64,000 bases of DNA from Pseudomonas argentinensis (GTDB taxonomy: Bacteria > Pseudomonadota > Gammaproteobacteria > Pseudomonadales > Pseudomonadaceae), in the NCBI RefSeq assembly GCF_001839655.2, contig NZ_CP056087.1, positions 3,410,001-3,474,000 of the forward strand. Direction: 5' to 3'. The translations under genes and the position numbers were made by a program. A model generated the notes under the pieces. The model made no database searches. It was not told the origin of the DNA and saw only the letters and a list, made by a program, of their open reading frames with translations. Below, in pieces: positions 1-64,000 of this stretch. Numbering within the stretch: the first letter of the stretch is position 1; each line of letters starts with the position of its first letter.

Positions 1-794
1 AGGCTGAAATGCCCGAGCAACCGCGCCATGGCCATGAACACCAGTACCTCGGCAACCACCCCCAGGGCCCAGAGCATGCCGATCAATCCGCGGCTGTAGC
101 CGAGCTGCTCCAGGTGAATGCTCAGGAAGGTGTAGTACGGCCCGTGGGACAGCTGCATCAGCGCCACGCACAGGTAGAAGGCCAGCACACCGGGCTGCCT
201 GAGCTGCTTCAGGAAACCGCCCTGGCTCGCCGACTGCGAGGACGCCAGTGGCCGGGCATCCGGCACCCAGAAGCTGCTCAGGGCAATGCCGGTGATGATC
301 AGCAGCAGCACCCAGGGATAGACGTCCAGGCCGAGCAGATCGAAGGCCTTGCCCAGGCCGACCACGCTGAGGATAAAGCCGATCGAGCCCCACAGGCGAA
401 TCTGCGCATAGCGCGCCGACTGCTCGCGCAGGTGCGCCAGGGTGATGACCTCGAACTGCGGCAGCACCGCATGCCAGAAGAAGGCATGCAAGGCCATCAC
501 CAGGGCCAGCCAGGCATAACTCTGGCTGACGAAGATCAGGCTCAGGCTGAGCAAGGTGCACAAGGCGCCCAACCGCACGATGAGCAAGCGTCTGCCGCTA
601 TAGTCGCCGAGCCAGCCCCACAGGTTCGGGGCGATGCAGCGCATCAGCATGGGAATGGCCACCAGCTCGCCGATGCGTGCCGGTGAAAAGCCCAGGTGCG
701 CGAAGTACAGGCCCAGAAACGGCGCGGTGGCGCCGAGCAGCGCGAAGTAGAACAGGTAGAAACCGGACAGGCGCCAGTACGGAACAGCCGCCAC
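1..794 (-). CDS. MFS transporter (HcaT/MFS_1-like), 3' end outside window
   Basis: Major facilitator permease of the inner membrane; the substrate cannot be told from sequence. The minus-strand frame is open from a GTG at 794 to the window edge, giving the first 264 or so residues. The product starts VAAVPYWRLSGFYLFYF, followed by alternating hydrophobic segments (about six to seven helices) and a cytoplasmic loop of MFS type (GDYSGRR near residue 65). An in-frame TAG lies two codons upstream of the GTG and no other start is available, so the start is well constrained, although no good Shine-Dalgarno is visible. The start codon sits inside GCT/CTGCAG-rich repeat DNA shared with other intergenic regions here. 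It lies just downstream of aroC on the same strand, the order also found in P. aeruginosa. The C-terminal half is not in the window. Confidence 0.8.
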   Translation of the reverse strand, partial: MAAVPYWRLSGFYLFYFALLGATAPFLGLYFAHLGFSPARIGELVAIPMLMRCIAPNLWGWLGDYSGRRLLIVRLGALCTLLSLSLIFVSQSYAWLALVMALHAFFWHAVLPQFEVITLAHLREQSARYAQIRLWGSIGFILSVVGLGKAFDLLGLDVYPWVLLLIITGIALSSFWVPDARPLASSQSASQGGFLKQLRQPGVLAFYLCVALMQLSHGPYYTFLSIHLEQLGYSRGLIGMLWALGVVAEVLVFMAMARLLGHFS

Positions 795-862
795 AGGCTA
801 CAGGCCGCAGGCTTCAGGAAAGAGCCGCTGTGGCCTGCAGCCTGGCGCTTGCAGCCGGCAAC
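795..862. repeat. intergenic GCTGCAAGC/CTGCAGGC-type repeat between aroC and MFS gene
   Basis: The 68-base gap is made of imperfect, partly self-complementary words such as CAGGCCGCAGGCTTCAGG and GCCTGCAGCCTGGCGCTTGCAG. These are related to the GCTGCAA heptamer run at 18428-18472 and to the inverted copy at 47981-48059. No T-tract follows, so it is not an obvious terminator. Confidence 0.5.
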
Positions 863-1954
863 TCATAGCTGCGGCAACGCCGGCGTAGTCACGCGCACAT
901 CGGCGTTCTGCCCACGGTGGCGCAGCAGGTGATCCATCAGCACCATGGCCATCATCGCTTCGGCGATCGGCGTGGCACGGATGCCGACGCAGGGGTCGTG
1001 GCGGCCCTTGGTGATCATGTCCACCGCGTTGCCATCGACATCCACGGAGCGCCCTGGCGTGGTGATGCTGGAGGTCGGCTTGAGCGCCAGGTGGGCGACG
1101 ATCGGCTGGCCGCTGGAAATGCCGCCGAGAATGCCGCCGGCATGGTTGGACAGGAAGCCCGCCGGGGTCAGCTCGTCACGGTGCTCGGTGCCGCGCTGGG
1201 CCACCGCGGCGAACCCGTCACCGATTTCCACGCCCTTGACCGCGTTGATGCTCATCAGGGCATGGGCCAGCTCGGCGTCCAGGCGGTCGAAGATCGGCTC
1301 GCCAAGGCCCGGCATCACCCCTTCGGCGACCACGGTGATCTTCGCACCCACCGAATCCTGGTCGCGGCGCAGCTGATCCATGTACGCCTCCAGCGCCGGC
1401 ACCTTGTCCGGGTCAGGGCTGAAGAAGGCATTCTGCTCTACCGAATCCCAGGTCTTGAAAGGGATTTCGATGGGGCCGAGCTGGCTCATGTAGCCGCGAA
1501 TGACGATGCCCTGGCTCGCCAGGTACTTCTTGGCGATGGCCCCGGCCGCCACGCGCATGGCGGTCTCGCGGGCCGAGCTGCGGCCACCGCCACGGTAGTC
1601 GCGGATGCCGTACTTGTGGTGGTAGGTGTAGTCGGCGTGGGCCGGGCGAAACAGGTCCTTGATCGCCGAGTAGTCCTTGGACTTCTGGTCGGTGTTGCGG
1701 ATCAGCAGGCCGATGGCGCAACCGGTGGTCTTGCCCTCGAACACCCCGGAAAGGATTTCCACCTCGTCGGCTTCCTGGCGCTGGGTGGTGTGACGGCTGG
1801 TACCGGGCTTGCGGCGATCCAGGTCGCGCTGCAGATCGTCCAGGGAAATCTCCAGGCCGGGCGGGCAGCCGTCGACGATGGCGACCAGCGCCGGGCCATG
1901 GCTCTCGCCTGCCGTGGTGACGGTGAACAGCTTGCCGAAGGTATTGCCGGACAT
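863..1954 (-). CDS. aroC: chorismate synthase
   Basis: Last step of the shikimate pathway: converts 5-enolpyruvylshikimate-3-phosphate to chorismate in the cytoplasm using reduced FMN. The 363-residue product has the usual length and family signatures: [14 protein letters not shown] near the N-terminus, [13 protein letters not shown] near residue 120, and a C-terminal R-T/S-rich region ending in DHLLRHRGQ. The start is taken at [10 protein letters not shown], the classical N-terminus; an in-frame extension reaches 2041 but is not conserved in character. It is followed by the MFS gene on the same strand and faces away from the hydrolase at 2119. The other aromatic genes of the window (tyrA-aroA, pheA, an aroE-like gene) lie far away. 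Confidence 0.97.
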
Positions 1955-2118
1955 TGCGCGAGACTCCAGAGACGTTCGATCTGCAGCCTGCGGCGAAAAG
2001 GCAGGCCCATAGAGAAAGCCGCTGAGTATACTCCCAGCCAACCGCCGAGATCACCCGTGCGCGAACCTTTGGCCATTTGCCAGCGTCCAACAGAGCCCAT
2101 CACAGACCCGTCTCCATC

Positions 2119-3099
2119 ATGCTGCGAGCCTTGCTTTTGACCCTTTCCCTCTTCACCGGCCTGGTCCAGGCCGCCCCCATCCTGCGTGAACCGGTCAGCC
2201 TGGATACCGGCCAGGGCGTGCTGCACGGCTCGCTGGTGCTGCCGCAGCGCAGCGAAGCGGTGCCCGTGGTGCTGCTGGTGGCCGGCTCGGGGCCGACCGA
2301 CCGCAACGGCAACAACCCCGGTGGCGGGCATAACGACGCCCACCGCAAGCTGGCCCAGGCCCTGGCCCAGCAAGGCATCGCCAGCGTGCGTTACGACAAG
2401 CGCGGTATCGCCGCCAGCTTTGCCGCCACGCCTCAAGAGCGCGACCTGAGTGTGGAGCGCTACGTAGCCGATGTGGTGGCCTGGGTGCAGCAGCTGCGCG
2501 GGGACAGACGCTTCAGCCAGGTCATCCTGGTCGGCCATAGCGAAGGCGCGCTGATCGCCACCCTCGCTGCCAACGGCTCGGGCGTCGACGCGCTGGTGTC
2601 CATCGCCGGCAGTGCGCGGCCCATCGACCAACTGCTGCGCGAACAACTGCGCAATCGCCTGCCGCCGCGCCTGCGTGGCGAGGCCGAGGCGCTGCTCGAA
2701 GCGCTGCATGAGGGCCGCCAGGTGCCCCAGGTGTCGGATGAGCTGACCGTGCTGTTTCGCACCAGCGTGCAGCCCTACCTGATTTCCCTGTTCCGCCAGG
2801 ACCCGGCGGCGGCCTTCGCCCAGGTCAAGGTGCCGGCGTTGATCCTGCAGGGCGATCACGATATCCAGGTCAGCGTGCAGGACGCCGAGGCGCTGCACGC
2901 CGCCAACCCGCGGGCCGAACTGCAGATCGTCAACGGCATGAACCACGTGCTGCGCATCGTGCCGCTGGACAGGGCGGCGCAGCTGGCCTCCTATGACAAC
3001 CCGGATCTGCCCCTGGCCCGCGGCCTGACCACTCGCCTGGCGAGCTTCATCGAGGCGCTGCCACCTGCAGAGACGGCCAAGGCTGCCGATAACCCGTAG
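2119..3099 (+). CDS. exported alpha/beta hydrolase
   Basis: A probable periplasmic serine hydrolase of unknown substrate. The start at 2119 gives a clean signal peptide (MLRALLLTLSLFTGLVQA, cleavage before AP); the frame opens at 2077 but upstream residues are polar and would spoil it. The mature protein has the alpha/beta-hydrolase pattern: oxyanion region VAGSGPTDRNGNN, nucleophile elbow GHSEGA, acid QGDHDIQV and a late GMNHVLR histidine. The total of 326 residues is normal for the family. The gene is divergent from aroC with a 164-base gap, and the same neighbourhood (aroC with a hydrolase of this type) occurs in P. aeruginosa. Acyl esterase or peptidase activity is possible, but nothing here decides it. 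Confidence 0.85.
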   Translation: MLRALLLTLSLFTGLVQAAPILREPVSLDTGQGVLHGSLVLPQRSEAVPVVLLVAGSGPTDRNGNNPGGGHNDAHRKLAQALAQQGIASVRYDKRGIAASFAATPQERDLSVERYVADVVAWVQQLRGDRRFSQVILVGHSEGALIATLAANGSGVDALVSIAGSARPIDQLLREQLRNRLPPRLRGEAEALLEALHEGRQVPQVSDELTVLFRTSVQPYLISLFRQDPAAAFAQVKVPALILQGDHDIQVSVQDAEALHAANPRAELQIVNGMNHVLRIVPLDRAAQLASYDNPDLPLARGLTTRLASFIEALPPAETAKAADNP

Positions 3100-3204
3100 A
3101 ACCTCTCATGACCTGCTGCGCAGCGACCGCTGGCTGCCCCTGGCGATCATGAGTCCGTCCCGATCGCCCTGCCGCCTGCAGAGCGGCTTCTCGAGGAACG
3201 CCAG

Positions 3205-3987
3205 ATGACCGACAGCGTAACCACCGCCGTCGCCGCGCCGGAAGGCGAGCAACCCGAATCGTCCCACCCCTGGGCGAACCTGCACCCGGAGCATTTCCGC
3301 CTGCTGCGCCTGTCGCCCCTGCCCGTCGACCGCCACACCGGCGCGCGCCCGCTGCGCTTCGTGCAGCTCGGCCGCCTCGAGCGGCACAGCAAGGAGCAGA
3401 GCCTGTTGCGCCTGAGCCTGCAGTTGCCCGGCCAGAAGGTGCGCAAGGAACAGAACGTGCTGGAGCTGTGGCTCGATCACCGCGCCAAGGAGGCGCGCTT
3501 CGGTCCTGACAGCGGGCTGAGTCTGGAGCCGCAGAACCGCGGTCTCGGGCGCTTTCTGCTGGCCCAGGCGGCGGCCTGGGCAAAGCAGCACTGCGCCCAC
3601 TACAGCCTGGAAAGCGGCCCGCTGCCCAGCCGCGATGCGCTTAACGACGAGGCCCGGGCGCGCCGCGATCACTGCCTCAAGGCGCAAGGCTTCAGCGTCG
3701 ACTACCAGGAAAATCAGCTCAAGGCGCAGTACAGCGCCGCGCGGGTCAGCGCCCTGCACAGCGACTGGAACGCCGACAAGGTGCAGTTCATCGAGCAGCT
3801 GGACGCCGCGCAGATGCTGCAGCTGGCCGACCAGAACCTGCAGGAACAGGACGTCCAGCTGCGCAAGCAGCGTGAGCGCCTGGAGCAGCTCAAGCGCGAG
3901 GATGGCGGCCTGCGCTTCACCATCGCTTGCCTGGTGGCCTTCTGTCTGTTCCAGGCGGGGTTGCTGATCTGGATCGCCACCCACTGA
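3205..3987 (+). CDS. hypothetical protein, acetyltransferase-like with C-terminal membrane anchor
   Basis: 260 residues, preceded by a good ribosome binding site (AGGAAC, 8 bases before ATG). Residues 1-25 are low-complexity and acidic. Residues 30-160 contain two basic/hydrophobic strands (FRLLRLSPLPVDR, LRFVQLGRL) and a GNAT-reminiscent segment (GLGRFLLAQAAAWAKQH), but the acetyl-CoA motif is not convincing. Residues about 185-235 (LQEQDVQLRKQRERLEQLK) predict a coiled coil. Residues 238-257 form a single hydrophobic helix followed by only ATH, the layout of a tail-anchored inner-membrane protein with a cytoplasmic body. I do not recognise a characterised family. Confidence 0.8.
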   Translation: MTDSVTTAVAAPEGEQPESSHPWANLHPEHFRLLRLSPLPVDRHTGARPLRFVQLGRLERHSKEQSLLRLSLQLPGQKVRKEQNVLELWLDHRAKEARFGPDSGLSLEPQNRGLGRFLLAQAAAWAKQHCAHYSLESGPLPSRDALNDEARARRDHCLKAQGFSVDYQENQLKAQYSAARVSALHSDWNADKVQFIEQLDAAQMLQLADQNLQEQDVQLRKQRERLEQLKREDGGLRFTIACLVAFCLFQAGLLIWIATH

Positions 3988-4014
3988 TCGCCCTCGCAAG
4001 GCCCGCGCAAAAAG

Positions 4015-4891
4015 GGTTCTTCGCATTTTAGGGGGAATGTCTGGTTGACACCGGACTGGCGAGTTTGTGTGTACGCGGGTGTTTTCGGCGTTCAAGCTGC
4101 ATTACGTGGGTTTGATGACCTCTCCCGTTTCGCCCTGTCGGGCGAGTCACTTTTGCGGGCAAAAGTAACCAAAACCCTCCGCCCGATCATCCGGCCCCGG
4201 CTACGCCGGGGTTCGCTCACTCCATCGCCGTTCCAGAGGCCCGCCGCGAAGGGCCATCCATGGCCCATCGCGGCTCTCGCGGCATCCATGCCGCTCAACC
4301 TCTTACACGACGATTCCATTCGCCCTCCTGGACGGGCTCTGCGCGCCCCCCTGAATCGCAGGCAGTTCACCAGTTCGTAGGGTGGATGACGCTCTTTTCA
4401 TCCACCGTGCGATCACGGGGCGGTGGACGGGTGAAGCGTCGTCCACCCTACGAACTGAAGGGGACTGGGCGTCGCCTGTTTGATCGCAACTCCAGAGCAA
4501 AGGCAAAAACAGACGCCGCCGAGCTTGAGCCTGTAGAAATCTTGCAAGCTCGCGCTCCGGTCCCGTCAGGAGGCCGAGTGGAGGTGTCGCGTAGGGGGAC
4601 GAGCCGCATGGATGCGGCGAGAGGCTTAATGGGCCAGGGATGGCCCATGTAAGCCGGCCCCCGGAGCGGCGCCGGAGCGAGGGAAGTTTCGCGCAGCGAA
4701 ACCCGGATGTCGGGGTGCCCTTCTTTGGCACACCTTTCTTGGGCAAGCAAGAAAGGTGTGGCGCCCGTAAGGGGCGCAACACAAAGGGTCAGTAGACGCG
4801 GTAATGGATAGTGCAAAGCCAGTAAGTAATAAGCACACAAACTTGCCAGTCCAGTGTCAGACCTATCCTCCCCGCAAAAATGCGAAGAACC
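4015..4891. repeat. large imperfect inverted-repeat element without coding capacity
   Basis: The 962-base gap between genes (3988-4949) is mostly one palindromic element. The outer arms 4015-4072 and 4834-4891 match each other in inverted orientation: both begin GGTTCTTCGCATTTT/G, continue through a GACAC(C/T)GGACTGGC core and end in GTTTGTGTG. Inside, the two halves again share inverted blocks: GGGCCATCC(A/C)TGGCCCAT, then C(G/C)CATCCATGC(C/G)GCTC, and a small hairpin near each end (4150-4170; 4732-4762). The centre holds a separate inverted repeat (4372-4456). Open frames across it have biased, unconserved composition and I do not call them genes. It looks like two decayed copies of a transposon end or a MITE; the source family is unknown. 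Confidence 0.75.
4372..4456. repeat. GTAGGGTGGA inverted repeat, copy 1
   Basis: Arms AGTTCGTAGGGTGGATGACG and the complementary CGTCGTCCACCCTACGAACT flank an inner palindrome (TCCACCGTGCGATCACGG then CGGTGGA). A second diverged copy lies at 38953-39030. This is an intergenic palindromic repeat of REP/BIME type; no gene overlaps it. Confidence 0.8.
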
Positions 4892-4893
4892 AT

Positions 4894-4927
4894 AAAAAAA
4901 GCCGTTGCTCAGAGAGCAACGGCTTTT
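4894..4927 (-). terminator. rho-independent terminator of the chemoreceptor gene
   Basis: A perfect 10-bp stem GCCGTTGCTC/GAGCAACGGC (4901-4910, 4914-4923) with a 3-base loop. On the minus strand it is followed by a run of seven U (complement of 4894-4900). It lies 23 bases past the stop codon at 4950 and abuts the repeat element. Confidence 0.9.
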
Positions 4928-4949
4928 GCGTTTCAGCGCACCTTCGTGA

Positions 4950-6872
4950 TCAGACGCGGAAGTGGCTGACCATCTGCTGCAGCTGGCTGCCCAGACGAGC
5001 CAGCTCGACGCTGGAGGCAGCGGTTTCCTCACTGGCGGACGCGGTCTGCTCGGAGATGTCACGCACGTTGATCACGCTGCGGCTGATCTCCTCGGCCACC
5101 GCGCTCTGCTGCTCGGCAGCGGCGGCGATCTGCTGGTTCATCGACTGGATGTTGGACACCGTGCGGGTGATGCTTTCCAGCGAACCACCGGCCTTGCGGG
5201 TCAGCTCGACACTGCTGTCGGTCAGCTCGCGGCTGCTGTGCATGATACTGGCCACCTGCTGGGTGCCGTGCTGCAGGCCGGCGACCAGCTCCTCGATCTC
5301 CTCGGTGGATTTCTGTGTGCGTTGCGCCAGGCCACGCACCTCGTCGGCGACCACGGCAAAGCCACGACCGGCCTCGCCAGCGCGAGCGGCTTCGATGGCC
5401 GCGTTGAGGGCCAGCAGGTTGGTCTGCTCGGCCACCGCCTTGATCACGTCCATCACGCTGCCGATCTTGTTGCTCTCCTGCTGCAGATGGCTCATCGCTT
5501 CGGTGGAGCGGGTCACTTCGGCCGCCAGGCGTTCGATCTGCGCGATGGCCTCGCCGACCACCCGGTCGCCCTGGTTGGCCTCACGGTCGGCGTCGGCGGC
5601 AGCGCGCGAGGCATCGGCGGCGTTGCGTGCCACTTCCTGCACGGTGGCGGACATCTCGTGCATGGCGGTGGCCACCTGATCGGTTTCCACCTTCTGGCTG
5701 TTGACCCCGGCGCTGGTCTGCTCGGTAACGGCCGACAGTTCCTCGGCGGCGCTGGCGATCTGGGTGACGCCGTCGCGAATGCCGCCGATCAGATCACGCA
5801 GGGTGCTGCCCATGCGCTGGATACCCAGTTGCAACACGCCCAGCTCGTCGCGGCGCGTCACCTGCAGGGTCTGGCTCAGGTCGCCACCGGCGATGCGCTC
5901 GACGGCCACCAGGGTCTCCTGCAGCGGGCGGGTGATCTGCCGGGTGATCAGCCAGGCCGCCAGGATGCCGACCAGCAGCGCGATCACCGTGGTGCTCAAT
6001 TGCAGGGTACGGGCCGAGGCCGTTTCACTGTCGCGGCGTTCCATCTGGATGGCGGTGAGCTCCTTGCTGATACGCACGATCTCGTAACCTTCCTCGGTCA
6101 GCTCCTTGCGCGCCACGGCGATGGTCTCGGTGGCGGCCTTGAAGGCCATGACCGCAGCGCGGTAATTCTCGAGGCTGGTGGTGATCAGGTTGACCCGCTG
6201 CCCATGGTCGGCAGCGAACATCTGGCGGAACGCTTGCAGGTCCTCGATGGTCTTGTCGATCTGCGCCAGGGCGTCACGCTCCGCCTCGGCCGTCGGCGTG
6301 GTGGTATAACCGCGCACGTTGAAGCGCACCAGTTGCCAGTTTTCCTTGGCCTTGGTGATGGCCTGGAACTGAGCGGCCCGGTTCTCCTCATAAGGCGGCA
6401 GCGCCATGACCGCGGCGTTGATCTCCTCCATGGCCTGACCGGCAACAACGGCGTGACGTGCCATTTCTTGACGCGCCTGGTTGGCGGCGCGGTAGCCGCT
6501 ACGCATCTTGTTCAGCGATACTTGATAAGCGTCGATCTGCGCGCCCTGGTCCTGCAGCAGGCGTACGTTTGCGGGGCTCGTGAACGATGACAGCACCTGG
6601 GCGTGCTGGGCCTTGAAGCCGTCGAGCGATTTCTGCACGGTTTCGGCGATTTGCTCGTCGCCGTTGGCCAGCATGTATTGCAGACGGGTGACGCGCAGAT
6701 CGGTCAGGCTGTCATTCAGACGGGCGATGTCAGCGGTCCAGTCACTGCGCTGGATAAGGCTGCCCAGGCTGGTCCAGCCGGTCAGCGCGAGTACACAGGT
6801 AAGCGCGAGCACGAGGCCGAAGCCCAAGGCGAGTTTCAAGGTGACGCTGATGTTCGAAAACCAGCTGTTCAT
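4950..6872 (-). CDS. methyl-accepting chemotaxis protein with HBM-type sensor domain
   Basis: Inner-membrane chemoreceptor that signals to CheA/CheW. The start at [10 protein letters not shown] (6872) has GGAG about 9 bases upstream; the frame opens at 6950 without such support. The 640 residues divide as TM1 about 11-33; a long all-helical periplasmic region of about 245 residues typical of the helical bimodular (HBM) class; TM2 ([16 protein letters not shown]); a HAMP domain ([18 protein letters not shown]); and a cytoplasmic coiled coil with the invariant hairpin tip [20 protein letters not shown]. It ends in SHFRV, with no CheR-tethering pentapeptide. Length and domain order resemble P. 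putida McpS/McpQ, which sense TCA-cycle acids, but the ligand here cannot be read off. It is monocistronic with its own terminator and a candidate flagellar-type promoter. Confidence 0.93.
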
Positions 6873-6955
6873 ATAATAATTCTCCAATTTGTAACCGGGT
6901 TCAGGCAGCTGGAAAATTGTTATTGGACCTAGCTGTTTTTTGAGCGGCACGCATT

Positions 6956-6982
6956 CTATCGGCAGGGCCCTAAATAACTAGA
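6956..6982 (-). promoter_or_regulatory. candidate sigma-28 (FliA) promoter of the chemoreceptor gene
   Basis: Read on the minus strand: TCTA, 15 bases, GCCGATAG, close to the FliA consensus TAAA-N15-GCCGATAA (7 of 8 in the -10 element, 2 to 3 of 4 in the -35). It is about 84 bases upstream of the start codon. Chemoreceptor genes are commonly FliA-dependent; the -35 match is weak. Confidence 0.45.
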
Positions 6983-7140
6983 GACCAATGAATTGTTTCA
7001 GCTGATAGGCGGCGATACGGGCGGGAAGTTGACGCCCGTGGTAGGAGATAAATCACGACTGTTCAACGATATAGCGCGCAACAACGGCGATTCGCCAATA
7101 TCCCGGCTATTTCAGGCGTGACCATCCGTCGCACGCCGTT

Positions 7141-7800
7141 TCAGGCCAATCGCCATACCGCGCCATCCAGGGCGCCATAGATAGCCCTTTCGAACGTCGC
7201 CTCGATGGTCATGCCGCCGGTGAACTCGCCAAAGGCCGGCAACAGCGTCACTGCCGGCTCGATGCTGAAGCACGGCATGCGCAGCCGATCCCGCCCTCGC
7301 CCGCGCAGCACGAACACCGGATGCAGGTGCCCGGCCAGCACGTGGCGGTCCGGGTGAGCCATCAGCTCGTGACACAGCGCGAACGGTCCCATCGGCCAGG
7401 GCTCGCTGACCACCTCGATTGCCAGTTCGTCTGGCGGATCGCCGGCACGGCGATCATGGTTGCCGCGTACCAGCAGGATCTGCAGATTGGCGTGTCGGCT
7501 GCGCCAGGCCTGCAAGGCAGCCAGGGTGCTGCCGCTGCGGGCCGGCCTGGCGTGCAGGAAGTCGCCGAGAAAGATCAGCTGGCCGCAGGGATAGACCTGC
7601 AGCAGTTGGTCGAGGCGCTGCAGGTTGCGGGCCGTGGTGCCCTGGGGCACCGGCTGGCCGAGCACCCGGTAGGTGGCGGCCTTGCCGAAGTGCGCATCGG
7701 CGATCAGCAGCGCCTGCCTGGCCGGCCAGTACAGGGCCTTGTCGGCCAGCAGCCACAGCGTTTCTCCGGCTATTTCCACTGCCAGGTGGGCTGTACTCAT
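7141..7800 (-). CDS. pdeM: ligase-associated DNA damage response endonuclease/phosphoesterase PdeM
   Basis: A calcineurin-like metallophosphoesterase of 219 residues, the last gene of a four-gene DNA repair operon. Metal-site motifs are in order: DAHFGK (residues 35-40), GDFLHAR (about 79), RGNHDR (about 115) and GHLHPV (about 154). The ATG at 7800 overlaps the helicase stop codon as ATGA, so translation is probably coupled. In genomes this family occurs almost only next to the ligase, helicase and exonuclease found here, and a nuclease role in strand-break repair is inferred from that association. No clear terminator is seen in the 268 bases that separate it from the chemoreceptor. Confidence 0.9.
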
Positions 7801-10376
7801 GCCGACCCGGTCCTGGTCTTGCGTCTTGGCCGACCATCCTTGCGCTTGCGCTCGCCACGGCGGATCGGCGGCTCGACTTCCACCAGCGGTGCGTCTGCCA
7901 CCTGCGGCCCGGGCCCGGCGGCGCGCTCCAGTTCGCCGAGCATGCGGGCGATGCGGTCGGCGAGCTTTTCCGAGCTGAGCCGTTCGCGAAAACGCTCCAC
8001 CATCAGCGGGAACGCCAGCGGCGTGGCGCGGCGCAAGGCATGCAGATTCAGCTGCGCGGCGCGCATGTCGGCCAGGGTATGACGCAGCTGCTGCACGTCC
8101 AGCTCCTGACTGAGCACTTCGTCATGGGCCTGGATGAGCAACAGGTTGTCCGGGTCGTACTGGCGGAACACATCGAAGAACAGCCCACTGGAAGCCTGCA
8201 CCTGGCGCAGGCTCTTGCCCGCGCCGGGGTAACCGCCGAACACCAGGCCGGCGATCCGGGCGATCTCGCGGAAGCGGCGCTGCGCCAGCTCCCCGGCATT
8301 GAGGCTGGCGAGCACATCATGCAGCAGGTCGTGATCACCGAACAGGTCAGCATCGAGCAGCTGCGGCCAATCCACCTCGCTGGCGCACAACAGTTCCAGG
8401 CCGTAATCGTTGACGGCAATGGAAAAGCTCAGCGGGCGCCGCTGTCCCAGGCGCCAGGCCAGCAGACTGGCCAGTCCCAGGTGCACGTTACGGCCCGCGA
8501 AGGGGTATAGAAACAGGTGCCAACCCTCACGCGAGTGCAGGGTCTCGGCCAGCAAGGTGCCGGGCGCAGGTAATGCCGACCAGTTGGCCTGCACCTCCAG
8601 CAGCGGCTGCAACAGACGCATCTCCGGCCCCTCGAAACGGCCCTGGGCGGCCTCGCCGAAACGCGCCACCAGCGCTTCGGCCAGGGTGTTGGAGAGCGGC
8701 ATGCGCCCGCCATTCCAGCGTGGCACGCTGGCCTTGCCGGCGGCGCTGCGCTTGACGTAGGCAGTCATGTTCTCCACCCGCACCAGTTCCAGTGGTCGGC
8801 CGCCGAACAGGAACACATCGCCGGGGCGCAGGCGGGCGATAAAGCCCTCCTCGACGCTGCCCAGCGAGCCACCACCGCCGCCTTTGCTCCACCATTTCAC
8901 GGTCAGGCTGGCATCGCTGACGATGGTGCCCACGCTCATCCGGTGACGGCGCGCCAGGCGCGGGCTGGGCACCCGCCACACGCCCTCTTCGTCCGGTTCC
9001 ACACGCTGGTAATCCGGGTAGGCGCTGAGGGACTCGCCGCCCTGGCGTACGAAGGCCAGGGCCCAGCGCCACTGCGCCTCATCGAGGTCGCGATAGGCCC
9101 AGGTGCTGCGTATCTCGCGCAGCAGTTCATCAGGCCGAAACCCACCACCGAGCGCCATGCTGACCAGGTGCTGGACCAATACATCCAGGGGCTGATGGGG
9201 GGATTGTCGCGCCTCGATACGCCCCGCTGCCACCGCATCCTGCAGGGCGGCGGCTTCGAGCAATTCCAGAGCGTGGGTCGGCACCAGGGTCGCCCGCGAG
9301 GTACGCCCCGGCGCATGCCCGGAGCGCCCGGCACGCTGCAGCAGGCGGGCGACGCCCTTGGCCGAGCCGATCTGCAGGACCCGTTCGACCGGCAGGAAGT
9401 CGACCCCCAGATCGAGGCTGGAGGTGCATACCACCGCCTTGAGCTTGCCCTGCTTGAGCCCGGTCTCGACCCAGTCGCGCACCTCCCGAGCCAGGGAGCC
9501 GTGATGCAGGGCGATCAGCCCGGCCCAGTCCGGGCGTGCCTCGAGCAAGGCCTGGTACCAGAGTTCCGATTGCGAACGGGTATTGGTGAACACCAGGCTG
9601 ACGCTGCTGCTGTCCAGTTGCTCGACCACCTGGGGTAGCAACCGCAAGCCCAGGTGACCCGCCCAGGGGAAACGTTCCACCGCCGGTGGCAACAGGGTGT
9701 CGATCAGCGGCTTGCCGCCCGGTTCGCCGCGCACCAGACGACCGCTGCCGTCGGGCAGCAACACCTCCAGGGCGTGAGGCTGATTGCCCAGGGTCGCCGA
9801 CAGGCCCCAGACGATCAGCCCTGGGTTCCACTGGCGCAGCCGCGCCAGGGCCAGCTGCAACTGCACACCGCGCTTGTTGCCGAGTAATTCGTGCCATTCG
9901 TCCACTACCAGCATGCCGACATGGGCGAACTGGGCTTTCGCGTCGGCGCCGGTCAACAGCAGGGTCAGACTTTCCGGGGTGGTCACCAGGGCCGTGGGCA
10001 GGCGCCGGGACTGGCGCTGGCGTTCGGCGCTGCCGGTGTCGCCGGTACGCATGCCCACCGTCCAGGGCAATTCTAGGCCGTCTACCGGCGCCTGCAGGGC
10101 GCGCTGGGTGTCGGCCGCCAGGGCGCGCATCGGGGTAATCCACAGCACCGTCAATGGTGCTGCCGGCGCGGCTCGCGTGCTGGCTGCGGCCTTTTCTGCC
10201 GGCGCTTTACCGGCGAAACGATTGAGGGCGGCGAGCCACACCGCGTAGGTCTTGCCGGCGCCGGTGGAGGCATGCAGCAAGCCACTCTGCCCATCGGCGA
10301 CCGCCTGCCAGACCGTTTTCTGGAAAGCGAAGGCCTTCCAGCCGTTACGCCGTAGCCAGGTGCTCGCCAGGTTCAC
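7797..10376 (-). CDS. ligase-associated DNA damage response DEXH-box helicase (Lhr-like)
   Basis: Superfamily 2 ATP-dependent helicase of 859 residues, a usual length for the Lhr-like group. Motif I is STGAGKT (about residue 36), motif II DEWH (about 160), motif III SATLGN (about 195), and motif VI region [12 protein letters not shown] long C-terminal region containing winged-helix and Lhr-specific domains follows. The start is a GTG at 10376 that overlaps the ligase stop as GTGA; upstream in-frame sequence belongs to the ligase gene in another frame and looks non-coding. Together with the ligase, MBL-fold exonuclease and PdeM it forms the ligase-associated repair module; the unwinding role is inferred from motifs. 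Confidence 0.92.
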
Positions 10377-12112
10377 GGCAACAGTGCCTGCAGCAATTCC
10401 AGGGTGTCGGCCTCCTCCACGCCCTTGTCGTGACGCCAGCGCAGCATGCGCGGAAAGCGCACGGCGATGCCGCTCTTGTGCCTGGGCGAACGGGCGATGC
10501 CTTCGAAGCCCAACTCGAACACCAGGCTGGGCGTCACGCTGCGTACCGGGCCGAACTTCTCCACGGTGGTCTTGCGCACGATGGCGTCGACCTTGCGCAT
10601 TTCCTCGTCGGTCAGCCCCGAATAGGCCTTGGCGAAGGGCACCAGGCGCCGCTCGGGGTCTCCCGGCGGGCCGTCCCAGACGGCGAAGGTGTAGTCGCTG
10701 TACAGGCTGGCCCGGCGACCATGGCCGCGTTGGGCGTAGATCAGCACGGCATCGACGCTCAAGGGGTCGATCTTCCACTTCCACCAGACGCCGACGTCCT
10801 TGCTGCGCCCGACGCCATAGGCCGCCTTACGGCCCTTGAGCATCATGCCCTCGACCCCCAGCGCGCGCGAGGCTTCGCGCTGCTCTGCCAGGGCCTGCCA
10901 GGTATCGCCCTGCAGCAATGGTGACGGCATCAGCCGCGGGCTGGCGCAGCCCGCCACCACCTCCTCCATCTGCATACGCCGCTGGTGCTGCGGGCGGCTG
11001 CGCCAGTCCTCGCCCTGCCACTCCAGCAGGTCGTAGGCGAGCACCGCCACCGGCACTTCCTCGAGCAGCTTGCGGCTCAGGGTCTTGCGGCCGATGCGTT
11101 GCTGCAACAGGGCGAAGGGCTGGATGCCGAACTGTTCGAGCTGTTCCTCGACCTGCTCGTTGAGGCGCTCGGCGGGCTCGTCGGCAGCCTGGGCCATCAA
11201 CTCGCCCTGCTGAACCGTGGCTTCAGGCGCGTGGCGCCAGACCACCAGTTCGCCATCGATCACCGTGCCATCCGGCAACAGGGGCGCCAATTCCTGCAAT
11301 TCAGGAAAGCGCTCGCTGATCAGTTCCTCGCCCCGCGACCAGACCCACAACTGCCCGTCACGCTTGACCAGTTGGGCACGGATGCCATCCCACTTCCATT
11401 CGATCAGCCAGTCGGCGGGCGCGCCCAGACTGGCCTCGAACTCGTCCGGCGGGCGCTGCAGCGGGTGGGCCAGAAAGAATGGATAGGGCTGGCCGCCACG
11501 CTGGGCGTGTTCATCATCCGATTCGCCGGCGATCAGCCGCTCATAGGACGCGGCCGTGGGCCGATGCGACAGATCGGTATAGCCGACCAGGCGCTGGGCG
11601 ACGCGTTTGGCGTCCACCTCGGCGATGGCCGCCAGGGCGCGGGTGACCAGCAGCTTGGAAACCCCGACCCGGAACGCGCCGGTGATCAGCTTGATGCTGA
11701 TCATCAGCGATGGCCGGTCGAGCTGCGCCCACAGGGCATCGAGGCGCATCGCCAGTTCATCGGGCGGCAACCCGCGCAGCGGCAGCAGCTTTTCCTCGAC
11801 CCATACGGCCAGACCGTCCGGCGAGGTGGACGTGGCTTCGGGCAATAACAGGGCGATGGTTTCCGCCAGGTCGCCCACCGCCGAATAGCTTTCCTCGAAC
11901 AGCCAGTCGGACAGCCCGGCGCGCTGCATCGCCAGTTCGCGCAGCTGTCGTGAAGGCACCAGTTGTCGCGGCCGGCCACCGGCGAGAAAGTACACGGCCC
12001 AGGCGGCATCGGCCGGCTCGGCATCGCGCAGGTAATCCTGCAGAGCGGCGAGCTTGGCGTTGCTCGAGGTAGTGGCGTCGAGGCGCGCGTATAGCTGCGC
12101 GAAGGCGATCAT
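10373..12112 (-). CDS. ATP-dependent DNA ligase of the DNA damage response cluster
   Basis: ATP-dependent DNA ligase of 579 residues that seals nicks through a lysine-AMP intermediate. The nucleotidyl motif KWDGIR follows the N-terminal all-helical DNA-binding region (about residues 1-190). Further ligase motifs include DGELVVW and EGMMLKG, and the OB-fold motif V region WWKWKID. The start ATG at 12112 overlaps the upstream exonuclease stop as ATGA. It is distinct from the replicative NAD-dependent ligase and from LigD, because no polymerase or phosphoesterase domain is fused. Its neighbours supply helicase and nuclease partners. Confidence 0.93.
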
Positions 12113-13122
12113 GAATTCGCCTCCGCGGCGGCGTCGTCTTCCTCGCCGTATTCGGTGGCGAAGGCCTGGGCATCCAGGCCCTGCTCGCGCAGGTGGCGTA
12201 CCAGGATGTTCACCGAGCCGTGGGTGACCATCACCCGCTCGGCGCCGGTCTGCTCGATGGCCCACAGCAGCCCCGGCCAGTCGGCATGGTCGGACAGCAC
12301 GAAACCGCGGTCCACGCCCCGGCGCCGGCGCGTGCCACGCAGCAACATCCAGCCACTGGCGAAGGCATCGCTGTAGTCACCGAAGCGGCGTATCCAGGTG
12401 CTGCCACCGGCCGAGGGCGGCGCCAGCACCAGCGCCTGGCGCAGCAGCGGATCGCCTTTCGGCACCTCGCCGGCGTAACGGGTCGGCGGCAGGTAGACAC
12501 CGGCATCGCGGTACACCTGGTGCAACGGTTCCATGGAGCCGTGGCCGAGAATCGGCCCGATGCGTTCATCGATGCCATGCAGGATGCGCTGCGCCTTGCC
12601 GAAGGCGTAGCAGAACAGCACGCTGGCCCGCCCGGCCTGCTGGTTCTGCCGCCACCAGTCGTTGATGCCGGCGAAGATCTGCGCCTGTGGCTGCCAGCGG
12701 TAGATCGGCAAACCAAAGGTCGACTCGGTGATGAAGGTGTGGCAACGCACCGGCTCGAAGGGGTCGCAGGTGCCATCCGGTTCGACCTTGTAGTCGCCCG
12801 AGGCCACCCAGACCTCGCCGCGGTACTCGAGGCGCACCTGGGCCGAGCCCAGCACGTGGCCGGCGGGATGAAAGCTCAGGGTGACGCCGTGATGGTCGAT
12901 GGTCTCGCCATAGGCCAGGGTCTGCAGGTTGATGTCGCGCCCCAGGCGGGTGCGCAGGATGCCTTCGCCCTGCGCGGCGGCCAGGTAATGGGCGCTGCCG
13001 GCGCGCGCGTGGTCGCCATGGCCATGGGTGATGACGGCGCGCTCGACGGGGCGCCAGGGGTCGATATAGAAATCTCCGGGAGGACAATACAGGCCTTCGG
13101 GCCGTGCAATCACCAGATCCAA
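12109..13122 (-). CDS. ligase-associated DNA exonuclease, metallo-beta-lactamase fold
   Basis: First gene of the repair operon: an MBL-fold nuclease of the CPSF/SNM1-like class, 337 residues. The zinc motif THGHGDHAR lies about 30 residues in; further ligand regions are the PAGHVLGSAQV segment, SGDYKVEPDGTCDPF and a C-terminal DHADWPGL. The start is best placed at the TTG at 13122: a strong GGAGG stands 8 bases upstream and the product begins with the family-typical DLVIARPEGLYCP. The frame opens further upstream at 13182 but without a ribosome site. It is followed by ligase, helicase and phosphoesterase genes, each overlapping by four bases, which implies a single coupled message. Confidence 0.92.
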   Translation of the reverse strand: MDLVIARPEGLYCPPGDFYIDPWRPVERAVITHGHGDHARAGSAHYLAAAQGEGILRTRLGRDINLQTLAYGETIDHHGVTLSFHPAGHVLGSAQVRLEYRGEVWVASGDYKVEPDGTCDPFEPVRCHTFITESTFGLPIYRWQPQAQIFAGINDWWRQNQQAGRASVLFCYAFGKAQRILHGIDERIGPILGHGSMEPLHQVYRDAGVYLPPTRYAGEVPKGDPLLRQALVLAPPSAGGSTWIRRFGDYSDAFASGWMLLRGTRRRRGVDRGFVLSDHADWPGLLWAIEQTGAERVMVTHGSVNILVRHLREQGLDAQAFATEYGEEDDAAAEANS

Positions 13123-13238
13123 GCAGGCGACCTCCGGATAGCAAATGAGGGGGATGTAGCGAGGTGTAGAGAGGCGGGCCACCGCCGGCGGCGCAAGCCG
13201 CCGACGGCTACGCCTGCATCAGGGATGCAGGCGCTGGC

Positions 13239-13397
13239 TCATATGTAGCCCAGTAGCAGCAGCACCAGCACGATGACCAGCACCAGTCCCAGACCGCCGG
13301 TAGGCCCGTAGCCCCAGCTGCGGCTATGCGGCCATGCCGGGATGGCACCAATCAGCATCAGGATCAGAATGATCAGCAGTATGGTTCCCAAGCCCAT
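13239..13397 (-). CDS. DUF3309 family small membrane protein
   Basis: A 52-residue protein starting MGLGTILLIILILMLIGAIP, with two hydrophobic helices separated by a Ser/Gly/Trp-rich turn (PHSRSWGYGPTGG) and ending LLLLGYI. The ATG at 13397 has AAGGAGATA just upstream; the longer frame to 13490 lacks support. Small DUF3309 proteins of this layout are widespread in Pseudomonas and of unknown function, probably inner-membrane. The gene stands alone between the repair operon and the AroE-like gene. Confidence 0.88.
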   Translation of the reverse strand: MGLGTILLIILILMLIGAIPAWPHSRSWGYGPTGGLGLVLVIVLVLLLLGYI

Positions 13398-13484
13398 GGC
13401 TATCTCCTTGCTTGTCTGTCGACGGCCACTGGTTAGCGGCGCGCCTGGCATCGGAAGCCCGGGTAAGGCGTTCCGGTCGATGCA

Positions 13485-13543
13485 GGGCATGGCGCTGCGG
13501 CGAAGCCAGCGTCTGGCAGAGCGCTCGACGCAGCGCCATGCCC
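13485..13543. repeat. 15-bp perfect inverted repeat in the DUF3309/aroE-like gap
   Basis: Arms GGGCATGGCGCTGCG (13485-13499) and its exact complement (13529-13543) enclose 29 bases that contain a smaller hairpin (GCCAGCGTCTGGC). There is no T-tract on either strand, so it is an intergenic palindromic repeat rather than a canonical terminator. Confidence 0.75.
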
Positions 13544-13640
13544 TACACCTTTTACGACTTGGCCGGGAAACGGAAAGTGCAAACTTTAAGTGACCGGAGA
13601 CAGGATTGCGGTCGGAAACGCAGTAGAAATAGAGCCGTTG

Positions 13641-14459
13641 CTAGTCAGCCAGGGCGAAGCGCGCCGCCCGCTCGATCAGCTCGTCATCGGGGCGTACGCC
13701 GGTGTACAGCACGAATTGCTCGACGGCCTGCAGCACGATCACTTCACCGCCGGTGATCACCGGCTTGCCCAGGGAACGGGCCAGGCGAATCAGCGGGGTT
13801 TCCACCGGCACGGCGACCACATCGAATACCCAGTTCGCCGCCTCCACCACCCGTTCGTCAAAAGCCAGCTGGTCGGCCTCGGCACCGCGCATGCCCAAAG
13901 GCGTGACGTTGACCAGCAACTGCGCCGGCTCGTCGTCCAGTGCCTCGCGCCATTGCACCCCACACTGCCCGGCCAGCGCCCTGCCTGCCGCTTCGTTACG
14001 GGCGACGATGCAACCATCGGCGAAGCCGCTGTCGCGCAGGGCGCAGGCCACCGCCTTGGCCATGCCGCCGCTGCCACGCAGGGCGTAGCGGCTGGTGGTG
14101 GGCACAGCATGCTTGTCCAGCAGCTTCACCACGGCGCTGTAGTCGGTGTTGTAACCGGTCAGGCGGCCGTCATCGGCCACGATGGTATTGACCGACTGCA
14201 GCGTCGACGCCGACTCGTGCAGGCCGTCGAGGTGCCTGATGCAGGCTTCCTTGAACGGCATCGACACCGCGCAGCCGCGAATGCCAAGGGCGCGGATGCC
14301 GCCGATGGCCGCCGGCAGATCGGTGGTGGTGAAGGCCTTGTACAGGTAATCCAGCTCCAGCTCGCGGTACAGGTAGTTCTGAAAGCGCGTGCCGAAATTA
14401 CCTGGCCGCCCGGACAGCGACATGCACAGGCGGGTGTCTTTGCTGATACGCAGGGTCAT
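13641..14459 (-). CDS. shikimate dehydrogenase-like NADP oxidoreductase (AroE paralogue)
   Basis: A 272-residue member of the shikimate/quinate dehydrogenase superfamily. Substrate-domain motifs are MSLSGRPGNFGT near the N-terminus, SMPFKEA (catalytic Lys) and QSVNTIV followed by GYNTDY (catalytic Asp). The Rossmann part has GSGGMAKAV rather than the GAGGA of housekeeping AroE. The substrate loop differs from AroE, which suggests one of the AroE-like subfamilies known from pseudomonads. The start at MTLRISKDT (14459) is preferred to an upstream ATG. It lies just downstream of eda on the same strand, 84 bases apart. A role in quinate or shikimate use or in a side reaction is possible; substrate uncertain. 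Confidence 0.85.
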   Translation of the reverse strand: MTLRISKDTRLCMSLSGRPGNFGTRFQNYLYRELELDYLYKAFTTTDLPAAIGGIRALGIRGCAVSMPFKEACIRHLDGLHESASTLQSVNTIVADDGRLTGYNTDYSAVVKLLDKHAVPTTSRYALRGSGGMAKAVACALRDSGFADGCIVARNEAAGRALAGQCGVQWREALDDEPAQLLVNVTPLGMRGAEADQLAFDERVVEAANWVFDVVAVPVETPLIRLARSLGKPVITGGEVIVLQAVEQFVLYTGVRPDDELIERAARFALAD

Positions 14460-14543
14460 TGGCGAACCTCGGAAATGACGACGCCGGTTCGACAGAGGCA
14501 TCGAGCCGGCGACAGGGAATGTTCAGGGCATGCGGGCCGCGAC

Positions 14544-15203
14544 TCAGTCCAGCAGGGCGAGCGCCTCGGCACTGGCCTGGCGCACGGCGTCCCAGCCTTT
14601 GCTGCTGTCGAGCATCCAGCTGCCGCCCACGCACATCACGTTGGGCAATGCCATGTAGCGCTGCAGGTTGGCCGGGCCCACGCCGCCAGTCGGGCAGAAA
14701 CGGATATCACCGAACGGGCCGCCCAGCGCCTTGAGCGCGGCGGTGCCGCCACAGACCTCCGCCGGGAACAGCTTGAAGCGGCGATAGCCTAGGGCGTAGC
14801 CGACCATGATCTCCGAAGCGCTGGCCACGCCCGGCAGCATCGGCACCGGGCACTCCAGCGCGGCGCGCAGCAGGTCGTCGGTGCAGCCGGGGCTGACGAC
14901 GAACTGCGCGCCGGCCTCTTCCACCGCGGCTAGCATGTTGCGGTCGAGCACCGTGCCGGCGCCCACGCACAGGTGCGGGCGCTCCTCTCGCAGGCGGCGG
15001 ATGGCGGTCAGGCCATGGGGCGAGCGCAGGGTGATTTCCAGCACCTGCAGGCCGCCGGCATCCAGGGCGTCGGCCATTGGCAGAATGTCTTCCTCCCGGG
15101 CGATGGTGATCACCGGCATGATCCGCGCTCGGGCGCAGAGCGCGTCGATGCTGTCGATCTTCTCCGCCATGGTCGGGGCTGGGCGGCTGATGGCTTGTGT
15201 CAT
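14544..15203 (-). CDS. eda: 2-keto-3-deoxy-6-phosphogluconate aldolase
   Basis: Final Entner-Doudoroff enzyme: splits KDPG into pyruvate and glyceraldehyde-3-phosphate by a class I Schiff-base mechanism. The 219 residues match the family length. The catalytic Glu lies in LEITLRS and the Schiff-base Lys in RFKLFPAE, with phosphate-binding glycines in PTGGVG. The start at 15203 has AAGGAA at proper spacing; the longer open frame upstream is antisense to pgl. It is last in the order zwf-pgl-eda, 17 bases after pgl, the operon known to be controlled by HexR in Pseudomonas. Confidence 0.97.
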   Translation of the reverse strand: MTQAISRPAPTMAEKIDSIDALCARARIMPVITIAREEDILPMADALDAGGLQVLEITLRSPHGLTAIRRLREERPHLCVGAGTVLDRNMLAAVEEAGAQFVVSPGCTDDLLRAALECPVPMLPGVASASEIMVGYALGYRRFKLFPAEVCGGTAALKALGGPFGDIRFCPTGGVGPANLQRYMALPNVMCVGGSWMLDSSKGWDAVRQASAEALALLD

Positions 15204-15220
15204 GGTCGTTCCTTTCGGGC

Positions 15221-15934
15221 CTAGGGGCACCAGTAGATTTCGAGCGGCGCGCGCAGAAACGCGCTGATCGGCATGTTCTTGTGATTGTCTTGCTGCAGGG
15301 CCTGTTCGAGCACCTCGAGCTTGCCCTGCCCCTCGATGGCCAGCAGCGGCAGGTGCGCCGCCTTGAGCAACGGCAGGGTCAGGGTCAGCCGCTGATGAGG
15401 CACGCTTGGTGCCAGCATCGGCAGGCAACGGCGCGGGCATTCATCGCTGAGCGCCTCGTCCAGATTGGGACTGTTGGGAAACAACGAGGCGGTATGGCCA
15501 TCGGTGCCCATGCCCAGTATCAGCACGTCGATGCTCGGCAGGTCACGCAGCGCCTGTTCGGCAAGCTGCGCCGCCTGTTCGAGGGTAGCGGCGCTCTGGT
15601 ACAGCCCCAGCAATTGCGCCTCGGCCGCCGGCCCCTGCAGCAGGTGGCGGCGCACCAGCGCCTCGTTGCTGTCTTCGTGGCTGGTCGGTACCCAGCGCTC
15701 GTCGGCCAGGCTCACCAACACCTTGGCCCAGGCCAGCGGCTGTTGCGAAAGCGCCTTGAAGAAGGCAATCGGGCTGCGCCCGCCGGAGACCACCAGGGTA
15801 GCCCGGCCGTGGCTGTCGATGGCGTCACGCAGCGCGCCGGCCACGTTCTCGGCCAGGGCCTGGGCCAGTTGCTGGGCGTCGCTGTGGCTGCGGGCGACCA
15901 CGCCCACGGGAAATTCGAGGTCAGAGATCGCCAT
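15221..15934 (-). CDS. pgl: 6-phosphogluconolactonase
   Basis: Hydrolyses 6-phosphoglucono-lactone to 6-phosphogluconate between Zwf and Edd. The 237-residue product belongs to the NagB/SugarP-isomerase-like family, with LVVSGGRSP, the SLADERWVP segment and [13 protein letters not shown] as characteristic motifs. The ATG at 15934 overlaps the end of zwf by 14 bases, consistent with coupled translation, and eda follows 17 bases after the stop. Confidence 0.96.
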
Positions 15935-17390
15935 ACCAGGCCCTCCCGTCGCGAGTGATCAGGGCGATGGAGCTCATCGGCCCCCAGGTGCCGGCGACAT
16001 AGGGTTTGGGTGGGTCGCCGAGTTTTTTCCAGCCGTCGATCAATTGATCGCACCACTGCCAGGCGTGCTCGATTTCGTCCTTGCGCACGAACAGGTTCTG
16101 GTTGCCGCGCATCACTTCCAGCAGCAAGCGCTCGTAGGCATCGGGAATCCGCGCGCTCTTGTAGGTCGCGGAGAAATTCAGCTGCAGCGGACCGCTGCGC
16201 AGCTGCATGCCCTTGTCCAGGCCCTGGTCCTTGGTCATCACCTGCAGGGAAATGCTCTCGTCCGGCTGCAGGCGGATGATCAGCTTGTTACCGATCAGCT
16301 GGCGCTGTTCCGGGGCGAAGATGTAGTGCGGCGGTTCCTTGAAGTGGATGACGATCTGCGACAGCTTCTGCGCCATGCGCTTGCCGGTACGCAGGTAGAA
16401 CGGCACGCCGGCCCAGCGCCAGTTGCGGATGTCGGCGCGCAGGGCGACGAAGGTTTCGGTGTCGCTCTGGGCGTTGGAATTCTCTTCTTCCAGGTAGCCG
16501 GGCACCGGCTTGCCGTCGCTGGTGCCGGCCACGTACTGGCCACGCACCACGTGGCGTGACAACTGCTCGGCGGTCATCGGCTCCAGGGCCTTGAGCACCT
16601 TGACCTTCTCGTCACGGATGGCGTCGGCCGACAGGTCGCCGGGCGGGTCCATGGCGATCAGGCAGAGCAGCTGCAAGAGGTGGTTCTGGATCATGTCGCG
16701 CAGTTGGCCGGCCTTGTCGAAATAGCCCCAGCGGCCCTCGATGCCGACCTTCTCCGCCACGGTGATTTCCACGTGGGTGATGTGGTTCTGGTTCCACTGG
16801 GTTTCGAACAGGCTGTTGGCGAAACGCAGGGCGATCAGGTTCTGCACCGTTTCCTTGCCCAGGTAATGGTCGATCCGATAGACCTGGGTTTCCGGGAAAT
16901 AGGCGGCCACCGCATCGTTGACCGCGCGCGACGAGTGCAGGTCGTGGCCGATGGGTTTTTCCAGCACCACCCGGGTGCCCTCGGCCAGGCCGACCGCGGC
17001 GAGGTTGGCGCAGATGCCGCCGTACACCGAGGCCGGGGTGGCGAAGTAGGCGATCAGTTGACGGCCACTGCCCACCGCTTCGGCCAGTTGCGGGTAATTG
17101 TCCGGCGGCAGGAACTCCATGCTCAGGTAGCGCAGGCGCGCCTGGAAGCGCTGCATCACCGCCTCATCGAGCTCAGGAGCCGGCAGGTAGCGGCGCAGAT
17201 GGGCATCGATGGTGCTCAGGTGCTTGTCGGGGTCGCCACCGTCGCGTGCCAGGGCGAGCAACTGGGTATCCTCGTGCAGCAGCCCGGCGCGGTCGAGCTG
17301 GTAGAGGGCGGGAAACAGCTTGCGCAATGCCAGGTCGCCCAGGGCGCCGAACAAAGCGAGGGTACAAGGCTCAACGGGAATCATCGACAT
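15921..17390 (-). CDS. zwf: glucose-6-phosphate 1-dehydrogenase
   Basis: Oxidises glucose-6-phosphate with NAD(P) to the lactone, the entry to the Entner-Doudoroff route. The 489 residues include the Rossmann start [19 protein letters not shown] and the active-site signature [13 protein letters not shown] around residue 178. MSMIPVEP allows a start at 17390 or two codons later; the first gives the common 489-residue form. It is divergent from hexR with 165 bases between, and heads zwf-pgl-eda. Confidence 0.97.
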
Positions 17391-17455
17391 GATCTTTGTT
17401 CTTCTAAAGTTACCCTATTGATAGCGGGTAATCCGCCATTTCGCAACCGCAAATG

Positions 17456-17470
17456 TAGTAATAAACACAA
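17456..17470. promoter_or_regulatory. candidate HexR operator upstream of zwf
   Basis: TAGT-AATAAAC-ACAA on the plus strand (TTGT-N7-ACTA on the minus strand) differs by one base from the TTGT-N7/8-ACAA pattern described for HexR in P. putida. It lies 66 bases upstream of the zwf start, between zwf and hexR, and could serve both divergent genes. Confidence 0.55.
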
Positions 17471-17555
17471 CATATTCGTAGAGTACGTCGAGCGGGTAGC
17501 CAGTAGACCAGCCCCGGCTTAGGATAACCCGGCATTTCATCGGACAAGGACAACA

Positions 17556-18425
17556 ATGGATCGCGTGCGCAACCTTCTCGAACAGATCCAGGGCCGCCTC
17601 GAGAGCCTCAACAAGGCCGAACGCAAGGTCGCCGAAGTGATCCTGCTCAACCCGCAGCAGGCCACCCGCCTGAGCATCGCCGCCCTCGCCCAGGCCGCCC
17701 AGGTCAGCGAGCCGACGGTCAACCGCTTCTGCCGTTCGTTCGGCGTCAACGGTTATCCGGAACTGAAGATGCAACTGGCCCAGAGCCTGGCCAGCGGCGC
17801 GGCCTACGTGAGCCGTGCGGTGGAAGCCGACGACGGCCCCGAGGCCTATACCCGCAAGATCTTCGGCAGCGCCATCGCCTCGCTGGACAGCGCCTGGCAA
17901 AGCCTGGATGCCAACCTGATCAGCCGCGCCGTCGACCTGCTGATCCAGGCCCGGCAGATCCACTTCTTCGGCCTGGGCGCCTCGGCACCCGTGGCCCTGG
18001 ATGCCCAGCACAAGTTCTTTCGCTTCAACCTGGCGGTATCGGCCCATGCCGACGTGCTGATGCAGCGCATGCTCGCCTCGGTGGCGCATACGGGCGATCT
18101 GTTCGTGATCATTTCCTACACCGGCCGCACCCGCGAGCTGGTCGAGGTGGCGCGCCTGGCGCGGGAGAATGGTGCCTCGGTGCTCGGCCTGACCGCTGCC
18201 GGCTCGCCGCTGGCCCAGGCCTGCAGCCTCAGTGTGCACATTCCGCTACCCGAAGACACCGACATCTACATGCCGATGACCTCGCGGATCATCCAGCTGA
18301 CCGTGCTCGATGTACTGGCAACCGGCATGACCCTGCGCCGCGGCGCGGACTTCCAGCCGCACCTGCGCAAGATCAAGGAAAGCCTCAACGCCAGCCGTTA
18401 TCCGGCCAGCGAAGAGCCGCTTTAG
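17556..18425 (+). CDS. hexR: HexR, RpiR-family repressor of glucose catabolism
   Basis: Transcription repressor with an N-terminal RpiR helix-turn-helix (residues 1-77; recognition segment [17 protein letters not shown]) and a C-terminal SIS sugar-phosphate domain ([32 protein letters not shown]). In Pseudomonas HexR releases DNA on binding KDPG and controls zwf, edd and gap. Length 289 residues, ATG preceded by AAGGA. It is divergent from zwf, and sites resembling its operator occur at zwf and at the edd/gap promoter in this window. Confidence 0.96.
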
Positions 18426-18427
18426 CA

Positions 18428-18472
18428 GCTGCAAGCTGCAAGCTGCAAGCTGCAAGCTGCAAGCTGCAAGCT
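18428..18472. repeat. six tandem GCTGCAA heptamers
   Basis: Six exact copies of GCTGCAA followed by GCT, placed 3 bases after the hexR stop and before the convergent porin gene. Related words in inverted orientation (CTTGCGGCTTGTCGCTTGCAG) follow at 18509-18530, so the gap could form a hairpin between the two converging genes. Confidence 0.9.
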
Positions 18473-18538
18473 AGTCTTGCGCGACTGCGAAATCGTAGTC
18501 AGCTTTCACTTGCGGCTTGTCGCTTGCAGCTCGAGGCT

Positions 18539-19789
<1,251 letters not shown>

Positions 19790-19845
19790 TTATTGTTGTT
19801 ACCGCTTTGCAATGCCGGCATCAGGACTACGAGGCCGACTCCTTC

Positions 19846-20994
19846 TCAACGATTCGCTAACGAGGTGACGTTGTCTGGCTGTGCCGCGCGGGCCAGGGGC
19901 CGCACCCGCTCGCCGCTCTGGGCATCGAACAGCAGCGCCCGGGAGGCATCGATGTGCAGTTCCAGGTGCTGACCGACCGGCGGCGCCTGATCCGGCGCCA
20001 GGCGACAGCACAGCTTGCTGTCGTTGACGGTGACGAACACCAGGGTGTCCGGTCCGGTGGGTTCGGTGACTTCCACCTGCGCAGGCAGCGCAGTCGCTTG
20101 TGCCGCGCCGGCGGCAAGCTGCACCTGCTCCGGGCGCACGCCAAGCAGCATGTCGCGCTGCTCGGTGCCTTCCGGCAGCTCGCCCAGGGGCAGCTCGCAG
20201 CGGCCGATGGACGACGCGAGCAGCGCCCACACCTGACCGTCGCGGCGCTGCAGCTGCACGGGGATGAAGTTCATCGGCGGCGAGCCGATGAAGCTGGCCA
20301 CGAACTGGTTCGCCGGGTCGTTGTAGATCTGTTGCGGGGTGCCGAACTGCTGGATCACGCCCTCCTTCATCACCGCGACCTTGTCGCCCAGGGTCATGGC
20401 TTCGATCTGGTCGTGGGTGACGTACACCGTGGTGGTCTTCAGGCGCTGGTGCATCAGCTTGATTTCGGTGCGCATCTCCACCCGCAGCTTGGCGTCGAGG
20501 TTCGACAGCGGCTCATCGAACAGGTAGATCTTCGGCCGCCGCGCCAACGCACGGCCCATGGCCACGCGCTGCTGCTGGCCGCCGGAGAGCTGGCCGGGTT
20601 TGCGCGCCAGCAGGTGTTCGATCTGCAACAGCTTGGCGACCCGGGCCACCTCCTCGTCGATGGCCGCCGCGGGCAACTTGCGCATCTTCAGGCCGAAGGC
20701 GATGTTGTCCCGTACGTTCATGGTCGGGTACAGCGCGTAGGACTGGAACACCATGGCGATGTCGCGATCCTTGGGACTCATGCCGCTGATATCGGCGTCG
20801 TCGACCAGGATCGCGCCATTGCTGATGTTCTCCAGGCCGGCGATGCAGTTCATCAGGGTGGATTTACCACAGCCCGAGGGACCGACCAGGATCAGGAATT
20901 CGCCATCATCGATCTTCAGATCGATGCGTTTCAGCGTGTCCGTCAGGCCGCTGCCGTAGGACTTGTTGACGTTGCGCAGTTCGAGCGTTGCCAT
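19846..20994 (-). CDS. gtsD: glucose ABC transporter ATP-binding protein GtsD
   Basis: CUT1-type (MalK/UgpC-like) ATPase of 382 residues that powers sugar uptake. Walker [10 protein letters not shown] (about 40), signature [12 protein letters not shown], Walker [16 protein letters not shown], and H-loop [11 protein letters not shown]-terminal regulatory TOBE/OB region follows ([10 protein letters not shown]). It lies 46 bases after gtsC in gtsABCD and is followed by the porin. Substrate assignment (glucose, possibly other aldohexoses) rests on the conserved Pseudomonas locus. Confidence 0.93.
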
Positions 20995-21040
20995 TTACTT
21001 CTCTCCACTTCGAAAGCCCCGCGAGCGAGCGCAGCAGCTT

Positions 21041-21871
21041 TCAACCCTTGACCGCGCCGGCCGTGAGGCCGCGCAGGAAGTACTTGCCCGCCAGGATGTA
21101 CACCAGCAGGGTCGGCAGCCCGGCGATCATCGCCGCGGCCATGTCCACGTTGTATTCCTTGGCCCCGGTGCTGGTGTTGACCAGGTTGTTGAGGGCCACG
21201 GTGATCGGCTGGGCGTCGCCACTGGCGAACACCACACCGAACAGGAAATCGTTCCAGATCTGGGTGAACTGCCAGATCAGGCAGACCATGATGATCGGCA
21301 CCGACATGGGCAGCAGGATGCGCCCGAAGATGGTGAAGAACCCGGCGCCATCCAGGCGCGCCGCCTTGACCAGGGCATCCGGCACGCTGACGTAGAAGTT
21401 GCGGAAGAACAGCGTGGTGAAGGCGATGCCGTAGACCACGTGGACCAGCACCAGGCCGACGGTGGTGTTGGCCAGGCCGAACTTGCCGAGGGTGAAGGAG
21501 GCCGGCAGCAGGATGGTCTGGAACGGCAGGAAGCAGCCGAACAGCAGCAGGCCGAAGAACAGCTGCGAGCCGCGGAAGCGCCACATCGACAGCACGTAGC
21601 CGTTCAGCGCGCCGATCGCCGTGGAGATCAGCACCGCCGGAATGGCCATCTTCGCCGAGTTCCAGAAATGCCCGCCGACCACGTCCCAGGCCTTGACCCA
21701 GCCGATCAGGGTAAAGGCGTCGGGCAGCGACAGCAGGTTGCCGGCGCGCACGTCCTCGGGGGTCTTGAAGCTGGTCAGCAGCATCACCACCAGGGGCACC
21801 AGGTATAGCGCGGCGGCGAACAACAGGGTGGCGTGAATCGCCAGGCGGCTTGGACTGAAGGCCTTAGTCAT
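21041..21871 (-). CDS. gtsC: glucose ABC transporter permease GtsC
   Basis: Inner-membrane permease of 276 residues (MalG-like). It starts MTKAFSPSRLAIHATLLF, has about six helices and carries the EAA loop with the consensus DALVKAARLDGAGFFTIFGRILLP, which contacts GtsD. It overlaps gtsB by 8 bases. Part of the gtsABCD glucose importer. Confidence 0.92.
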   Translation of the reverse strand: MTKAFSPSRLAIHATLLFAAALYLVPLVVMLLTSFKTPEDVRAGNLLSLPDAFTLIGWVKAWDVVGGHFWNSAKMAIPAVLISTAIGALNGYVLSMWRFRGSQLFFGLLLFGCFLPFQTILLPASFTLGKFGLANTTVGLVLVHVVYGIAFTTLFFRNFYVSVPDALVKAARLDGAGFFTIFGRILLPMSVPIIMVCLIWQFTQIWNDFLFGVVFASGDAQPITVALNNLVNTSTGAKEYNVDMAAAMIAGLPTLLVYILAGKYFLRGLTAGAVKG

Positions 21872-22772
21872 GGCGCTTGCCTCGCAATTCCGAGTAGAGG
21901 TACGGCACCAGGATCGCCAGGATCGCGCCGAGCATCAGCATCGCGCTGGCCGAACCGATGCCCATCTGGCCGCGGCTGAAGGTGAAGTTGTACATGAACA
22001 TCGCCGGCAGGTCGGAGGCGTAGCCAGGCCCGCCCGCGGTCATCGCCGCCACCAGGTCGAAGCTCTTGATGGCGATATGGGCGAGGATCATCACCGCGCT
22101 GAAGAACACCGGCCGCAGGCTCGGCAGCACGATGCGCATATAGATGGTCGGAAGATTCGCGCCGTCCACCTGGGCAGCGCGGATGATCGACTGGTCGACG
22201 CCGCGCAGCCCGGCCAGGAACAGCGCCATGACGAAGCCCGAGGCCTGCCACACGGCAGCGATCACCAGGCAGTAGACGACTCGGTCGGGGTCCACCAGCC
22301 AGTCCAGGCGAAAGCCTTCCCAGCCCCAGTCACGCAGCAGCTTGTCCAGGCCCAGGCCAGGGTTGAGCAGCCATTTCCAGGCGGTGCCGGTGACGATCAT
22401 CGACAGCGCCATGGGGTACAGGTAGATGGTGCGGATGAAGCCTTCGCGGCGGATGCGCTGATCGAGCAGCACCGCCAGCAACACGCCGATGACCAGGCTG
22501 ATGCCGATGAACAGGCCGCCAAACACCATCAGGTTCTTGCTGGCGACCCACCAGCGGTCGTTGTCCAGCAAACGTATGTACTGCTGCAGGCCCACCCACT
22601 TGTAGCTGGGCATGAAGCTGGAATTGGTGAACGACAGCACCGCCGTCCACAGGATGTAGCCGTAGAACCCCACCAGCACCACCAGCATGGTGGGCGCCAG
22701 TACCAGCTTGGGCAGCCAGCGCTGCAGCGCATCGAAGGGTGAAGCCTTGCCGATTACCGTCGTGACACTCAT
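21864..22772 (-). CDS. gtsB: glucose ABC transporter permease GtsB
   Basis: Inner-membrane permease of 302 residues (MalF-like) with six or so helices and the EAA loop QSIIRAAQVDGANLPTIYMRIVLP. It pairs with GtsC. A 116-base gap separates it from gtsA and contains a GC-rich hairpin (near 22815-22840), of the kind often seen after the first, most highly expressed gene of binding-protein operons. Confidence 0.92.
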   Translation of the reverse strand: MSVTTVIGKASPFDALQRWLPKLVLAPTMLVVLVGFYGYILWTAVLSFTNSSFMPSYKWVGLQQYIRLLDNDRWWVASKNLMVFGGLFIGISLVIGVLLAVLLDQRIRREGFIRTIYLYPMALSMIVTGTAWKWLLNPGLGLDKLLRDWGWEGFRLDWLVDPDRVVYCLVIAAVWQASGFVMALFLAGLRGVDQSIIRAAQVDGANLPTIYMRIVLPSLRPVFFSAVMILAHIAIKSFDLVAAMTAGGPGYASDLPAMFMYNFTFSRGQMGIGSASAMLMLGAILAILVPYLYSELRGKRHD

Positions 22773-22888
22773 CGGGCATACCCTGTGTAGAGAAATTCGG
22801 GACGAACGCCGCCGGCGACAGGCGCAATGCCTGGCGCACGGACGGATGGTGAATTCAGCTAGGCCGCCGGACGACGGCCCGCTTCACG

Positions 22889-24157
22889 CTACTGCGCCGA
22901 CTTGATCGCCGCGGCGATCTGCGCGCCGGCCTTGCTCGGGTCGGCGTTCTTGTCGCTCATGAAGTTGGTGACCACATCGAAGATCGCCCCCTGCACCGCC
23001 AGGTTGGTGGCCATGCTGTGGGCCATGCTCGGCTCCAGCTTGCCGGCCTTGTCGGCCGCCTGGAAATCCTTCATGGAGGCCTGGGCGCAGCTGTCGAACT
23101 TGTTCATGTCCAGGTCCGCACGCACCGGGATCGAGCCCTTGTTCTCGTTGAACACGTACTGGAACTCGGGCTCCAGGGCGATCCGTGCCAGCGCGTGCTG
23201 AGCGGCGATGTCGCCCTCTTTCTTCAGCCTGAACATGGCCAGGGAATCGATGTTGTAGGTGTAGCTGCCCGCGGTGCCCGGCATCGGTACGCACTGGTAG
23301 TCCTTGCCGGCCATCTTGCCGGCGGCGGTCCACTCGCTCTTCGCCCAGTCGCCCATGATCTGCATGCCGGCCTTGCCGTCGATGACTTCCGCGGTGGCCA
23401 GGTTCCAGTCACGGCCGGCGCGGTTGTCGTCCATGTAGGTGGAGAGCTTCTTCAGCGCGGTGAACACTTCGGTCATCTGCGGGCTGGTCAGGGTCGCCTC
23501 GTCGTTCTCGACGAACGCCTTGTGGTAGCCCTCGGCGCCCATGATGCCGAGCACGAGGCCTTCGAACACGGTGCTGTCCTGCCACGGCTGGCCACCGTGG
23601 GCCAGGGGCGTGAAGCCGGCGGCCTTGAGCTTGTCGCCGGCGGCGTAGAGTTCGTCCAGGGTGGTCGGCGCCTTGTCGATGCCGGCCTTCTTGAACACCG
23701 CCGGGTTGATCCACAGCCAGTTGACGCGGTGGATGTTCACCGGCACGGCGACGTAGTGGCCGTCGTACTTCATGGTGTTGGAAACGGTTTTCGAGAGCAG
23801 GCCATCCCAGTTGTTGGCCTTGGCCACGTCATCCAGCGGGGCGAGCAGATCCAGCGCGCCCCACTCCTGCAGGTCCGGGCCCTTGATCTGGGCAGCGCCT
23901 GGCGGGTTGCCGGAGACCACGCGGGTCTTGAGTACGGTCATCGCGGCGGAGCCGGCACCACCGGCCACGGCGCTGTCCTTCCAGGTGTAGCCGTCCTTTT
24001 CGACCAGCTCACGCAGAACCTTCACGGCTGCCGCTTCGCCACCGGAGGTCCACCAATGCACGACTTCGACCGTACCTTTGGAATCGGCCGCCAGTGCGGT
24101 GAGGGGAAACAGGGAGGCGAGAGAAACGGCAGTAGCGAGACGGGTGATCGCGTTCAT
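22889..24157 (-). CDS. gtsA: glucose ABC transporter periplasmic binding protein GtsA
   Basis: Secreted solute-binding protein, 422 residues. The signal peptide ([23 protein letters not shown]) precedes [23 protein letters not shown], typical of CUT1 sugar binders. Inside are [19 protein letters not shown] and a [15 protein letters not shown] segment. First gene of gtsABCD-porin. Its upstream region (24158-24270) carries a motif also found upstream of the neighbouring AGE isomerase gene. Confidence 0.94.
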
Positions 24158-24234
24158 CGAAGTACCTTTCTTGTTGTTAGCGGCAAGTCATGGCGCTTGC
24201 GTTGCAGGGAGTGTAATCAGGGTTCGCGGGCACA

Positions 24235-24274
24235 CAGGTAACGAAGGGATGCATAAATGTCACCATCTGGTTAC
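24235..24274. promoter_or_regulatory. bipartite motif upstream of gtsA, copy 1
   Basis: CAGGTAACGAAGG, 11 bases, then GTCACC-ATCT-GGTTAC. Its start lies 78 bases upstream of gtsA and its end reaches into the stop codon of the AGE isomerase gene. The same two blocks at the same spacing occur at 25709-25748. Probably a regulator operator; GltR, CRP-like or another factor cannot be distinguished. Confidence 0.6.
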
Positions 24275-25503
24275 ATGCGCGAAAAGGCCGTGGCCAGGCT
24301 CGGCGCCAGCGCCAGGCGCGGCAGCACAACGGCCTGGTAGGCGTGATACAGGTCGGGCTTGCCGGGCCAGATACTGGCGGCCGGCCGGTTATCCGTGTCG
24401 AGCTCATGGTGCCAGCTGCCCTGGTGCAGATCGATGAAATGGACAGAGGTGAATTCCCAGAAACGTCGATACCACTGCTCGTAGATCGGCTCGCCGGTGC
24501 GCCGCAGCAAGGCCGCCGCTGCCGCGCTGGCTTCCGCCTGCACCCAATGCAGACGCGCGCGCACCACCGGCTGCGCCTGCCAGTCGAGGGTGTACACCAG
24601 CCCCGGTGCGCCATCGGCATGCCAGGCATCGCGACAGGCACTGGTGAACAGCCCGCGGGCATCGTCGAGCAGCCAGCCTGGCGCAGCGAGACCTGCATGC
24701 GCCAAGGCGGCTTCCAGGTGCAACAGCAGGCGTGCCCACTCGAAGCTGTGGCCGGGCGTGCTGCCATAGGGGCGGAATGGATCGGCGCGGTTGTCGGCGT
24801 TGTATTCCGGCAGCGCCCGCCAATGCCGGTCGAAATGCTCGACCACGGCATGCCCACGGGAGGCGGCATGCCCGTGGATCAGCCGCTCGGCGATACGCAG
24901 CGCGCGCTGCAGCCAGACGCTGTCGCCGGTGACGTCGGCCAGGGCCAGAAATGCCTCCACGCCATGCATATTGCTGTTGGCACCACGGTAGGCTTCTTCC
25001 TCGGACCAGTCACGGTTGAAGCTCTCGCGTAGCGCCCCCTCCTCCTCGCTCCAGAAATGCAGCTCGAGAATGCTGATCGCTTCGTCCAGCAGTGCATCGG
25101 CTCCAGGCCGGCCGGCCGCCTGGGCGGAGCTGGCAGCCAGGGCCACGAAGGCGTGCAGGTAAGCGCTCTTGTCGCCACGGCGAGTGGCATCGGCGAACCA
25201 GCCACCGGCCACTTCGTCCCGTAGCCTGCCCTGCAGCGCGGCAACGCCGTGATCGACCAGCGCGTCATGGCCGGCAATGCCCTGCAGGTGAGCCAGGGCG
25301 AAACAGTGGGTCATGCGGGTGGTATGGATCAGCTCGGCGCTGGCACCGGGCGGCAGCGCACCTGTTTCATCGAGGCCGGCGAAGCCATGTTCGACCTTGG
25401 CGGCACGGGCAAACGGCAGCAGGCGCAGGCCTTCGGCATTCAGCCAGGCCAGGTGGGCCGGCTCGACCAGCCAGCTGTCAGCGGGTAACGGGGATGGGAT
25501 CAT
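24271..25503 (-). CDS. AGE-family sugar isomerase/epimerase (mannose isomerase-like)
   Basis: A 410-residue (alpha/alpha)6-barrel enzyme of the N-acylglucosamine 2-epimerase/YihS/mannose isomerase family. Motifs: TRMTHCFALAHLQG, FNRDWSEEEAYRGANSNMHGVEAFLAL, GSTPGHSFEWARLLLHLE (family histidine), and SWHHELD near the C-terminus. The start at MIPSPLPADSW (25503) is preferred; upstream in-frame codons to 25587 look non-coding. The gene sits between gtrS and gtsA, a position empty in P. aeruginosa, so it may convert mannose or another imported aldose into fructose or glucose for the same pathway. The exact sugar is not readable. Confidence 0.87.
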   Translation of the reverse strand: MIPSPLPADSWLVEPAHLAWLNAEGLRLLPFARAAKVEHGFAGLDETGALPPGASAELIHTTRMTHCFALAHLQGIAGHDALVDHGVAALQGRLRDEVAGGWFADATRRGDKSAYLHAFVALAASSAQAAGRPGADALLDEAISILELHFWSEEEGALRESFNRDWSEEEAYRGANSNMHGVEAFLALADVTGDSVWLQRALRIAERLIHGHAASRGHAVVEHFDRHWRALPEYNADNRADPFRPYGSTPGHSFEWARLLLHLEAALAHAGLAAPGWLLDDARGLFTSACRDAWHADGAPGLVYTLDWQAQPVVRARLHWVQAEASAAAAALLRRTGEPIYEQWYRRFWEFTSVHFIDLHQGSWHHELDTDNRPAASIWPGKPDLYHAYQAVVLPRLALAPSLATAFSRM

Positions 25504-25708
25504 TATTGTTATTCCATGCAAACGGTTAGTGGCCCCACCGGTCGGTAGCCTGGGTTGAGCGCAGCGATACCCGGGAACTGCAAACACCCGGGTTACGCCT
25601 TTGGCTGACCCAGGTTACAAACGCTATTGCCGGCACCGGTGCGGCACTTTATCCGTGCACAAATCGCTGGAGGCTCACGGCAAAAGTCTACTGGCGGCTG
25701 CATATCCC

Positions 25709-25748
25709 CAGGTAACGAAGGCCTGCGGCTTTGTCACCAGACGGTGAC
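25709..25748. promoter_or_regulatory. bipartite motif upstream of the AGE isomerase gene, copy 2
   Basis: CAGGTAACGAAGG, 11 bases, then the perfect palindrome GTCACC-AGAC-GGTGAC. Both blocks match copy 1 at 24235-24274 with identical 24-base phasing. It lies just after the gtrS stop codon and about 206 bases upstream of the isomerase start. The rest of this 247-base gap holds an imperfect inverted repeat (CCTGGGTTGAGC at 25550; GACCCAGG at 25607). Confidence 0.6.
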
Positions 25749-25750
25749 AT

Positions 25751-27208
25751 TCAATCCGGCATCCGCGGCAGGCGCAGGGTCACCCGCAGCCCGCCTTCAC
25801 GCATGTTCTGCAGGCTCACCTCGCCGCCGTGACTGTGGGCGATGTTGCGCGCGATGCCGAGCCCCAGGCCATAACCCTGCTGCTGCCCGGCCAGGCGAAA
25901 GTGCGGCTCGAACACCTGTTCGAGGCGCTGCTCGGGTACCCCCGGCCCCTCGTCGTCGACGTGCAGCACGTAGGCCTCGTCATCATCCTCGACATGCAGA
26001 TGGGCGCGGTGGCCGTACTTGAGCGCATTGTCGATCAGGTTGCCGATGCAGCGGCGCAGCGCCAGGGGCTTGCCGAGATAAGCCGCCTGGGCCTCGCCAT
26101 GCAGGGTCACGCGGCCGTTGCCCGCCGGCGCCAGGCACGGCTCGACCAAACAATGCAGCAGCTGGTTGAGGTCCACGGGCTCGATGTTCTCGTGGATGTC
26201 GGTGTCCTTGACGCATTGCAGGGCGCCCTTGACCAGCAGCTCCAGCTCGTCGAGGTCGCGGCCGAACTTGGTCTGCAGGGCTTCGTCGTCGAGCAGTTCG
26301 ACGCGCAGGCGCAGCCGGGTGATCGGCGTGCGCAGGTCGTGGGAAATGGCGCTGAACAGCTGGGCGCGCTCGGTCAGGTAACGGCTGATGCGCTCGCGCA
26401 TGGCGTTGAAGGCACGCGCCACCTCGACCACTTCCTTTCCGCCGGTCTCCTCCACCGGCTGGATATCGGCGCCCAGCGACAGATGCCGTGCGGCGCGCGC
26501 CAGGCGCTTGAGCGGGCGGCTCTGCCAGCGCACCAGAACGCCGATGAACAGCAGCAGAAAACCGCTGCTGAGCAGGATGAACCACAGCTGCTGGGTAGGC
26601 AGCACCGGCTCCTCCAAGCTGGTGTAGGGCTCGGGCAGCAGCGAAGCGATATACAGCCACTCGCCGGGCGCCAGCTGGATCTGGGTGACCAGCACCGGCG
26701 GGTTGACCGGCTCCAGGGTCAGGGCGTAATGGGCCCAGGAACGCGGTAGCTCGTCGAGCTTCAGGCCGCCATTGAAGATACGCAGGTCGTCCGGGCTGAC
26801 GAAGGTCACGGAAATGTCCGCGCTGTTGCCCAGAGAAGCACGCAGTATTTCGCTCACCGCCTCGGTCACCGCCAGCTTGCGCGGCGTGTCGGGCAACAGC
26901 TGCATGGCCAGTGGCCGGTCGTTGAGGCTGACCACGAAACGGGTGCCGCCCATGCTGCGCAGCTGGTCGAGCACCATGGGCCGGTAGGCCACCGGCAGGG
27001 AACGGAAATAACGCACGCTGGCCGACATCGAATGGGCCAGGCTGCGCGCGGAGGTCACCAGCCCCTCGAGCTGGGTGGCGCGCAACTGCGACAGCCAGAT
27101 GGCGCTGGACAGGGTTTGCGCGGCCAGCACCGAGAGCAGTGTCAGCAGCAACATGCGGCCCAGCAAGGAGCGTGGAATCGGCACCAGCCGACGCCAGTCA
27201 GCGCGCAT
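25751..27208 (-). CDS. gtrS: sensor histidine kinase GtrS
   Basis: Membrane sensor of the GtrS-GltR two-component system, 485 residues: TM1 (LLLLTLLSVLAAQTLSS), a periplasmic sensor domain of about 150 residues, TM2 (LWFILLSSGFLLLFIGVLV), a HAMP domain, a HisKA H-box (FSAISHDLRTPITRLRLR) and an HATPase domain (N-box DNALKYG, G-box GPGVPEQ and GYGLGLGIARNI). In P. aeruginosa GtrS binds 2-ketogluconate and 6-phosphogluconate and controls glucose genes. It overlaps gltR by 11 bases. Confidence 0.93.
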   Translation of the reverse strand: MRADWRRLVPIPRSLLGRMLLLTLLSVLAAQTLSSAIWLSQLRATQLEGLVTSARSLAHSMSASVRYFRSLPVAYRPMVLDQLRSMGGTRFVVSLNDRPLAMQLLPDTPRKLAVTEAVSEILRASLGNSADISVTFVSPDDLRIFNGGLKLDELPRSWAHYALTLEPVNPPVLVTQIQLAPGEWLYIASLLPEPYTSLEEPVLPTQQLWFILLSSGFLLLFIGVLVRWQSRPLKRLARAARHLSLGADIQPVEETGGKEVVEVARAFNAMRERISRYLTERAQLFSAISHDLRTPITRLRLRVELLDDEALQTKFGRDLDELELLVKGALQCVKDTDIHENIEPVDLNQLLHCLVEPCLAPAGNGRVTLHGEAQAAYLGKPLALRRCIGNLIDNALKYGHRAHLHVEDDDEAYVLHVDDEGPGVPEQRLEQVFEPHFRLAGQQQGYGLGLGIARNIAHSHGGEVSLQNMREGGLRVTLRLPRMPD

Positions 27209-27929
27209 TGCCGGCCTGGGCGGTCACGGCAGCAGCCAGCTGGTAGCCGCTGCCGCGCACCGTGCGGATCAGCCGTGGCGGCTTGCTGGTGTCACGCAGG
27301 CGCTGGCGCAGGCGACTCACCGCCATGTCGACGATGCGCTCGAGCGGCATCATTTCGCGCCCGCGGGTGGCGTTGCCGATGGTGTCGCGGTCGAGGATCT
27401 GCTGCGGGTGATCGAGAAACAGCTTGAGCAGCGCGAAGTCGGCACCCGACAACAGCACCTCCTCGCCGTCGAGGTGGAACAGCCGGTGGCTGACCATGTC
27501 CAGGCGCCAGTCATCGAAGGCCAGCACGTCCGCGCCACGCTCCTGGGCGAAATTCACCCGGCGCAGCAGCGCCTTGATACGCGCCAGCAACTCGCGCGGG
27601 CTGAACGGCTTGCCGAGGTAATCGTCGGCGCCCAGCTCCAGGCCGATGACCCGGTCGGCCTCGTCGGAGCTGGCGGTGAGCATGATGATCGGCACCTGGG
27701 CGAAACGCTGGTGTTCGCGGGTCCAGCGGCACAGGCTGAAGCCGTCCTCGTCGGGCAGCATCACGTCGAGAATCACCAGATCCGCACCACCCTCGCAGAG
27801 CGCCTCGCGAAACCCGGCACCATCGGCCACGGCCCGCACCTGCAGGCCGGCGCGGCCGAGGTAGGTTTGCAGCAGTTCACGAATATCCTGGTCGTCGTCG
27901 ACCAGCAGAATCGATTTTCCGGCTCTCAC
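27198..27929 (-). CDS. gltR: response regulator GltR
   Basis: OmpR-family response regulator, 243 residues. The receiver domain has the acidic pocket DDDQD, the phospho-acceptor Asp in LVILDVMLPDEDG and the Lys of DYLGKPFSPRELLAR; a C-terminal winged helix (RDTIGNATRGREMMPLERIVDMAVSRLRQRL) follows. The start is a GTG at 27929, with AAGGA 8 bases upstream, giving VRAGKSILLVDDD; longer in-frame starts up to 28058 run through intergenic sequence. It is preceded by glk and followed by its kinase gtrS. In P. aeruginosa this pair regulates glucose uptake and edd/gap-linked genes. Confidence 0.93.
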   Translation of the reverse strand: MRAGKSILLVDDDQDIRELLQTYLGRAGLQVRAVADGAGFREALCEGGADLVILDVMLPDEDGFSLCRWTREHQRFAQVPIIMLTASSDEADRVIGLELGADDYLGKPFSPRELLARIKALLRRVNFAQERGADVLAFDDWRLDMVSHRLFHLDGEEVLLSGADFALLKLFLDHPQQILDRDTIGNATRGREMMPLERIVDMAVSRLRQRLRDTSKPPRLIRTVRGSGYQLAAAVTAQAGNAR

Positions 27930-27982
27930 ATCGATGATCCTTGTTGTTTTTATGGGCGACGCTTGGACAAACGATTGGCCTC

Positions 27983-28948
27983 TCAGCTCCGTTGCAGCTG
28001 CTGCTCCACCGCCACACCGGCGCCGACCAGGCCTGGGTAAGGCGCGGTTACCAGCCATACCGGCAGGCCGTCGAAGTAATCGCTCATGCAGCCCTTGTCG
28101 CGCAGGCTGCGCGAAAAGCCGCTGGCCATGAAGAAGTTGGCGAAGCGCGGCACCATACCACCGGCGATAAACACCCCGCCTCGCGCCCCCAGGGTCAGCA
28201 CGTTGTTGCCGGCCACACGGCCGAGCAGGCAGCAGAACAGCTCCAGCACATTGACCGCCAGCGGCTCGCCCTCCAGCGCAGCACGGGTGACCTGGGCCGC
28301 GCTCTGCAGAGAAGCCGGCTGACCATCCACCGCGCAGGTGGCGCGGTACAGCGCCAGCAGCCCGTTGCCACTGAGCGCACCGGCCTCGGCGCTGACGTGG
28401 CCGAGCTGGCGATGCAGCGCCTGCCAGATCAGCGCTTCGCGGTTGCTGCCCACCGGCAGGTCGACGTGGCCACCCTCACCCGGCAAGGCGTGCCAGCTGC
28501 CATCGGGCAACGCCAGCAGGGTACCGACGCCCAGGCCGGTGCCGGCACCGATCACCACCGCCGGGCGCCCAGGCTGCGCCACGCCCGGGCAGACGGTGAT
28601 GTACTCGTCGTCCTGCAGGCAGGTCATGCCCAGAGCCATGGCGGAAAAGTCGTTGATCAGCAGCAGTTCGCGCACCTGCAGCTCGGCACAGAACGCCTGG
28701 CGATCGATACGCCAGGCATTGTTGGTGAAACGAAAGGGATCGACCTCCACCGGCCCGGCGCAGGCCAGACAGATGGTGTCCACCTCGCCGAGTGCCAATC
28801 CTTCGGCTGCCAGGTAGGCGGCGATGGCCTGCTCGACGGTGGCGTGATCAGCTGTGGCCGACACCCTTACCGAATGCAGGCCGCCGTCGCGCCACAGGGC
28901 GAAACGCGCATTGGTGCCGCCGATGTCGCCAACCAGGGCCAGGCTCAT
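27983..28948 (-). CDS. glk: glucokinase
   Basis: ATP-dependent glucose phosphorylation in the cytoplasm, 321 residues. Bacterial glucokinase motifs are present: [13 protein letters not shown] (phosphate 1), [12 protein letters not shown] (catalytic Asp), [11 protein letters not shown] and [10 protein letters not shown] (sugar binding). The ATG at 28948 overlaps the edd stop as ATGA, and gltR follows 53 bases later. With edd, gltR and gtrS it makes an operon driven from the edd/gap divergent promoter region. Confidence 0.95.
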
Positions 28949-30774
28949 CGCAGCGAATCCAGTTCGGTGGTAAAGGCACTGGCGCCCTCTTCCGCAGGGC
29001 TGAACGCGGCGCGCATAAAGGCGAACAGCTCACGGCCACAGCCGACGCCGGTGCCTTGCGGGCGCGGTGCGATCTCCCGGGCGTTCCAGACGATATCGTC
29101 GACCAGCACCCGCAGATGCCCGGTTACGCCATCGACGCGGATCAGGTCACCGTCACGCACCCGTGCCAGCGGCCCACCATCCCAGGCCTCGGGGCTGACA
29201 TGAATGGCCGCCGGCACCTTGCCCGACGCGCCGGACATCCGCCCATCGGTGACCAGCGCCACCTTGAAGCCGCGATCCTGCAGGATGCCCAGGTACGGCG
29301 TGAGCTTGTGCAGCTCCGGCATGCCATTGGCCTTCGGGCCCTGGAAACGCACCACGGCAACGAAGTCGCGCTCCAGCTCGCCGGCCTTGAAGGCCTCGGC
29401 CAGCTGGACCTGGGTCTCGAATACCCGTGCCGGCGCCTCGACCACCCGATGCTCGGGCGCTACCGCCGACACCTTGGCCACGCCGTTACCGAGGTTCCCG
29501 GTGAGCACCCGCAACCCGCCTTCGGGCGAGAACGCTTCCGGCACGCTGCGCAGGATGTTGCGATCCAGGCTTTGCTCCGGGCCCTGGCGCCACACCAGGC
29601 GCTCGCCATCGAGGAAGGGCTCCTGGGTGTAGCGCGACAGCCCGCGACCGGCGACGGTGTAGACGTCCTCGTGCAGCAGGCCGGCGTCGAGCAGCGTGCG
29701 TACCATGAACGGCACGCCGCCGCAGGCATGGAAATGGTTCACGTCGGCCTGGCCGTTGGGGTAGACCTTGGCCAGCGTCGGGGTGACGGCGGACAGATCG
29801 GCCATATCCTGCCAGGTCAGCTGGATACCGGCGGCACGGGCGAAGGCCGGAATGTGCAATGTGTGGTTGGTCGAGCCGCCGGTGGCGTTTAGCGCCACCA
29901 CCGAGTTGACGATGGCCTTCTCATCGATGATCCGGCACAGCGGCGTGTACTCGCCGCCCTGGCGGGTCAGGCGCACCACCTGGTGGGCCGCCTCGGCGGT
30001 CAGCGCGTCACGCAGCGGCGTGTACGGGTTGACGAAGGACGAGCCCGGCAGGTGCAGGCCCATGATTTCCATCACCACCTGATTGGTATTGGCAGTGCCG
30101 TAGAAGGTACAGGTGCCGGGGCTGTGGTAGGACTTCATCTCCGACTCGAGCAGCTCTTCGCGGGTCGCCTTGCCTTCGGCGTAGAGCTGGCGAACCTCGG
30201 CCTTTTCCTTGTTGGGAATGCCCGAGGGCATCGGCCCGCCCGGCACGAAGATCATCGGCAGGTGGCCGAAACGCAGCGCGCCGATCATCAGCCCCGGCAC
30301 GATCTTGTCGCAGATGCCCAGCAGCATCGCCGCATCGAACATGTTGTGCGACAGCGCCACGGCCGTGGACATGGCGATCACCTCGCGGCTGGCCAGGCTC
30401 AGTTCCATGCCCGGTTCACCCTGGGTGACGCCGTCGCACATCGCCGGCACACCGCCGGCCACCTGGCCCACGGAGCCGACCTGGCGCAACGCCTGCTTGA
30501 TCAATTCCGGGTAGTGTTCGTAGGGCTGGTGGGCAGAGAGCATGTCGTTGTAGGCGGTGACGATGCCGACGTTGGCTTCGTTCATCAACCGCAGGCGCTG
30601 CTTGTCTTCGGCCGAACCACAACCGGCCACGCCATGGGCGAAGTTGGCACATTGCAGCGCGCCGCGGTGCGGGCCCTGGCTATCGGCGGCGGCCATCTGC
30701 GCCAGATAACGCTCACGGGTGGCGCGGCTGCGGGCGATCAGGCGGTCGGTTACCTCGAGGATGCGGGGATGCAT
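28945..30774 (-). CDS. edd: 6-phosphogluconate dehydratase
   Basis: Entner-Doudoroff dehydratase making KDPG from 6-phosphogluconate; IlvD/Edd family with an iron-sulfur cluster. 609 residues with FeS and substrate motifs [45 protein letters not shown] and [16 protein letters not shown]. The ATG at 30774 is close to the divergent gap gene (131 bases apart). glk begins within its stop codon. Confidence 0.96.
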
Positions 30775-30809
30775 GGTGTCGACTCCGGGCTAACAGGTAG
30801 CACTTCGAA

Positions 30810-30826
30810 TTGTATTTTTATCAAAA
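30810..30826. promoter_or_regulatory. possible HexR-like site near edd
   Basis: TTGTATTTTTATCAAAA resembles TTGT-N8-ACAA with a changed right half (CAAA). It lies 36 bases upstream of the edd start and on the edd side of the perfect site at 30872-30886. Weak on its own. Confidence 0.35.
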
Positions 30827-30828
30827 TA

Positions 30829-30858
30829 TTGACAGCTAAAACGCTTGATTTCTACTTT
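30829..30858 (+). promoter_or_regulatory. candidate sigma-70 promoter for gap
   Basis: A perfect TTGACA (30829-30834) is followed after 18 bases by TACTTT (30853-30858), a poor -10. It is about 48 bases upstream of the gap start, with the HexR-type palindrome just downstream, where it would block initiation or clearance. Confidence 0.4.
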
Positions 30859-30871
30859 CATGAGAATAATC

Positions 30872-30886
30872 TTGTTTTTAAAACAA
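30872..30886. promoter_or_regulatory. HexR operator between edd and gap
   Basis: TTGT-TTTTAAA-ACAA fits the TTGT-N7-ACAA HexR pattern exactly. It sits 20 bases before the gap start and 98 bases upstream of edd. HexR control of edd and gap in P. putida is established; here it is inferred from this site and the nearby hexR gene. Confidence 0.8.
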
Positions 30887-30905
30887 CATATAAGGATCGA
30901 CGCTC

Positions 30906-31907
30906 ATGACATTGCGAATTGCCATCAATGGTTTCGGCCGCATCGGCCGTAACGTGCTCCGGGCACTCTATACCCAGAGCTACCGCGAAAAAATGCAGGT
31001 CGTCGCCATCAACGACCTGGGCGACAGCGCCATCAATGCCCACCTGCTCAAGTACGACAGCGTACACGGCATTTTCGACGCCGACGTCGAGGTGGACGGG
31101 CAGAACCTGCTTATCAATGGTGACCGCATCGCGGTCAGCGCGATCCGTAATCCTGCCGACCTGCCATGGAAGGATCTCGACGTCGACGTGGTGTTCGAAT
31201 GCACCGGCCTGTTCACCGAGCGCGACAAGGCGGCCGCCCACCTGAGTGCAGGCGCACGCAAGGTGATTATCTCGGCACCGGCCAAGGGCGCGGATGCGAC
31301 CATCGTCTACGGCGTCAACGAGGGCAGCCTGCGCGCCGATCAGCAGATCATCTCCAACGCCTCCTGCACCACCAATTGCCTGGCACCGGTCGCCCAGGTG
31401 CTGCAGCGCGAACTGGGCATCGAGAGCGGGCTGATGACCACCATCCACGCCTACACCAACGACCAGAACCTCTCCGACGTCTACCATAGCGACCCCTTCC
31501 GGGCGCGTTCGGCCACCCAGTCGATGATCCCCACCAAGACCGGCGCCGCCGAAGCGGTCGGTCTGGTACTGCCGGAGCTCGCCGGGCGCCTGACCGGCAT
31601 GGCGGTGCGCGTGCCGGTGATCAACGTGTCGCTGGTCGATCTGACCATCCAGGTGCAGCGCGATACCAGCGTCGAGGAGGTCAACGCCCTGCTCAAGGCG
31701 GCTGCCGAGAAATCCCCGGTACTGGGCTACAACACACTGCCGCTGGTGTCCTGCGACTTCAACCACAACCCGCTGTCGTCGATCTTCGACGCCAACCACA
31801 CCAAGGTGAATGGCCGACTGGTGAAGGTGCTGGCGTGGTACGACAACGAATGGGGGTTCTCCAACCGCATGCTCGATACCTGCCTGGCAGCTCACGCCGC
31901 CAAGTGA
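30906..31907 (+). CDS. gap: glyceraldehyde-3-phosphate dehydrogenase, type I
   Basis: Oxidises the triose phosphate made by Eda. 333 residues with NAD-binding [15 protein letters not shown], active-site [12 protein letters not shown] (catalytic Cys) and the late motif [18 protein letters not shown] precedes the ATG at 30906. Divergent from edd and under the perfect HexR-type palindrome, like gap-1 of P. putida. Confidence 0.97.
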
Positions 31908-32071
31908 GCCAGCGCTGACAGACGCAGCGATGCATCGAACGGCATAAAGGCTCGGTAAATCGCTGCGAGCGGATTACAATTGCCGCCCGCCTCGCCCCCA
32001 ATGCCAAGCGCAGTATGCTGGCAGCGGGGCCAGGCAGCCGCTCATCGATATCCGCCACCACTGGAAGCCGC

Positions 32072-32635
32072 ATGGACTCTAGCCGCAACACTCTCGAACA
32101 GCATTACACCGCCATTCTCGGCCAACTCGGCGAAGACGTTTCCCGTGAAGGCCTGCTCGACACGCCCAAGCGCGCCGCCAAGGCCATGCAGTACCTGTGC
32201 AATGGCTATGAAAAGACCCTGGAGGAAGTCACCAACGGTGCGCTGTTCAGCTCCGACGCCAGCGAGATGGTGGTGGTCAAGGATATCGAGCTGTATTCGC
32301 TGTGCGAGCATCACCTGCTGCCCTTTATCGGCAAGGCCCATGTCGCCTACATTCCCAATGGCAAGGTGCTGGGCCTGTCCAAGGTCGCGCGCATCGTCGA
32401 CATGTACGCCCGCCGCCTGCAGATCCAGGAAAGCCTGAGCCGGCAGATCGCCGAAGCGGTTCAGCAGGTCACCGGTGCCCTGGGCGTGGCGGTGGTCATC
32501 GAGGCCAAGCACATGTGCATGATGATGCGCGGCGTGGAAAAGCAGAACTCCTCCATGGTCACCTCGGTGATGCTCGGCGAATTCCGCGCCAACGCCGCGA
32601 CCCGCAGCGAGTTCCTGAGCCTGGTCAACGGCTGA
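32072..32635 (+). CDS. folE: GTP cyclohydrolase I
   Basis: First step of tetrahydrofolate (and pterin) synthesis: GTP to 7,8-dihydroneopterin triphosphate. 187 residues from [12 protein letters not shown]; motifs are [19 protein letters not shown] (zinc Cys and His), [17 protein letters not shown] and [20 protein letters not shown]. An upstream in-frame start at 32015 adds only non-conserved residues. Zinc-dependent type IA. It stands alone between gap and the convergent ABC exporter. Confidence 0.96.
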
Positions 32636-32717
32636 GGCGAGCTTGCTCACATGAAGAGCGTCTTGGCCCATACCTTGCAATAGCGAGGCTAGGCAGATGC
32701 TCCCGCCCGACCCGCTT

Positions 32718-32780
32718 TGTGGGAGCGCGCCCTGCGCGCGAATCGCGGGCATGAACTAGGCGTCCCCGCCCGCTCCCACA
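32718..32780. repeat. REP-type palindrome (GTGGGAGCG family)
   Basis: TGTGGGAGCG and its complement CGCTCCCACA bracket 43 bases that contain CGCGCGAATCGCGGGC. This is the common Pseudomonas extragenic palindrome type; another copy is at 38883-38928. It lies between the convergent folE and ABC exporter genes. Confidence 0.8.
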
Positions 32781-32827
32781 GTTCTCCTGCCCACCACACA
32801 GCCAACGCCGATAGCGGCGCCCTGCCC

Positions 32828-34594
32828 CTAGCTCTTCTCCACGAACTGCAACTGCGCCAGCCGCGCATACAGCGGATTGCTGGCGACCAGTTCGGCATGT
32901 TTGCCCAGCGCCACCAACCGTCCCTGATCGAAGACCGCGATGCGGTCGGCGCTCTTTACCGTGGCCAGGCGATGGGCGATCACCAGGGTGGTGCGCCCGC
33001 GCATCAGCTCGGGCAGCGCCTGCTGGATCAGGTGTTCGCTCTCCGCATCCAGGGCGCTGGTGGCTTCGTCGAGCAGCAGGATCGGCGCATCCACCAGCAG
33101 TGCCCGGGCAATCGCCAGGCGCTGCCGCTGGCCGCCAGAAAGCCCCAGGCCGGCATCACCCAGGTGGGTCTGATAGCCCTGGGGCAAGCGCTCGATAAAT
33201 TCGTGGGCATGGGCGGCACGTGCGGCGGCCTCCACTTCGGCGCTGCTGGCGTCCAGCCGGCCATAGCGGATGTTGTCTTCCACGCTGCCGAAGAACAACG
33301 CCGGGTGCTGGGAGACCAGGGCAAAATTCTCGCGCAACGCGTGCGGATCGAGCTGCTTGATCGGCAGGCCATCGATCAGGATGCTCCCCTGCAACGGGTC
33401 GTAGAAGCGCAGCAGCAGGTCGAACAGCGTCGACTTGCCGGCCCCGGACGGCCCGACGATGGCTAGGGTTTCACCTGGCTCGACCGCCAGGGTGATGCCT
33501 TGCAGCGCCAGGCTATCGGGGCGCGTCGGATAGGCGAAGGACAAGCCCTGCACTTCGATACGCCCTTGCACCGGCTGCGCAGGCGTCAAGGCGCCTTCGA
33601 GCGGCCCATGGATCTCGTTGCGGGCAGCGAGCAGTTCGCTGATCCGCTCGGCGGCGCCAGCGGCACGCTGCAGTTCACCGATCACCTCGCTGAGGGTGCC
33701 GAACGAGGAGCCGACGATCAGGCTGTAGAACACGAAGGCTGCCAGCTCGCCGCCGCTGATGCGCCCGGCGATCACGTCCATGCCGCCGACCCAGAGCATC
33801 ACGCCTACGGCGCCGAGCACCAGCACGATAACTACGGTGATCAGCCAGGCGCGCTGGGCGACGCGTTTGCGCGCCGTGTCGAACGCCGCCTCGGCGGACA
33901 GGCCGAAACGCCGGCGATCCTCGGCCTGGTGGTTGTAGGCCTGCACGGTCTTGATCTGACCGAGCACTTCGCTGACGTAGCTGCCGACATCGGCGATGCG
34001 GTCCTGGCTCTGCCGCGACAGCTCGCGTACGCGGCGGCCGAACAGCAGGATCGGCGCCACCACCAGCGGCAACGCGGCCAGCACGATAGCGCTGAGCTTG
34101 GGATTGGTGACCACCAGCAGGATCATGCCGCCAACCAGCATGATCAGGTTGCGCAGCGCCATCGACAGCGACGAGCCGATCACCGACTGCAGCAAGGTGG
34201 TGTCGGCCGTCAGCCGCGACTGGATCTCCGAGGCGCGGTTGTGGGCATAGAAGCCAGGGTGCAGCCCAACCAGATGATTGAACACCCGCTTGCGGATATC
34301 CGCCACCACCCGCTCGCCCAGCCACGACACCAGATAGAAGCGCGTGTAGGTCCCCACCGCCAGGGCCAGTACCAGCACGAAGAACAGCAGGATCGAATGG
34401 CGCAGCGCTTCCGGCGATTGGGTAGCCAGGCCCTGGTCGACCAGCAGCTTGATGCCCTGCCCCATGGACAAGGTAATGGCGGCGGTAAACATCAGTGCCA
34501 GCAGCGCACCGGCCACCCGCCCGCGATAAGGGGCGATGAACGCCCATGAGGTACGCAGGGCTTCGCGCTGGCGAACGGACAAAAACGATTTCAT
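32828..34594 (-). CDS. ABC exporter, fused permease and ATPase (MsbA-like)
   Basis: 588 residues: an N-terminal six-helix exporter domain (helices from about residue 25 to 310) and a C-terminal ATPase with Walker A GPSGAGKST, signature LSGGQRQRLAIA, Walker B ILLLDEATSALDAES and H-loop VIAHRLATV. It works as a homodimer in the inner membrane. The start MKSFLSVRQR (34594) fits; upstream in-frame residues to 34684 are not conserved-looking. Substrate unknown; it is similar in build to lipid or drug exporters, but housekeeping msbA is usually next to lpxK, which is not here. Monocistronic. Confidence 0.88.
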   Translation of the reverse strand: MKSFLSVRQREALRTSWAFIAPYRGRVAGALLALMFTAAITLSMGQGIKLLVDQGLATQSPEALRHSILLFFVLVLALAVGTYTRFYLVSWLGERVVADIRKRVFNHLVGLHPGFYAHNRASEIQSRLTADTTLLQSVIGSSLSMALRNLIMLVGGMILLVVTNPKLSAIVLAALPLVVAPILLFGRRVRELSRQSQDRIADVGSYVSEVLGQIKTVQAYNHQAEDRRRFGLSAEAAFDTARKRVAQRAWLITVVIVLVLGAVGVMLWVGGMDVIAGRISGGELAAFVFYSLIVGSSFGTLSEVIGELQRAAGAAERISELLAARNEIHGPLEGALTPAQPVQGRIEVQGLSFAYPTRPDSLALQGITLAVEPGETLAIVGPSGAGKSTLFDLLLRFYDPLQGSILIDGLPIKQLDPHALRENFALVSQHPALFFGSVEDNIRYGRLDASSAEVEAAARAAHAHEFIERLPQGYQTHLGDAGLGLSGGQRQRLAIARALLVDAPILLLDEATSALDAESEHLIQQALPELMRGRTTLVIAHRLATVKSADRIAVFDQGRLVALGKHAELVASNPLYARLAQLQFVEKS

Positions 34595-34694
34595 GGCGGG
34601 CTCGAAGGCTGATGGCAGGCTGTAGCACATCAGATGGGGGGTGCCGCGGCAAACATCAAGCACAGGAGCCGCGTGATGCAGCAAATCGCAGGCA

Positions 34695-34724
34695 ATAAAA
34701 AGCCCCGCCTGGACGGGGCTTTGT
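34695..34724 (-). terminator. terminator after pcaC
   Basis: Stem AGCCCCG/CGGGGCT (34701-34707, 34714-34720) with a 6-base loop; on the minus strand it is followed by U residues (complement of TAAAA at 34696-34700). It ends the pcaTBDC transcript, 18 bases after the pcaC stop. Confidence 0.85.
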
Positions 34725-34738
34725 AGATCGCTGCGGCG

Positions 34739-35137
34739 TCAGGCCTTGTTCAGCGACTCGACGCCGACTTGGTCCCACAGTTCTTCAGCCAGGTGGAAGG
34801 TGGCGTTGGCCGCGGGAATGCCGCAGTAGATCGCGCTCTGCATGATCACTTCCTTCACCTCCTCACGGGTCACGCCGTTGTTCCTGGCGGCCTTGAGGTG
34901 CAGCTTCAATTCACCCTCGCGGTTCATCCCGATCAGCATGGCGATGGTGATCAGGCTGCGGGTATGGCGCGGCAGGCCGGGGCGCGTCCAGATATCGCCC
35001 CAGGCATGGCGGGTGATCATCTCCTGGAATTCCTCGTTGAACGGCGTCAGCTTTTCCAGGCTGCGGTCGACATGGGCATCGCCCAGCACGGCGCGGCGCA
35101 CCTGCATGCCGGCGTCGTAGCGTTGTTTCTCATCCAT
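34739..35137 (-). CDS. pcaC: 4-carboxymuconolactone decarboxylase
   Basis: Converts 4-carboxymuconolactone to 3-oxoadipate enol-lactone in protocatechuate breakdown. 132 residues from MDEKQRYDAGM (35137). Carboxymuconolactone decarboxylase fold with RSLITIAMLIGMNREGELKLH and YCGIPAANATFHLAEE. Last gene of pcaTBDC and followed by a terminator. PcaC is separate here rather than fused to PcaD. Confidence 0.95.
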   Translation of the reverse strand: MDEKQRYDAGMQVRRAVLGDAHVDRSLEKLTPFNEEFQEMITRHAWGDIWTRPGLPRHTRSLITIAMLIGMNREGELKLHLKAARNNGVTREEVKEVIMQSAIYCGIPAANATFHLAEELWDQVGVESLNKA

Positions 35138-35194
35138 CGGTGGCTCCACTTCGTTCCCAGCGTAGGCATCGCGTGATGCCCACGCACAGCATGC

Positions 35195-35986
35195 TCAATT
35201 GGTTTGCAGAAAGCTCAGCACGCGCCCGGTGAACAGCTCACCGGCCTGCACGTTGGACAGATGCGCGGCGTCGAACTCGACCAGCTCGGCGCCCGGAATA
35301 CGGGCCTGCATGAAGCGGCCATGCTCTGGAGTAGTCACCGCATCACCGGTACCGCAGACGATCAGGGTCGGTGCCGTGATGGAGGCGATCTGCTCGCGGA
35401 AATCGGCATCGCGCACCGCCGCACAATTGCCGGCGTAGCCCTGGGGCGAGGTCTGCGCCAGCATGGTGACGATGGGCTCGACCTTTTCTGGCCGCTCCTT
35501 GGCGAACGGCGCGGTGAACCAGCGTTCGATGGAGGCATTGCGCAGGTCACGCATGGCCTTCTCGCCGCCCTTGAGCACGGTATCGATGCGGGTGTTCCAC
35601 ACCTCGTCGGTGCCGATCTTCGCGCCGGTGTTGCACAGCACCAGGCGATCCAGGCGCGAGGCGGCGTTGATCGCCAGCCACTGGCCGATCAGCCCGCCCA
35701 TGGACAGGCCGCAGAAATGCGCCTTGTCGATATTCAGCGCATCCAGCAGCGCCAGCACGTCGCGGCCGTTCTGCTCGATGCTGTAGAAGCCCGGCGTGAC
35801 CAGCGACTGGCCATGGCCACGGGTGTCGTAGCGCAGCACCCGGAAATGCCGGGTAAAGGTGGGGATCTGCGCGTCCCACATATGCAGGTTGGTGCCCAGC
35901 GAATTGGAGAGCACCAGCACCGGTGCGTCGGCGGGGCCTTCGAGCAGGTAATTCAGGTCGCCATCGGCGAGGGATACCACAGGCAT
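35195..35986 (-). CDS. pcaD: 3-oxoadipate enol-lactonase
   Basis: Alpha/beta hydrolase of 263 residues that opens the enol-lactone to beta-ketoadipate. Nucleophile elbow GLSMGG, acid GTGDAVT, and DAAHLSNVQ histidine. It lies 57 bases upstream of pcaC and 18 bases downstream of pcaB. Family and context agree; the related catD would sit with catechol genes instead. Confidence 0.95.
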   Translation of the reverse strand: MPVVSLADGDLNYLLEGPADAPVLVLSNSLGTNLHMWDAQIPTFTRHFRVLRYDTRGHGQSLVTPGFYSIEQNGRDVLALLDALNIDKAHFCGLSMGGLIGQWLAINAASRLDRLVLCNTGAKIGTDEVWNTRIDTVLKGGEKAMRDLRNASIERWFTAPFAKERPEKVEPIVTMLAQTSPQGYAGNCAAVRDADFREQIASITAPTLIVCGTGDAVTTPEHGRFMQARIPGAELVEFDAAHLSNVQAGELFTGRVLSFLQTN

Positions 35987-36004
35987 GACAATCTCCTAGA
36001 TGAT

Positions 36005-37369
36005 CTACGAATTCAGTTCACGGCTCTGCGCCACGGCGCGCTCGACCCAGCGTCGCGCCTGGCCCAGGTAATGGGCGGGATCGAGCAGACGATCCAGTTC
36101 TTCAGCGGGCAGTTGCGCGCTGACCTCGGCATTGGCGCCGAGCACTTCGCGCAGGTGAACGCCCTCCTCTACCGCCTGCTTGCAGCAGTGCTCGACCAGA
36201 TGGTGGGCGGCGTCGCGGCCAATGCGCTGGGCCAGGGTGATGCTCACCGCCTCGGCGAGGACCAGGCCACGGGTCAGTTCGAGGTTGGCGGCCATGCGCT
36301 CGGCATCCACTTCCAGGCCAGGTACCAGAATCAGTGCCTGCTGCAGGGCACCGGAGACCAGGCAGCAGAGTTCGGGCAGCGTCTCCCATTCGGCGTGCCA
36401 CAGGCCCAGGCTGCGTTCGTGCTCCTGGGGCATGGCGGCGAACATGGTGGCGACCAGCCCGGGCGCGCGGGTAGCGGCACCGATCAGCACCGCAGCGCCC
36501 ACCGGGTTGCGCTTGTGGGGCATGGTCGAGGAGCCGCCCTTGCCCGGCGCCGAAGGCTCGAACAATTCGCCGGCCTCGGTCTGCATCAGCAGGCTGAGGT
36601 CACGGCCCAGTTTGCCCAGGCTGCCAGCGATCAAACCAAGCAGGCTGGCGAACTCCACCAGGCGATCACGCTGGGTGTGCCAGGGTTGCTCGGGCAGTTG
36701 CAGGTCCAGCTCGGCTGCCAGTGCGCCGGCCACCGACCAGGCCTTGTCGCCCAGAGCCGCCAGGCTGCCGGATGCGCCACCGAACTGCAGACACAGCAGG
36801 CGCGGTTTTATTTCCTCGAGGCGCTGACGATGGCGGTCGATGGCGCCCAGCCAGCCGGCGATCTTCATGCCCAGGGTGACCGGCGTGGCGTGCTGCAGCC
36901 AGGTGCGCCCAGCCATGGGCGTTGCCCCATGGCGCTGGGCCTGCGCGGCCAGCTGTCCGCTCAGAGCCTTCAGATCCTTTTCCAGCAGCGCGATGGCCGC
37001 CCGCAGTTGCAGCACCAGGCCACTGTCCATGGCGTCCTGGCTGGTGGCGCCCAGGTGCAGGTAGCGCTCGGCCTCGGCATTGCTCGCCGCGATGCGTTTG
37101 CCGAGGGCCTTGACCAGCGGAATCGCCGAATTGCCGGCGCTGCCGATGGCCACCGCCAGCGCATCGAAATCGTAGAGTTCGGCGCGGCAAGCCGCCTCGA
37201 TATCGGCCACCACCGCCTGGGGAATCACCCCGGCCGCGGCTTCGGCCCGGGCCAGCGCCGCCTCGAAGTCGAGCATGCCCTGCACGCGCCCCTGGTCGCT
37301 GAACACCTGGCGCATCGGCGCGCCGGTGAAGTAGGCATCGAACAGCTGGCTAGCGGGCCTTGAACTCAT
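36005..37369 (-). CDS. pcaB: 3-carboxy-cis,cis-muconate cycloisomerase
   Basis: Cyclises beta-carboxymuconate to gamma-carboxymuconolactone. 454 residues; fumarase/aspartase superfamily with signature GGSSTMPHKRNPVGA and GATSQDAMDSG. It starts MSSRPASQLFDAYFTGAPMR. 18 bases after pcaT. Confidence 0.95.
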   Translation of the reverse strand: MSSRPASQLFDAYFTGAPMRQVFSDQGRVQGMLDFEAALARAEAAAGVIPQAVVADIEAACRAELYDFDALAVAIGSAGNSAIPLVKALGKRIAASNAEAERYLHLGATSQDAMDSGLVLQLRAAIALLEKDLKALSGQLAAQAQRHGATPMAGRTWLQHATPVTLGMKIAGWLGAIDRHRQRLEEIKPRLLCLQFGGASGSLAALGDKAWSVAGALAAELDLQLPEQPWHTQRDRLVEFASLLGLIAGSLGKLGRDLSLLMQTEAGELFEPSAPGKGGSSTMPHKRNPVGAAVLIGAATRAPGLVATMFAAMPQEHERSLGLWHAEWETLPELCCLVSGALQQALILVPGLEVDAERMAANLELTRGLVLAEAVSITLAQRIGRDAAHHLVEHCCKQAVEEGVHLREVLGANAEVSAQLPAEELDRLLDPAHYLGQARRWVERAVAQSRELNS

Positions 37370-37387
37370 ACAGCGAACACTCCATGG

Positions 37388-38704
37388 TCAATGATCGTGG
37401 TGCAGGTAACTGGCCTGGCGCGGCAGGCGCAGGCTGACCAGAAAGGCCAGCACCATCATGCCTGATACGTACCAGTAGAAGGTCTGTTCCATACCAATGG
37501 ACTTCAGCCCCAGGGCGACGTATTCGGCCGAACCGCCGAACAGTGCGTTGGCCACCGCGTAGGCCAGACCAACGCCCAGGGCGCGGACTTCCGGCGGGAA
37601 CATTTCGGCCTTCACCAGGCCGCTGATCGAGGTGTACAGGCTGACGATCGCCAGCGCCGCGATGATCAGCAAGAAGGCCATCACCGGGCTCTGCACGGTA
37701 TGCAGCAAGGCCAGGATCGGCCAGGTGCAGATCGCTCCCAGGGCGCCGAACCAGAGCATCGAGGTGCGCCGACCGATACGGTCGGACAGCGCGCCGAACA
37801 GCGGCTGCATGATCATGAACAGCAACAGCGCACCGGTCATGATGCCGCTGGCGGTCTTGGCGCTCATGCCGGCCGAGTTGACCAGGTACTTCTGCATGTA
37901 GGTGGTGAAGGTGTAGAAGATCAGCGAGCCACCGGCGGTGTAGCCCAGCACGGTGAAGAACGCGGCCTTGTGGTGCTTGAACAGGTAGGCGACGCTGCCC
38001 GATTCCTGGTTGCCGATCTGGTCCTGCTTGGCGGTTTCGTCCAACGAGCGACGCAGGTAGAAGGCCACCACGGCGGCCATGGCGCCGATCACGAACGGGA
38101 TGCGCCAGCCCCAGGCACGCAGCTCGTCTTCGCTCAGCGCCTGCTGCAGGATCACCACCACCAGCACCGCGAGCAGTTGCCCGCCAATCAGGGTGACGTA
38201 CTGGAAGGAGGCGAAGAAGCCGCGCTGGCCCCTGAGCGCCACCTCGCTCATGTAGGTGGCGGTGGTGCCGTACTCGCCGCCCACCGAAAGGCCCTGGAAC
38301 AACCGCGCCAGCAACAGCAGCACCGGCGCCAGGGTGCCGATGCTGCTGTAGGTGGGCATGCAGGCGATGGCCAGGGAGCCCAGGCACATCATCAGCACCG
38401 AGATCATCATCGAGACCTTGCGGCCGTACTTGTCGGCGACGCGACCGAACACCCAGCCGCCAATCGGCCGCATCAGAAAGCCGGCGGCGAACACCCCTGC
38501 GGTGTTGAGCAGCTGCACGGTGGGGTCATCGGAAGGAAAGAAGGCCGGCGCGAAGTAGATCGCGCAGAAGGCGTACACGTAGAAGTCGAACCATTCGACC
38601 AGATTGCCCGAGGAGGCACCGACGATGGCGAAGATGCGCTTGCGGCGCTCTTCGGGGCTGTAGTTGGAGGCTTCGTACGCCGCGCTGGCTTCAGTACTCA
38701 TCAT
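37388..38704 (-). CDS. pcaT: MFS dicarboxylate/aromatic acid permease PcaT
   Basis: Metabolite:H+ symporter of the MFS SHS/MHS (KgtP-like) class, 438 residues, twelve helices. Motifs [28 protein letters not shown] and [20 protein letters not shown] (sugar-porter-type loop). First gene of pcaTBDC. In P. putida PcaT takes up beta-ketoadipate; that function is inferred here from position. pcaF lies 358 bases upstream with repeats between, so pcaT may have its own promoter. Confidence 0.88.
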
Positions 38705-38882
38705 GGATACTCACTGGTAGGAAACGGAACCGTCCCTACTCCGACCCCATATGTAACTAAATGATTCGTCATTTTGGGTCACCCATCCTCACCAGGCACG
38801 GCGTCGTGGACCGTGACATGGTGAGGACAAACGAAACTGCGAAAGTAGTCTTGGCAATGGAATTGACAGCTTGGTCATGATC

Positions 38883-38928
38883 GTGGGAGCGGCCATGGCC
38901 GCGAATCGGGCGCATGGCGCCCTCCCAC
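38883..38928. repeat. REP-type palindrome in the pcaF-pcaT gap
   Basis: GTGGGAG/CTCCCAC arms enclose GGCCATGGCC and GCGCATGGCGC. Same family as 32718-32780. The 358-base gap 38705-39062 holds this repeat and the next one and no gene. Confidence 0.75.
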
Positions 38929-38952
38929 AAATGCGCGGTCTGGGTCGAGTGC

Positions 38953-39030
38953 CGTAGGGTGGACAACGCTCTATTTGTCCACCGGTGCGATTGCGACGCG
39001 GTGGACGGATAAAGCGCCGTCCACCCTACG
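38953..39030. repeat. GTAGGGTGGA inverted repeat, copy 2
   Basis: CGTAGGGTGGACAACGCT and GGCGCCGTCCACCCTACG arms with an inner TCCACCGG...CGGTGGA palindrome, diverged from copy 1 at 4372-4456. It lies 33 bases after the pcaF stop codon. Confidence 0.8.
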
Positions 39031-39062
39031 ACAGGCAGCTTCGTCACCATGCAAACAGCCCG

Positions 39063-40268
39063 TCAAACCCGCTCGATAGCCAGCGCCAGCCCCTGCCCCA
39101 CGCCCACGCACATGGTGGCCAAACCAAGCTTGCCGCCGGTCTTCTCCAGGTGGTGCACGGCGGTCAAAACCAGACGGTTGCCGCTCATGCCCAGTGGATG
39201 ACCAAGGGCGATGGCGCCGCCGTTCGGGTTGACCTTGGGGCTGTCGTCCGGCAAGCCGAGATCGCGGGTGACGGCCAGGCCCTGGGCGGCGAAGGCTTCG
39301 TTGAGCTCGATCACGTCGAAGGCATCGATCTCCAGGTTCAGGCGAGTCAGCAGCTTGCGCACCGCCGGCACCGGGCCGACGCCCATGATGCGCGGTGCGA
39401 CGCCGCCGCTGGCCATGCCCAGCACCTTGGCGCGTGGTTTGAGGCCATACTGCTTAACCGCTTCGGCCGAGGCCAGGATCATCGCCGAGGCGCCGTCATT
39501 GAGGCCCGAGGCGTTGCCGGCGGTAACGGTCTTGTCCGGGCCGTTGACCGGCTTGAGCTTGGCCAGGCCTTCGGCGGTGGTGTCGGCACGCGGGTGTTCG
39601 TCGCGGTCGACGACCACGTCGCCTTTCCTGGTTCTGATCACCACCGGGACGATTTCCTCGGCGTAGTAACCGCGTTCCTGGGCAGCCGCTGCACGCTGCT
39701 GGCTGCGCAGGCCGAAGGCGTCCTGGTCGGCGCGGCTGACGCCATATTGCTCGGCGACGTTGTCACCGGTGACCGGCATCGGGTCGACGCCATATTGCTC
39801 TTTCATCACCGGGTTGACGAAGCGCCAGCCCAGGGTGGTGTCTTCCAGCTTCTGGCCGCGGCCGAAGGCGCTGTCGGCCTTGCCCAGCACGTAGGGTGCG
39901 CGGGTCATCGACTCGACGCCGGCGGCGATAGCCAGCTCCATCTCACCCGAGGCGATGGCGCGGAAGGCAGCACCGACCGCTTCCATACCCGAGGCGCACA
40001 GACGATTGAGGGTCACGCCAGGCACCATTTCCGGCAGGCCGGCAAGCAGCAGCGCCATGCGCGCGACGTTGCGGTTATCTTCCCCGGACTGATTGGCGCA
40101 GCCCATGAATACTTCATCGACCGCTGACCAGTCGACCTGCGGGTTACGCTCGACCAACGCCTTGAGCGGGATCGCTGCCAGGTCGTCGGCGCGTACCGCA
40201 GACAGCGCGCCGTTGAGGCGGCCAATCGGCGTGCGTACGGCGTCGCAGATGAATACCTCGCGGTTCAT
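39063..40268 (-). CDS. pcaF: beta-ketoadipyl-CoA thiolase
   Basis: Cleaves 3-oxoadipyl-CoA to succinyl-CoA and acetyl-CoA. 401 residues. Thiolase residues: Cys in NRLCASGMEAVG (about 90), His in GGAIALGHPLGMSG (about 357) and Cys in TMCVGVGQG (about 387). The ATG at 40268 overlaps the pcaJ stop as ATGA, so pcaIJF are one operon. Confidence 0.96.
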   Translation of the reverse strand: MNREVFICDAVRTPIGRLNGALSAVRADDLAAIPLKALVERNPQVDWSAVDEVFMGCANQSGEDNRNVARMALLLAGLPEMVPGVTLNRLCASGMEAVGAAFRAIASGEMELAIAAGVESMTRAPYVLGKADSAFGRGQKLEDTTLGWRFVNPVMKEQYGVDPMPVTGDNVAEQYGVSRADQDAFGLRSQQRAAAAQERGYYAEEIVPVVIRTRKGDVVVDRDEHPRADTTAEGLAKLKPVNGPDKTVTAGNASGLNDGASAMILASAEAVKQYGLKPRAKVLGMASGGVAPRIMGVGPVPAVRKLLTRLNLEIDAFDVIELNEAFAAQGLAVTRDLGLPDDSPKVNPNGGAIALGHPLGMSGNRLVLTAVHHLEKTGGKLGLATMCVGVGQGLALAIERV

Positions 40269-41047
40269 TCGTCACCTCCTTTCTGGCCATGGGCCTCGGC
40301 AGTACGGGCTTCCAGATCGCGCAGCGCGGCCAGTTCCTCGGCTTTCGGCGCCTCGGTGGTGGTCACATTGTCGGCGAAACGGATCTGCCAGCCGGTATTC
40401 TCGATCACCTGCTCGCGGGTCACGCCTGGATGTAGCGAGGTGACGATGAACTCATTGGTGCCGGCTTCCGGCTCCATGATGCACAGGTCGGTGATGATCG
40501 CCACCGGGCCTTCTCCCGGCAGGCCCAGGCGCTTGCGATGATCACCGCCTTCGCCGTGACCGACCGAGGTGATGAACGCCAGCTTGTCGACGAAGGTGCG
40601 GTGCCCCTGCTTGAGGATGATCAGCACCTTCTTGGCGCTACCGGCGATCTCCGGCGCGCCACCGGCACCGGGCAGGCGCACTTTCGGCGCCTGGTAGTCG
40701 CCGATCACCGTGGTGTTGATATTGCCGAACTTGTCGACCTGAGCGGCGCCCAGGAAGCCGACGTCGATGCGCCCGCCCTGCAGCCAGTAGCGGAAGATCT
40801 CGCCGGTCGGCACCACGGTGTCGGCGGTTTCGGCCAGCTCGCCGTCACCGATGGACAGCGGCAGCACGCTCGGCTTGGCGCCGATGGGGCCGGATTCGTA
40901 GATCAGCACCACTTCCGGCGCGTGGGTCAGGCGCGCCAGGTTGGCGGCCTTGGACGGCAGGCCGATGCCGACGAAGCACACGCTGCCATTGCCGAGGCGG
41001 CGCGCGGCGGCCACGGTCATCATCTCGTTGGTGTTGAAGTCGCTCAT
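40265..41047 (-). CDS. pcaJ: 3-oxoadipate CoA-transferase subunit B
   Basis: With PcaI moves CoA from succinyl-CoA to 3-oxoadipate. 260 residues, beta subunit type with the ESG motif (LIYESGPIGAKP) carrying the Glu that forms the acyl intermediate. The start is the ATG at 41047: it shares its first base with the pcaI stop (TGATG) and has GGGGAGG 7 bases upstream; a GTG one codon earlier is the alternative. The sequence is closer to the glutaconate/CatIJ-like branch than to the short PcaIJ of P. putida, in my judgement. Confidence 0.9.
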   Translation of the reverse strand: MSDFNTNEMMTVAAARRLGNGSVCFVGIGLPSKAANLARLTHAPEVVLIYESGPIGAKPSVLPLSIGDGELAETADTVVPTGEIFRYWLQGGRIDVGFLGAAQVDKFGNINTTVIGDYQAPKVRLPGAGGAPEIAGSAKKVLIILKQGHRTFVDKLAFITSVGHGEGGDHRKRLGLPGEGPVAIITDLCIMEPEAGTNEFIVTSLHPGVTREQVIENTGWQIRFADNVTTTEAPKAEELAALRDLEARTAEAHGQKGGDE

Positions 41048-41898
41048 CACTTGGCCTCCCCGTCAATCTTCGCCTGGTACTGCGCAAAATCCTCGGTGCC
41101 GCGGATGTATTCGTCGATCCAGGCGGTGAAGGTTTCGCGGTCGCGGGCAATCGGGTCCCAGGCCTGGTAGAAGCGGTTGTCGCGCTCGTAGTAACCGTGG
41201 GCGTAGGACGGATGGGCGCCACCAGGCACCACGCAAACCGCGGTGATGGCCCAGGTCGGCAGCACGCAGGCGTTCATCGGCGCCTGCAGGTCGTCGACGA
41301 TTTCCTCGACGGTGACGATGCAGCGCTTGGCCGCCAGGGCCGCTTCCTTCTGCACGCCAAGGATGCCCTGGATCAGCACGTTGCCCTTGCGGTCGGCCTT
41401 CTGGGCGTGGATCACGGTGATGTCCGGGCGTACGCTGGGCACCGCCGCCAGCTTCTCGCCGGTGAAAGGGCAGTCGATGAACTTGATGTCCGGGTTGACC
41501 TTGACCAGGTCCGAACCCTGGTAGCCGCGCAGCACGGCGAACGGCAGGTTGGAGGCGCCGGAGACATAGGCATTGGCCATGGCGGCGTGGCTGTGCTCGC
41601 TGATTTCCAGCTTGTGCGGCCAGTGCTTCTCGACGGCATCGCGCAGCCGCTGCAGCGAACCGACACCGGGGTTGCCACCCCAGGAGAAGATCAGCTTCCT
41701 GGCGCAACCGGCACCGATCAGCAGGTCGTAGACCAGATCGGGCGTCATGCGCACCAGGGTCAGGTCCTTCTTGTTCTGCCGAATCAGCTCATGGGAGGCA
41801 GCGGTCGGAATCAGGTGGGTGAAGCCTTCGAGGGCAAGGGTGTCGCCGTCGTGAACGAAGCGTTCGACCGCTTCGCGCAGGGAGAGAATCTCAGCCAT
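41047..41898 (-). CDS. pcaI: 3-oxoadipate CoA-transferase subunit A
   Basis: Alpha subunit, 283 residues, starting MAEILSLREAVERFVHDGDTLALEGFTHLIP, with GNPGVGSLQRLRDAVE and KADRKGNVLIQGI. First gene of pcaIJF. The promoter region carries palindromes of PcaR type. No pcaR gene is nearby, so the regulator must be encoded elsewhere. Confidence 0.93.
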   Translation of the reverse strand: MAEILSLREAVERFVHDGDTLALEGFTHLIPTAASHELIRQNKKDLTLVRMTPDLVYDLLIGAGCARKLIFSWGGNPGVGSLQRLRDAVEKHWPHKLEISEHSHAAMANAYVSGASNLPFAVLRGYQGSDLVKVNPDIKFIDCPFTGEKLAAVPSVRPDITVIHAQKADRKGNVLIQGILGVQKEAALAAKRCIVTVEEIVDDLQAPMNACVLPTWAITAVCVVPGGAHPSYAHGYYERDNRFYQAWDPIARDRETFTAWIDEYIRGTEDFAQYQAKIDGEAK

Positions 41899-41983
41899 GG
41901 TCGTTCTCGTCTTGTTGCTCTGGATACCGTGGGCGGCGATTAGCCGTATGATCCAAGGTACTCATCCAGTAGGCAGCTAACAA

Positions 41984-42016
41984 TCCGATAATCGACTATC
42001 CGTTCGATAATCGAAC
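41984..42016. promoter_or_regulatory. candidate PcaR operator upstream of pcaI
   Basis: GTTCGATAATCGAAC (42002-42016), a perfect palindrome, and a second TCCGATAATCGACTA (41984-41998), with the GATAATCG cores 19 bases apart. This matches the repeated GTTCGATAATCGCAC element known for PcaR in P. putida. About 86-118 bases upstream of the pcaI start. Confidence 0.75.
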
Positions 42017-42083
42017 AACGTTTGCATGGACCTGCAATTTAACGCGACACACCCAAAGACCGAAAACCACTTGTCCACAGGCA

Positions 42084-42111
42084 TAAAAAAGGGCGACCGA
42101 AGTCGCCCTTT
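42084..42111 (-). terminator. terminator after rpsA
   Basis: GGGCGAC/GTCGCCC stem (42091-42097, 42102-42108), 4-base CGAA loop. On the minus strand it is followed by U residues (complement of AAAAAA at 42085-42090). 18 bases after the rpsA stop. Confidence 0.9.
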
Positions 42112-42128
42112 CTGTGGATTACCCGAAC

Positions 42129-43808
42129 TTAGTTCTGGTTTTCCATCTGCGCACGAATCAGATCACCGATGGTGGTCGGACCGGAAGTTTCAACTTCCTG
42201 CTTGCGCATTTCCTTGATGGCTTCTTTTTCGTCTTCAACGTCTTTCGACTTGACGGACAGGCTGATCACGCGGCTCTTGCGATCGACGCTGATGATCTTG
42301 GCCTCTACTTCTTCGCCTTCTTTCAGAACGTTGCGCGCGTCTTCAACGCGGTCACGGCTGATTTCGGAGGCTTTCAGAGTGGCTTCGATGCCGTCGGCCA
42401 GGGTGATGATGGCGCCCTTGGCGTCAACTTCCTTCACGGTACCGCGAACGATGGTGCCCTTGTCGTTGACAGCAACGTAGTCGGAGAACGGATCTTCTTC
42501 CAGCTGCTTGATGCCCAGGGAGATGCGCTCACGCTCCGGGTCGACCGACAGGATGACGGTTTCCAGCTCGTCGCCCTTCTTGAAGCGACGTACGGCTTCT
42601 TCGCCGACTTCGTTCCAGGAGATGTCGGACAGGTGAACCAGGCCGTCGATGCCGCCGTCCAGACCAATGAAGATACCGAAATCGGTGATCGACTTGATGG
42701 TGCCGGAGATCTTGTCACCCTTGTTGAACTGACCGGAGAAGTCTTCCCATGGGTTGGTCTTGCACTGCTTGATACCCAGGGAGATACGACGACGCTCTTC
42801 GTCGATGTCCAGAACCATGACTTCCACTTCGTCGCCAACCTGAACGACTTTCGACGGGTGGATGTTCTTGTTGGTCCAGTCCATTTCGGAAACGTGTACC
42901 AGGCCTTCCACGCCTTCTTCCAGCTCTGCGAAGCAGCCGTAGTCGGTCAGGTTGGTCACGCGCGCCATGACGCGGGTGCTTTCCGGGTAGCGCGCCTTGA
43001 TGGCAACCCATGGGTCTTCGCCCAGTTGCTTCAGGCCCAGGGAAACACGGTTACGCTCGCGATCGTACTTCAGAACCTTGACGTCGATCTCGTCGCCAAC
43101 GTTGACGATCTCGGACGGGTGCTTGATACGCTTCCAGGCCATGTCGGTGATGTGCAGCAGGCCGTCGACGCCACCCAGATCCACGAATGCGCCGTAGTCG
43201 GTGAGGTTCTTGACGATACCCTTGACCTGCTGGCCTTCCTGCAGCGATTCCAGCAGCGCTTCGCGCTCGGCACTGTTTTCGGCTTCCAGGACGCTGCGAC
43301 GGGAAACGACAACGTTGTTGCGCTTCTGGTCCAGCTTGATGACCTTGAACTCGAGCTCTTTGCCTTCCAGGTGAGTGGTATCACGCACCGGACGGACATC
43401 GACCAGGGAACCTGGCAGGAACGCACGGATGCCGTTAACGTCGACAGTGAAGCCGCCCTTAACCTTACCGTTGATAACGCCCTTGACCACTTCCTCAGCG
43501 GCGAAAGCTGCTTCCAGAACGATCCAGCACTCGGCGCGCTTGGCTTTTTCGCGGGACAGCTTGGTTTCACCGAAGCCGTCTTCGACCGCGTCCAGCGCTA
43601 CGTGTACTTCGTCACCGACCTTGATGGTCAGCTCGCCTTGTTCGTTGAAGAACTGCTCCAGAGGGATGACGCCCTCGGACTTCAGGCCAGCGTGAACGGT
43701 AACCCAGTCGCCGTCGATGTCGACCACGATGCCGGTGATGATGGCACCCGGCTGCATGTCGAGGGACTTCAGGCTTTCTTCAAAAAGTTCTGCAAAGCTT
43801 TCGCTCAT
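42129..43808 (-). CDS. rpsA: 30S ribosomal protein S1
   Basis: Essential mRNA-binding protein of the small subunit, 559 residues, with six S1/OB domains (for example [41 protein letters not shown] and [21 protein letters not shown]). The start [14 protein letters not shown] is standard. It follows cmk as usual, but ihfB, normally just downstream, is absent; a terminator and then the pca genes follow. Confidence 0.98.
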
Positions 43809-43876
43809 GTTGATTCCTGTAGGGGCGGGCGGGGATTCGCCCTGCTCCGCATTCCAGACAATGCGGGTTTATTCAT

Positions 43877-43925
43877 ATAAAAAGAGGCCTACGGGACTGG
43901 GACTGGTCTCCCGTATGCCTCCCTT
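43877..43925 (-). terminator. hairpin terminator/attenuator between cmk and rpsA
   Basis: On the minus strand GAGGCATACGGGA and TCCCGTAGGCCTC (43909-43921 and 43884-43896) form a stem with one mismatch, followed by a U-rich run (complement of 43877-43883). It would stop or reduce read-through from cmk into rpsA, which then needs its own promoter in the 69 bases below it. Confidence 0.75.
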
Positions 43926-43946
43926 GCGAGCCGAAATTGGCTCTTT

Positions 43947-44636
43947 TCAACCGGCGAGGTCGCGATTGGCGACTTCGCTCAGGATTCTTTCCAGCACCTG
44001 CTCGATGGACAACTGGGTGGAATCCAGCTGGATTGCGTCGGCTGCCGGCTTGAGCGGAGCCACCGCACGCTGGGTATCACGCTCGTCGCGCGCCCGGATC
44101 TCATCGAGAAGACTCGCGAGATTAACATCATCGCCCTTGGCCTTCAACTGCAGGTAACGCCTATTGGCACGTTCCTCGGCGCTGGCGGTGAGAAAAACCT
44201 TCAGCGGCGCGTCTTCGAAAACCACCGTACCCATATCCCGCCCGTCGGCGATAAGCCCCGGCGCTTCGCGAAAGGCGCGCTGGCGCTGCAACAGGGCCTC
44301 TCGCACGGCAGGCAGTGCGGCAACCTGGGAGGCACCGGCACCGACGGTCTCGTTGCGAATGGCGTCGGTCACCTCCTCGCCCTCGAGAATGATGCGCTGG
44401 GGCTTGCCGTCGCCGGCTGCGAGGAACTGCACGTCCAGATGGGCGGCCAGCAGCTTCAGCGACTCTTCGTTGCTCAGATCGACGCCATGATTACCCGCGC
44501 AGAACGCCAGCAGGCGATACAGCGCGCCGGAGTCGAGCAGGTTCCAGCCCAGCTGCTTGGCCAACAGGCCGGCAACCGTGCCCTTGCCCGAGCCGCTCGG
44601 TCCGTCGATGGTGATCACCGGCGCATTCAGGTTCAT
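43947..44636 (-). CDS. cmk: cytidylate kinase
   Basis: Phosphorylates CMP/dCMP; 229 residues. P-loop [13 protein letters not shown], and [16 protein letters not shown] with a LID-type arginine segment. The ATG at 44636 overlaps the aroA stop (ATGA). Conserved position between tyrA-aroA and rpsA. Confidence 0.97.
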
Positions 44637-46873
44637 TGCTTGTCCTCCACGGCGACACGCATACCCACCTGCCCGGCCAGGGCCAGGAAGTTGGGGAACG
44701 AGGTGGCGACGTTGGCGCAGTCGTGGATGCGAATCGGCGCAGTGGCGCGCAGCGAGGCGACGCTGAAGGCCATGGCGATACGGTGATCACCGTGGCTGTA
44801 CACGTCGCCGCCGCCGATGCGCTGGCCGCCGTCGATGATGATGCCGTCCGCGGTCGGCTCGACCTTGACGCCCAGGCTGGTGAGACCATCGGCCATCACC
44901 TGGATACGGTCGGACTCTTTCACCCGCAGCTCTTCGGCGCCGCGCAGCACGGTGCGGCCTTCGGCGCAGACGGCCGCGACGAACAGCACCGGGAATTCAT
45001 CGATGGCCAGTGGCACCAGCTCCTCGGGAATCTCGATGCCCCTGAGCTTGGCGCCGCGCACGCGCAGATCGGCCACCGGCTCGCCGCCGACTTCACGCGG
45101 GTTCTCCAGGCTGATGTCGCCGCCCATCAGGCGCAGGATCTCGATCACGCCGATACGGGTCGGGTTGATGCCGACATGCTCGAGCAGCAGGTCGGAACCT
45201 TCGGCGATGGAGGCCGCGACCAGGAAGAAGGCCGCCGAGGAAATGTCCGCCGGCACTTCGATGCGGGTGGCGGTCAGCTTGCCGCCGGCCTGCAGAGAGG
45301 CCACCGGGCCATTGGACTCGACCGCATAGCCGAAGCCGCGCAGCATGCGCTCGGTATGGTCGCGGGTCGGCGCCGGCTCGGTCACGGTGGTGACGCCTTC
45401 GGCGTACAGGCCGGCGAGCAGCAGGCAGGATTTCACCTGGGCGCTGGCCATCGGCAGGGTGTAGGTCAGCGCCTTGAGCTTGCTGCCGCCACGAATGGTC
45501 AGCGGCGGACGGCCGTCCGGGCCGGTCTCGACCACCGCGCCCATTTCCCGCAGCGGATTGGCCACGCGGTTCATCGGGCGCTTGGACAGCGAGGCGTCGC
45601 CGGTCATGGTCACGTCGAACGGCTGGCCGGCCAGCAGGCCGGAGAGCAGGCGCATCGAGGTGCCGGAGTTGCCCACGTAGATCGGGCCGGGTGGCGGCTT
45701 GAGGCCGTGCAGGCCGACGCCATGGATGGTCACGCGGCCATGGTGCGGGCCTTCGATGACCACGCCCATGTCGCGAAAGGCCTGCAGGGTCGCCAGGGCG
45801 TCTTCACCCTCCAGGAAACCTTCGACCTCGGTCGTGCCCTCGGCCAGGGAGCCGAGCATGATCGAGCGGTGCGAGATGGACTTGTCGCCCGGTACGCGGA
45901 TGCGGCCGGCGACCTTGCCGCCAGGATTTGCCAGAAAAATCAAATCGTTCGAGTGCATAGCGTCCACATAGGCCCGGCGGGCCAGTATTTTGCTGAAATG
46001 TTCGCGGGCCACCCGGGCGCGGGTGAATACGCCCAGCAGATGATGCCCGTCCCCTGCGTCGACCGCGTCGCGCAAGGCGTCGAGGTCGTCGCGAAAAACA
46101 TCCAAGGTACGCAGCACGGCCTCGCGGTTGGCGAGAAAGATGTCGTGCCACATGACCGGGTCGCTGCCGGCGATTCTCGTGAAATCGCGGAAGCCGCCGG
46201 CGGCGTAGCGGAAGATCTCCAGGTTTTCGTTGCGCTTGGCCAGCGAGTCGACCAGGCCGAAGGCCAGCAGGTGCGGCAAGTGGCTGGTGGCGGCGAGTAC
46301 CTGGTCGTGGTGTTCGACCTGCATGTGCTCGACATCGGCGCCCAGCTCGTGCCACAGCTGATCGACGCGCTGCAGCGCTCGCGCGTCGGTCTGCGCCAGC
46401 GGCGTGAGGATCACCTTGTGGCGCTTGAACAGCTCGCCATTGGCCGCCTCCACCCCGCTCTGCTCGGAGCCGGCAATCGGATGGCCCGGCACGAAGCGCG
46501 CCGGCACGCCGCCGAACACCGCGCCGGCAGCGCGCACCACATTGCCCTTGGCGCTGCCGGCATCGGTCAGGATGGCACCACCCAGATCCAGCTTGGCCAG
46601 TTCACCGAGCACACGCTCCATGGCCAGGATAGGAACGGCCAGCATGATCACGTCGGCGCCCTGACAGGCGGCAGCCAGTGCTTCTTCGCAACGGTCGACC
46701 ACGCCAAGCTCGACGGCCAGGCGCCGCGACCGCGCATCCAGGTCCACGCCCACCACTTCACGGCACACACCGCGGGCACGCAGCCCCTTGGCGAAGGAGC
46801 CGCCGATCAGCCCGAGGCCGACCACCACCAGGCGCTCGACCAGCGGCTGCATGGCTGCAGTGCGTTGCGTCAC
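44633..46873 (-). CDS. prephenate dehydrogenase / EPSP synthase fusion
   Basis: Bifunctional TyrA-AroA of 746 residues. Residues 1-300: prephenate dehydrogenase with the Rossmann motif [15 protein letters not shown] and [11 protein letters not shown]. Residues 306-746: EPSP synthase with [42 protein letters not shown] and RVKESDR. GDKS, SAQ-x-K, R-x-H-x-E and N-x-T-R are the markers of class II EPSP synthases; the Gly of GNSGT, replaced by Ala in CP4, is kept. The start is a GTG at 46873 overlapping the hisC stop as GTGA; an internal ATG at residue 8 is a weaker alternative. The fusion is typical of Pseudomonas. Confidence 0.95.
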
Positions 46874-47979
46874 GCGTTCAGCACCTTGCGCAGCGCTTCC
46901 AGGAAGCGGGCGTTCTCGGCCGGCAAGCCGATGGAAACGCGCAGGTGGTTGGGCATGCCGTAGCCGGCGACCGGGCGCACGATCACGCCTTCATGGAGCA
47001 GGCCCTGATTGATCGCCGCGGTATCACGGCCGAAGTCGATGGCCAGGAAGTTGGCCTTGGACGGAATCCAGCCCAGGCCCAGCTCACGGCAGCCTTCCTG
47101 CAACTGCAGCATGCCGGCGGTGTTCACCTCACGGCTGCGTGCCAGGTATTCGGCATCGTCGAACGCAGCACAGGCCGCGGCCAGGGCGAAGCTGTTAACG
47201 TTGAACGGCTGGCGAACGCGGTTCAGCACGTCCGCCACCTCGGGCCGGCTCAGGCCATAGCCGACGCGCAGCGAGGCCAGGCCATAGGCCTTGGAAAAGG
47301 TGCGCGACACCAGCAGGTTGGCGTGCTCGGCCAGGTAATCCAGGCCGTCTGGCAGCTCGTCGCCGTCGGCGTATTCGATATAGGCCTCGTCCAGCACCAC
47401 CAGCACGTTTTCCGCCACGGCGGCGAGGAAGTCGCGCAGCGCCTGCTTGCCGAACCAGGTGCCGGTCGGGTTGTTGGGGTTGGCGATGAACACCACGCGG
47501 GTATTGGCATCGATGGCCGCCAGCATGGCCGGCAGGTCATGGCCGAAATCCACCGCCGGCACGACCTTGGCCTGGGCACCGACGGCCTGGGTGGCGATCG
47601 GGTAAACCGCGAAGGCGTGCTCGCTGAACACCGCGTTCAGGCCGGGCGCCAGGTAGGCACGGGCCACCAGCTCGAGGATGTCGTTGGAGCCGTTACCCAG
47701 GGTCACCTGGGCGGTGGTCACGCCACAGCGCTCGGCCAGCAGGGTTTTCAGGGCGAAACCATTGCCATCGGGATAACGGGTCAGCTCGTCCAGCTCGGCA
47801 CGGATCGCGGCCAGCGCCTTGGGGCTCGGGCCCAACGGGTTTTCGTTGCTGGCCAGCTTGACGATGCTGGCCGGGTCCATGTTCAACTCGCGGGCCAACT
47901 CGTCGACCGGCTTGCCTGGCACGTAGGGGGACAGTTTCTGTACGCCTGGCTGGGCCAGGGCGATGAAATCACAAGTCAT
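46870..47979 (-). CDS. hisC: histidinol-phosphate/aromatic aminotransferase
   Basis: PLP class II aminotransferase, 369 residues; works in histidine synthesis and, in this operon position, probably in Phe/Tyr formation (the hisC2 of P. aeruginosa). Schiff-base Lys in SRTFSKAYGLASLR, with NPNNPTGTW and NENPLGPSPKAL. The ATG at 47979 has GAGG about 9 bases upstream, and that leader is part of the CTTGCAGC repeat; an in-frame TTG at 47994 is the alternative. Confidence 0.93.
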   Translation of the reverse strand: MTCDFIALAQPGVQKLSPYVPGKPVDELARELNMDPASIVKLASNENPLGPSPKALAAIRAELDELTRYPDGNGFALKTLLAERCGVTTAQVTLGNGSNDILELVARAYLAPGLNAVFSEHAFAVYPIATQAVGAQAKVVPAVDFGHDLPAMLAAIDANTRVVFIANPNNPTGTWFGKQALRDFLAAVAENVLVVLDEAYIEYADGDELPDGLDYLAEHANLLVSRTFSKAYGLASLRVGYGLSRPEVADVLNRVRQPFNVNSFALAAACAAFDDAEYLARSREVNTAGMLQLQEGCRELGLGWIPSKANFLAIDFGRDTAAINQGLLHEGVIVRPVAGYGMPNHLRVSIGLPAENARFLEALRKVLNA

Positions 47980-47980
47980 A

Positions 47981-48059
47981 GCTGCAAGCCTCAAGCTATA
48001 GCCACAAGCTGGAAGCCAGAACGCTGCTCACTTGCAGCTTGTGGCTTGCAGCTTGCAGC
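47981..48059. repeat. inverted GCTGCAAGC repeat between pheA and hisC
   Basis: Left arm GCTGCAAGCCTCAAGC...CCACAAGCTG (47981-48011), right arm CAGCTTGTGGCTTGCAGC... (48035-48059), complementary apart from a 6-base insertion. Same heptamer vocabulary as 18428-18472. It lies inside the serC-pheA-hisC transcript and forms the hisC leader. Confidence 0.8.
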
Positions 48060-48065
48060 TGCTGA

Positions 48066-49175
48066 TTAAAGTACCGCCTTGGGGTAGGAGCCCAGCACCT
48101 TGAGCGCCACGGCTTCCCCATTGATTTTCTCCAGCACGTCCTTGATCAGCGGGTCGCGGTGGTGGCCGACAAAATCGATGAAGAAGGCGTAGGTCCACTT
48201 GCCGCTGCGCGACGGGCGGGTTTCGATGCGGGTCAGGTCGATGCCGTTCTGGTGGAACGGCACCAGCAGCTCGTGCAGGGCACCGGGCTTGTTGCGCATC
48301 GAGACGATCACCGAGGTCTTGTCGTCGCCGGTGGGCGGCACTTCCTGGTTGCCGATGATCAGAAAGCGCGTGGAGTTGTCCGGGCGATCCTCGATCTTCT
48401 CGGCCAGGCGGGTCAGGTCGTACAGGTTGGCGGCCATGTCGCCGGCAATCGCCGCCGAGTTCCACTCGCTCTTCACCCGGCGGGCGGCATCGGCGTTGCT
48501 GGAAACCGCCACGCGCTCGACGTTCGGGTAGTGGGCGTCGAGCCACTTGCGGCACTGGGCCAGGGACTGGGCGTGGGAATAGATGCGGGTGATGCGGTCG
48601 GTCTTGGTGGCATCGCCGACCAGCAGGTGGTGGTGGATGCGCAGCTCCACTTCGCCGCAGATCACCAGATCGTGCTCGAGGAAGCTGTCCAGGGTGTGGT
48701 TGACCGCGCCCTCGGTGGAGTTCTCCACCGGCACCACGCCGAAGTTGACGGCGCCGGCCACCACTTCGCGGAACACTTCGTCAATCGCCGCCATGGGCTG
48801 GCTGATCACCGCGTGGCCGAAATGCTTCATCGCCGCCGCCTGGGAGAAGGTGCCTTCCGGGCCCAGGTAGGCGACCTTCAGCGGGTTCTCCAGGGCCAGG
48901 CAGGAGGACATGATCTCGCGGAACAGCCGCGCCATGTCCTCGTTGCCCAGTGGGCCGCGGTTGCGCTCCATCACCCGCTTGAGTACCTGCGCCTCGCGCT
49001 CGGGGCGGTAGAACACCGGCACCTCGCCCTCGGCCAGGGTCGCCATCTTCACCCGCGCCACCTCTTCGGCGCAGCGCGCACGGTCGCTGATCAGCTCGAG
49101 GATCTTCTCGTCCAGGCTGTCGATGCGCAGGCGCAGGGCCTGCAACGCCTGATCGGTATTGGCGTCGTTGCTCAT
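48066..49175 (-). CDS. pheA: chorismate mutase / prephenate dehydratase
   Basis: P-protein making phenylpyruvate from chorismate, 369 residues: AroQ chorismate mutase (residues 8-95; LRLRIDSLDEKILELISDRA), prephenate dehydratase (YLGPEGTFSQAAAMKHFG to RFLIIG) and a C-terminal ACT domain (GALHELLVPFHQNGIDLTRIETRPS) for feedback by phenylalanine. The start shares one base with the serC stop (TGATG). Confidence 0.96.
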   Translation of the reverse strand: MSNDANTDQALQALRLRIDSLDEKILELISDRARCAEEVARVKMATLAEGEVPVFYRPEREAQVLKRVMERNRGPLGNEDMARLFREIMSSCLALENPLKVAYLGPEGTFSQAAAMKHFGHAVISQPMAAIDEVFREVVAGAVNFGVVPVENSTEGAVNHTLDSFLEHDLVICGEVELRIHHHLLVGDATKTDRITRIYSHAQSLAQCRKWLDAHYPNVERVAVSSNADAARRVKSEWNSAAIAGDMAANLYDLTRLAEKIEDRPDNSTRFLIIGNQEVPPTGDDKTSVIVSMRNKPGALHELLVPFHQNGIDLTRIETRPSRSGKWTYAFFIDFVGHHRDPLIKDVLEKINGEAVALKVLGSYPKAVL

Positions 49176-50260
49176 CAGGCGTGCTCCTTCTCGAACTCCG
49201 CCATGTAGGCAACCAGCGCCTCGACCGCATCCACGCCCACGGCGTTGTAGATGGAGGCGCGCATGCCGCCCACCGAACGATGACCCTTGAGATTGAGCAG
49301 GCCGCGGGCATCGGCGCCAGCCAGGAACGGCTTGTCCAGGCGCTCGTCCGCCAGGCGGAACGGCACGTTCATCCACGAGCGGGCGTTCTTGGCGATCGGG
49401 TTGCTGTAGAACTCGCTGGCGTCGATGGCCTTGTACAGCAGGTCCTTCTTGGCCTTGTTGCGCTGCTCCATGGCGGCGACACCGCCCTGCTCCTTGAGCC
49501 ATTCGAACACCAGACCGGACAGGTACCAGCTGAAGGTCGCCGGGGTGTTGTACATCGAGCCGTTATCGGCGGCTACTTGATAGTTGAGCATGGTCGGGCA
49601 GCTGCTACGCGCGCGGCCGAGCAGGTCTTCGCGGATGATCGCCACCACCAGACCGCTGGGGCCGATGTTCTTCTGGGCGCCGGCGTAGATCAGGCCGAAT
49701 TTGGAGATGTCCACTTCGCGCGACAGGATGTCCGAGGACATGTCGACCACCAGCGGCACGTCGCCAGTCTCGGGGATCCAGTCGAACTGCAGGCCACCGA
49801 TGGTTTCGTTGCTGGCGTAGTGCAGGTAGGCGGCGTTCCTGGACAGCTGCCACTCGTTCTGCCCGGGGATGGCGAAGTAATCGTAGGGCTTGGCGCTGGC
49901 GGCGACGTTGACGTTGCCGTAACGGCGCGCCTCTTCGATGCTCTTCTTCGACCAGATGCCGGTGTCGATGTAGTCGGCGGTACCGTCTTCGGGCAGCAGG
50001 TTGAGCGGAATCTCGGCGAACTGCTGGCTGGCGCCGCCCTGCAGGAACAGCACCTTGTAGTCGGAGGGAATGCTCAGCAGGTCGCGCAGATCCTGTTCGG
50101 CCTTTTCGGCGATGGCCACGTAGTCGTCGCTGCGGTGGCTCATTTCCATGACGGAAAGGCCCTTGCCCTGCCAGTCGAGCAACTCGGCCTGGGCGCGCTG
50201 CAGAACGGCTTCGGGAAGCGCGGCCGGGCCGGCGCAGAAGTTAAAGGCTCGCTTGCTCAC
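49175..50260 (-). CDS. serC: phosphoserine aminotransferase
   Basis: PLP enzyme of serine (and pyridoxine) synthesis, 361 residues. It starts MSKRAFNFCAGPAALPEAVL; PLP Lys in YAGAQKNIGPSGLV. It follows gyrA by 85 bases and leads the serC-pheA-hisC-tyrA/aroA-cmk chain, which is linked by overlaps except for the repeat before hisC. Confidence 0.97.
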   Translation of the reverse strand: MSKRAFNFCAGPAALPEAVLQRAQAELLDWQGKGLSVMEMSHRSDDYVAIAEKAEQDLRDLLSIPSDYKVLFLQGGASQQFAEIPLNLLPEDGTADYIDTGIWSKKSIEEARRYGNVNVAASAKPYDYFAIPGQNEWQLSRNAAYLHYASNETIGGLQFDWIPETGDVPLVVDMSSDILSREVDISKFGLIYAGAQKNIGPSGLVVAIIREDLLGRARSSCPTMLNYQVAADNGSMYNTPATFSWYLSGLVFEWLKEQGGVAAMEQRNKAKKDLLYKAIDASEFYSNPIAKNARSWMNVPFRLADERLDKPFLAGADARGLLNLKGHRSVGGMRASIYNAVGVDAVEALVAYMAEFEKEHA

Positions 50261-50345
50261 AATTCACTCTCGCTTGACTGTCTGCTACATCTATCTGGCG
50301 AAATGCTGCCTGCAGTGCCGTAACCCCGCAGGCAGAGCGGCGCGG

Positions 50346-53153
<2,808 letters not shown>

Positions 53154-53377
53154 GAGTAGCCTGATTCCTTTTTTCTGATGAAACTCCGCCCGGCTCATCT
53201 GCAGCCGGACGAAGCGCGTCGCAATGGCATCAGGCCAGCGACGACTCACGACAAATCAATACGTTATGTCATGCATTCGAGCAGTGACGGCAACCGCAGG
53301 CGGCGCCCCTGAAAACTGCCGGAGCTTACCACAAAGCGCGCCCTGCACCTATCCCCGCAGCGTATGAAGCCGGGTGC

Positions 53378-54448
53378 TCAATGCAGCCGTTTGCGACACA
53401 TCAGCTGAGTGAGCTTGGCCGCGTCCGGGCGCTCGATCACCCCGCGCTCGGTGACCAGGAAATCCACCAGGTCGCCCGGGGTCACGTCGTAGCGCGGCGC
53501 CACCTCGTCCACGCCCGTGATGCGCTCATGGGGCGAATAGGCCAGCGGGCCGCGGCCCAGGTCGTGAAAACCCTCCTCGCCGCTCTCCTGCTGCAGGTCG
53601 ATGAGCGCGCTCGGCGCCACCACCATCAGCCGCACACCATGGTGCATGGCCGCCACGGCCAGCTGATAGGTGCCGATCACGCCCAACACATCGCCATTGG
53701 CGGCGATCCGCTCGGCGCCGACGATGGCCCAGGTGATACCCCGTTCCTTCATCACATGGGCGAGCGCCGCATCGGCGCTCAACGCGGCGGCGATGCCTTC
53801 GCGCTGCAGTTCCCAGGCAGCCCGATGCGCGCCCTCCAGAGACGGCCGGCTCTCGCCCAGGTAACAGCGCTCCAGCAGGCCTTCGAGCTGGGCCGCGCGC
53901 ACCACCCCAAGGGCCGTACCGATGCCGCCACCGGCCAGCGCGCCGGCACAGCCGATGCTCATGAGGTTCTGCAGGTTGCCCTGAAACCCGCGGATCAGCT
54001 CCACGCCAAGCTGGGCCATGGCCAGATTGGCCTCGCGGTCGCGCTGATGGGCGCCACGGGCTTCATCCTCCAGCACGGCCAGGGCCTGCGCACCGGGCTT
54101 CATGACCGCCAGACGCTGCTGCATGCGCGCCAGCAGGCGCTCGCCCTCTTGCGCTGGCAGACCGGCCGCGCACAGCGCATCGCGATCGACTTGCAGCCCG
54201 GCGCGCCAATCAGCGCCCTCGTCCACCCGCTGCCGGGCACCGAGCACCAGCGCGTAGCCGCTGCAGATCAGCCGGGCGGCAGCGCCCAGCAGCGCGCCTT
54301 CGGCCAGCACCGTGGCCACGGCAGACACCGAATGACAGGCCTGCCAGACCTGCTCGCCAGGCAGGCGGCGCTGATCGAGCACGTGCAGCACACCCTCGCG
54401 CCAGACCAACCCCACGACCTGCTCGGCAGCCAGCAAACGCTCGCGCAT
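53378..54448 (-). CDS. MtnA-family protein with degenerate active site
   Basis: Member of the methylthioribose-1-phosphate isomerase/eIF2B family, 356 residues, in the place mtnA takes next to the MTA deaminase gene and gyrA in P. aeruginosa. It aligns well to MtnA at both ends (MRERLLAAE; ERPDAAKLTQLMCRKRLH) and around TALGVVRAA and IGTYQLAVAAMHHGVRLMVVAPS. However, key positions differ from family members as I recall them: RGAP is LGAA, the RPTAVNLFWAL Arg is Gly, the catalytic Cys of HCNTG is Gly (IGCAG), catalytic Asp of GADRI is Glu, and NK of DVANKIGTY is GV. The frame is intact. ATG 54448 has GGAG; a GTG one codon earlier is possible. Probably catalytically dead or changed in function. 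Confidence 0.85.
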   Translation of the reverse strand: MRERLLAAEQVVGLVWREGVLHVLDQRRLPGEQVWQACHSVSAVATVLAEGALLGAAARLICSGYALVLGARQRVDEGADWRAGLQVDRDALCAAGLPAQEGERLLARMQQRLAVMKPGAQALAVLEDEARGAHQRDREANLAMAQLGVELIRGFQGNLQNLMSIGCAGALAGGGIGTALGVVRAAQLEGLLERCYLGESRPSLEGAHRAAWELQREGIAAALSADAALAHVMKERGITWAIVGAERIAANGDVLGVIGTYQLAVAAMHHGVRLMVVAPSALIDLQQESGEEGFHDLGRGPLAYSPHERITGVDEVAPRYDVTPGDLVDFLVTERGVIERPDAAKLTQLMCRKRLH

Positions 54449-54571
54449 CACCTACTCCATCCAAGAAAGCCGGCCAGTATACGCCTGGCAGGCACCGCGC
54501 CGCACGCCACGCACCTTCAAGACTGGCGCGTTCCTCTATAGACTCAGGGTTTTCGCTCAGGGAGCCCACCC

Positions 54572-55900
54572 ATGGCCGACGCCCCGCTCGACCTTCTATT
54601 GCTGCCCACCTGGCTGGTGCCGGTCGAGCCTGCCGGCGTCGTGCTGCACGACCATGGCCTGGGTATCCGCGACGGCCGCATCGCGCTGATCGCCCCGCGC
54701 GCCGAGGCCCTGCGCCGTGGCGCGACGGAGGTCCGCGAACTGCCCGGCCGCCTGCTGACCCCCGGCCTGGTCAACGCCCACGGGCATGCCGCCATGACCC
54801 TGTTCCGCGGCCTGGCCGATGACCTGCCACTGATGACCTGGCTGGAAAAGCATATCTGGCCGGCGGAAGCCAAATGGGTCGATGAGCAGTTCGTGCAGGA
54901 CGGCACCGAGCTGGCCATCGCCGAACAGATAAAGAGCGGCATCAGCTGCTTTGCCGACATGTACTTCTTTCCCGAGATGGCCTGTGAGCGGGTGCACGCC
55001 AGCGGCATGCGCGCACAGATCAGCATCCCCGTGCTGGACTTCGCCATCCCTGGCGCCCGGGATGCCGACGAGGCCCTGCGCAAGGGCGTGACCCTGCTCG
55101 ACGACATGAAGCATCACCCGCGCATCAGCGTGGCCTTCGGGCCCCATGCACCCTACACGGTCAGCGACGCGAATCTGGAAAAGCTGCGCATCCTCGCCGA
55201 GGAAGTGGACGCCGGCATCCACATGCACGTCCATGAAACCGCCTTCGAGGTGCAGCAGAGCCTGGAACACCACGGCGAGCGCCCCCTGGCGCGCCTCAAT
55301 CGCCTGGGCCTGCTGGGCCCGCGCTTCCAGGCCGTGCACATGACCCAGATCGATGACGAGGACATCGCCCTGCTGGTGGCCACCAACAGCAGCGTGATCC
55401 ACTGCCCGGAATCCAACCTCAAGCTGGCCAGCGGCTTCTGCCCGGTCGAGAAGCTCTGGCAGGCCGGCGTCAACGTGGCCATCGGCACCGACGGCGCGGC
55501 CAGCAACAACGACCTCGACCTGCTCGGCGAAACCCGCACCGCTGCCCTGCTGGCCAAGGCCGTGGCCGGCTCGGCCAGCGCCCTGGATGCACACCGCGCC
55601 TTGCGCATGGCGACCCTCAACGGCGCCCGCGCCCTGGGTCTGGAGGGCGAGATCGGCTCGCTGGAGCTCGGCAAGGCCGCCGACATCGTCGCCTTCGACC
55701 TGCGCGGTCTGGCCCAGCAACCGGTCTATGACCCGGTTTCACAACTGATCTACGCCACCTCCCGGCACTGCGTCGAGCACCTCTGGGTCGCCGGCAAACC
55801 GCTGCTCGAAGAAGGCCGGCTGACGCGCCTGGACGAAGAACGCATCGTTGCCACCACCCAGCGGTGGGGCGCGAAAATAGCCGGACGTCCGGCACATTGA
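54572..55900 (+). CDS. mtaD: 5-methylthioadenosine/S-adenosylhomocysteine deaminase
   Basis: Amidohydrolase-fold deaminase of 442 residues that converts MTA to methylthioinosine (and SAH). Metal ligands: NAHGHAAM (HxH), [11 protein letters not shown], and the late Asp of [22 protein letters not shown] at 54558. Divergent from the MtnA-like gene (123 bases apart). In P. aeruginosa the deaminase feeds a methylthioinosine phosphorylase and then MtnA; if the neighbour is inactive, the isomerase must come from elsewhere or the route stops. Confidence 0.94.
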
Positions 55901-56024
55901 TCACCACCTCCGGCAAACTGTCACAGGGCAACGGCCAGCAAACCGCCCCGGCGGGCGCGCAAAACTGGCAACATGGGCGCCTATCGCGTCCTGTCCTACG
56001 CATTCGCTTTATCCAGGGAAAACC

Positions 56025-56723
56025 ATGAGCAACGTCGACCACGCTGAAATCGCCAAATTCGAAGCCCTCGCCCATCGCTGGTGGGACAAGGAGAGCGAGT
56101 TCAAGCCCTTGCACGAGATCAACCCGCTGCGCGTCAACTGGATCGACGAGCGTGCCGGCCTGGCCGGCAAGAAGGTGCTCGACGTCGGCTGTGGCGGCGG
56201 CATTCTCAGCGAGGCCATGGCCCAGCGCGGCGCCAGCGTGACCGGTATCGACATGGGCGAGGCGCCCCTGGCGGTGGCCCGCCTGCACCAACTCGAGTCA
56301 GGCGTTGAAGTGGATTACCGGCAGATCACCGCCGAGGCCATGGCCGAAGAAATGCCCGGCCAGTTCGACGTGGTCACCTGCCTGGAGATGCTCGAGCACG
56401 TACCGGATCCGTCCTCGGTGATTCGCGCCTGCCACAAGCTGGTCAAGCCCGGTGGCCAGGTGTTCTTCTCCACCATCAACCGCAACCCCAAGGCTTACCT
56501 GTTCGCGGTGATCGGCGCCGAATACATCCTACGCCTGCTGCCACGTGGCACCCACGACTTCAAGAAATTCATCCGCCCCTCGGAACTGGGTGCCTGGAGC
56601 CGCCAGGCCGGCCTGGAGGTCAAGGACATCATCGGCCTGACCTACAACCCGCTGACCAAGCACTACAAGCTGGCCAACGACGTCGACGTCAACTACATGG
56701 TGCACACCCGCAAGGCCGACTGA
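56025..56723 (+). CDS. ubiG: ubiquinone biosynthesis O-methyltransferase UbiG
   Basis: Bifunctional 2-polyprenyl-6-hydroxyphenol methylase and 3-demethylubiquinol methyltransferase, 232 residues. SAM motifs [16 protein letters not shown] (I), [10 protein letters not shown] (post-I), and [22 protein letters not shown] precedes the ATG. In P. aeruginosa mupP and yciK follow; here the next gene is convergent hpx-like DNA 15 bases away. Confidence 0.96.
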
Positions 56724-56738
56724 TCGCCCTGCCCTCGC

Positions 56739-58001
56739 TCAGGCCGCCGACACGGGCGGCCGCTGGGCCTGCGCCTGGACCCACCGCGCGTAGGCCTCGA
56801 CCGCCAATCCCACGTCCTCCACGGCCACCGCCTCGGCCGGGTTATGGCTGATGCCAGCGGCACAACGCACGAACAGCATGCCAACCGGCCAGCGCTCGGC
56901 CATGGCGATGGCGTCATGGCCGGCGCCGCTGGGCAACGACAGGCTGCGCCCTTGCACCTCATGCAGTACCCGCGTCAGCGAGGCCTGCATGGCGGGGTCG
57001 CAGCGGGTCGCCGAAATCCCGTAGTACTGGCTGGCGTGAAACTGCAGCCCGCGCTGCCGGGCGATGGCCTCGCCCTGGCCGAGCAGATCATCGAGCAGAT
57101 CGGCCAGGGCGCGATCCTCCGGGCCACGGACATCGAGGGTCAACTCGACCGCGCCGGGAATGACGTTCACCGCTCCCGGATGGCATTGCAGGCAACCCAC
57201 CGTGGCCACCAGCTGCGGGCCATGCTGCGGCGTCCGTGCTTCGACCGCCACCATCCACTGCGCCGCTGCGGCCAGGGCGTCCTGGCGATGGCTCATCGGC
57301 ACCGTGCCGGCATGCCCGGCCTGGCCAACGAAGCGGCAATTGAGCCGCCGCGCGCCATTGATGGCGGTGACCACACCGAGCGCCAGATCTTCGCGTTCCA
57401 GACACGGACCCTGCTCGATATGCAGCTCCAGATAGGCGGCGTAATCCTCGGTTTGACGGGTGGCGCTGGCGACAGCCGCCGCATCGAGCCCCCAGGCCGC
57501 CATGGCCTGAGCGACCGTCACGCCAGCGGCATCGGCTTGGGCAAGCCATTGCTGGGGCCAGCTGCCGGTCAGGCCACGACTGCCCAACAGGGTGATACCG
57601 AAGCGCGTGCCCTCCTCGTCGGCGAACCCGACGATCTCGATGGCCAGCGGCAGGCGGATTCCCAGGTCTTGAAAGCGCTGCACCACCTCGATGGCGGCGA
57701 CCACGCCAAGCATGCCGTCGTAGCGGCCGGCATTGCGCACGGTGTCCAGGTGGGAGCCGAGCAGCAGCGCCTGGGCGCCAGCACTTTGGCCTTCGTAACG
57801 GCCGCAGATATTGCCGACGGCGTCCTGCCAGGTGCGCATGCCGGCCGCCTGCATCCACTCGCCCACCAGGGCATTGGCGCGCTGGTGCTCGGCCGACAGA
57901 TAGACGCGGGTGAGGCCCTCGGCGGACTCGCTGAGCGCCGCCAATTCGTCGCAGCGCGCCATGACCCGCACCGCGGCCTGCTGATTGTCCAGGGCGCCCA
58001 T
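56739..58001 (-). CDS. hpxK: allantoate amidohydrolase (HpxK/PucF/AllC-like)
   Basis: M20-family Zn amidohydrolase of 420 residues, of the N-carbamoyl-amino-acid/allantoate type. Metal ligands HLDTV, GRYDGMLGV, ADEEGTRFG, ELHIEQGP and late SHNPAE. It shares one base (TGATG) with the end of the aminotransferase gene. Paired with a ureidoglycine aminotransferase and importer, allantoate to ureidoglycine is the best reading; N-carbamoyl-amino acid hydrolysis is the alternative. Last gene of the transcript that starts at 62094. Confidence 0.85.
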   Translation of the reverse strand: MGALDNQQAAVRVMARCDELAALSESAEGLTRVYLSAEHQRANALVGEWMQAAGMRTWQDAVGNICGRYEGQSAGAQALLLGSHLDTVRNAGRYDGMLGVVAAIEVVQRFQDLGIRLPLAIEIVGFADEEGTRFGITLLGSRGLTGSWPQQWLAQADAAGVTVAQAMAAWGLDAAAVASATRQTEDYAAYLELHIEQGPCLEREDLALGVVTAINGARRLNCRFVGQAGHAGTVPMSHRQDALAAAAQWMVAVEARTPQHGPQLVATVGCLQCHPGAVNVIPGAVELTLDVRGPEDRALADLLDDLLGQGEAIARQRGLQFHASQYYGISATRCDPAMQASLTRVLHEVQGRSLSLPSGAGHDAIAMAERWPVGMLFVRCAAGISHNPAEAVAVEDVGLAVEAYARWVQAQAQRPPVSAA

Positions 58002-59233
58002 CAGCCGCGCTCGCCGTAGTGATCCCAGGCCGCCTGCATGGCCGCGCCCTGGGTGGTACGCAGGCCAAGGCGATTGAGCACCGCCTCCAGGGCGCTGAGG
58101 GTCTGCATCACGCAATCCTTGCGGGCGTTGTAGCCCATGGTGCCGATGCGCCAGATCTTGCCAGCCAGCGGCCCAAAGGAGGTGCCGATCTCGATGCCGA
58201 AGTCCTGCAGCAGGATCTGGCGCACCTGCTCGCCGTGTACACCGTCGGGAATCACCACGCCCAGCACGTTGTTCATCTTGTGTTCGAGGTTGCCGAAGGT
58301 CTCCAGGCCCATGCCCTGGATGCCCTTGAGCAGGGCGTCGCCATGCAGCTTGTGGCGGGCGATTGCGGCGTCCAGGCCTTCGTCGAGCAGTACCCGCGCG
58401 CACTCGCGGGCGCCGAACAGTGCCGAGGTGGCTTCGGTGTGGTGGTTGAGGCGCTCGGGGCCCCAGTAGTCGAGGATCATGCCGAGGTCGAAGTAGTTGG
58501 AATAGATCATCTCGTCATCGCCGTCCTGGTGGGCGGCGGTACGGATGCCGGCCTCCACGTGGGCGCGACGACGGATCACCTCCACCATCGTCGCACTCAG
58601 GGTGATCGGCGCGGTGCCGGACGGCCCGCCCAGGCACTTCTGCAAGCCGGCGGACACCGCATCCAGGCCCCAGGCATCGGCCTCCAGCGGGTTGCCGCCC
58701 AGGGAGGCGGTGGCGTCGGTATAGAACAGCACGCCGTGGCGGCGGCAGATGTCACCCAGCTCGGCCAGCGGCTGCAGCAGGGTGGTCGAGGTATCGCCCT
58801 GTACGGTCAGCAGCAGGCGCGGCTTCACCTGCCTGACGGCATCCTCGATCTGCTCTGGCGTGAACACCTCACCCCAGGGCACTTCGATGCTGTGCACCTC
58901 GGCGCGGCAACGCCGGGCGATTTCACAGAGCAGATGGCCGAAGCGACCCAACACCGGCACCAGCACCTTGTCGCCCGGGCGAATCGCCGACACCAGAATG
59001 GCCTCGATACCGGCGCGGGAAGTGCCGTCGACCAGCAGGGTGGCGGCATTGGCGGTGCGGAACACGCCGCGGTACAAGGCCATCACCTCGTTCATGTAGC
59101 CGGTCATGGCCGGGTCGTACTGGCCGATCAGCTGGCTGGACATGGCGCGCAGCACGCGGGGGTCGGCATTGATCGGGCCCGGGCCCATGAGCAGGCGCTG
59201 GGGCGGATTGACGGGCAGGAAAGTCGTGTTCAT
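58001..59233 (-). CDS. hpxJ: (S)-ureidoglycine-glyoxylate aminotransferase (HpxJ/PucG-like)
   Basis: Class V PLP aminotransferase, 410 residues, of the alanine-glyoxylate group. Motifs: LLMGPGPINADPRVL, DGTSRAGIEA, TDATASLGG and the Lys segment SAGLQKCLGGPSG. PucG-type enzymes transfer the amino group of ureidoglycine to glyoxylate, giving oxalurate and glycine. Genomic pairing with the allantoate amidohydrolase supports that role over serine- or alanine-glyoxylate transamination. 25 bases after the ATPase gene. Confidence 0.86.
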   Translation of the reverse strand: MNTTFLPVNPPQRLLMGPGPINADPRVLRAMSSQLIGQYDPAMTGYMNEVMALYRGVFRTANAATLLVDGTSRAGIEAILVSAIRPGDKVLVPVLGRFGHLLCEIARRCRAEVHSIEVPWGEVFTPEQIEDAVRQVKPRLLLTVQGDTSTTLLQPLAELGDICRRHGVLFYTDATASLGGNPLEADAWGLDAVSAGLQKCLGGPSGTAPITLSATMVEVIRRRAHVEAGIRTAAHQDGDDEMIYSNYFDLGMILDYWGPERLNHHTEATSALFGARECARVLLDEGLDAAIARHKLHGDALLKGIQGMGLETFGNLEHKMNNVLGVVIPDGVHGEQVRQILLQDFGIEIGTSFGPLAGKIWRIGTMGYNARKDCVMQTLSALEAVLNRLGLRTTQGAAMQAAWDHYGERG

Positions 59234-59258
59234 CTGCTGGTTCTCGTTCTGGTGACGC

Positions 59259-59996
59259 TCAGTTCAGTCCGCGTACGGACGAGATGAATTGCTTGAGTTC
59301 GGCGCTCTGCGGGTTGGCGAACAGCTCGCGGCTGGCGCCCTGCTCCCACACCCGGCCCTGGTGCATGAACACCACGCGGTCGCCGACTTCCTGGGCGAAG
59401 TTCATTTCGTGGGTGACCAGGATCAGGGTCATGCCCTCCTTGGCCAGTTGTTCGAGCACCTTGAGCACCTCGCCAACCAGTTCCGGATCGAGCGCCGAGG
59501 TGATCTCGTCGCACAGCAGCACCTTGGGCGACATGGCCAGCGCACGGGCGATGGCGACCCGCTGCTGCTGGCCGCCGGAGAGGCTTGCCGGGTAGTAGTC
59601 CAGGCGATCACCCAGGCCAACCTTCTCGAGCATGCGCGCGGCCAGCTCGCGGCACTCGGCATCGCTCTTCTTCAGCACGCGACGCGGTGCCAGCATGACG
59701 TTCTCACGGGCGGTCATGTGCGGGAACAGGTTGAAGCTCTGGAACACCATGCCCACCGAGCGACTGATTTCCCGGGCCTGGGACTCGCGATCGGTGACGG
59801 TCATGCCGGCGAGCTTGATACTGCCGTCCTGATAGCCCTCCAGCCCATTGATGCAGCGCAGCAAGGTGCTCTTGCCCGAGCCACTGCGGCCGATGATCGA
59901 CACCACCTCGCCGACCTCGATGTCGAGATCGACCCCCTTGAGCACGTGGTTGTCGCCGTAGTACTTCTGTACCTGATCAATGGTGATGAGCGGCAT
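59259..59996 (-). CDS. polar amino acid-type ABC transporter ATP-binding protein
   Basis: GlnQ/HisP-type ATPase of 245 residues. Walker A GRSGSGKST, signature [12 protein letters not shown], Walker B VLLCDEITSALDPE, H-loop VTHEMNFAQEV. It overlaps the preceding permease gene by 20 bases. In the Klebsiella hpxFGHIJK order this would be hpxI. The substrate is probably a ureide such as allantoin or allantoate (inference). Confidence 0.88.
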   Translation of the reverse strand: MPLITIDQVQKYYGDNHVLKGVDLDIEVGEVVSIIGRSGSGKSTLLRCINGLEGYQDGSIKLAGMTVTDRESQAREISRSVGMVFQSFNLFPHMTARENVMLAPRRVLKKSDAECRELAARMLEKVGLGDRLDYYPASLSGGQQQRVAIARALAMSPKVLLCDEITSALDPELVGEVLKVLEQLAKEGMTLILVTHEMNFAQEVGDRVVFMHQGRVWEQGASRELFANPQSAELKQFISSVRGLN

Positions 59997-60636
59997 TGAA
60001 TTTCTTCTCCAGATACTGGCTGTAACGCGACAGCGGATAACACATCAGGAAGTAGCCCAGCGCCACCAGGCCGAACACCTTGAAGGGCTCGTAGGTGACA
60101 TTGTTGAGGATGGTGCCGGCCTTGGTCAGCTCGACGAAGCCGATGATCGATGCCAGTGCCGTGCCCTTGATCACCTGCACGGCGAAGCCGACGGTGGGCG
60201 CGATGCCGATGCGCAGCGCCTGGGGCAGGACGACGCGAAACAGGGTCTGCCCGAAGCCCAGCCCCAGGCAGCGACAGGCCTCCCACTGGCCCTTGGGCAA
60301 GGCGCGGATGCTGCCATGCCAGATATCCACCAGAAACGCACTGGTATAGAGGGTCAGCGCCAGGGAGGCCGCGGTCCAGGGCGACACGTCGATGCCCAGC
60401 AAGGCCACGCCGAAGAACGCCAGAAACAGCTGCATCAGCAGCGGCGTGCCCTGGAACAACTCGGTGTAGCCGCGAATCAGCCAGTGCGGCCAGGCGCGCT
60501 TGGACAGCCGCGCCATGACCAGCGCAATGGCCACCAGGGTACCGCCGATGAAGGCAGTGAGCGACAACAGCACGGTCCAGCGCGCGGCCAAGAGCAGGTT
60601 GCGCAGGATGTCCCAGTCGGTGAAGGTGGTCAGCAT
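59977..60636 (-). CDS. ABC transporter permease, second subunit
   Basis: 219-residue HisM/GlnP-like permease from MLTTFTDWDILRNLLLAARW, with about five helices and the EAA loop ALPKGQWEACRCLGLGFGQTLFRVVLPQA. It overlaps the first permease by 7 bases and the ATPase by 20. The open frame upstream to 61269 is a shadow of the other permease. Corresponds in position to hpxH. Confidence 0.88.
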   Translation of the reverse strand: MLTTFTDWDILRNLLLAARWTVLLSLTAFIGGTLVAIALVMARLSKRAWPHWLIRGYTELFQGTPLLMQLFLAFFGVALLGIDVSPWTAASLALTLYTSAFLVDIWHGSIRALPKGQWEACRCLGLGFGQTLFRVVLPQALRIGIAPTVGFAVQVIKGTALASIIGFVELTKAGTILNNVTYEPFKVFGLVALGYFLMCYPLSRYSQYLEKKFNAAHHH

Positions 60637-61298
60637 GGCTGCTCTCCAAACCACTTGCGCCCGGCCGCCAGCAGCAACTGGCGCATGGCGATGGACAGCG
60701 CCAGGTACATCAGGGTGGTCACCAGATACACCTCGAAGCTCAGGAAGGTACGCGACTGGACCAGGTTGGCGGCGAAGGTCAGTTCCTCGTGGGACACCTG
60801 GGAAACCACCGACGAGCCGAGCATGACGATGATGCACTGGCTGACCAGGGCCGGATAAATGCGTTTCAGCGACGGCGGCAACACCACCCGGATGAAGGTT
60901 TGCGTGCGGCTCAGGCCCAGCACGCGGCCGGCCTCCCACTGGCCACGGGGCGTGACCTGGATACCGGCGCGGATGATCTCGGTGCTGTAGGCGCCGAGGT
61001 TGATCAGCATGGCCAGCAGCGCCGCCTCGCCCGCCGTCAGCTTCACCCCCAGGTTGGGCAGGCCGAAGACGATGAAGAACAGCTGCACCACGAACGGCGT
61101 GTTGCGGATCAGCTCGACGTAGACGCCCCACAGGCCACCGAGAATGCTCGGCCGGCCGCTGCGCAGGGCCGCGCCAAGAATGCCCAGGGCCACGCCGCCC
61201 ACGGTCGCCATCACCGTGAGCTGGATGGTGACCCAGAGACCGGAGAGCAGCTCCGGCCAGTAGGGCCACAGGGCGGAAAAATTCAGCTGCGCCATCAT
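60630..61298 (-). CDS. ABC transporter permease, first subunit
   Basis: 222-residue permease of the polar amino acid family from MMAQLNFSALWPYWPELLSG, with the EAA loop QVTPRGQWEAGRVLGLSRTQTFIRVVLPP. 10 bases after the binding-protein gene. Corresponds in position to hpxG. Confidence 0.88.
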   Translation of the reverse strand: MMAQLNFSALWPYWPELLSGLWVTIQLTVMATVGGVALGILGAALRSGRPSILGGLWGVYVELIRNTPFVVQLFFIVFGLPNLGVKLTAGEAALLAMLINLGAYSTEIIRAGIQVTPRGQWEAGRVLGLSRTQTFIRVVLPPSLKRIYPALVSQCIIVMLGSSVVSQVSHEELTFAANLVQSRTFLSFEVYLVTTLMYLALSIAMRQLLLAAGRKWFGEQPC

Positions 61299-61308
61299 CG
61301 TTCAGCCC

Positions 61309-62094
61309 TTACGCGCCCAGGTTCGCCGGCAGCGGCGCCTTCAGCCACTGTTCGGACAGGCCATTGAGGGTGCCATCGGCCTTGGCCTGCTCGATCAGCG
61401 CGTCGACCCTGGCTTTCAGCGCCGCTTCGCCCTTGCGCAGGCCGATGTAGCAAGGCGAATCCTTGAGCATGAATTTGGCGACGGGCGCGCGGGCAGCGTT
61501 CTGGCGCTCGATGGCGGCGACCACCAGGTTGCCGGTGGCCACATACTCCACCTGCCCGGACAGGTAGGCCGACAGCGTGGTGTTGTTGTCTTCGTAACGC
61601 CTGACCTGGGCACCTTCGGGCGCCACCTCGGTGAGCACCATGTCCTCCACGGCGCCGCGGGTCACGCCAATCGACTTGCCGACCAACTCGTCGGCCTTCT
61701 CCAGGGTGCTGTCCTTGGCGCCGAACACGCCAAGGAAGAACGGCGCATAGGCCGCACTGAAGTCGATCACCTGCTCACGCTCGGCATTCTTGCCCAGGCT
61801 GGAGATCACCAGGTCGACCTTGTCGGTCTGCAGGTACGGCACCCGGTTGGCACTGGTGACCGGCACCAATTGCAACTTAAGTTTCATCTCCTTGGCCAGG
61901 TACCTGGCCATGTCGATGTCATAGCCCTGGGGCTGCAAGTCGGTGCCCACGGAGCCGAAAGGCGGGAAATCCTGCGGCACGGCGACCCGGATCACCCCGC
62001 GCTTTTCGATCTCCTGCCACTGGTCGGCCAGCGCGGTGGCCGCCTGGGTCAACAGCAGGCCAGCGGTCAGCAGTGCAATCAATCCCTTCTTCAT
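61309..62094 (-). CDS. ABC transporter periplasmic substrate-binding protein
   Basis: SBP family 3 protein of 261 residues. The start at MKKGLIALLTAGLLLTQAATALA (62094) gives a good signal peptide; a start at 62121 (MTDDDGVKP) is possible but would put a charged tail before it. Mature domain: GVIRVAVPQDFPPFG, PQGYDIDMARYLA and DLVISSLGKNAEREQVIDFS. First gene of the six-gene transcript, corresponding in position to hpxF. Ligand is inferred to be a purine-derived ureide. Confidence 0.87.
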   Translation of the reverse strand: MKKGLIALLTAGLLLTQAATALADQWQEIEKRGVIRVAVPQDFPPFGSVGTDLQPQGYDIDMARYLAKEMKLKLQLVPVTSANRVPYLQTDKVDLVISSLGKNAEREQVIDFSAAYAPFFLGVFGAKDSTLEKADELVGKSIGVTRGAVEDMVLTEVAPEGAQVRRYEDNNTTLSAYLSGQVEYVATGNLVVAAIERQNAARAPVAKFMLKDSPCYIGLRKGEAALKARVDALIEQAKADGTLNGLSEQWLKAPLPANLGA

Positions 62095-62119
62095 CGGCTT
62101 CACCCCATCATCGTCAGTC

Positions 62120-62145
62120 ATGAAACGAAAGATTCTTATATTTCG
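62120..62145. promoter_or_regulatory. candidate operator of the RpiR-type regulator, transporter side
   Basis: ATGAAACGAAAG (62120-62131) recurs exactly, inverted, at 63209-63220. It continues into CGAAA-N10-TTTCG (62126-62145), an inverted repeat. It lies 26-51 bases upstream of the 62094 start. The remaining gap to the terminator at 62306 is AT-richer than its surroundings and gene-free. Confidence 0.55.
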
Positions 62146-62299
62146 AATTTGCAACCAACGTGCCAGAGCACTTTCCGACCACGCTTCTCCGGAAAACCTC
62201 GTGAATCCAGCCTTGCAAGCCAACAAAAACGGAGCTTACGAATAAGCGCTACAGCGTTCAAAGCGCCATAAAGAGGCAAAACACGCAATTCAAGCGCCA

Positions 62300-62326
62300 C
62301 AAAAAAGGGCGCCATCTGGCGCCCTT
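62300..62326 (-). terminator. terminator after the RpiR-type regulator gene
   Basis: Stem AGGGCGCC/GGCGCCCT (62306-62313, 62318-62325) with a 4-base loop. On the minus strand it is followed by a run of U (complement of AAAAAA at 62301-62306). It separates the regulator transcript from the transporter operon downstream. Confidence 0.9.
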
Positions 62327-62352
62327 CGGTGTTCGCGCACCACGAAGGCGCA

Positions 62353-63192
62353 CTAACGTTGCTCCAATTCGTCCAGTTGCCCATACAGCCCGGCAATCTG
62401 GTGGATGCGCTGACGCCCCTGGGTCAGTTGCTCGTGCAACAGCGCGTTGACCAACAGGTTGATCAGGCTGTTGGCGCTGGCATAGCTGTCGAATGCCGAC
62501 ACGCTGTCCAGCGGCGTACACAGATGCCAATGCGCCAGTTCGATGACGCCCTGGGCCTGGGGCTCGCAGATCACCAGGGTGGGCACCTGCTGGGCCTGCA
62601 GGGCTTGCAGCAGCGGGCGAATGATCCGCGGGCGACGCCGGAAGCCCAGCACCACCACCAGGTCGTCGGCGCTCAGATCCACCAGCTCTTCAGCCAGCGT
62701 TTGCCCCGGCTGCGGCAACACCTGCGCCCCGCTGCGCACCTGCAGCAGTTGCTGGCGCAAGTGCAGGGCCACGGGAAAGGCATTGCGCATACCGACCACG
62801 AAGACCCGCCGGCTACTGCCGAGCGCCCGGATCACCTCACCGAATTGCTCGGCATCGATGGCATTGACCCACTGGGTAAGGTTGGCCATCTCCTGCTTGT
62901 AATGGCGGGCCAACAGGGTGTTGCCCTGCACCACGTCGCGGTTGTCGGCCACCGGCAGACCGCTCTGGCGCAGGTTGCGCTGTTCCTCGCGCATGTCCTT
63001 GTATTTCTCGTAGCCCAGGCGCTTGAACAACCGGCTGACGGTAGCCTTGGAGACCCCGGCAAGCCGCGCCAGCTCGGCGCTGTTGTAGCTGACCAGGTCA
63101 TCGTAGTGGTCGAGCACGAAGTCAGCGATGCGCTGCTCCTGTGGCGCGAGCTGTGCATAGTGACTGCGCAGACGTTCATCGAGTCGAGTCAT
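62353..63192 (-). CDS. RpiR-family transcriptional regulator (HpxU-like)
   Basis: 279 residues: an N-terminal RpiR helix-turn-helix (SAELARLAGVSKATVSRLFKRLGYEKYKDMRE) and a C-terminal SIS domain (RRVFVVGMRNAFPVALHLRQQL; DLSADDLVVVLGFRRRP). It lies between the six-gene transporter/enzyme operon and the divergent hpxX-hpxY genes and is likely to control both. Klebsiella has an RpiR-type regulator, HpxU, in the equivalent system. The second RpiR protein of the window, HexR, is only distantly similar. Confidence 0.87.
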   Translation of the reverse strand: MTRLDERLRSHYAQLAPQEQRIADFVLDHYDDLVSYNSAELARLAGVSKATVSRLFKRLGYEKYKDMREEQRNLRQSGLPVADNRDVVQGNTLLARHYKQEMANLTQWVNAIDAEQFGEVIRALGSSRRVFVVGMRNAFPVALHLRQQLLQVRSGAQVLPQPGQTLAEELVDLSADDLVVVLGFRRRPRIIRPLLQALQAQQVPTLVICEPQAQGVIELAHWHLCTPLDSVSAFDSYASANSLINLLVNALLHEQLTQGRQRIHQIAGLYGQLDELEQR

Positions 63193-63208
63193 GGAAGGCG
63201 CCTTGTAA

Positions 63209-63220
63209 CTTTCGTTTCAT
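63209..63220. promoter_or_regulatory. candidate operator of the RpiR-type regulator, hpxX side
   Basis: CTTTCGTTTCAT, the exact complement of the 12-base word at 62120-62131. 17 bases upstream of the regulator start and about 105 bases before hpxX, so it could serve autoregulation and the divergent operon. Confidence 0.55.
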
Positions 63221-63324
63221 TCGGTCGATGATATAGGAAGTACTCATCTGCCTGAAATCGCCACGCCTCAATTCATCGAAAGCGCACCGAGGTGCCGAGC
63301 CGCCACCTTCGCAAGGAGAACACC

Positions 63325-63513
63325 ATGACCCCGATCACCCCCGACTGGGCTGCCTATGTCGCCCAGATGGAACAGGTTCTGGCCCTGGAGCTGGACGACG
63401 CACGACGCCAGGAACTGCTCACCCAGTTCAGCCGCATCGCCGCGATGGCGGCGCCGCTGATGGCGTTCCCGCTCGATGATCGACTGGAAGTCGCCGGGGT
63501 GTACCAGGCATGA
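63325..63513 (+). CDS. hpxX: oxalurate catabolism protein HpxX (AtzG/DUF4089 family)
   Basis: 62-residue helical protein from MTPITPDWAAYVAQMEQVLA, with AAPLMAFPLDDRLEVAGVYQA, matching the small DUF4089/AtzG partner of AtzE-type amidases (a GatC-like subunit). AAGGAGA lies 9 bases before the ATG. Its stop overlaps the next start as ATGA, which fits a stoichiometric two-subunit complex. Confidence 0.87.
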   Translation: MTPITPDWAAYVAQMEQVLALELDDARRQELLTQFSRIAAMAAPLMAFPLDDRLEVAGVYQA

Positions 63514-64000
63514 ATCCGGCCCTGCTTTCCATCAGCGAACTCAGAAAGGCCCTGGCGGCGGGCGAGCTCAGCGCCGGGGAAATCGCCGAGCACAGCCTGG
63601 CGGCGATCGAGCGCCATGATCCGGCGATCAACGCCTGGACGCAGATCACCGGGCAGCGCATGCGCGACGAGGCTGAGCGGCTGGATCGCCAACGACGGGA
63701 AGGCTCGCCCCTGCCGCCGCTGGCAGCGGTGCCTTATGCGGTGAAGAACCTGTTCGACGTCGCCGGCTACTCGACCCTGGCCGGCGCGCGGCTGTTCCAG
63801 GATCGACCGGCCGCGCCGGTCGACGCCTGGGCCGTGCGCCAGCTGTCGGCCAGTGGCGCCCTGCTCTCGGGGATGCTGAACATGGATGCCTACGCCTACG
63901 GCTTCACCACGGAGAACACCCACTTCGGCGCGACCCGCAACCCCCATGACCTCTCGCGCATCGCCGGTGGCTCCTCCGGCGGCTCGGCAGCGGCGGTGGC
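63510..64000 (+). CDS. AtzE-family amidase (HpxY-like), 3' end outside window
   Basis: Amidase-signature hydrolase; the first 163 residues are present. The catalytic Lys lies in PYAVKNLFDVAG (about residue 77) and the Gly/Ser-rich GGSSGGSAAAV holding the cis-Ser and nucleophile Ser region starts at about residue 153. The expected full length is about 450-460 residues. AtzE works with AtzG on carboxybiuret; in the hpx context oxalurate or a related ureido acid is a plausible substrate (inference). The rest of the gene, and hpxW/hpxZ if present, are beyond the window. Confidence 0.85.
   Translation, partial: MNPALLSISELRKALAAGELSAGEIAEHSLAAIERHDPAINAWTQITGQRMRDEAERLDRQRREGSPLPPLAAVPYAVKNLFDVAGYSTLAGARLFQDRPAAPVDAWAVRQLSASGALLSGMLNMDAYAYGFTTENTHFGATRNPHDLSRIAGGSSGGSAAAV

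Follow-up and report, generated by a model that had tools for sequence, protein, structure and literature searches.

Why should a bacterium keep the gene for an enzyme whose active site has gone? The question is raised by an mtnA homologue on the minus strand at positions 53378..54448 of the window (the whole 64,000-nucleotide stretch of Pseudomonas argentinensis DNA analysed here), which encodes a predicted pseudoenzyme of 356 amino acids. The frame runs from an ATG at 54446-54448, with a GTG in frame immediately upstream, through 356 open codons to a stop codon at 53378-53380. Both this uninterrupted frame and membership of the MtnA/IF-2B family had been claimed in an earlier note, and both hold: the product matches Pfam PF01008 (E 9.5e-41, 140.3 bits against a cut-off of 22.4) and, over residues 4-356, NCBIfam PRK05720 (285.6 bits, cut-off 271). 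On the stricter equivalog model TIGR00512 it reaches 228.6 bits, below the cut-off of 279. (An antisense frame of 386 codons also passes through the gene, at 53381-54541 on the plus strand; since the gene is GC-rich, codon bias is its likeliest origin.) On balance, the protein is probably a catalytically dead MtnA, selected for a second, non-catalytic function that predated the loss of isomerase activity in Pseudomonas.

How much of the active site has been lost? Compared with canonical Pseudomonas MtnA, all seven of the residues considered are altered. (The residue numbers Arg51, Arg94, Cys160, Gln199, Asp240, Asn250 and Lys251 are presumably those of B. subtilis MtnA; all codons below are on the minus strand.) The sugar-phosphate-binding residues have gone, with Leu in place of the phosphate-binding Arg51 (codon 54, CTG, 54287..54289), Gly in place of Arg94 (codon 96, GGT, 54161..54163) and Gly-Val in place of the Asn250-Lys251 pair (codons 256-257, 53678..53683). 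So have both catalytic residues, Cys160 being replaced by Gly (codon 166, GGC, 53951..53953) and Asp240 by Glu (codon 246, GAG, 53711..53713). In terms of motifs, RGAP has become LGAA, RPTAVNLFWA is GLPAQEGERL, THCNTG is SIGCAG, VGADRI is VGAERI and VANKIGTY is VLGVIGTY. Alignment and codons agree with every substitution that the earlier note had named in the RGAP, RPTAVNL, HCNTG, GADRI and VANKIGTY motifs, and add one that it had not listed, the change of Gln199 to Glu (codon 205, GAG, 53834..53836). None of these residues is conserved at a shifted position. The Cys at codon 167, a candidate for a displaced catalytic Cys, occupies the Asn site of THCN.

The same condition is found in close relatives of the protein, 73-90 percent identical to it, from P. 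straminea, P. argentinensis, P. flavescens, P. daroniae, P. punonensis and P. seleniipraecipitans (Phytopseudomonas is the genus name in some records). A scan of named genomes and a sample of the genus together gave 12 distinct genomes of this clade, the window's own counted, and a gyrA tree unites all 12 in one group, here called the straminea group. Throughout the clade the 356-residue frame is intact, with Gly at position 160 and Glu at 240; position 251 is Val in 11 genomes and Leu in one (G164, its only difference), and codon 167 varies among Cys, Ser and Asn. Ten of the 12 retain Gln199. The description in the earlier note, of a protein that has lost almost every known residue, is true of the whole clade. 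The 19 closest database proteins match the clade pattern, P0008 alone retaining Arg51. The clade also has fixed pocket residues of its own, while the N-terminal loops that formerly bore Arg51 and Arg94 are among its most variable stretches. By structure modelling, the MtnA fold of the window protein is predicted to be intact.

Is the gene simply decaying, or is some other MtnA doing the work? The dN/dS of mtnA within the clade is 0.071-0.115 (10 pairs), a sign of purifying selection among close relatives that speaks against simple decay, as do the 12 unbroken frames; neither the broken frame nor the dN/dS near 1 of a pseudogene is seen. No further mtnA or other IF-2B-family member was found by protein and Pfam searches (E 0.001) of the closed, single-contig genome of 5.08 Mb. 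What remains is an enzyme homologue without catalytic residues, under purifying selection and predicted to fold, and the suggestion in the earlier note that it may be a pseudoenzyme has thus gained support from the frames, the dN/dS, the lack of a second, canonical mtnA and the model.

The surroundings of the reaction have gone as well. MTI phosphorylase (MTIP) is the source of MtnA's substrate. Four clade genomes (G000, G001, G147 and G164) yielded no MTIP, mtnB or mtnC over the cut-off, and their matches to the mtnB model are weak (35-57 bits against 137; the mtnB search covers 13 genomes, and all surveys lie within the genus Pseudomonas). The window genome differs in this from genomes with the MtnA pathway. 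Without these three genes, the route by which Pseudomonas is known to make and use MTR-1-phosphate is missing, which answers one part of the question, also raised earlier, of how the organism recycles this compound. It is scarcely credible that the clade protein is still an MTR-1-phosphate isomerase working through Glu246 and other residues: the invariant Glu at the Asp240 site and the largely retained Gln199 would suit such an enzyme, but it would have to do without the Cys, the two Arg and the Asn-Lys pair, the three pathway genes were not found in the four clade genomes, and in the related ribose-1,5-bisphosphate isomerase the C135S and D204N mutants were, to judge from the titles of the entries, used to obtain sugar-phosphate complexes. 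Isomerase activity is presumably absent from the clade MtnA.

How general is the loss? At a threshold of E 1e-5, mtnA is matched in every one of 199 genomes of the genus. Only some retain the partners: mtnC is present in 79 and missing from 120, and MTIP is present in 108 (107 over the curated cut-off) and missing from 91, all 79 genomes with mtnC carrying MTIP. Somewhere in each of the 79 genomes with mtnC there is a DNA match to HCN[T/A]GA, and 69 of the 120 without mtnC have none (a genome-wide count, which may include matches outside mtnA). MtnA itself was read from 138 genomes, 22 of the 79 with mtnC and 116 of the 120 without (the set excludes G043, G061, G078 and G137). The 22 proteins from genomes with mtnC keep all seven residues. 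Among the 116 others, 41 keep the catalytic Cys and 75 lack it, with Gly in 72 and Ser in 3. Sorted by MTIP, 48 genomes with the phosphorylase keep Cys160 and one (G133) does not; without it, 15 keep Cys160 and 74 do not. An order of loss in which mtnC goes first, then the phosphorylase, then the catalytic Cys fits these counts, with exceptions. (In the exceptional G133, at locus L016, the Cys motif reads FTHGSTG, and the genome has no acireductone dioxygenase match.) Other changes accompany the loss: of 71 Cys-less MtnAs from outside the clade, 67 have Ser, Gly or Ala for Asn250, and 59 have Cys at the position following Asp240, as against 1 of 63 proteins that keep Cys160.

The Cys appears to have been lost many times. 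Parsimony requires 16 changes of Cys state on a gyrA tree of 157 rows, 12 on a tree of 129 rows, and 13 on an MtnA tree built without 17 pocket columns, at least 9 of the latter being forced by well-supported branches (the gyrA and MtnA trees are FastTree trees with many weak branches). Horizontal transfer of a single Cys-less mtnA was considered as an explanation for the repeated losses and is unsupported, since the trees need many changes of state. Phylogenetically paired tests go in the expected direction without reaching significance (for MTIP against Cys160, 4.2 of 10 pairs in the expected direction and 0 in the opposite one, median p 0.125), so that it is parsimony on which the count of independent losses depends. 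In locus L059 of Pseudomonas sp. 5P_3.1_Bac2, positions 8001-9068 encode another highly divergent MtnA (46 percent identity); its Cys160 site is Gly and its Asp240 site Gln, and it looks like an independent extreme case. The MtnA tree joins its long branch to the clade, a placement that the program flags as doubtful.

Selection on the Cys-less proteins bears on whether they are relics. Working mtnA genes, from genomes with the full pathway, have a median dN/dS of 0.030 (6 pairs), those from genomes lacking mtnC only have 0.042 (6 pairs), and Cys-less genes outside the clade have a median of 0.035 (10 pairs). These last are as constrained as the working ones and are not decaying. Constraint in the clade itself is weaker than on working MtnA by about threefold (about 0.09 versus 0.03), which is what slow decay under relaxed selection would produce in a relic whose frame happens still to be unbroken. 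One mtnA frame in the genus has in fact broken, in P. yangonensis MY50 (L060, about 8001-9079), where the Cys site is Gly (HGNAG) and the break follows the ETRP motif; this is the only broken mtnA found, and because the genome is a draft, a sequencing error is possible. Broken frames in relatives, which the earlier note had held would point to plain pseudogenisation, are thus absent from the 12 clade genomes and seen once elsewhere in the genus. But 164 of 166 distinct MtnAs are 354-359 amino acids long (the short two being that of P. yangonensis and one with an assembly gap), mtnA survives in all 91 genomes that lack both mtnC and MTIP, and dN/dS is everywhere far below 1, the value near 0.035 in the Cys-less lineages largely refuting a relic. 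Slow decay is accordingly improbable. (An apparently broken mtnA in G085 proved to be an assembly gap, filled with X residues.)

Does another enzyme of the pathway behave in the same way? Acireductone dioxygenase, MtnD, presumably binds its metal through H96, H98, E102 and H140. These positions were placed on the Klebsiella structure 1zrr. The window begins within the end of an MFS-transporter-like ORF (1..662, minus strand, identified by eye), the remainder of which lies to the left of the window; 46 bp past it, outside the window, is a degraded mtnD (G000:C1:3409057-3409602, minus strand), at the position where genomes with the complete set carry mtnB, mtnD and mtnC side by side. Its product has Val, Ala, Gln and His at the four ligand positions. 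Acireductone dioxygenase matches occur in 196 of the 199 genomes and are missing from 3, and MtnD was read for 72 of the 196, 6 from genomes with mtnC and 66 from genomes without, a selection that favoured the less diverged sequences. All six from genomes with mtnC have the four ligands; 65 of the 66 others have lost at least one, and the remaining one (G054) has a one-residue deletion within the motif. The 68 rows compared show 39 ligand patterns, the single sites needing at least 15, 22, 23 and 12 changes. For mtnD, five pairs within the clade give a dN/dS of 0.105-0.158, a further ten pairs without mtnC give 0.074-0.220, and three pairs with mtnC give 0.016-0.033. Score on the dioxygenase model separates genomes with mtnC from most of those without; six of the latter score like the former, some of them perhaps because they are draft assemblies. 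To judge from these sequences, MtnD appears to follow the same path as MtnA, and more completely.

The main rival to a non-catalytic MtnA is a new enzyme, its pocket rebuilt for another substrate or reaction and its activity of another kind. Such an origin is unlikely, though several features are what it would predict: the changes in the pocket recur (Gly for Cys160 in 72 of the 75 Cys-less genomes, the replacements of Asn250, the Cys after Asp240), the clade has fixed pocket residues of its own, and constraint on Cys-less MtnA is as strong as on an enzyme. (The dN/dS values establish the importance of the protein; they do not establish that its role is non-catalytic.) In the clade, however, both catalytic residues have changed and no other polar pair has been fixed instead, the Cys beside the lost site varies, and so do the loops of Arg51 and Arg94. 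A non-catalytic role is favored over a new activity because the clade has lost its binding residues along with its catalytic ones, and because the metal site of MtnD is lost in parallel, which fits a loss of catalysis better than a gain.

The neighborhood raises another possibility, that DNA rather than protein is kept, for example a gyrA promoter within mtnA. As the earlier note had stated, mtnA lies next to gyrA and the MTA deaminase gene. The former (50346..53153, minus strand) is directly downstream, 224 bp away on the same strand, and the latter (54572..55900, plus strand; NCBIfam PRK09045, 729.8 bits against a cut-off of 540) is divergent and upstream, its amidohydrolase motifs intact by eye and its dN/dS 0.018-0.042. 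With gyrA within 1.5 kb of mtnA in 162 of 168 loci, a conserved promoter is conceivable, but selection on mtnA acts on amino acids, and MtnD, encoded at another site in the genome, has gone the same way. Of the six loci with no gyrA nearby, two break off at a contig end or gap; the other four (in G012, G023, G080 and G136, two of them Cys-less) have an intact mtnA with no gyrA within 1.5 kb downstream. That the DNA alone explains the retention is very improbable. In 14 of the 168 loci (L017-L021, L023, L104, L105, L107, L109, L110, L111, L117 and L129) mtnA lacks the MTA deaminase gene as a neighbor; all 14 belong to a single Cys-less group, in which a Tyr precedes the site of the lost Cys (TYGNAG). 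At 84-1387 of L202 (G080) the deaminase match is split into two pieces that overlap and lie in different frames, perhaps through a frameshift or an error of assembly.

If MtnA was indeed kept for a non-catalytic function, its history may be pictured in three steps. Genomes would first have lost mtnB and mtnC, the MtnD protein staying while its metal ligands went. MTI phosphorylase would have been lost next, so that the substrate of MtnA was no longer made; Cys160 would then have been replaced, usually by Gly, and Asn250 by Ser, Ala or Gly, the remaining sequence staying equally constrained. Finally, the straminea group, the extreme case, would have lost the sugar-phosphate site (Arg51, Arg94, Asp240, Asn250 and Lys251), leaving a folded protein. 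The 15 genomes that keep Cys160 without MTIP, and the reverse case of G133, count against so strict an order.

What might the second function be? That there is one is suggested by the retention of the protein, and by analogy with the eIF2B subunits it would most likely consist in binding another protein. Bacteria are not known to have eIF2. The window MtnA is no eIF2B subunit, scoring at most 43.5 bits on eIF2B-related models with cut-offs of 249-339 (PRK08335, 43.5 against 339; PRK06372, 43.3 against 249), and unlike the alpha, beta and delta subunits it arose inside Pseudomonas from a bacterial MtnA. Human MRI1/MRDI (4ldq), the mediator of RhoA-dependent invasion, keeps the HCN and GADR motifs that are gone here; a second role of MRI1 in eukaryotes is described in PMC6302742. 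Moonlighting, non-enzymatic roles are likewise ascribed to the eukaryotic dioxygenase of the same pathway, ADI1, in PMC10707003; Pseudomonas without mtnC differ in that the metal site itself is lost and the ORF kept. These precedents are a further reason to favor a non-catalytic role. MtnD may share the second function of MtnA, and that the two act together is a guess. More broadly, it is possible, though rather doubtful, that throughout Pseudomonas the two proteins, in addition to their chemistry, share or are linked by a non-catalytic role (in a complex that regulates or acts as a scaffold, for instance, as eIF2B does among relatives of MtnA), that this role matters enough for mtnA to have outlasted its pathway in all 91 sampled genomes without mtnC and MTIP, and that selection may favor switching the chemistry off.

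Both pseudoenzymes and moonlighting relatives of MtnA are already familiar. Within the open-access literature searched, as far as its accessible parts go, no report of a second role of MtnA in Pseudomonas was found; the portions available of PMC6302742, PMC10707003, PMC8576121, PMC9748083 and PMC3909081 do not describe Cys-less MtnA or MtnD without metal ligands in this genus. In P. aeruginosa, MtnA is lower under a drug-like compound, an effect interpreted through the pathway in PMC9748083. Within that literature, it is new for two enzymes of a single bacterial pathway to lose catalysis repeatedly, and apparently in order, with the protein fully kept. Two enzymes of one pathway seem repeatedly to have become pseudoenzymes in a well-studied genus, and the fact that selection on MtnA is no weaker than on its working counterpart hints at a second function so far hidden (perhaps in MtnD too), a bacterial parallel to the relation of eIF2B subunits to MtnA-type enzymes. 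Because nature has already removed the catalysis, the hidden function of MtnA can be cleanly tested. The source databases name the clade proteins methylthioribose-1-phosphate isomerase and acireductone dioxygenase despite their missing catalytic and metal residues. Such annotations would be wrong for many Pseudomonas genomes, which affects metabolic models of sulfur recycling, and were a shared role to hold across the genus, hundreds of so-annotated isomerases and dioxygenases would be neither.
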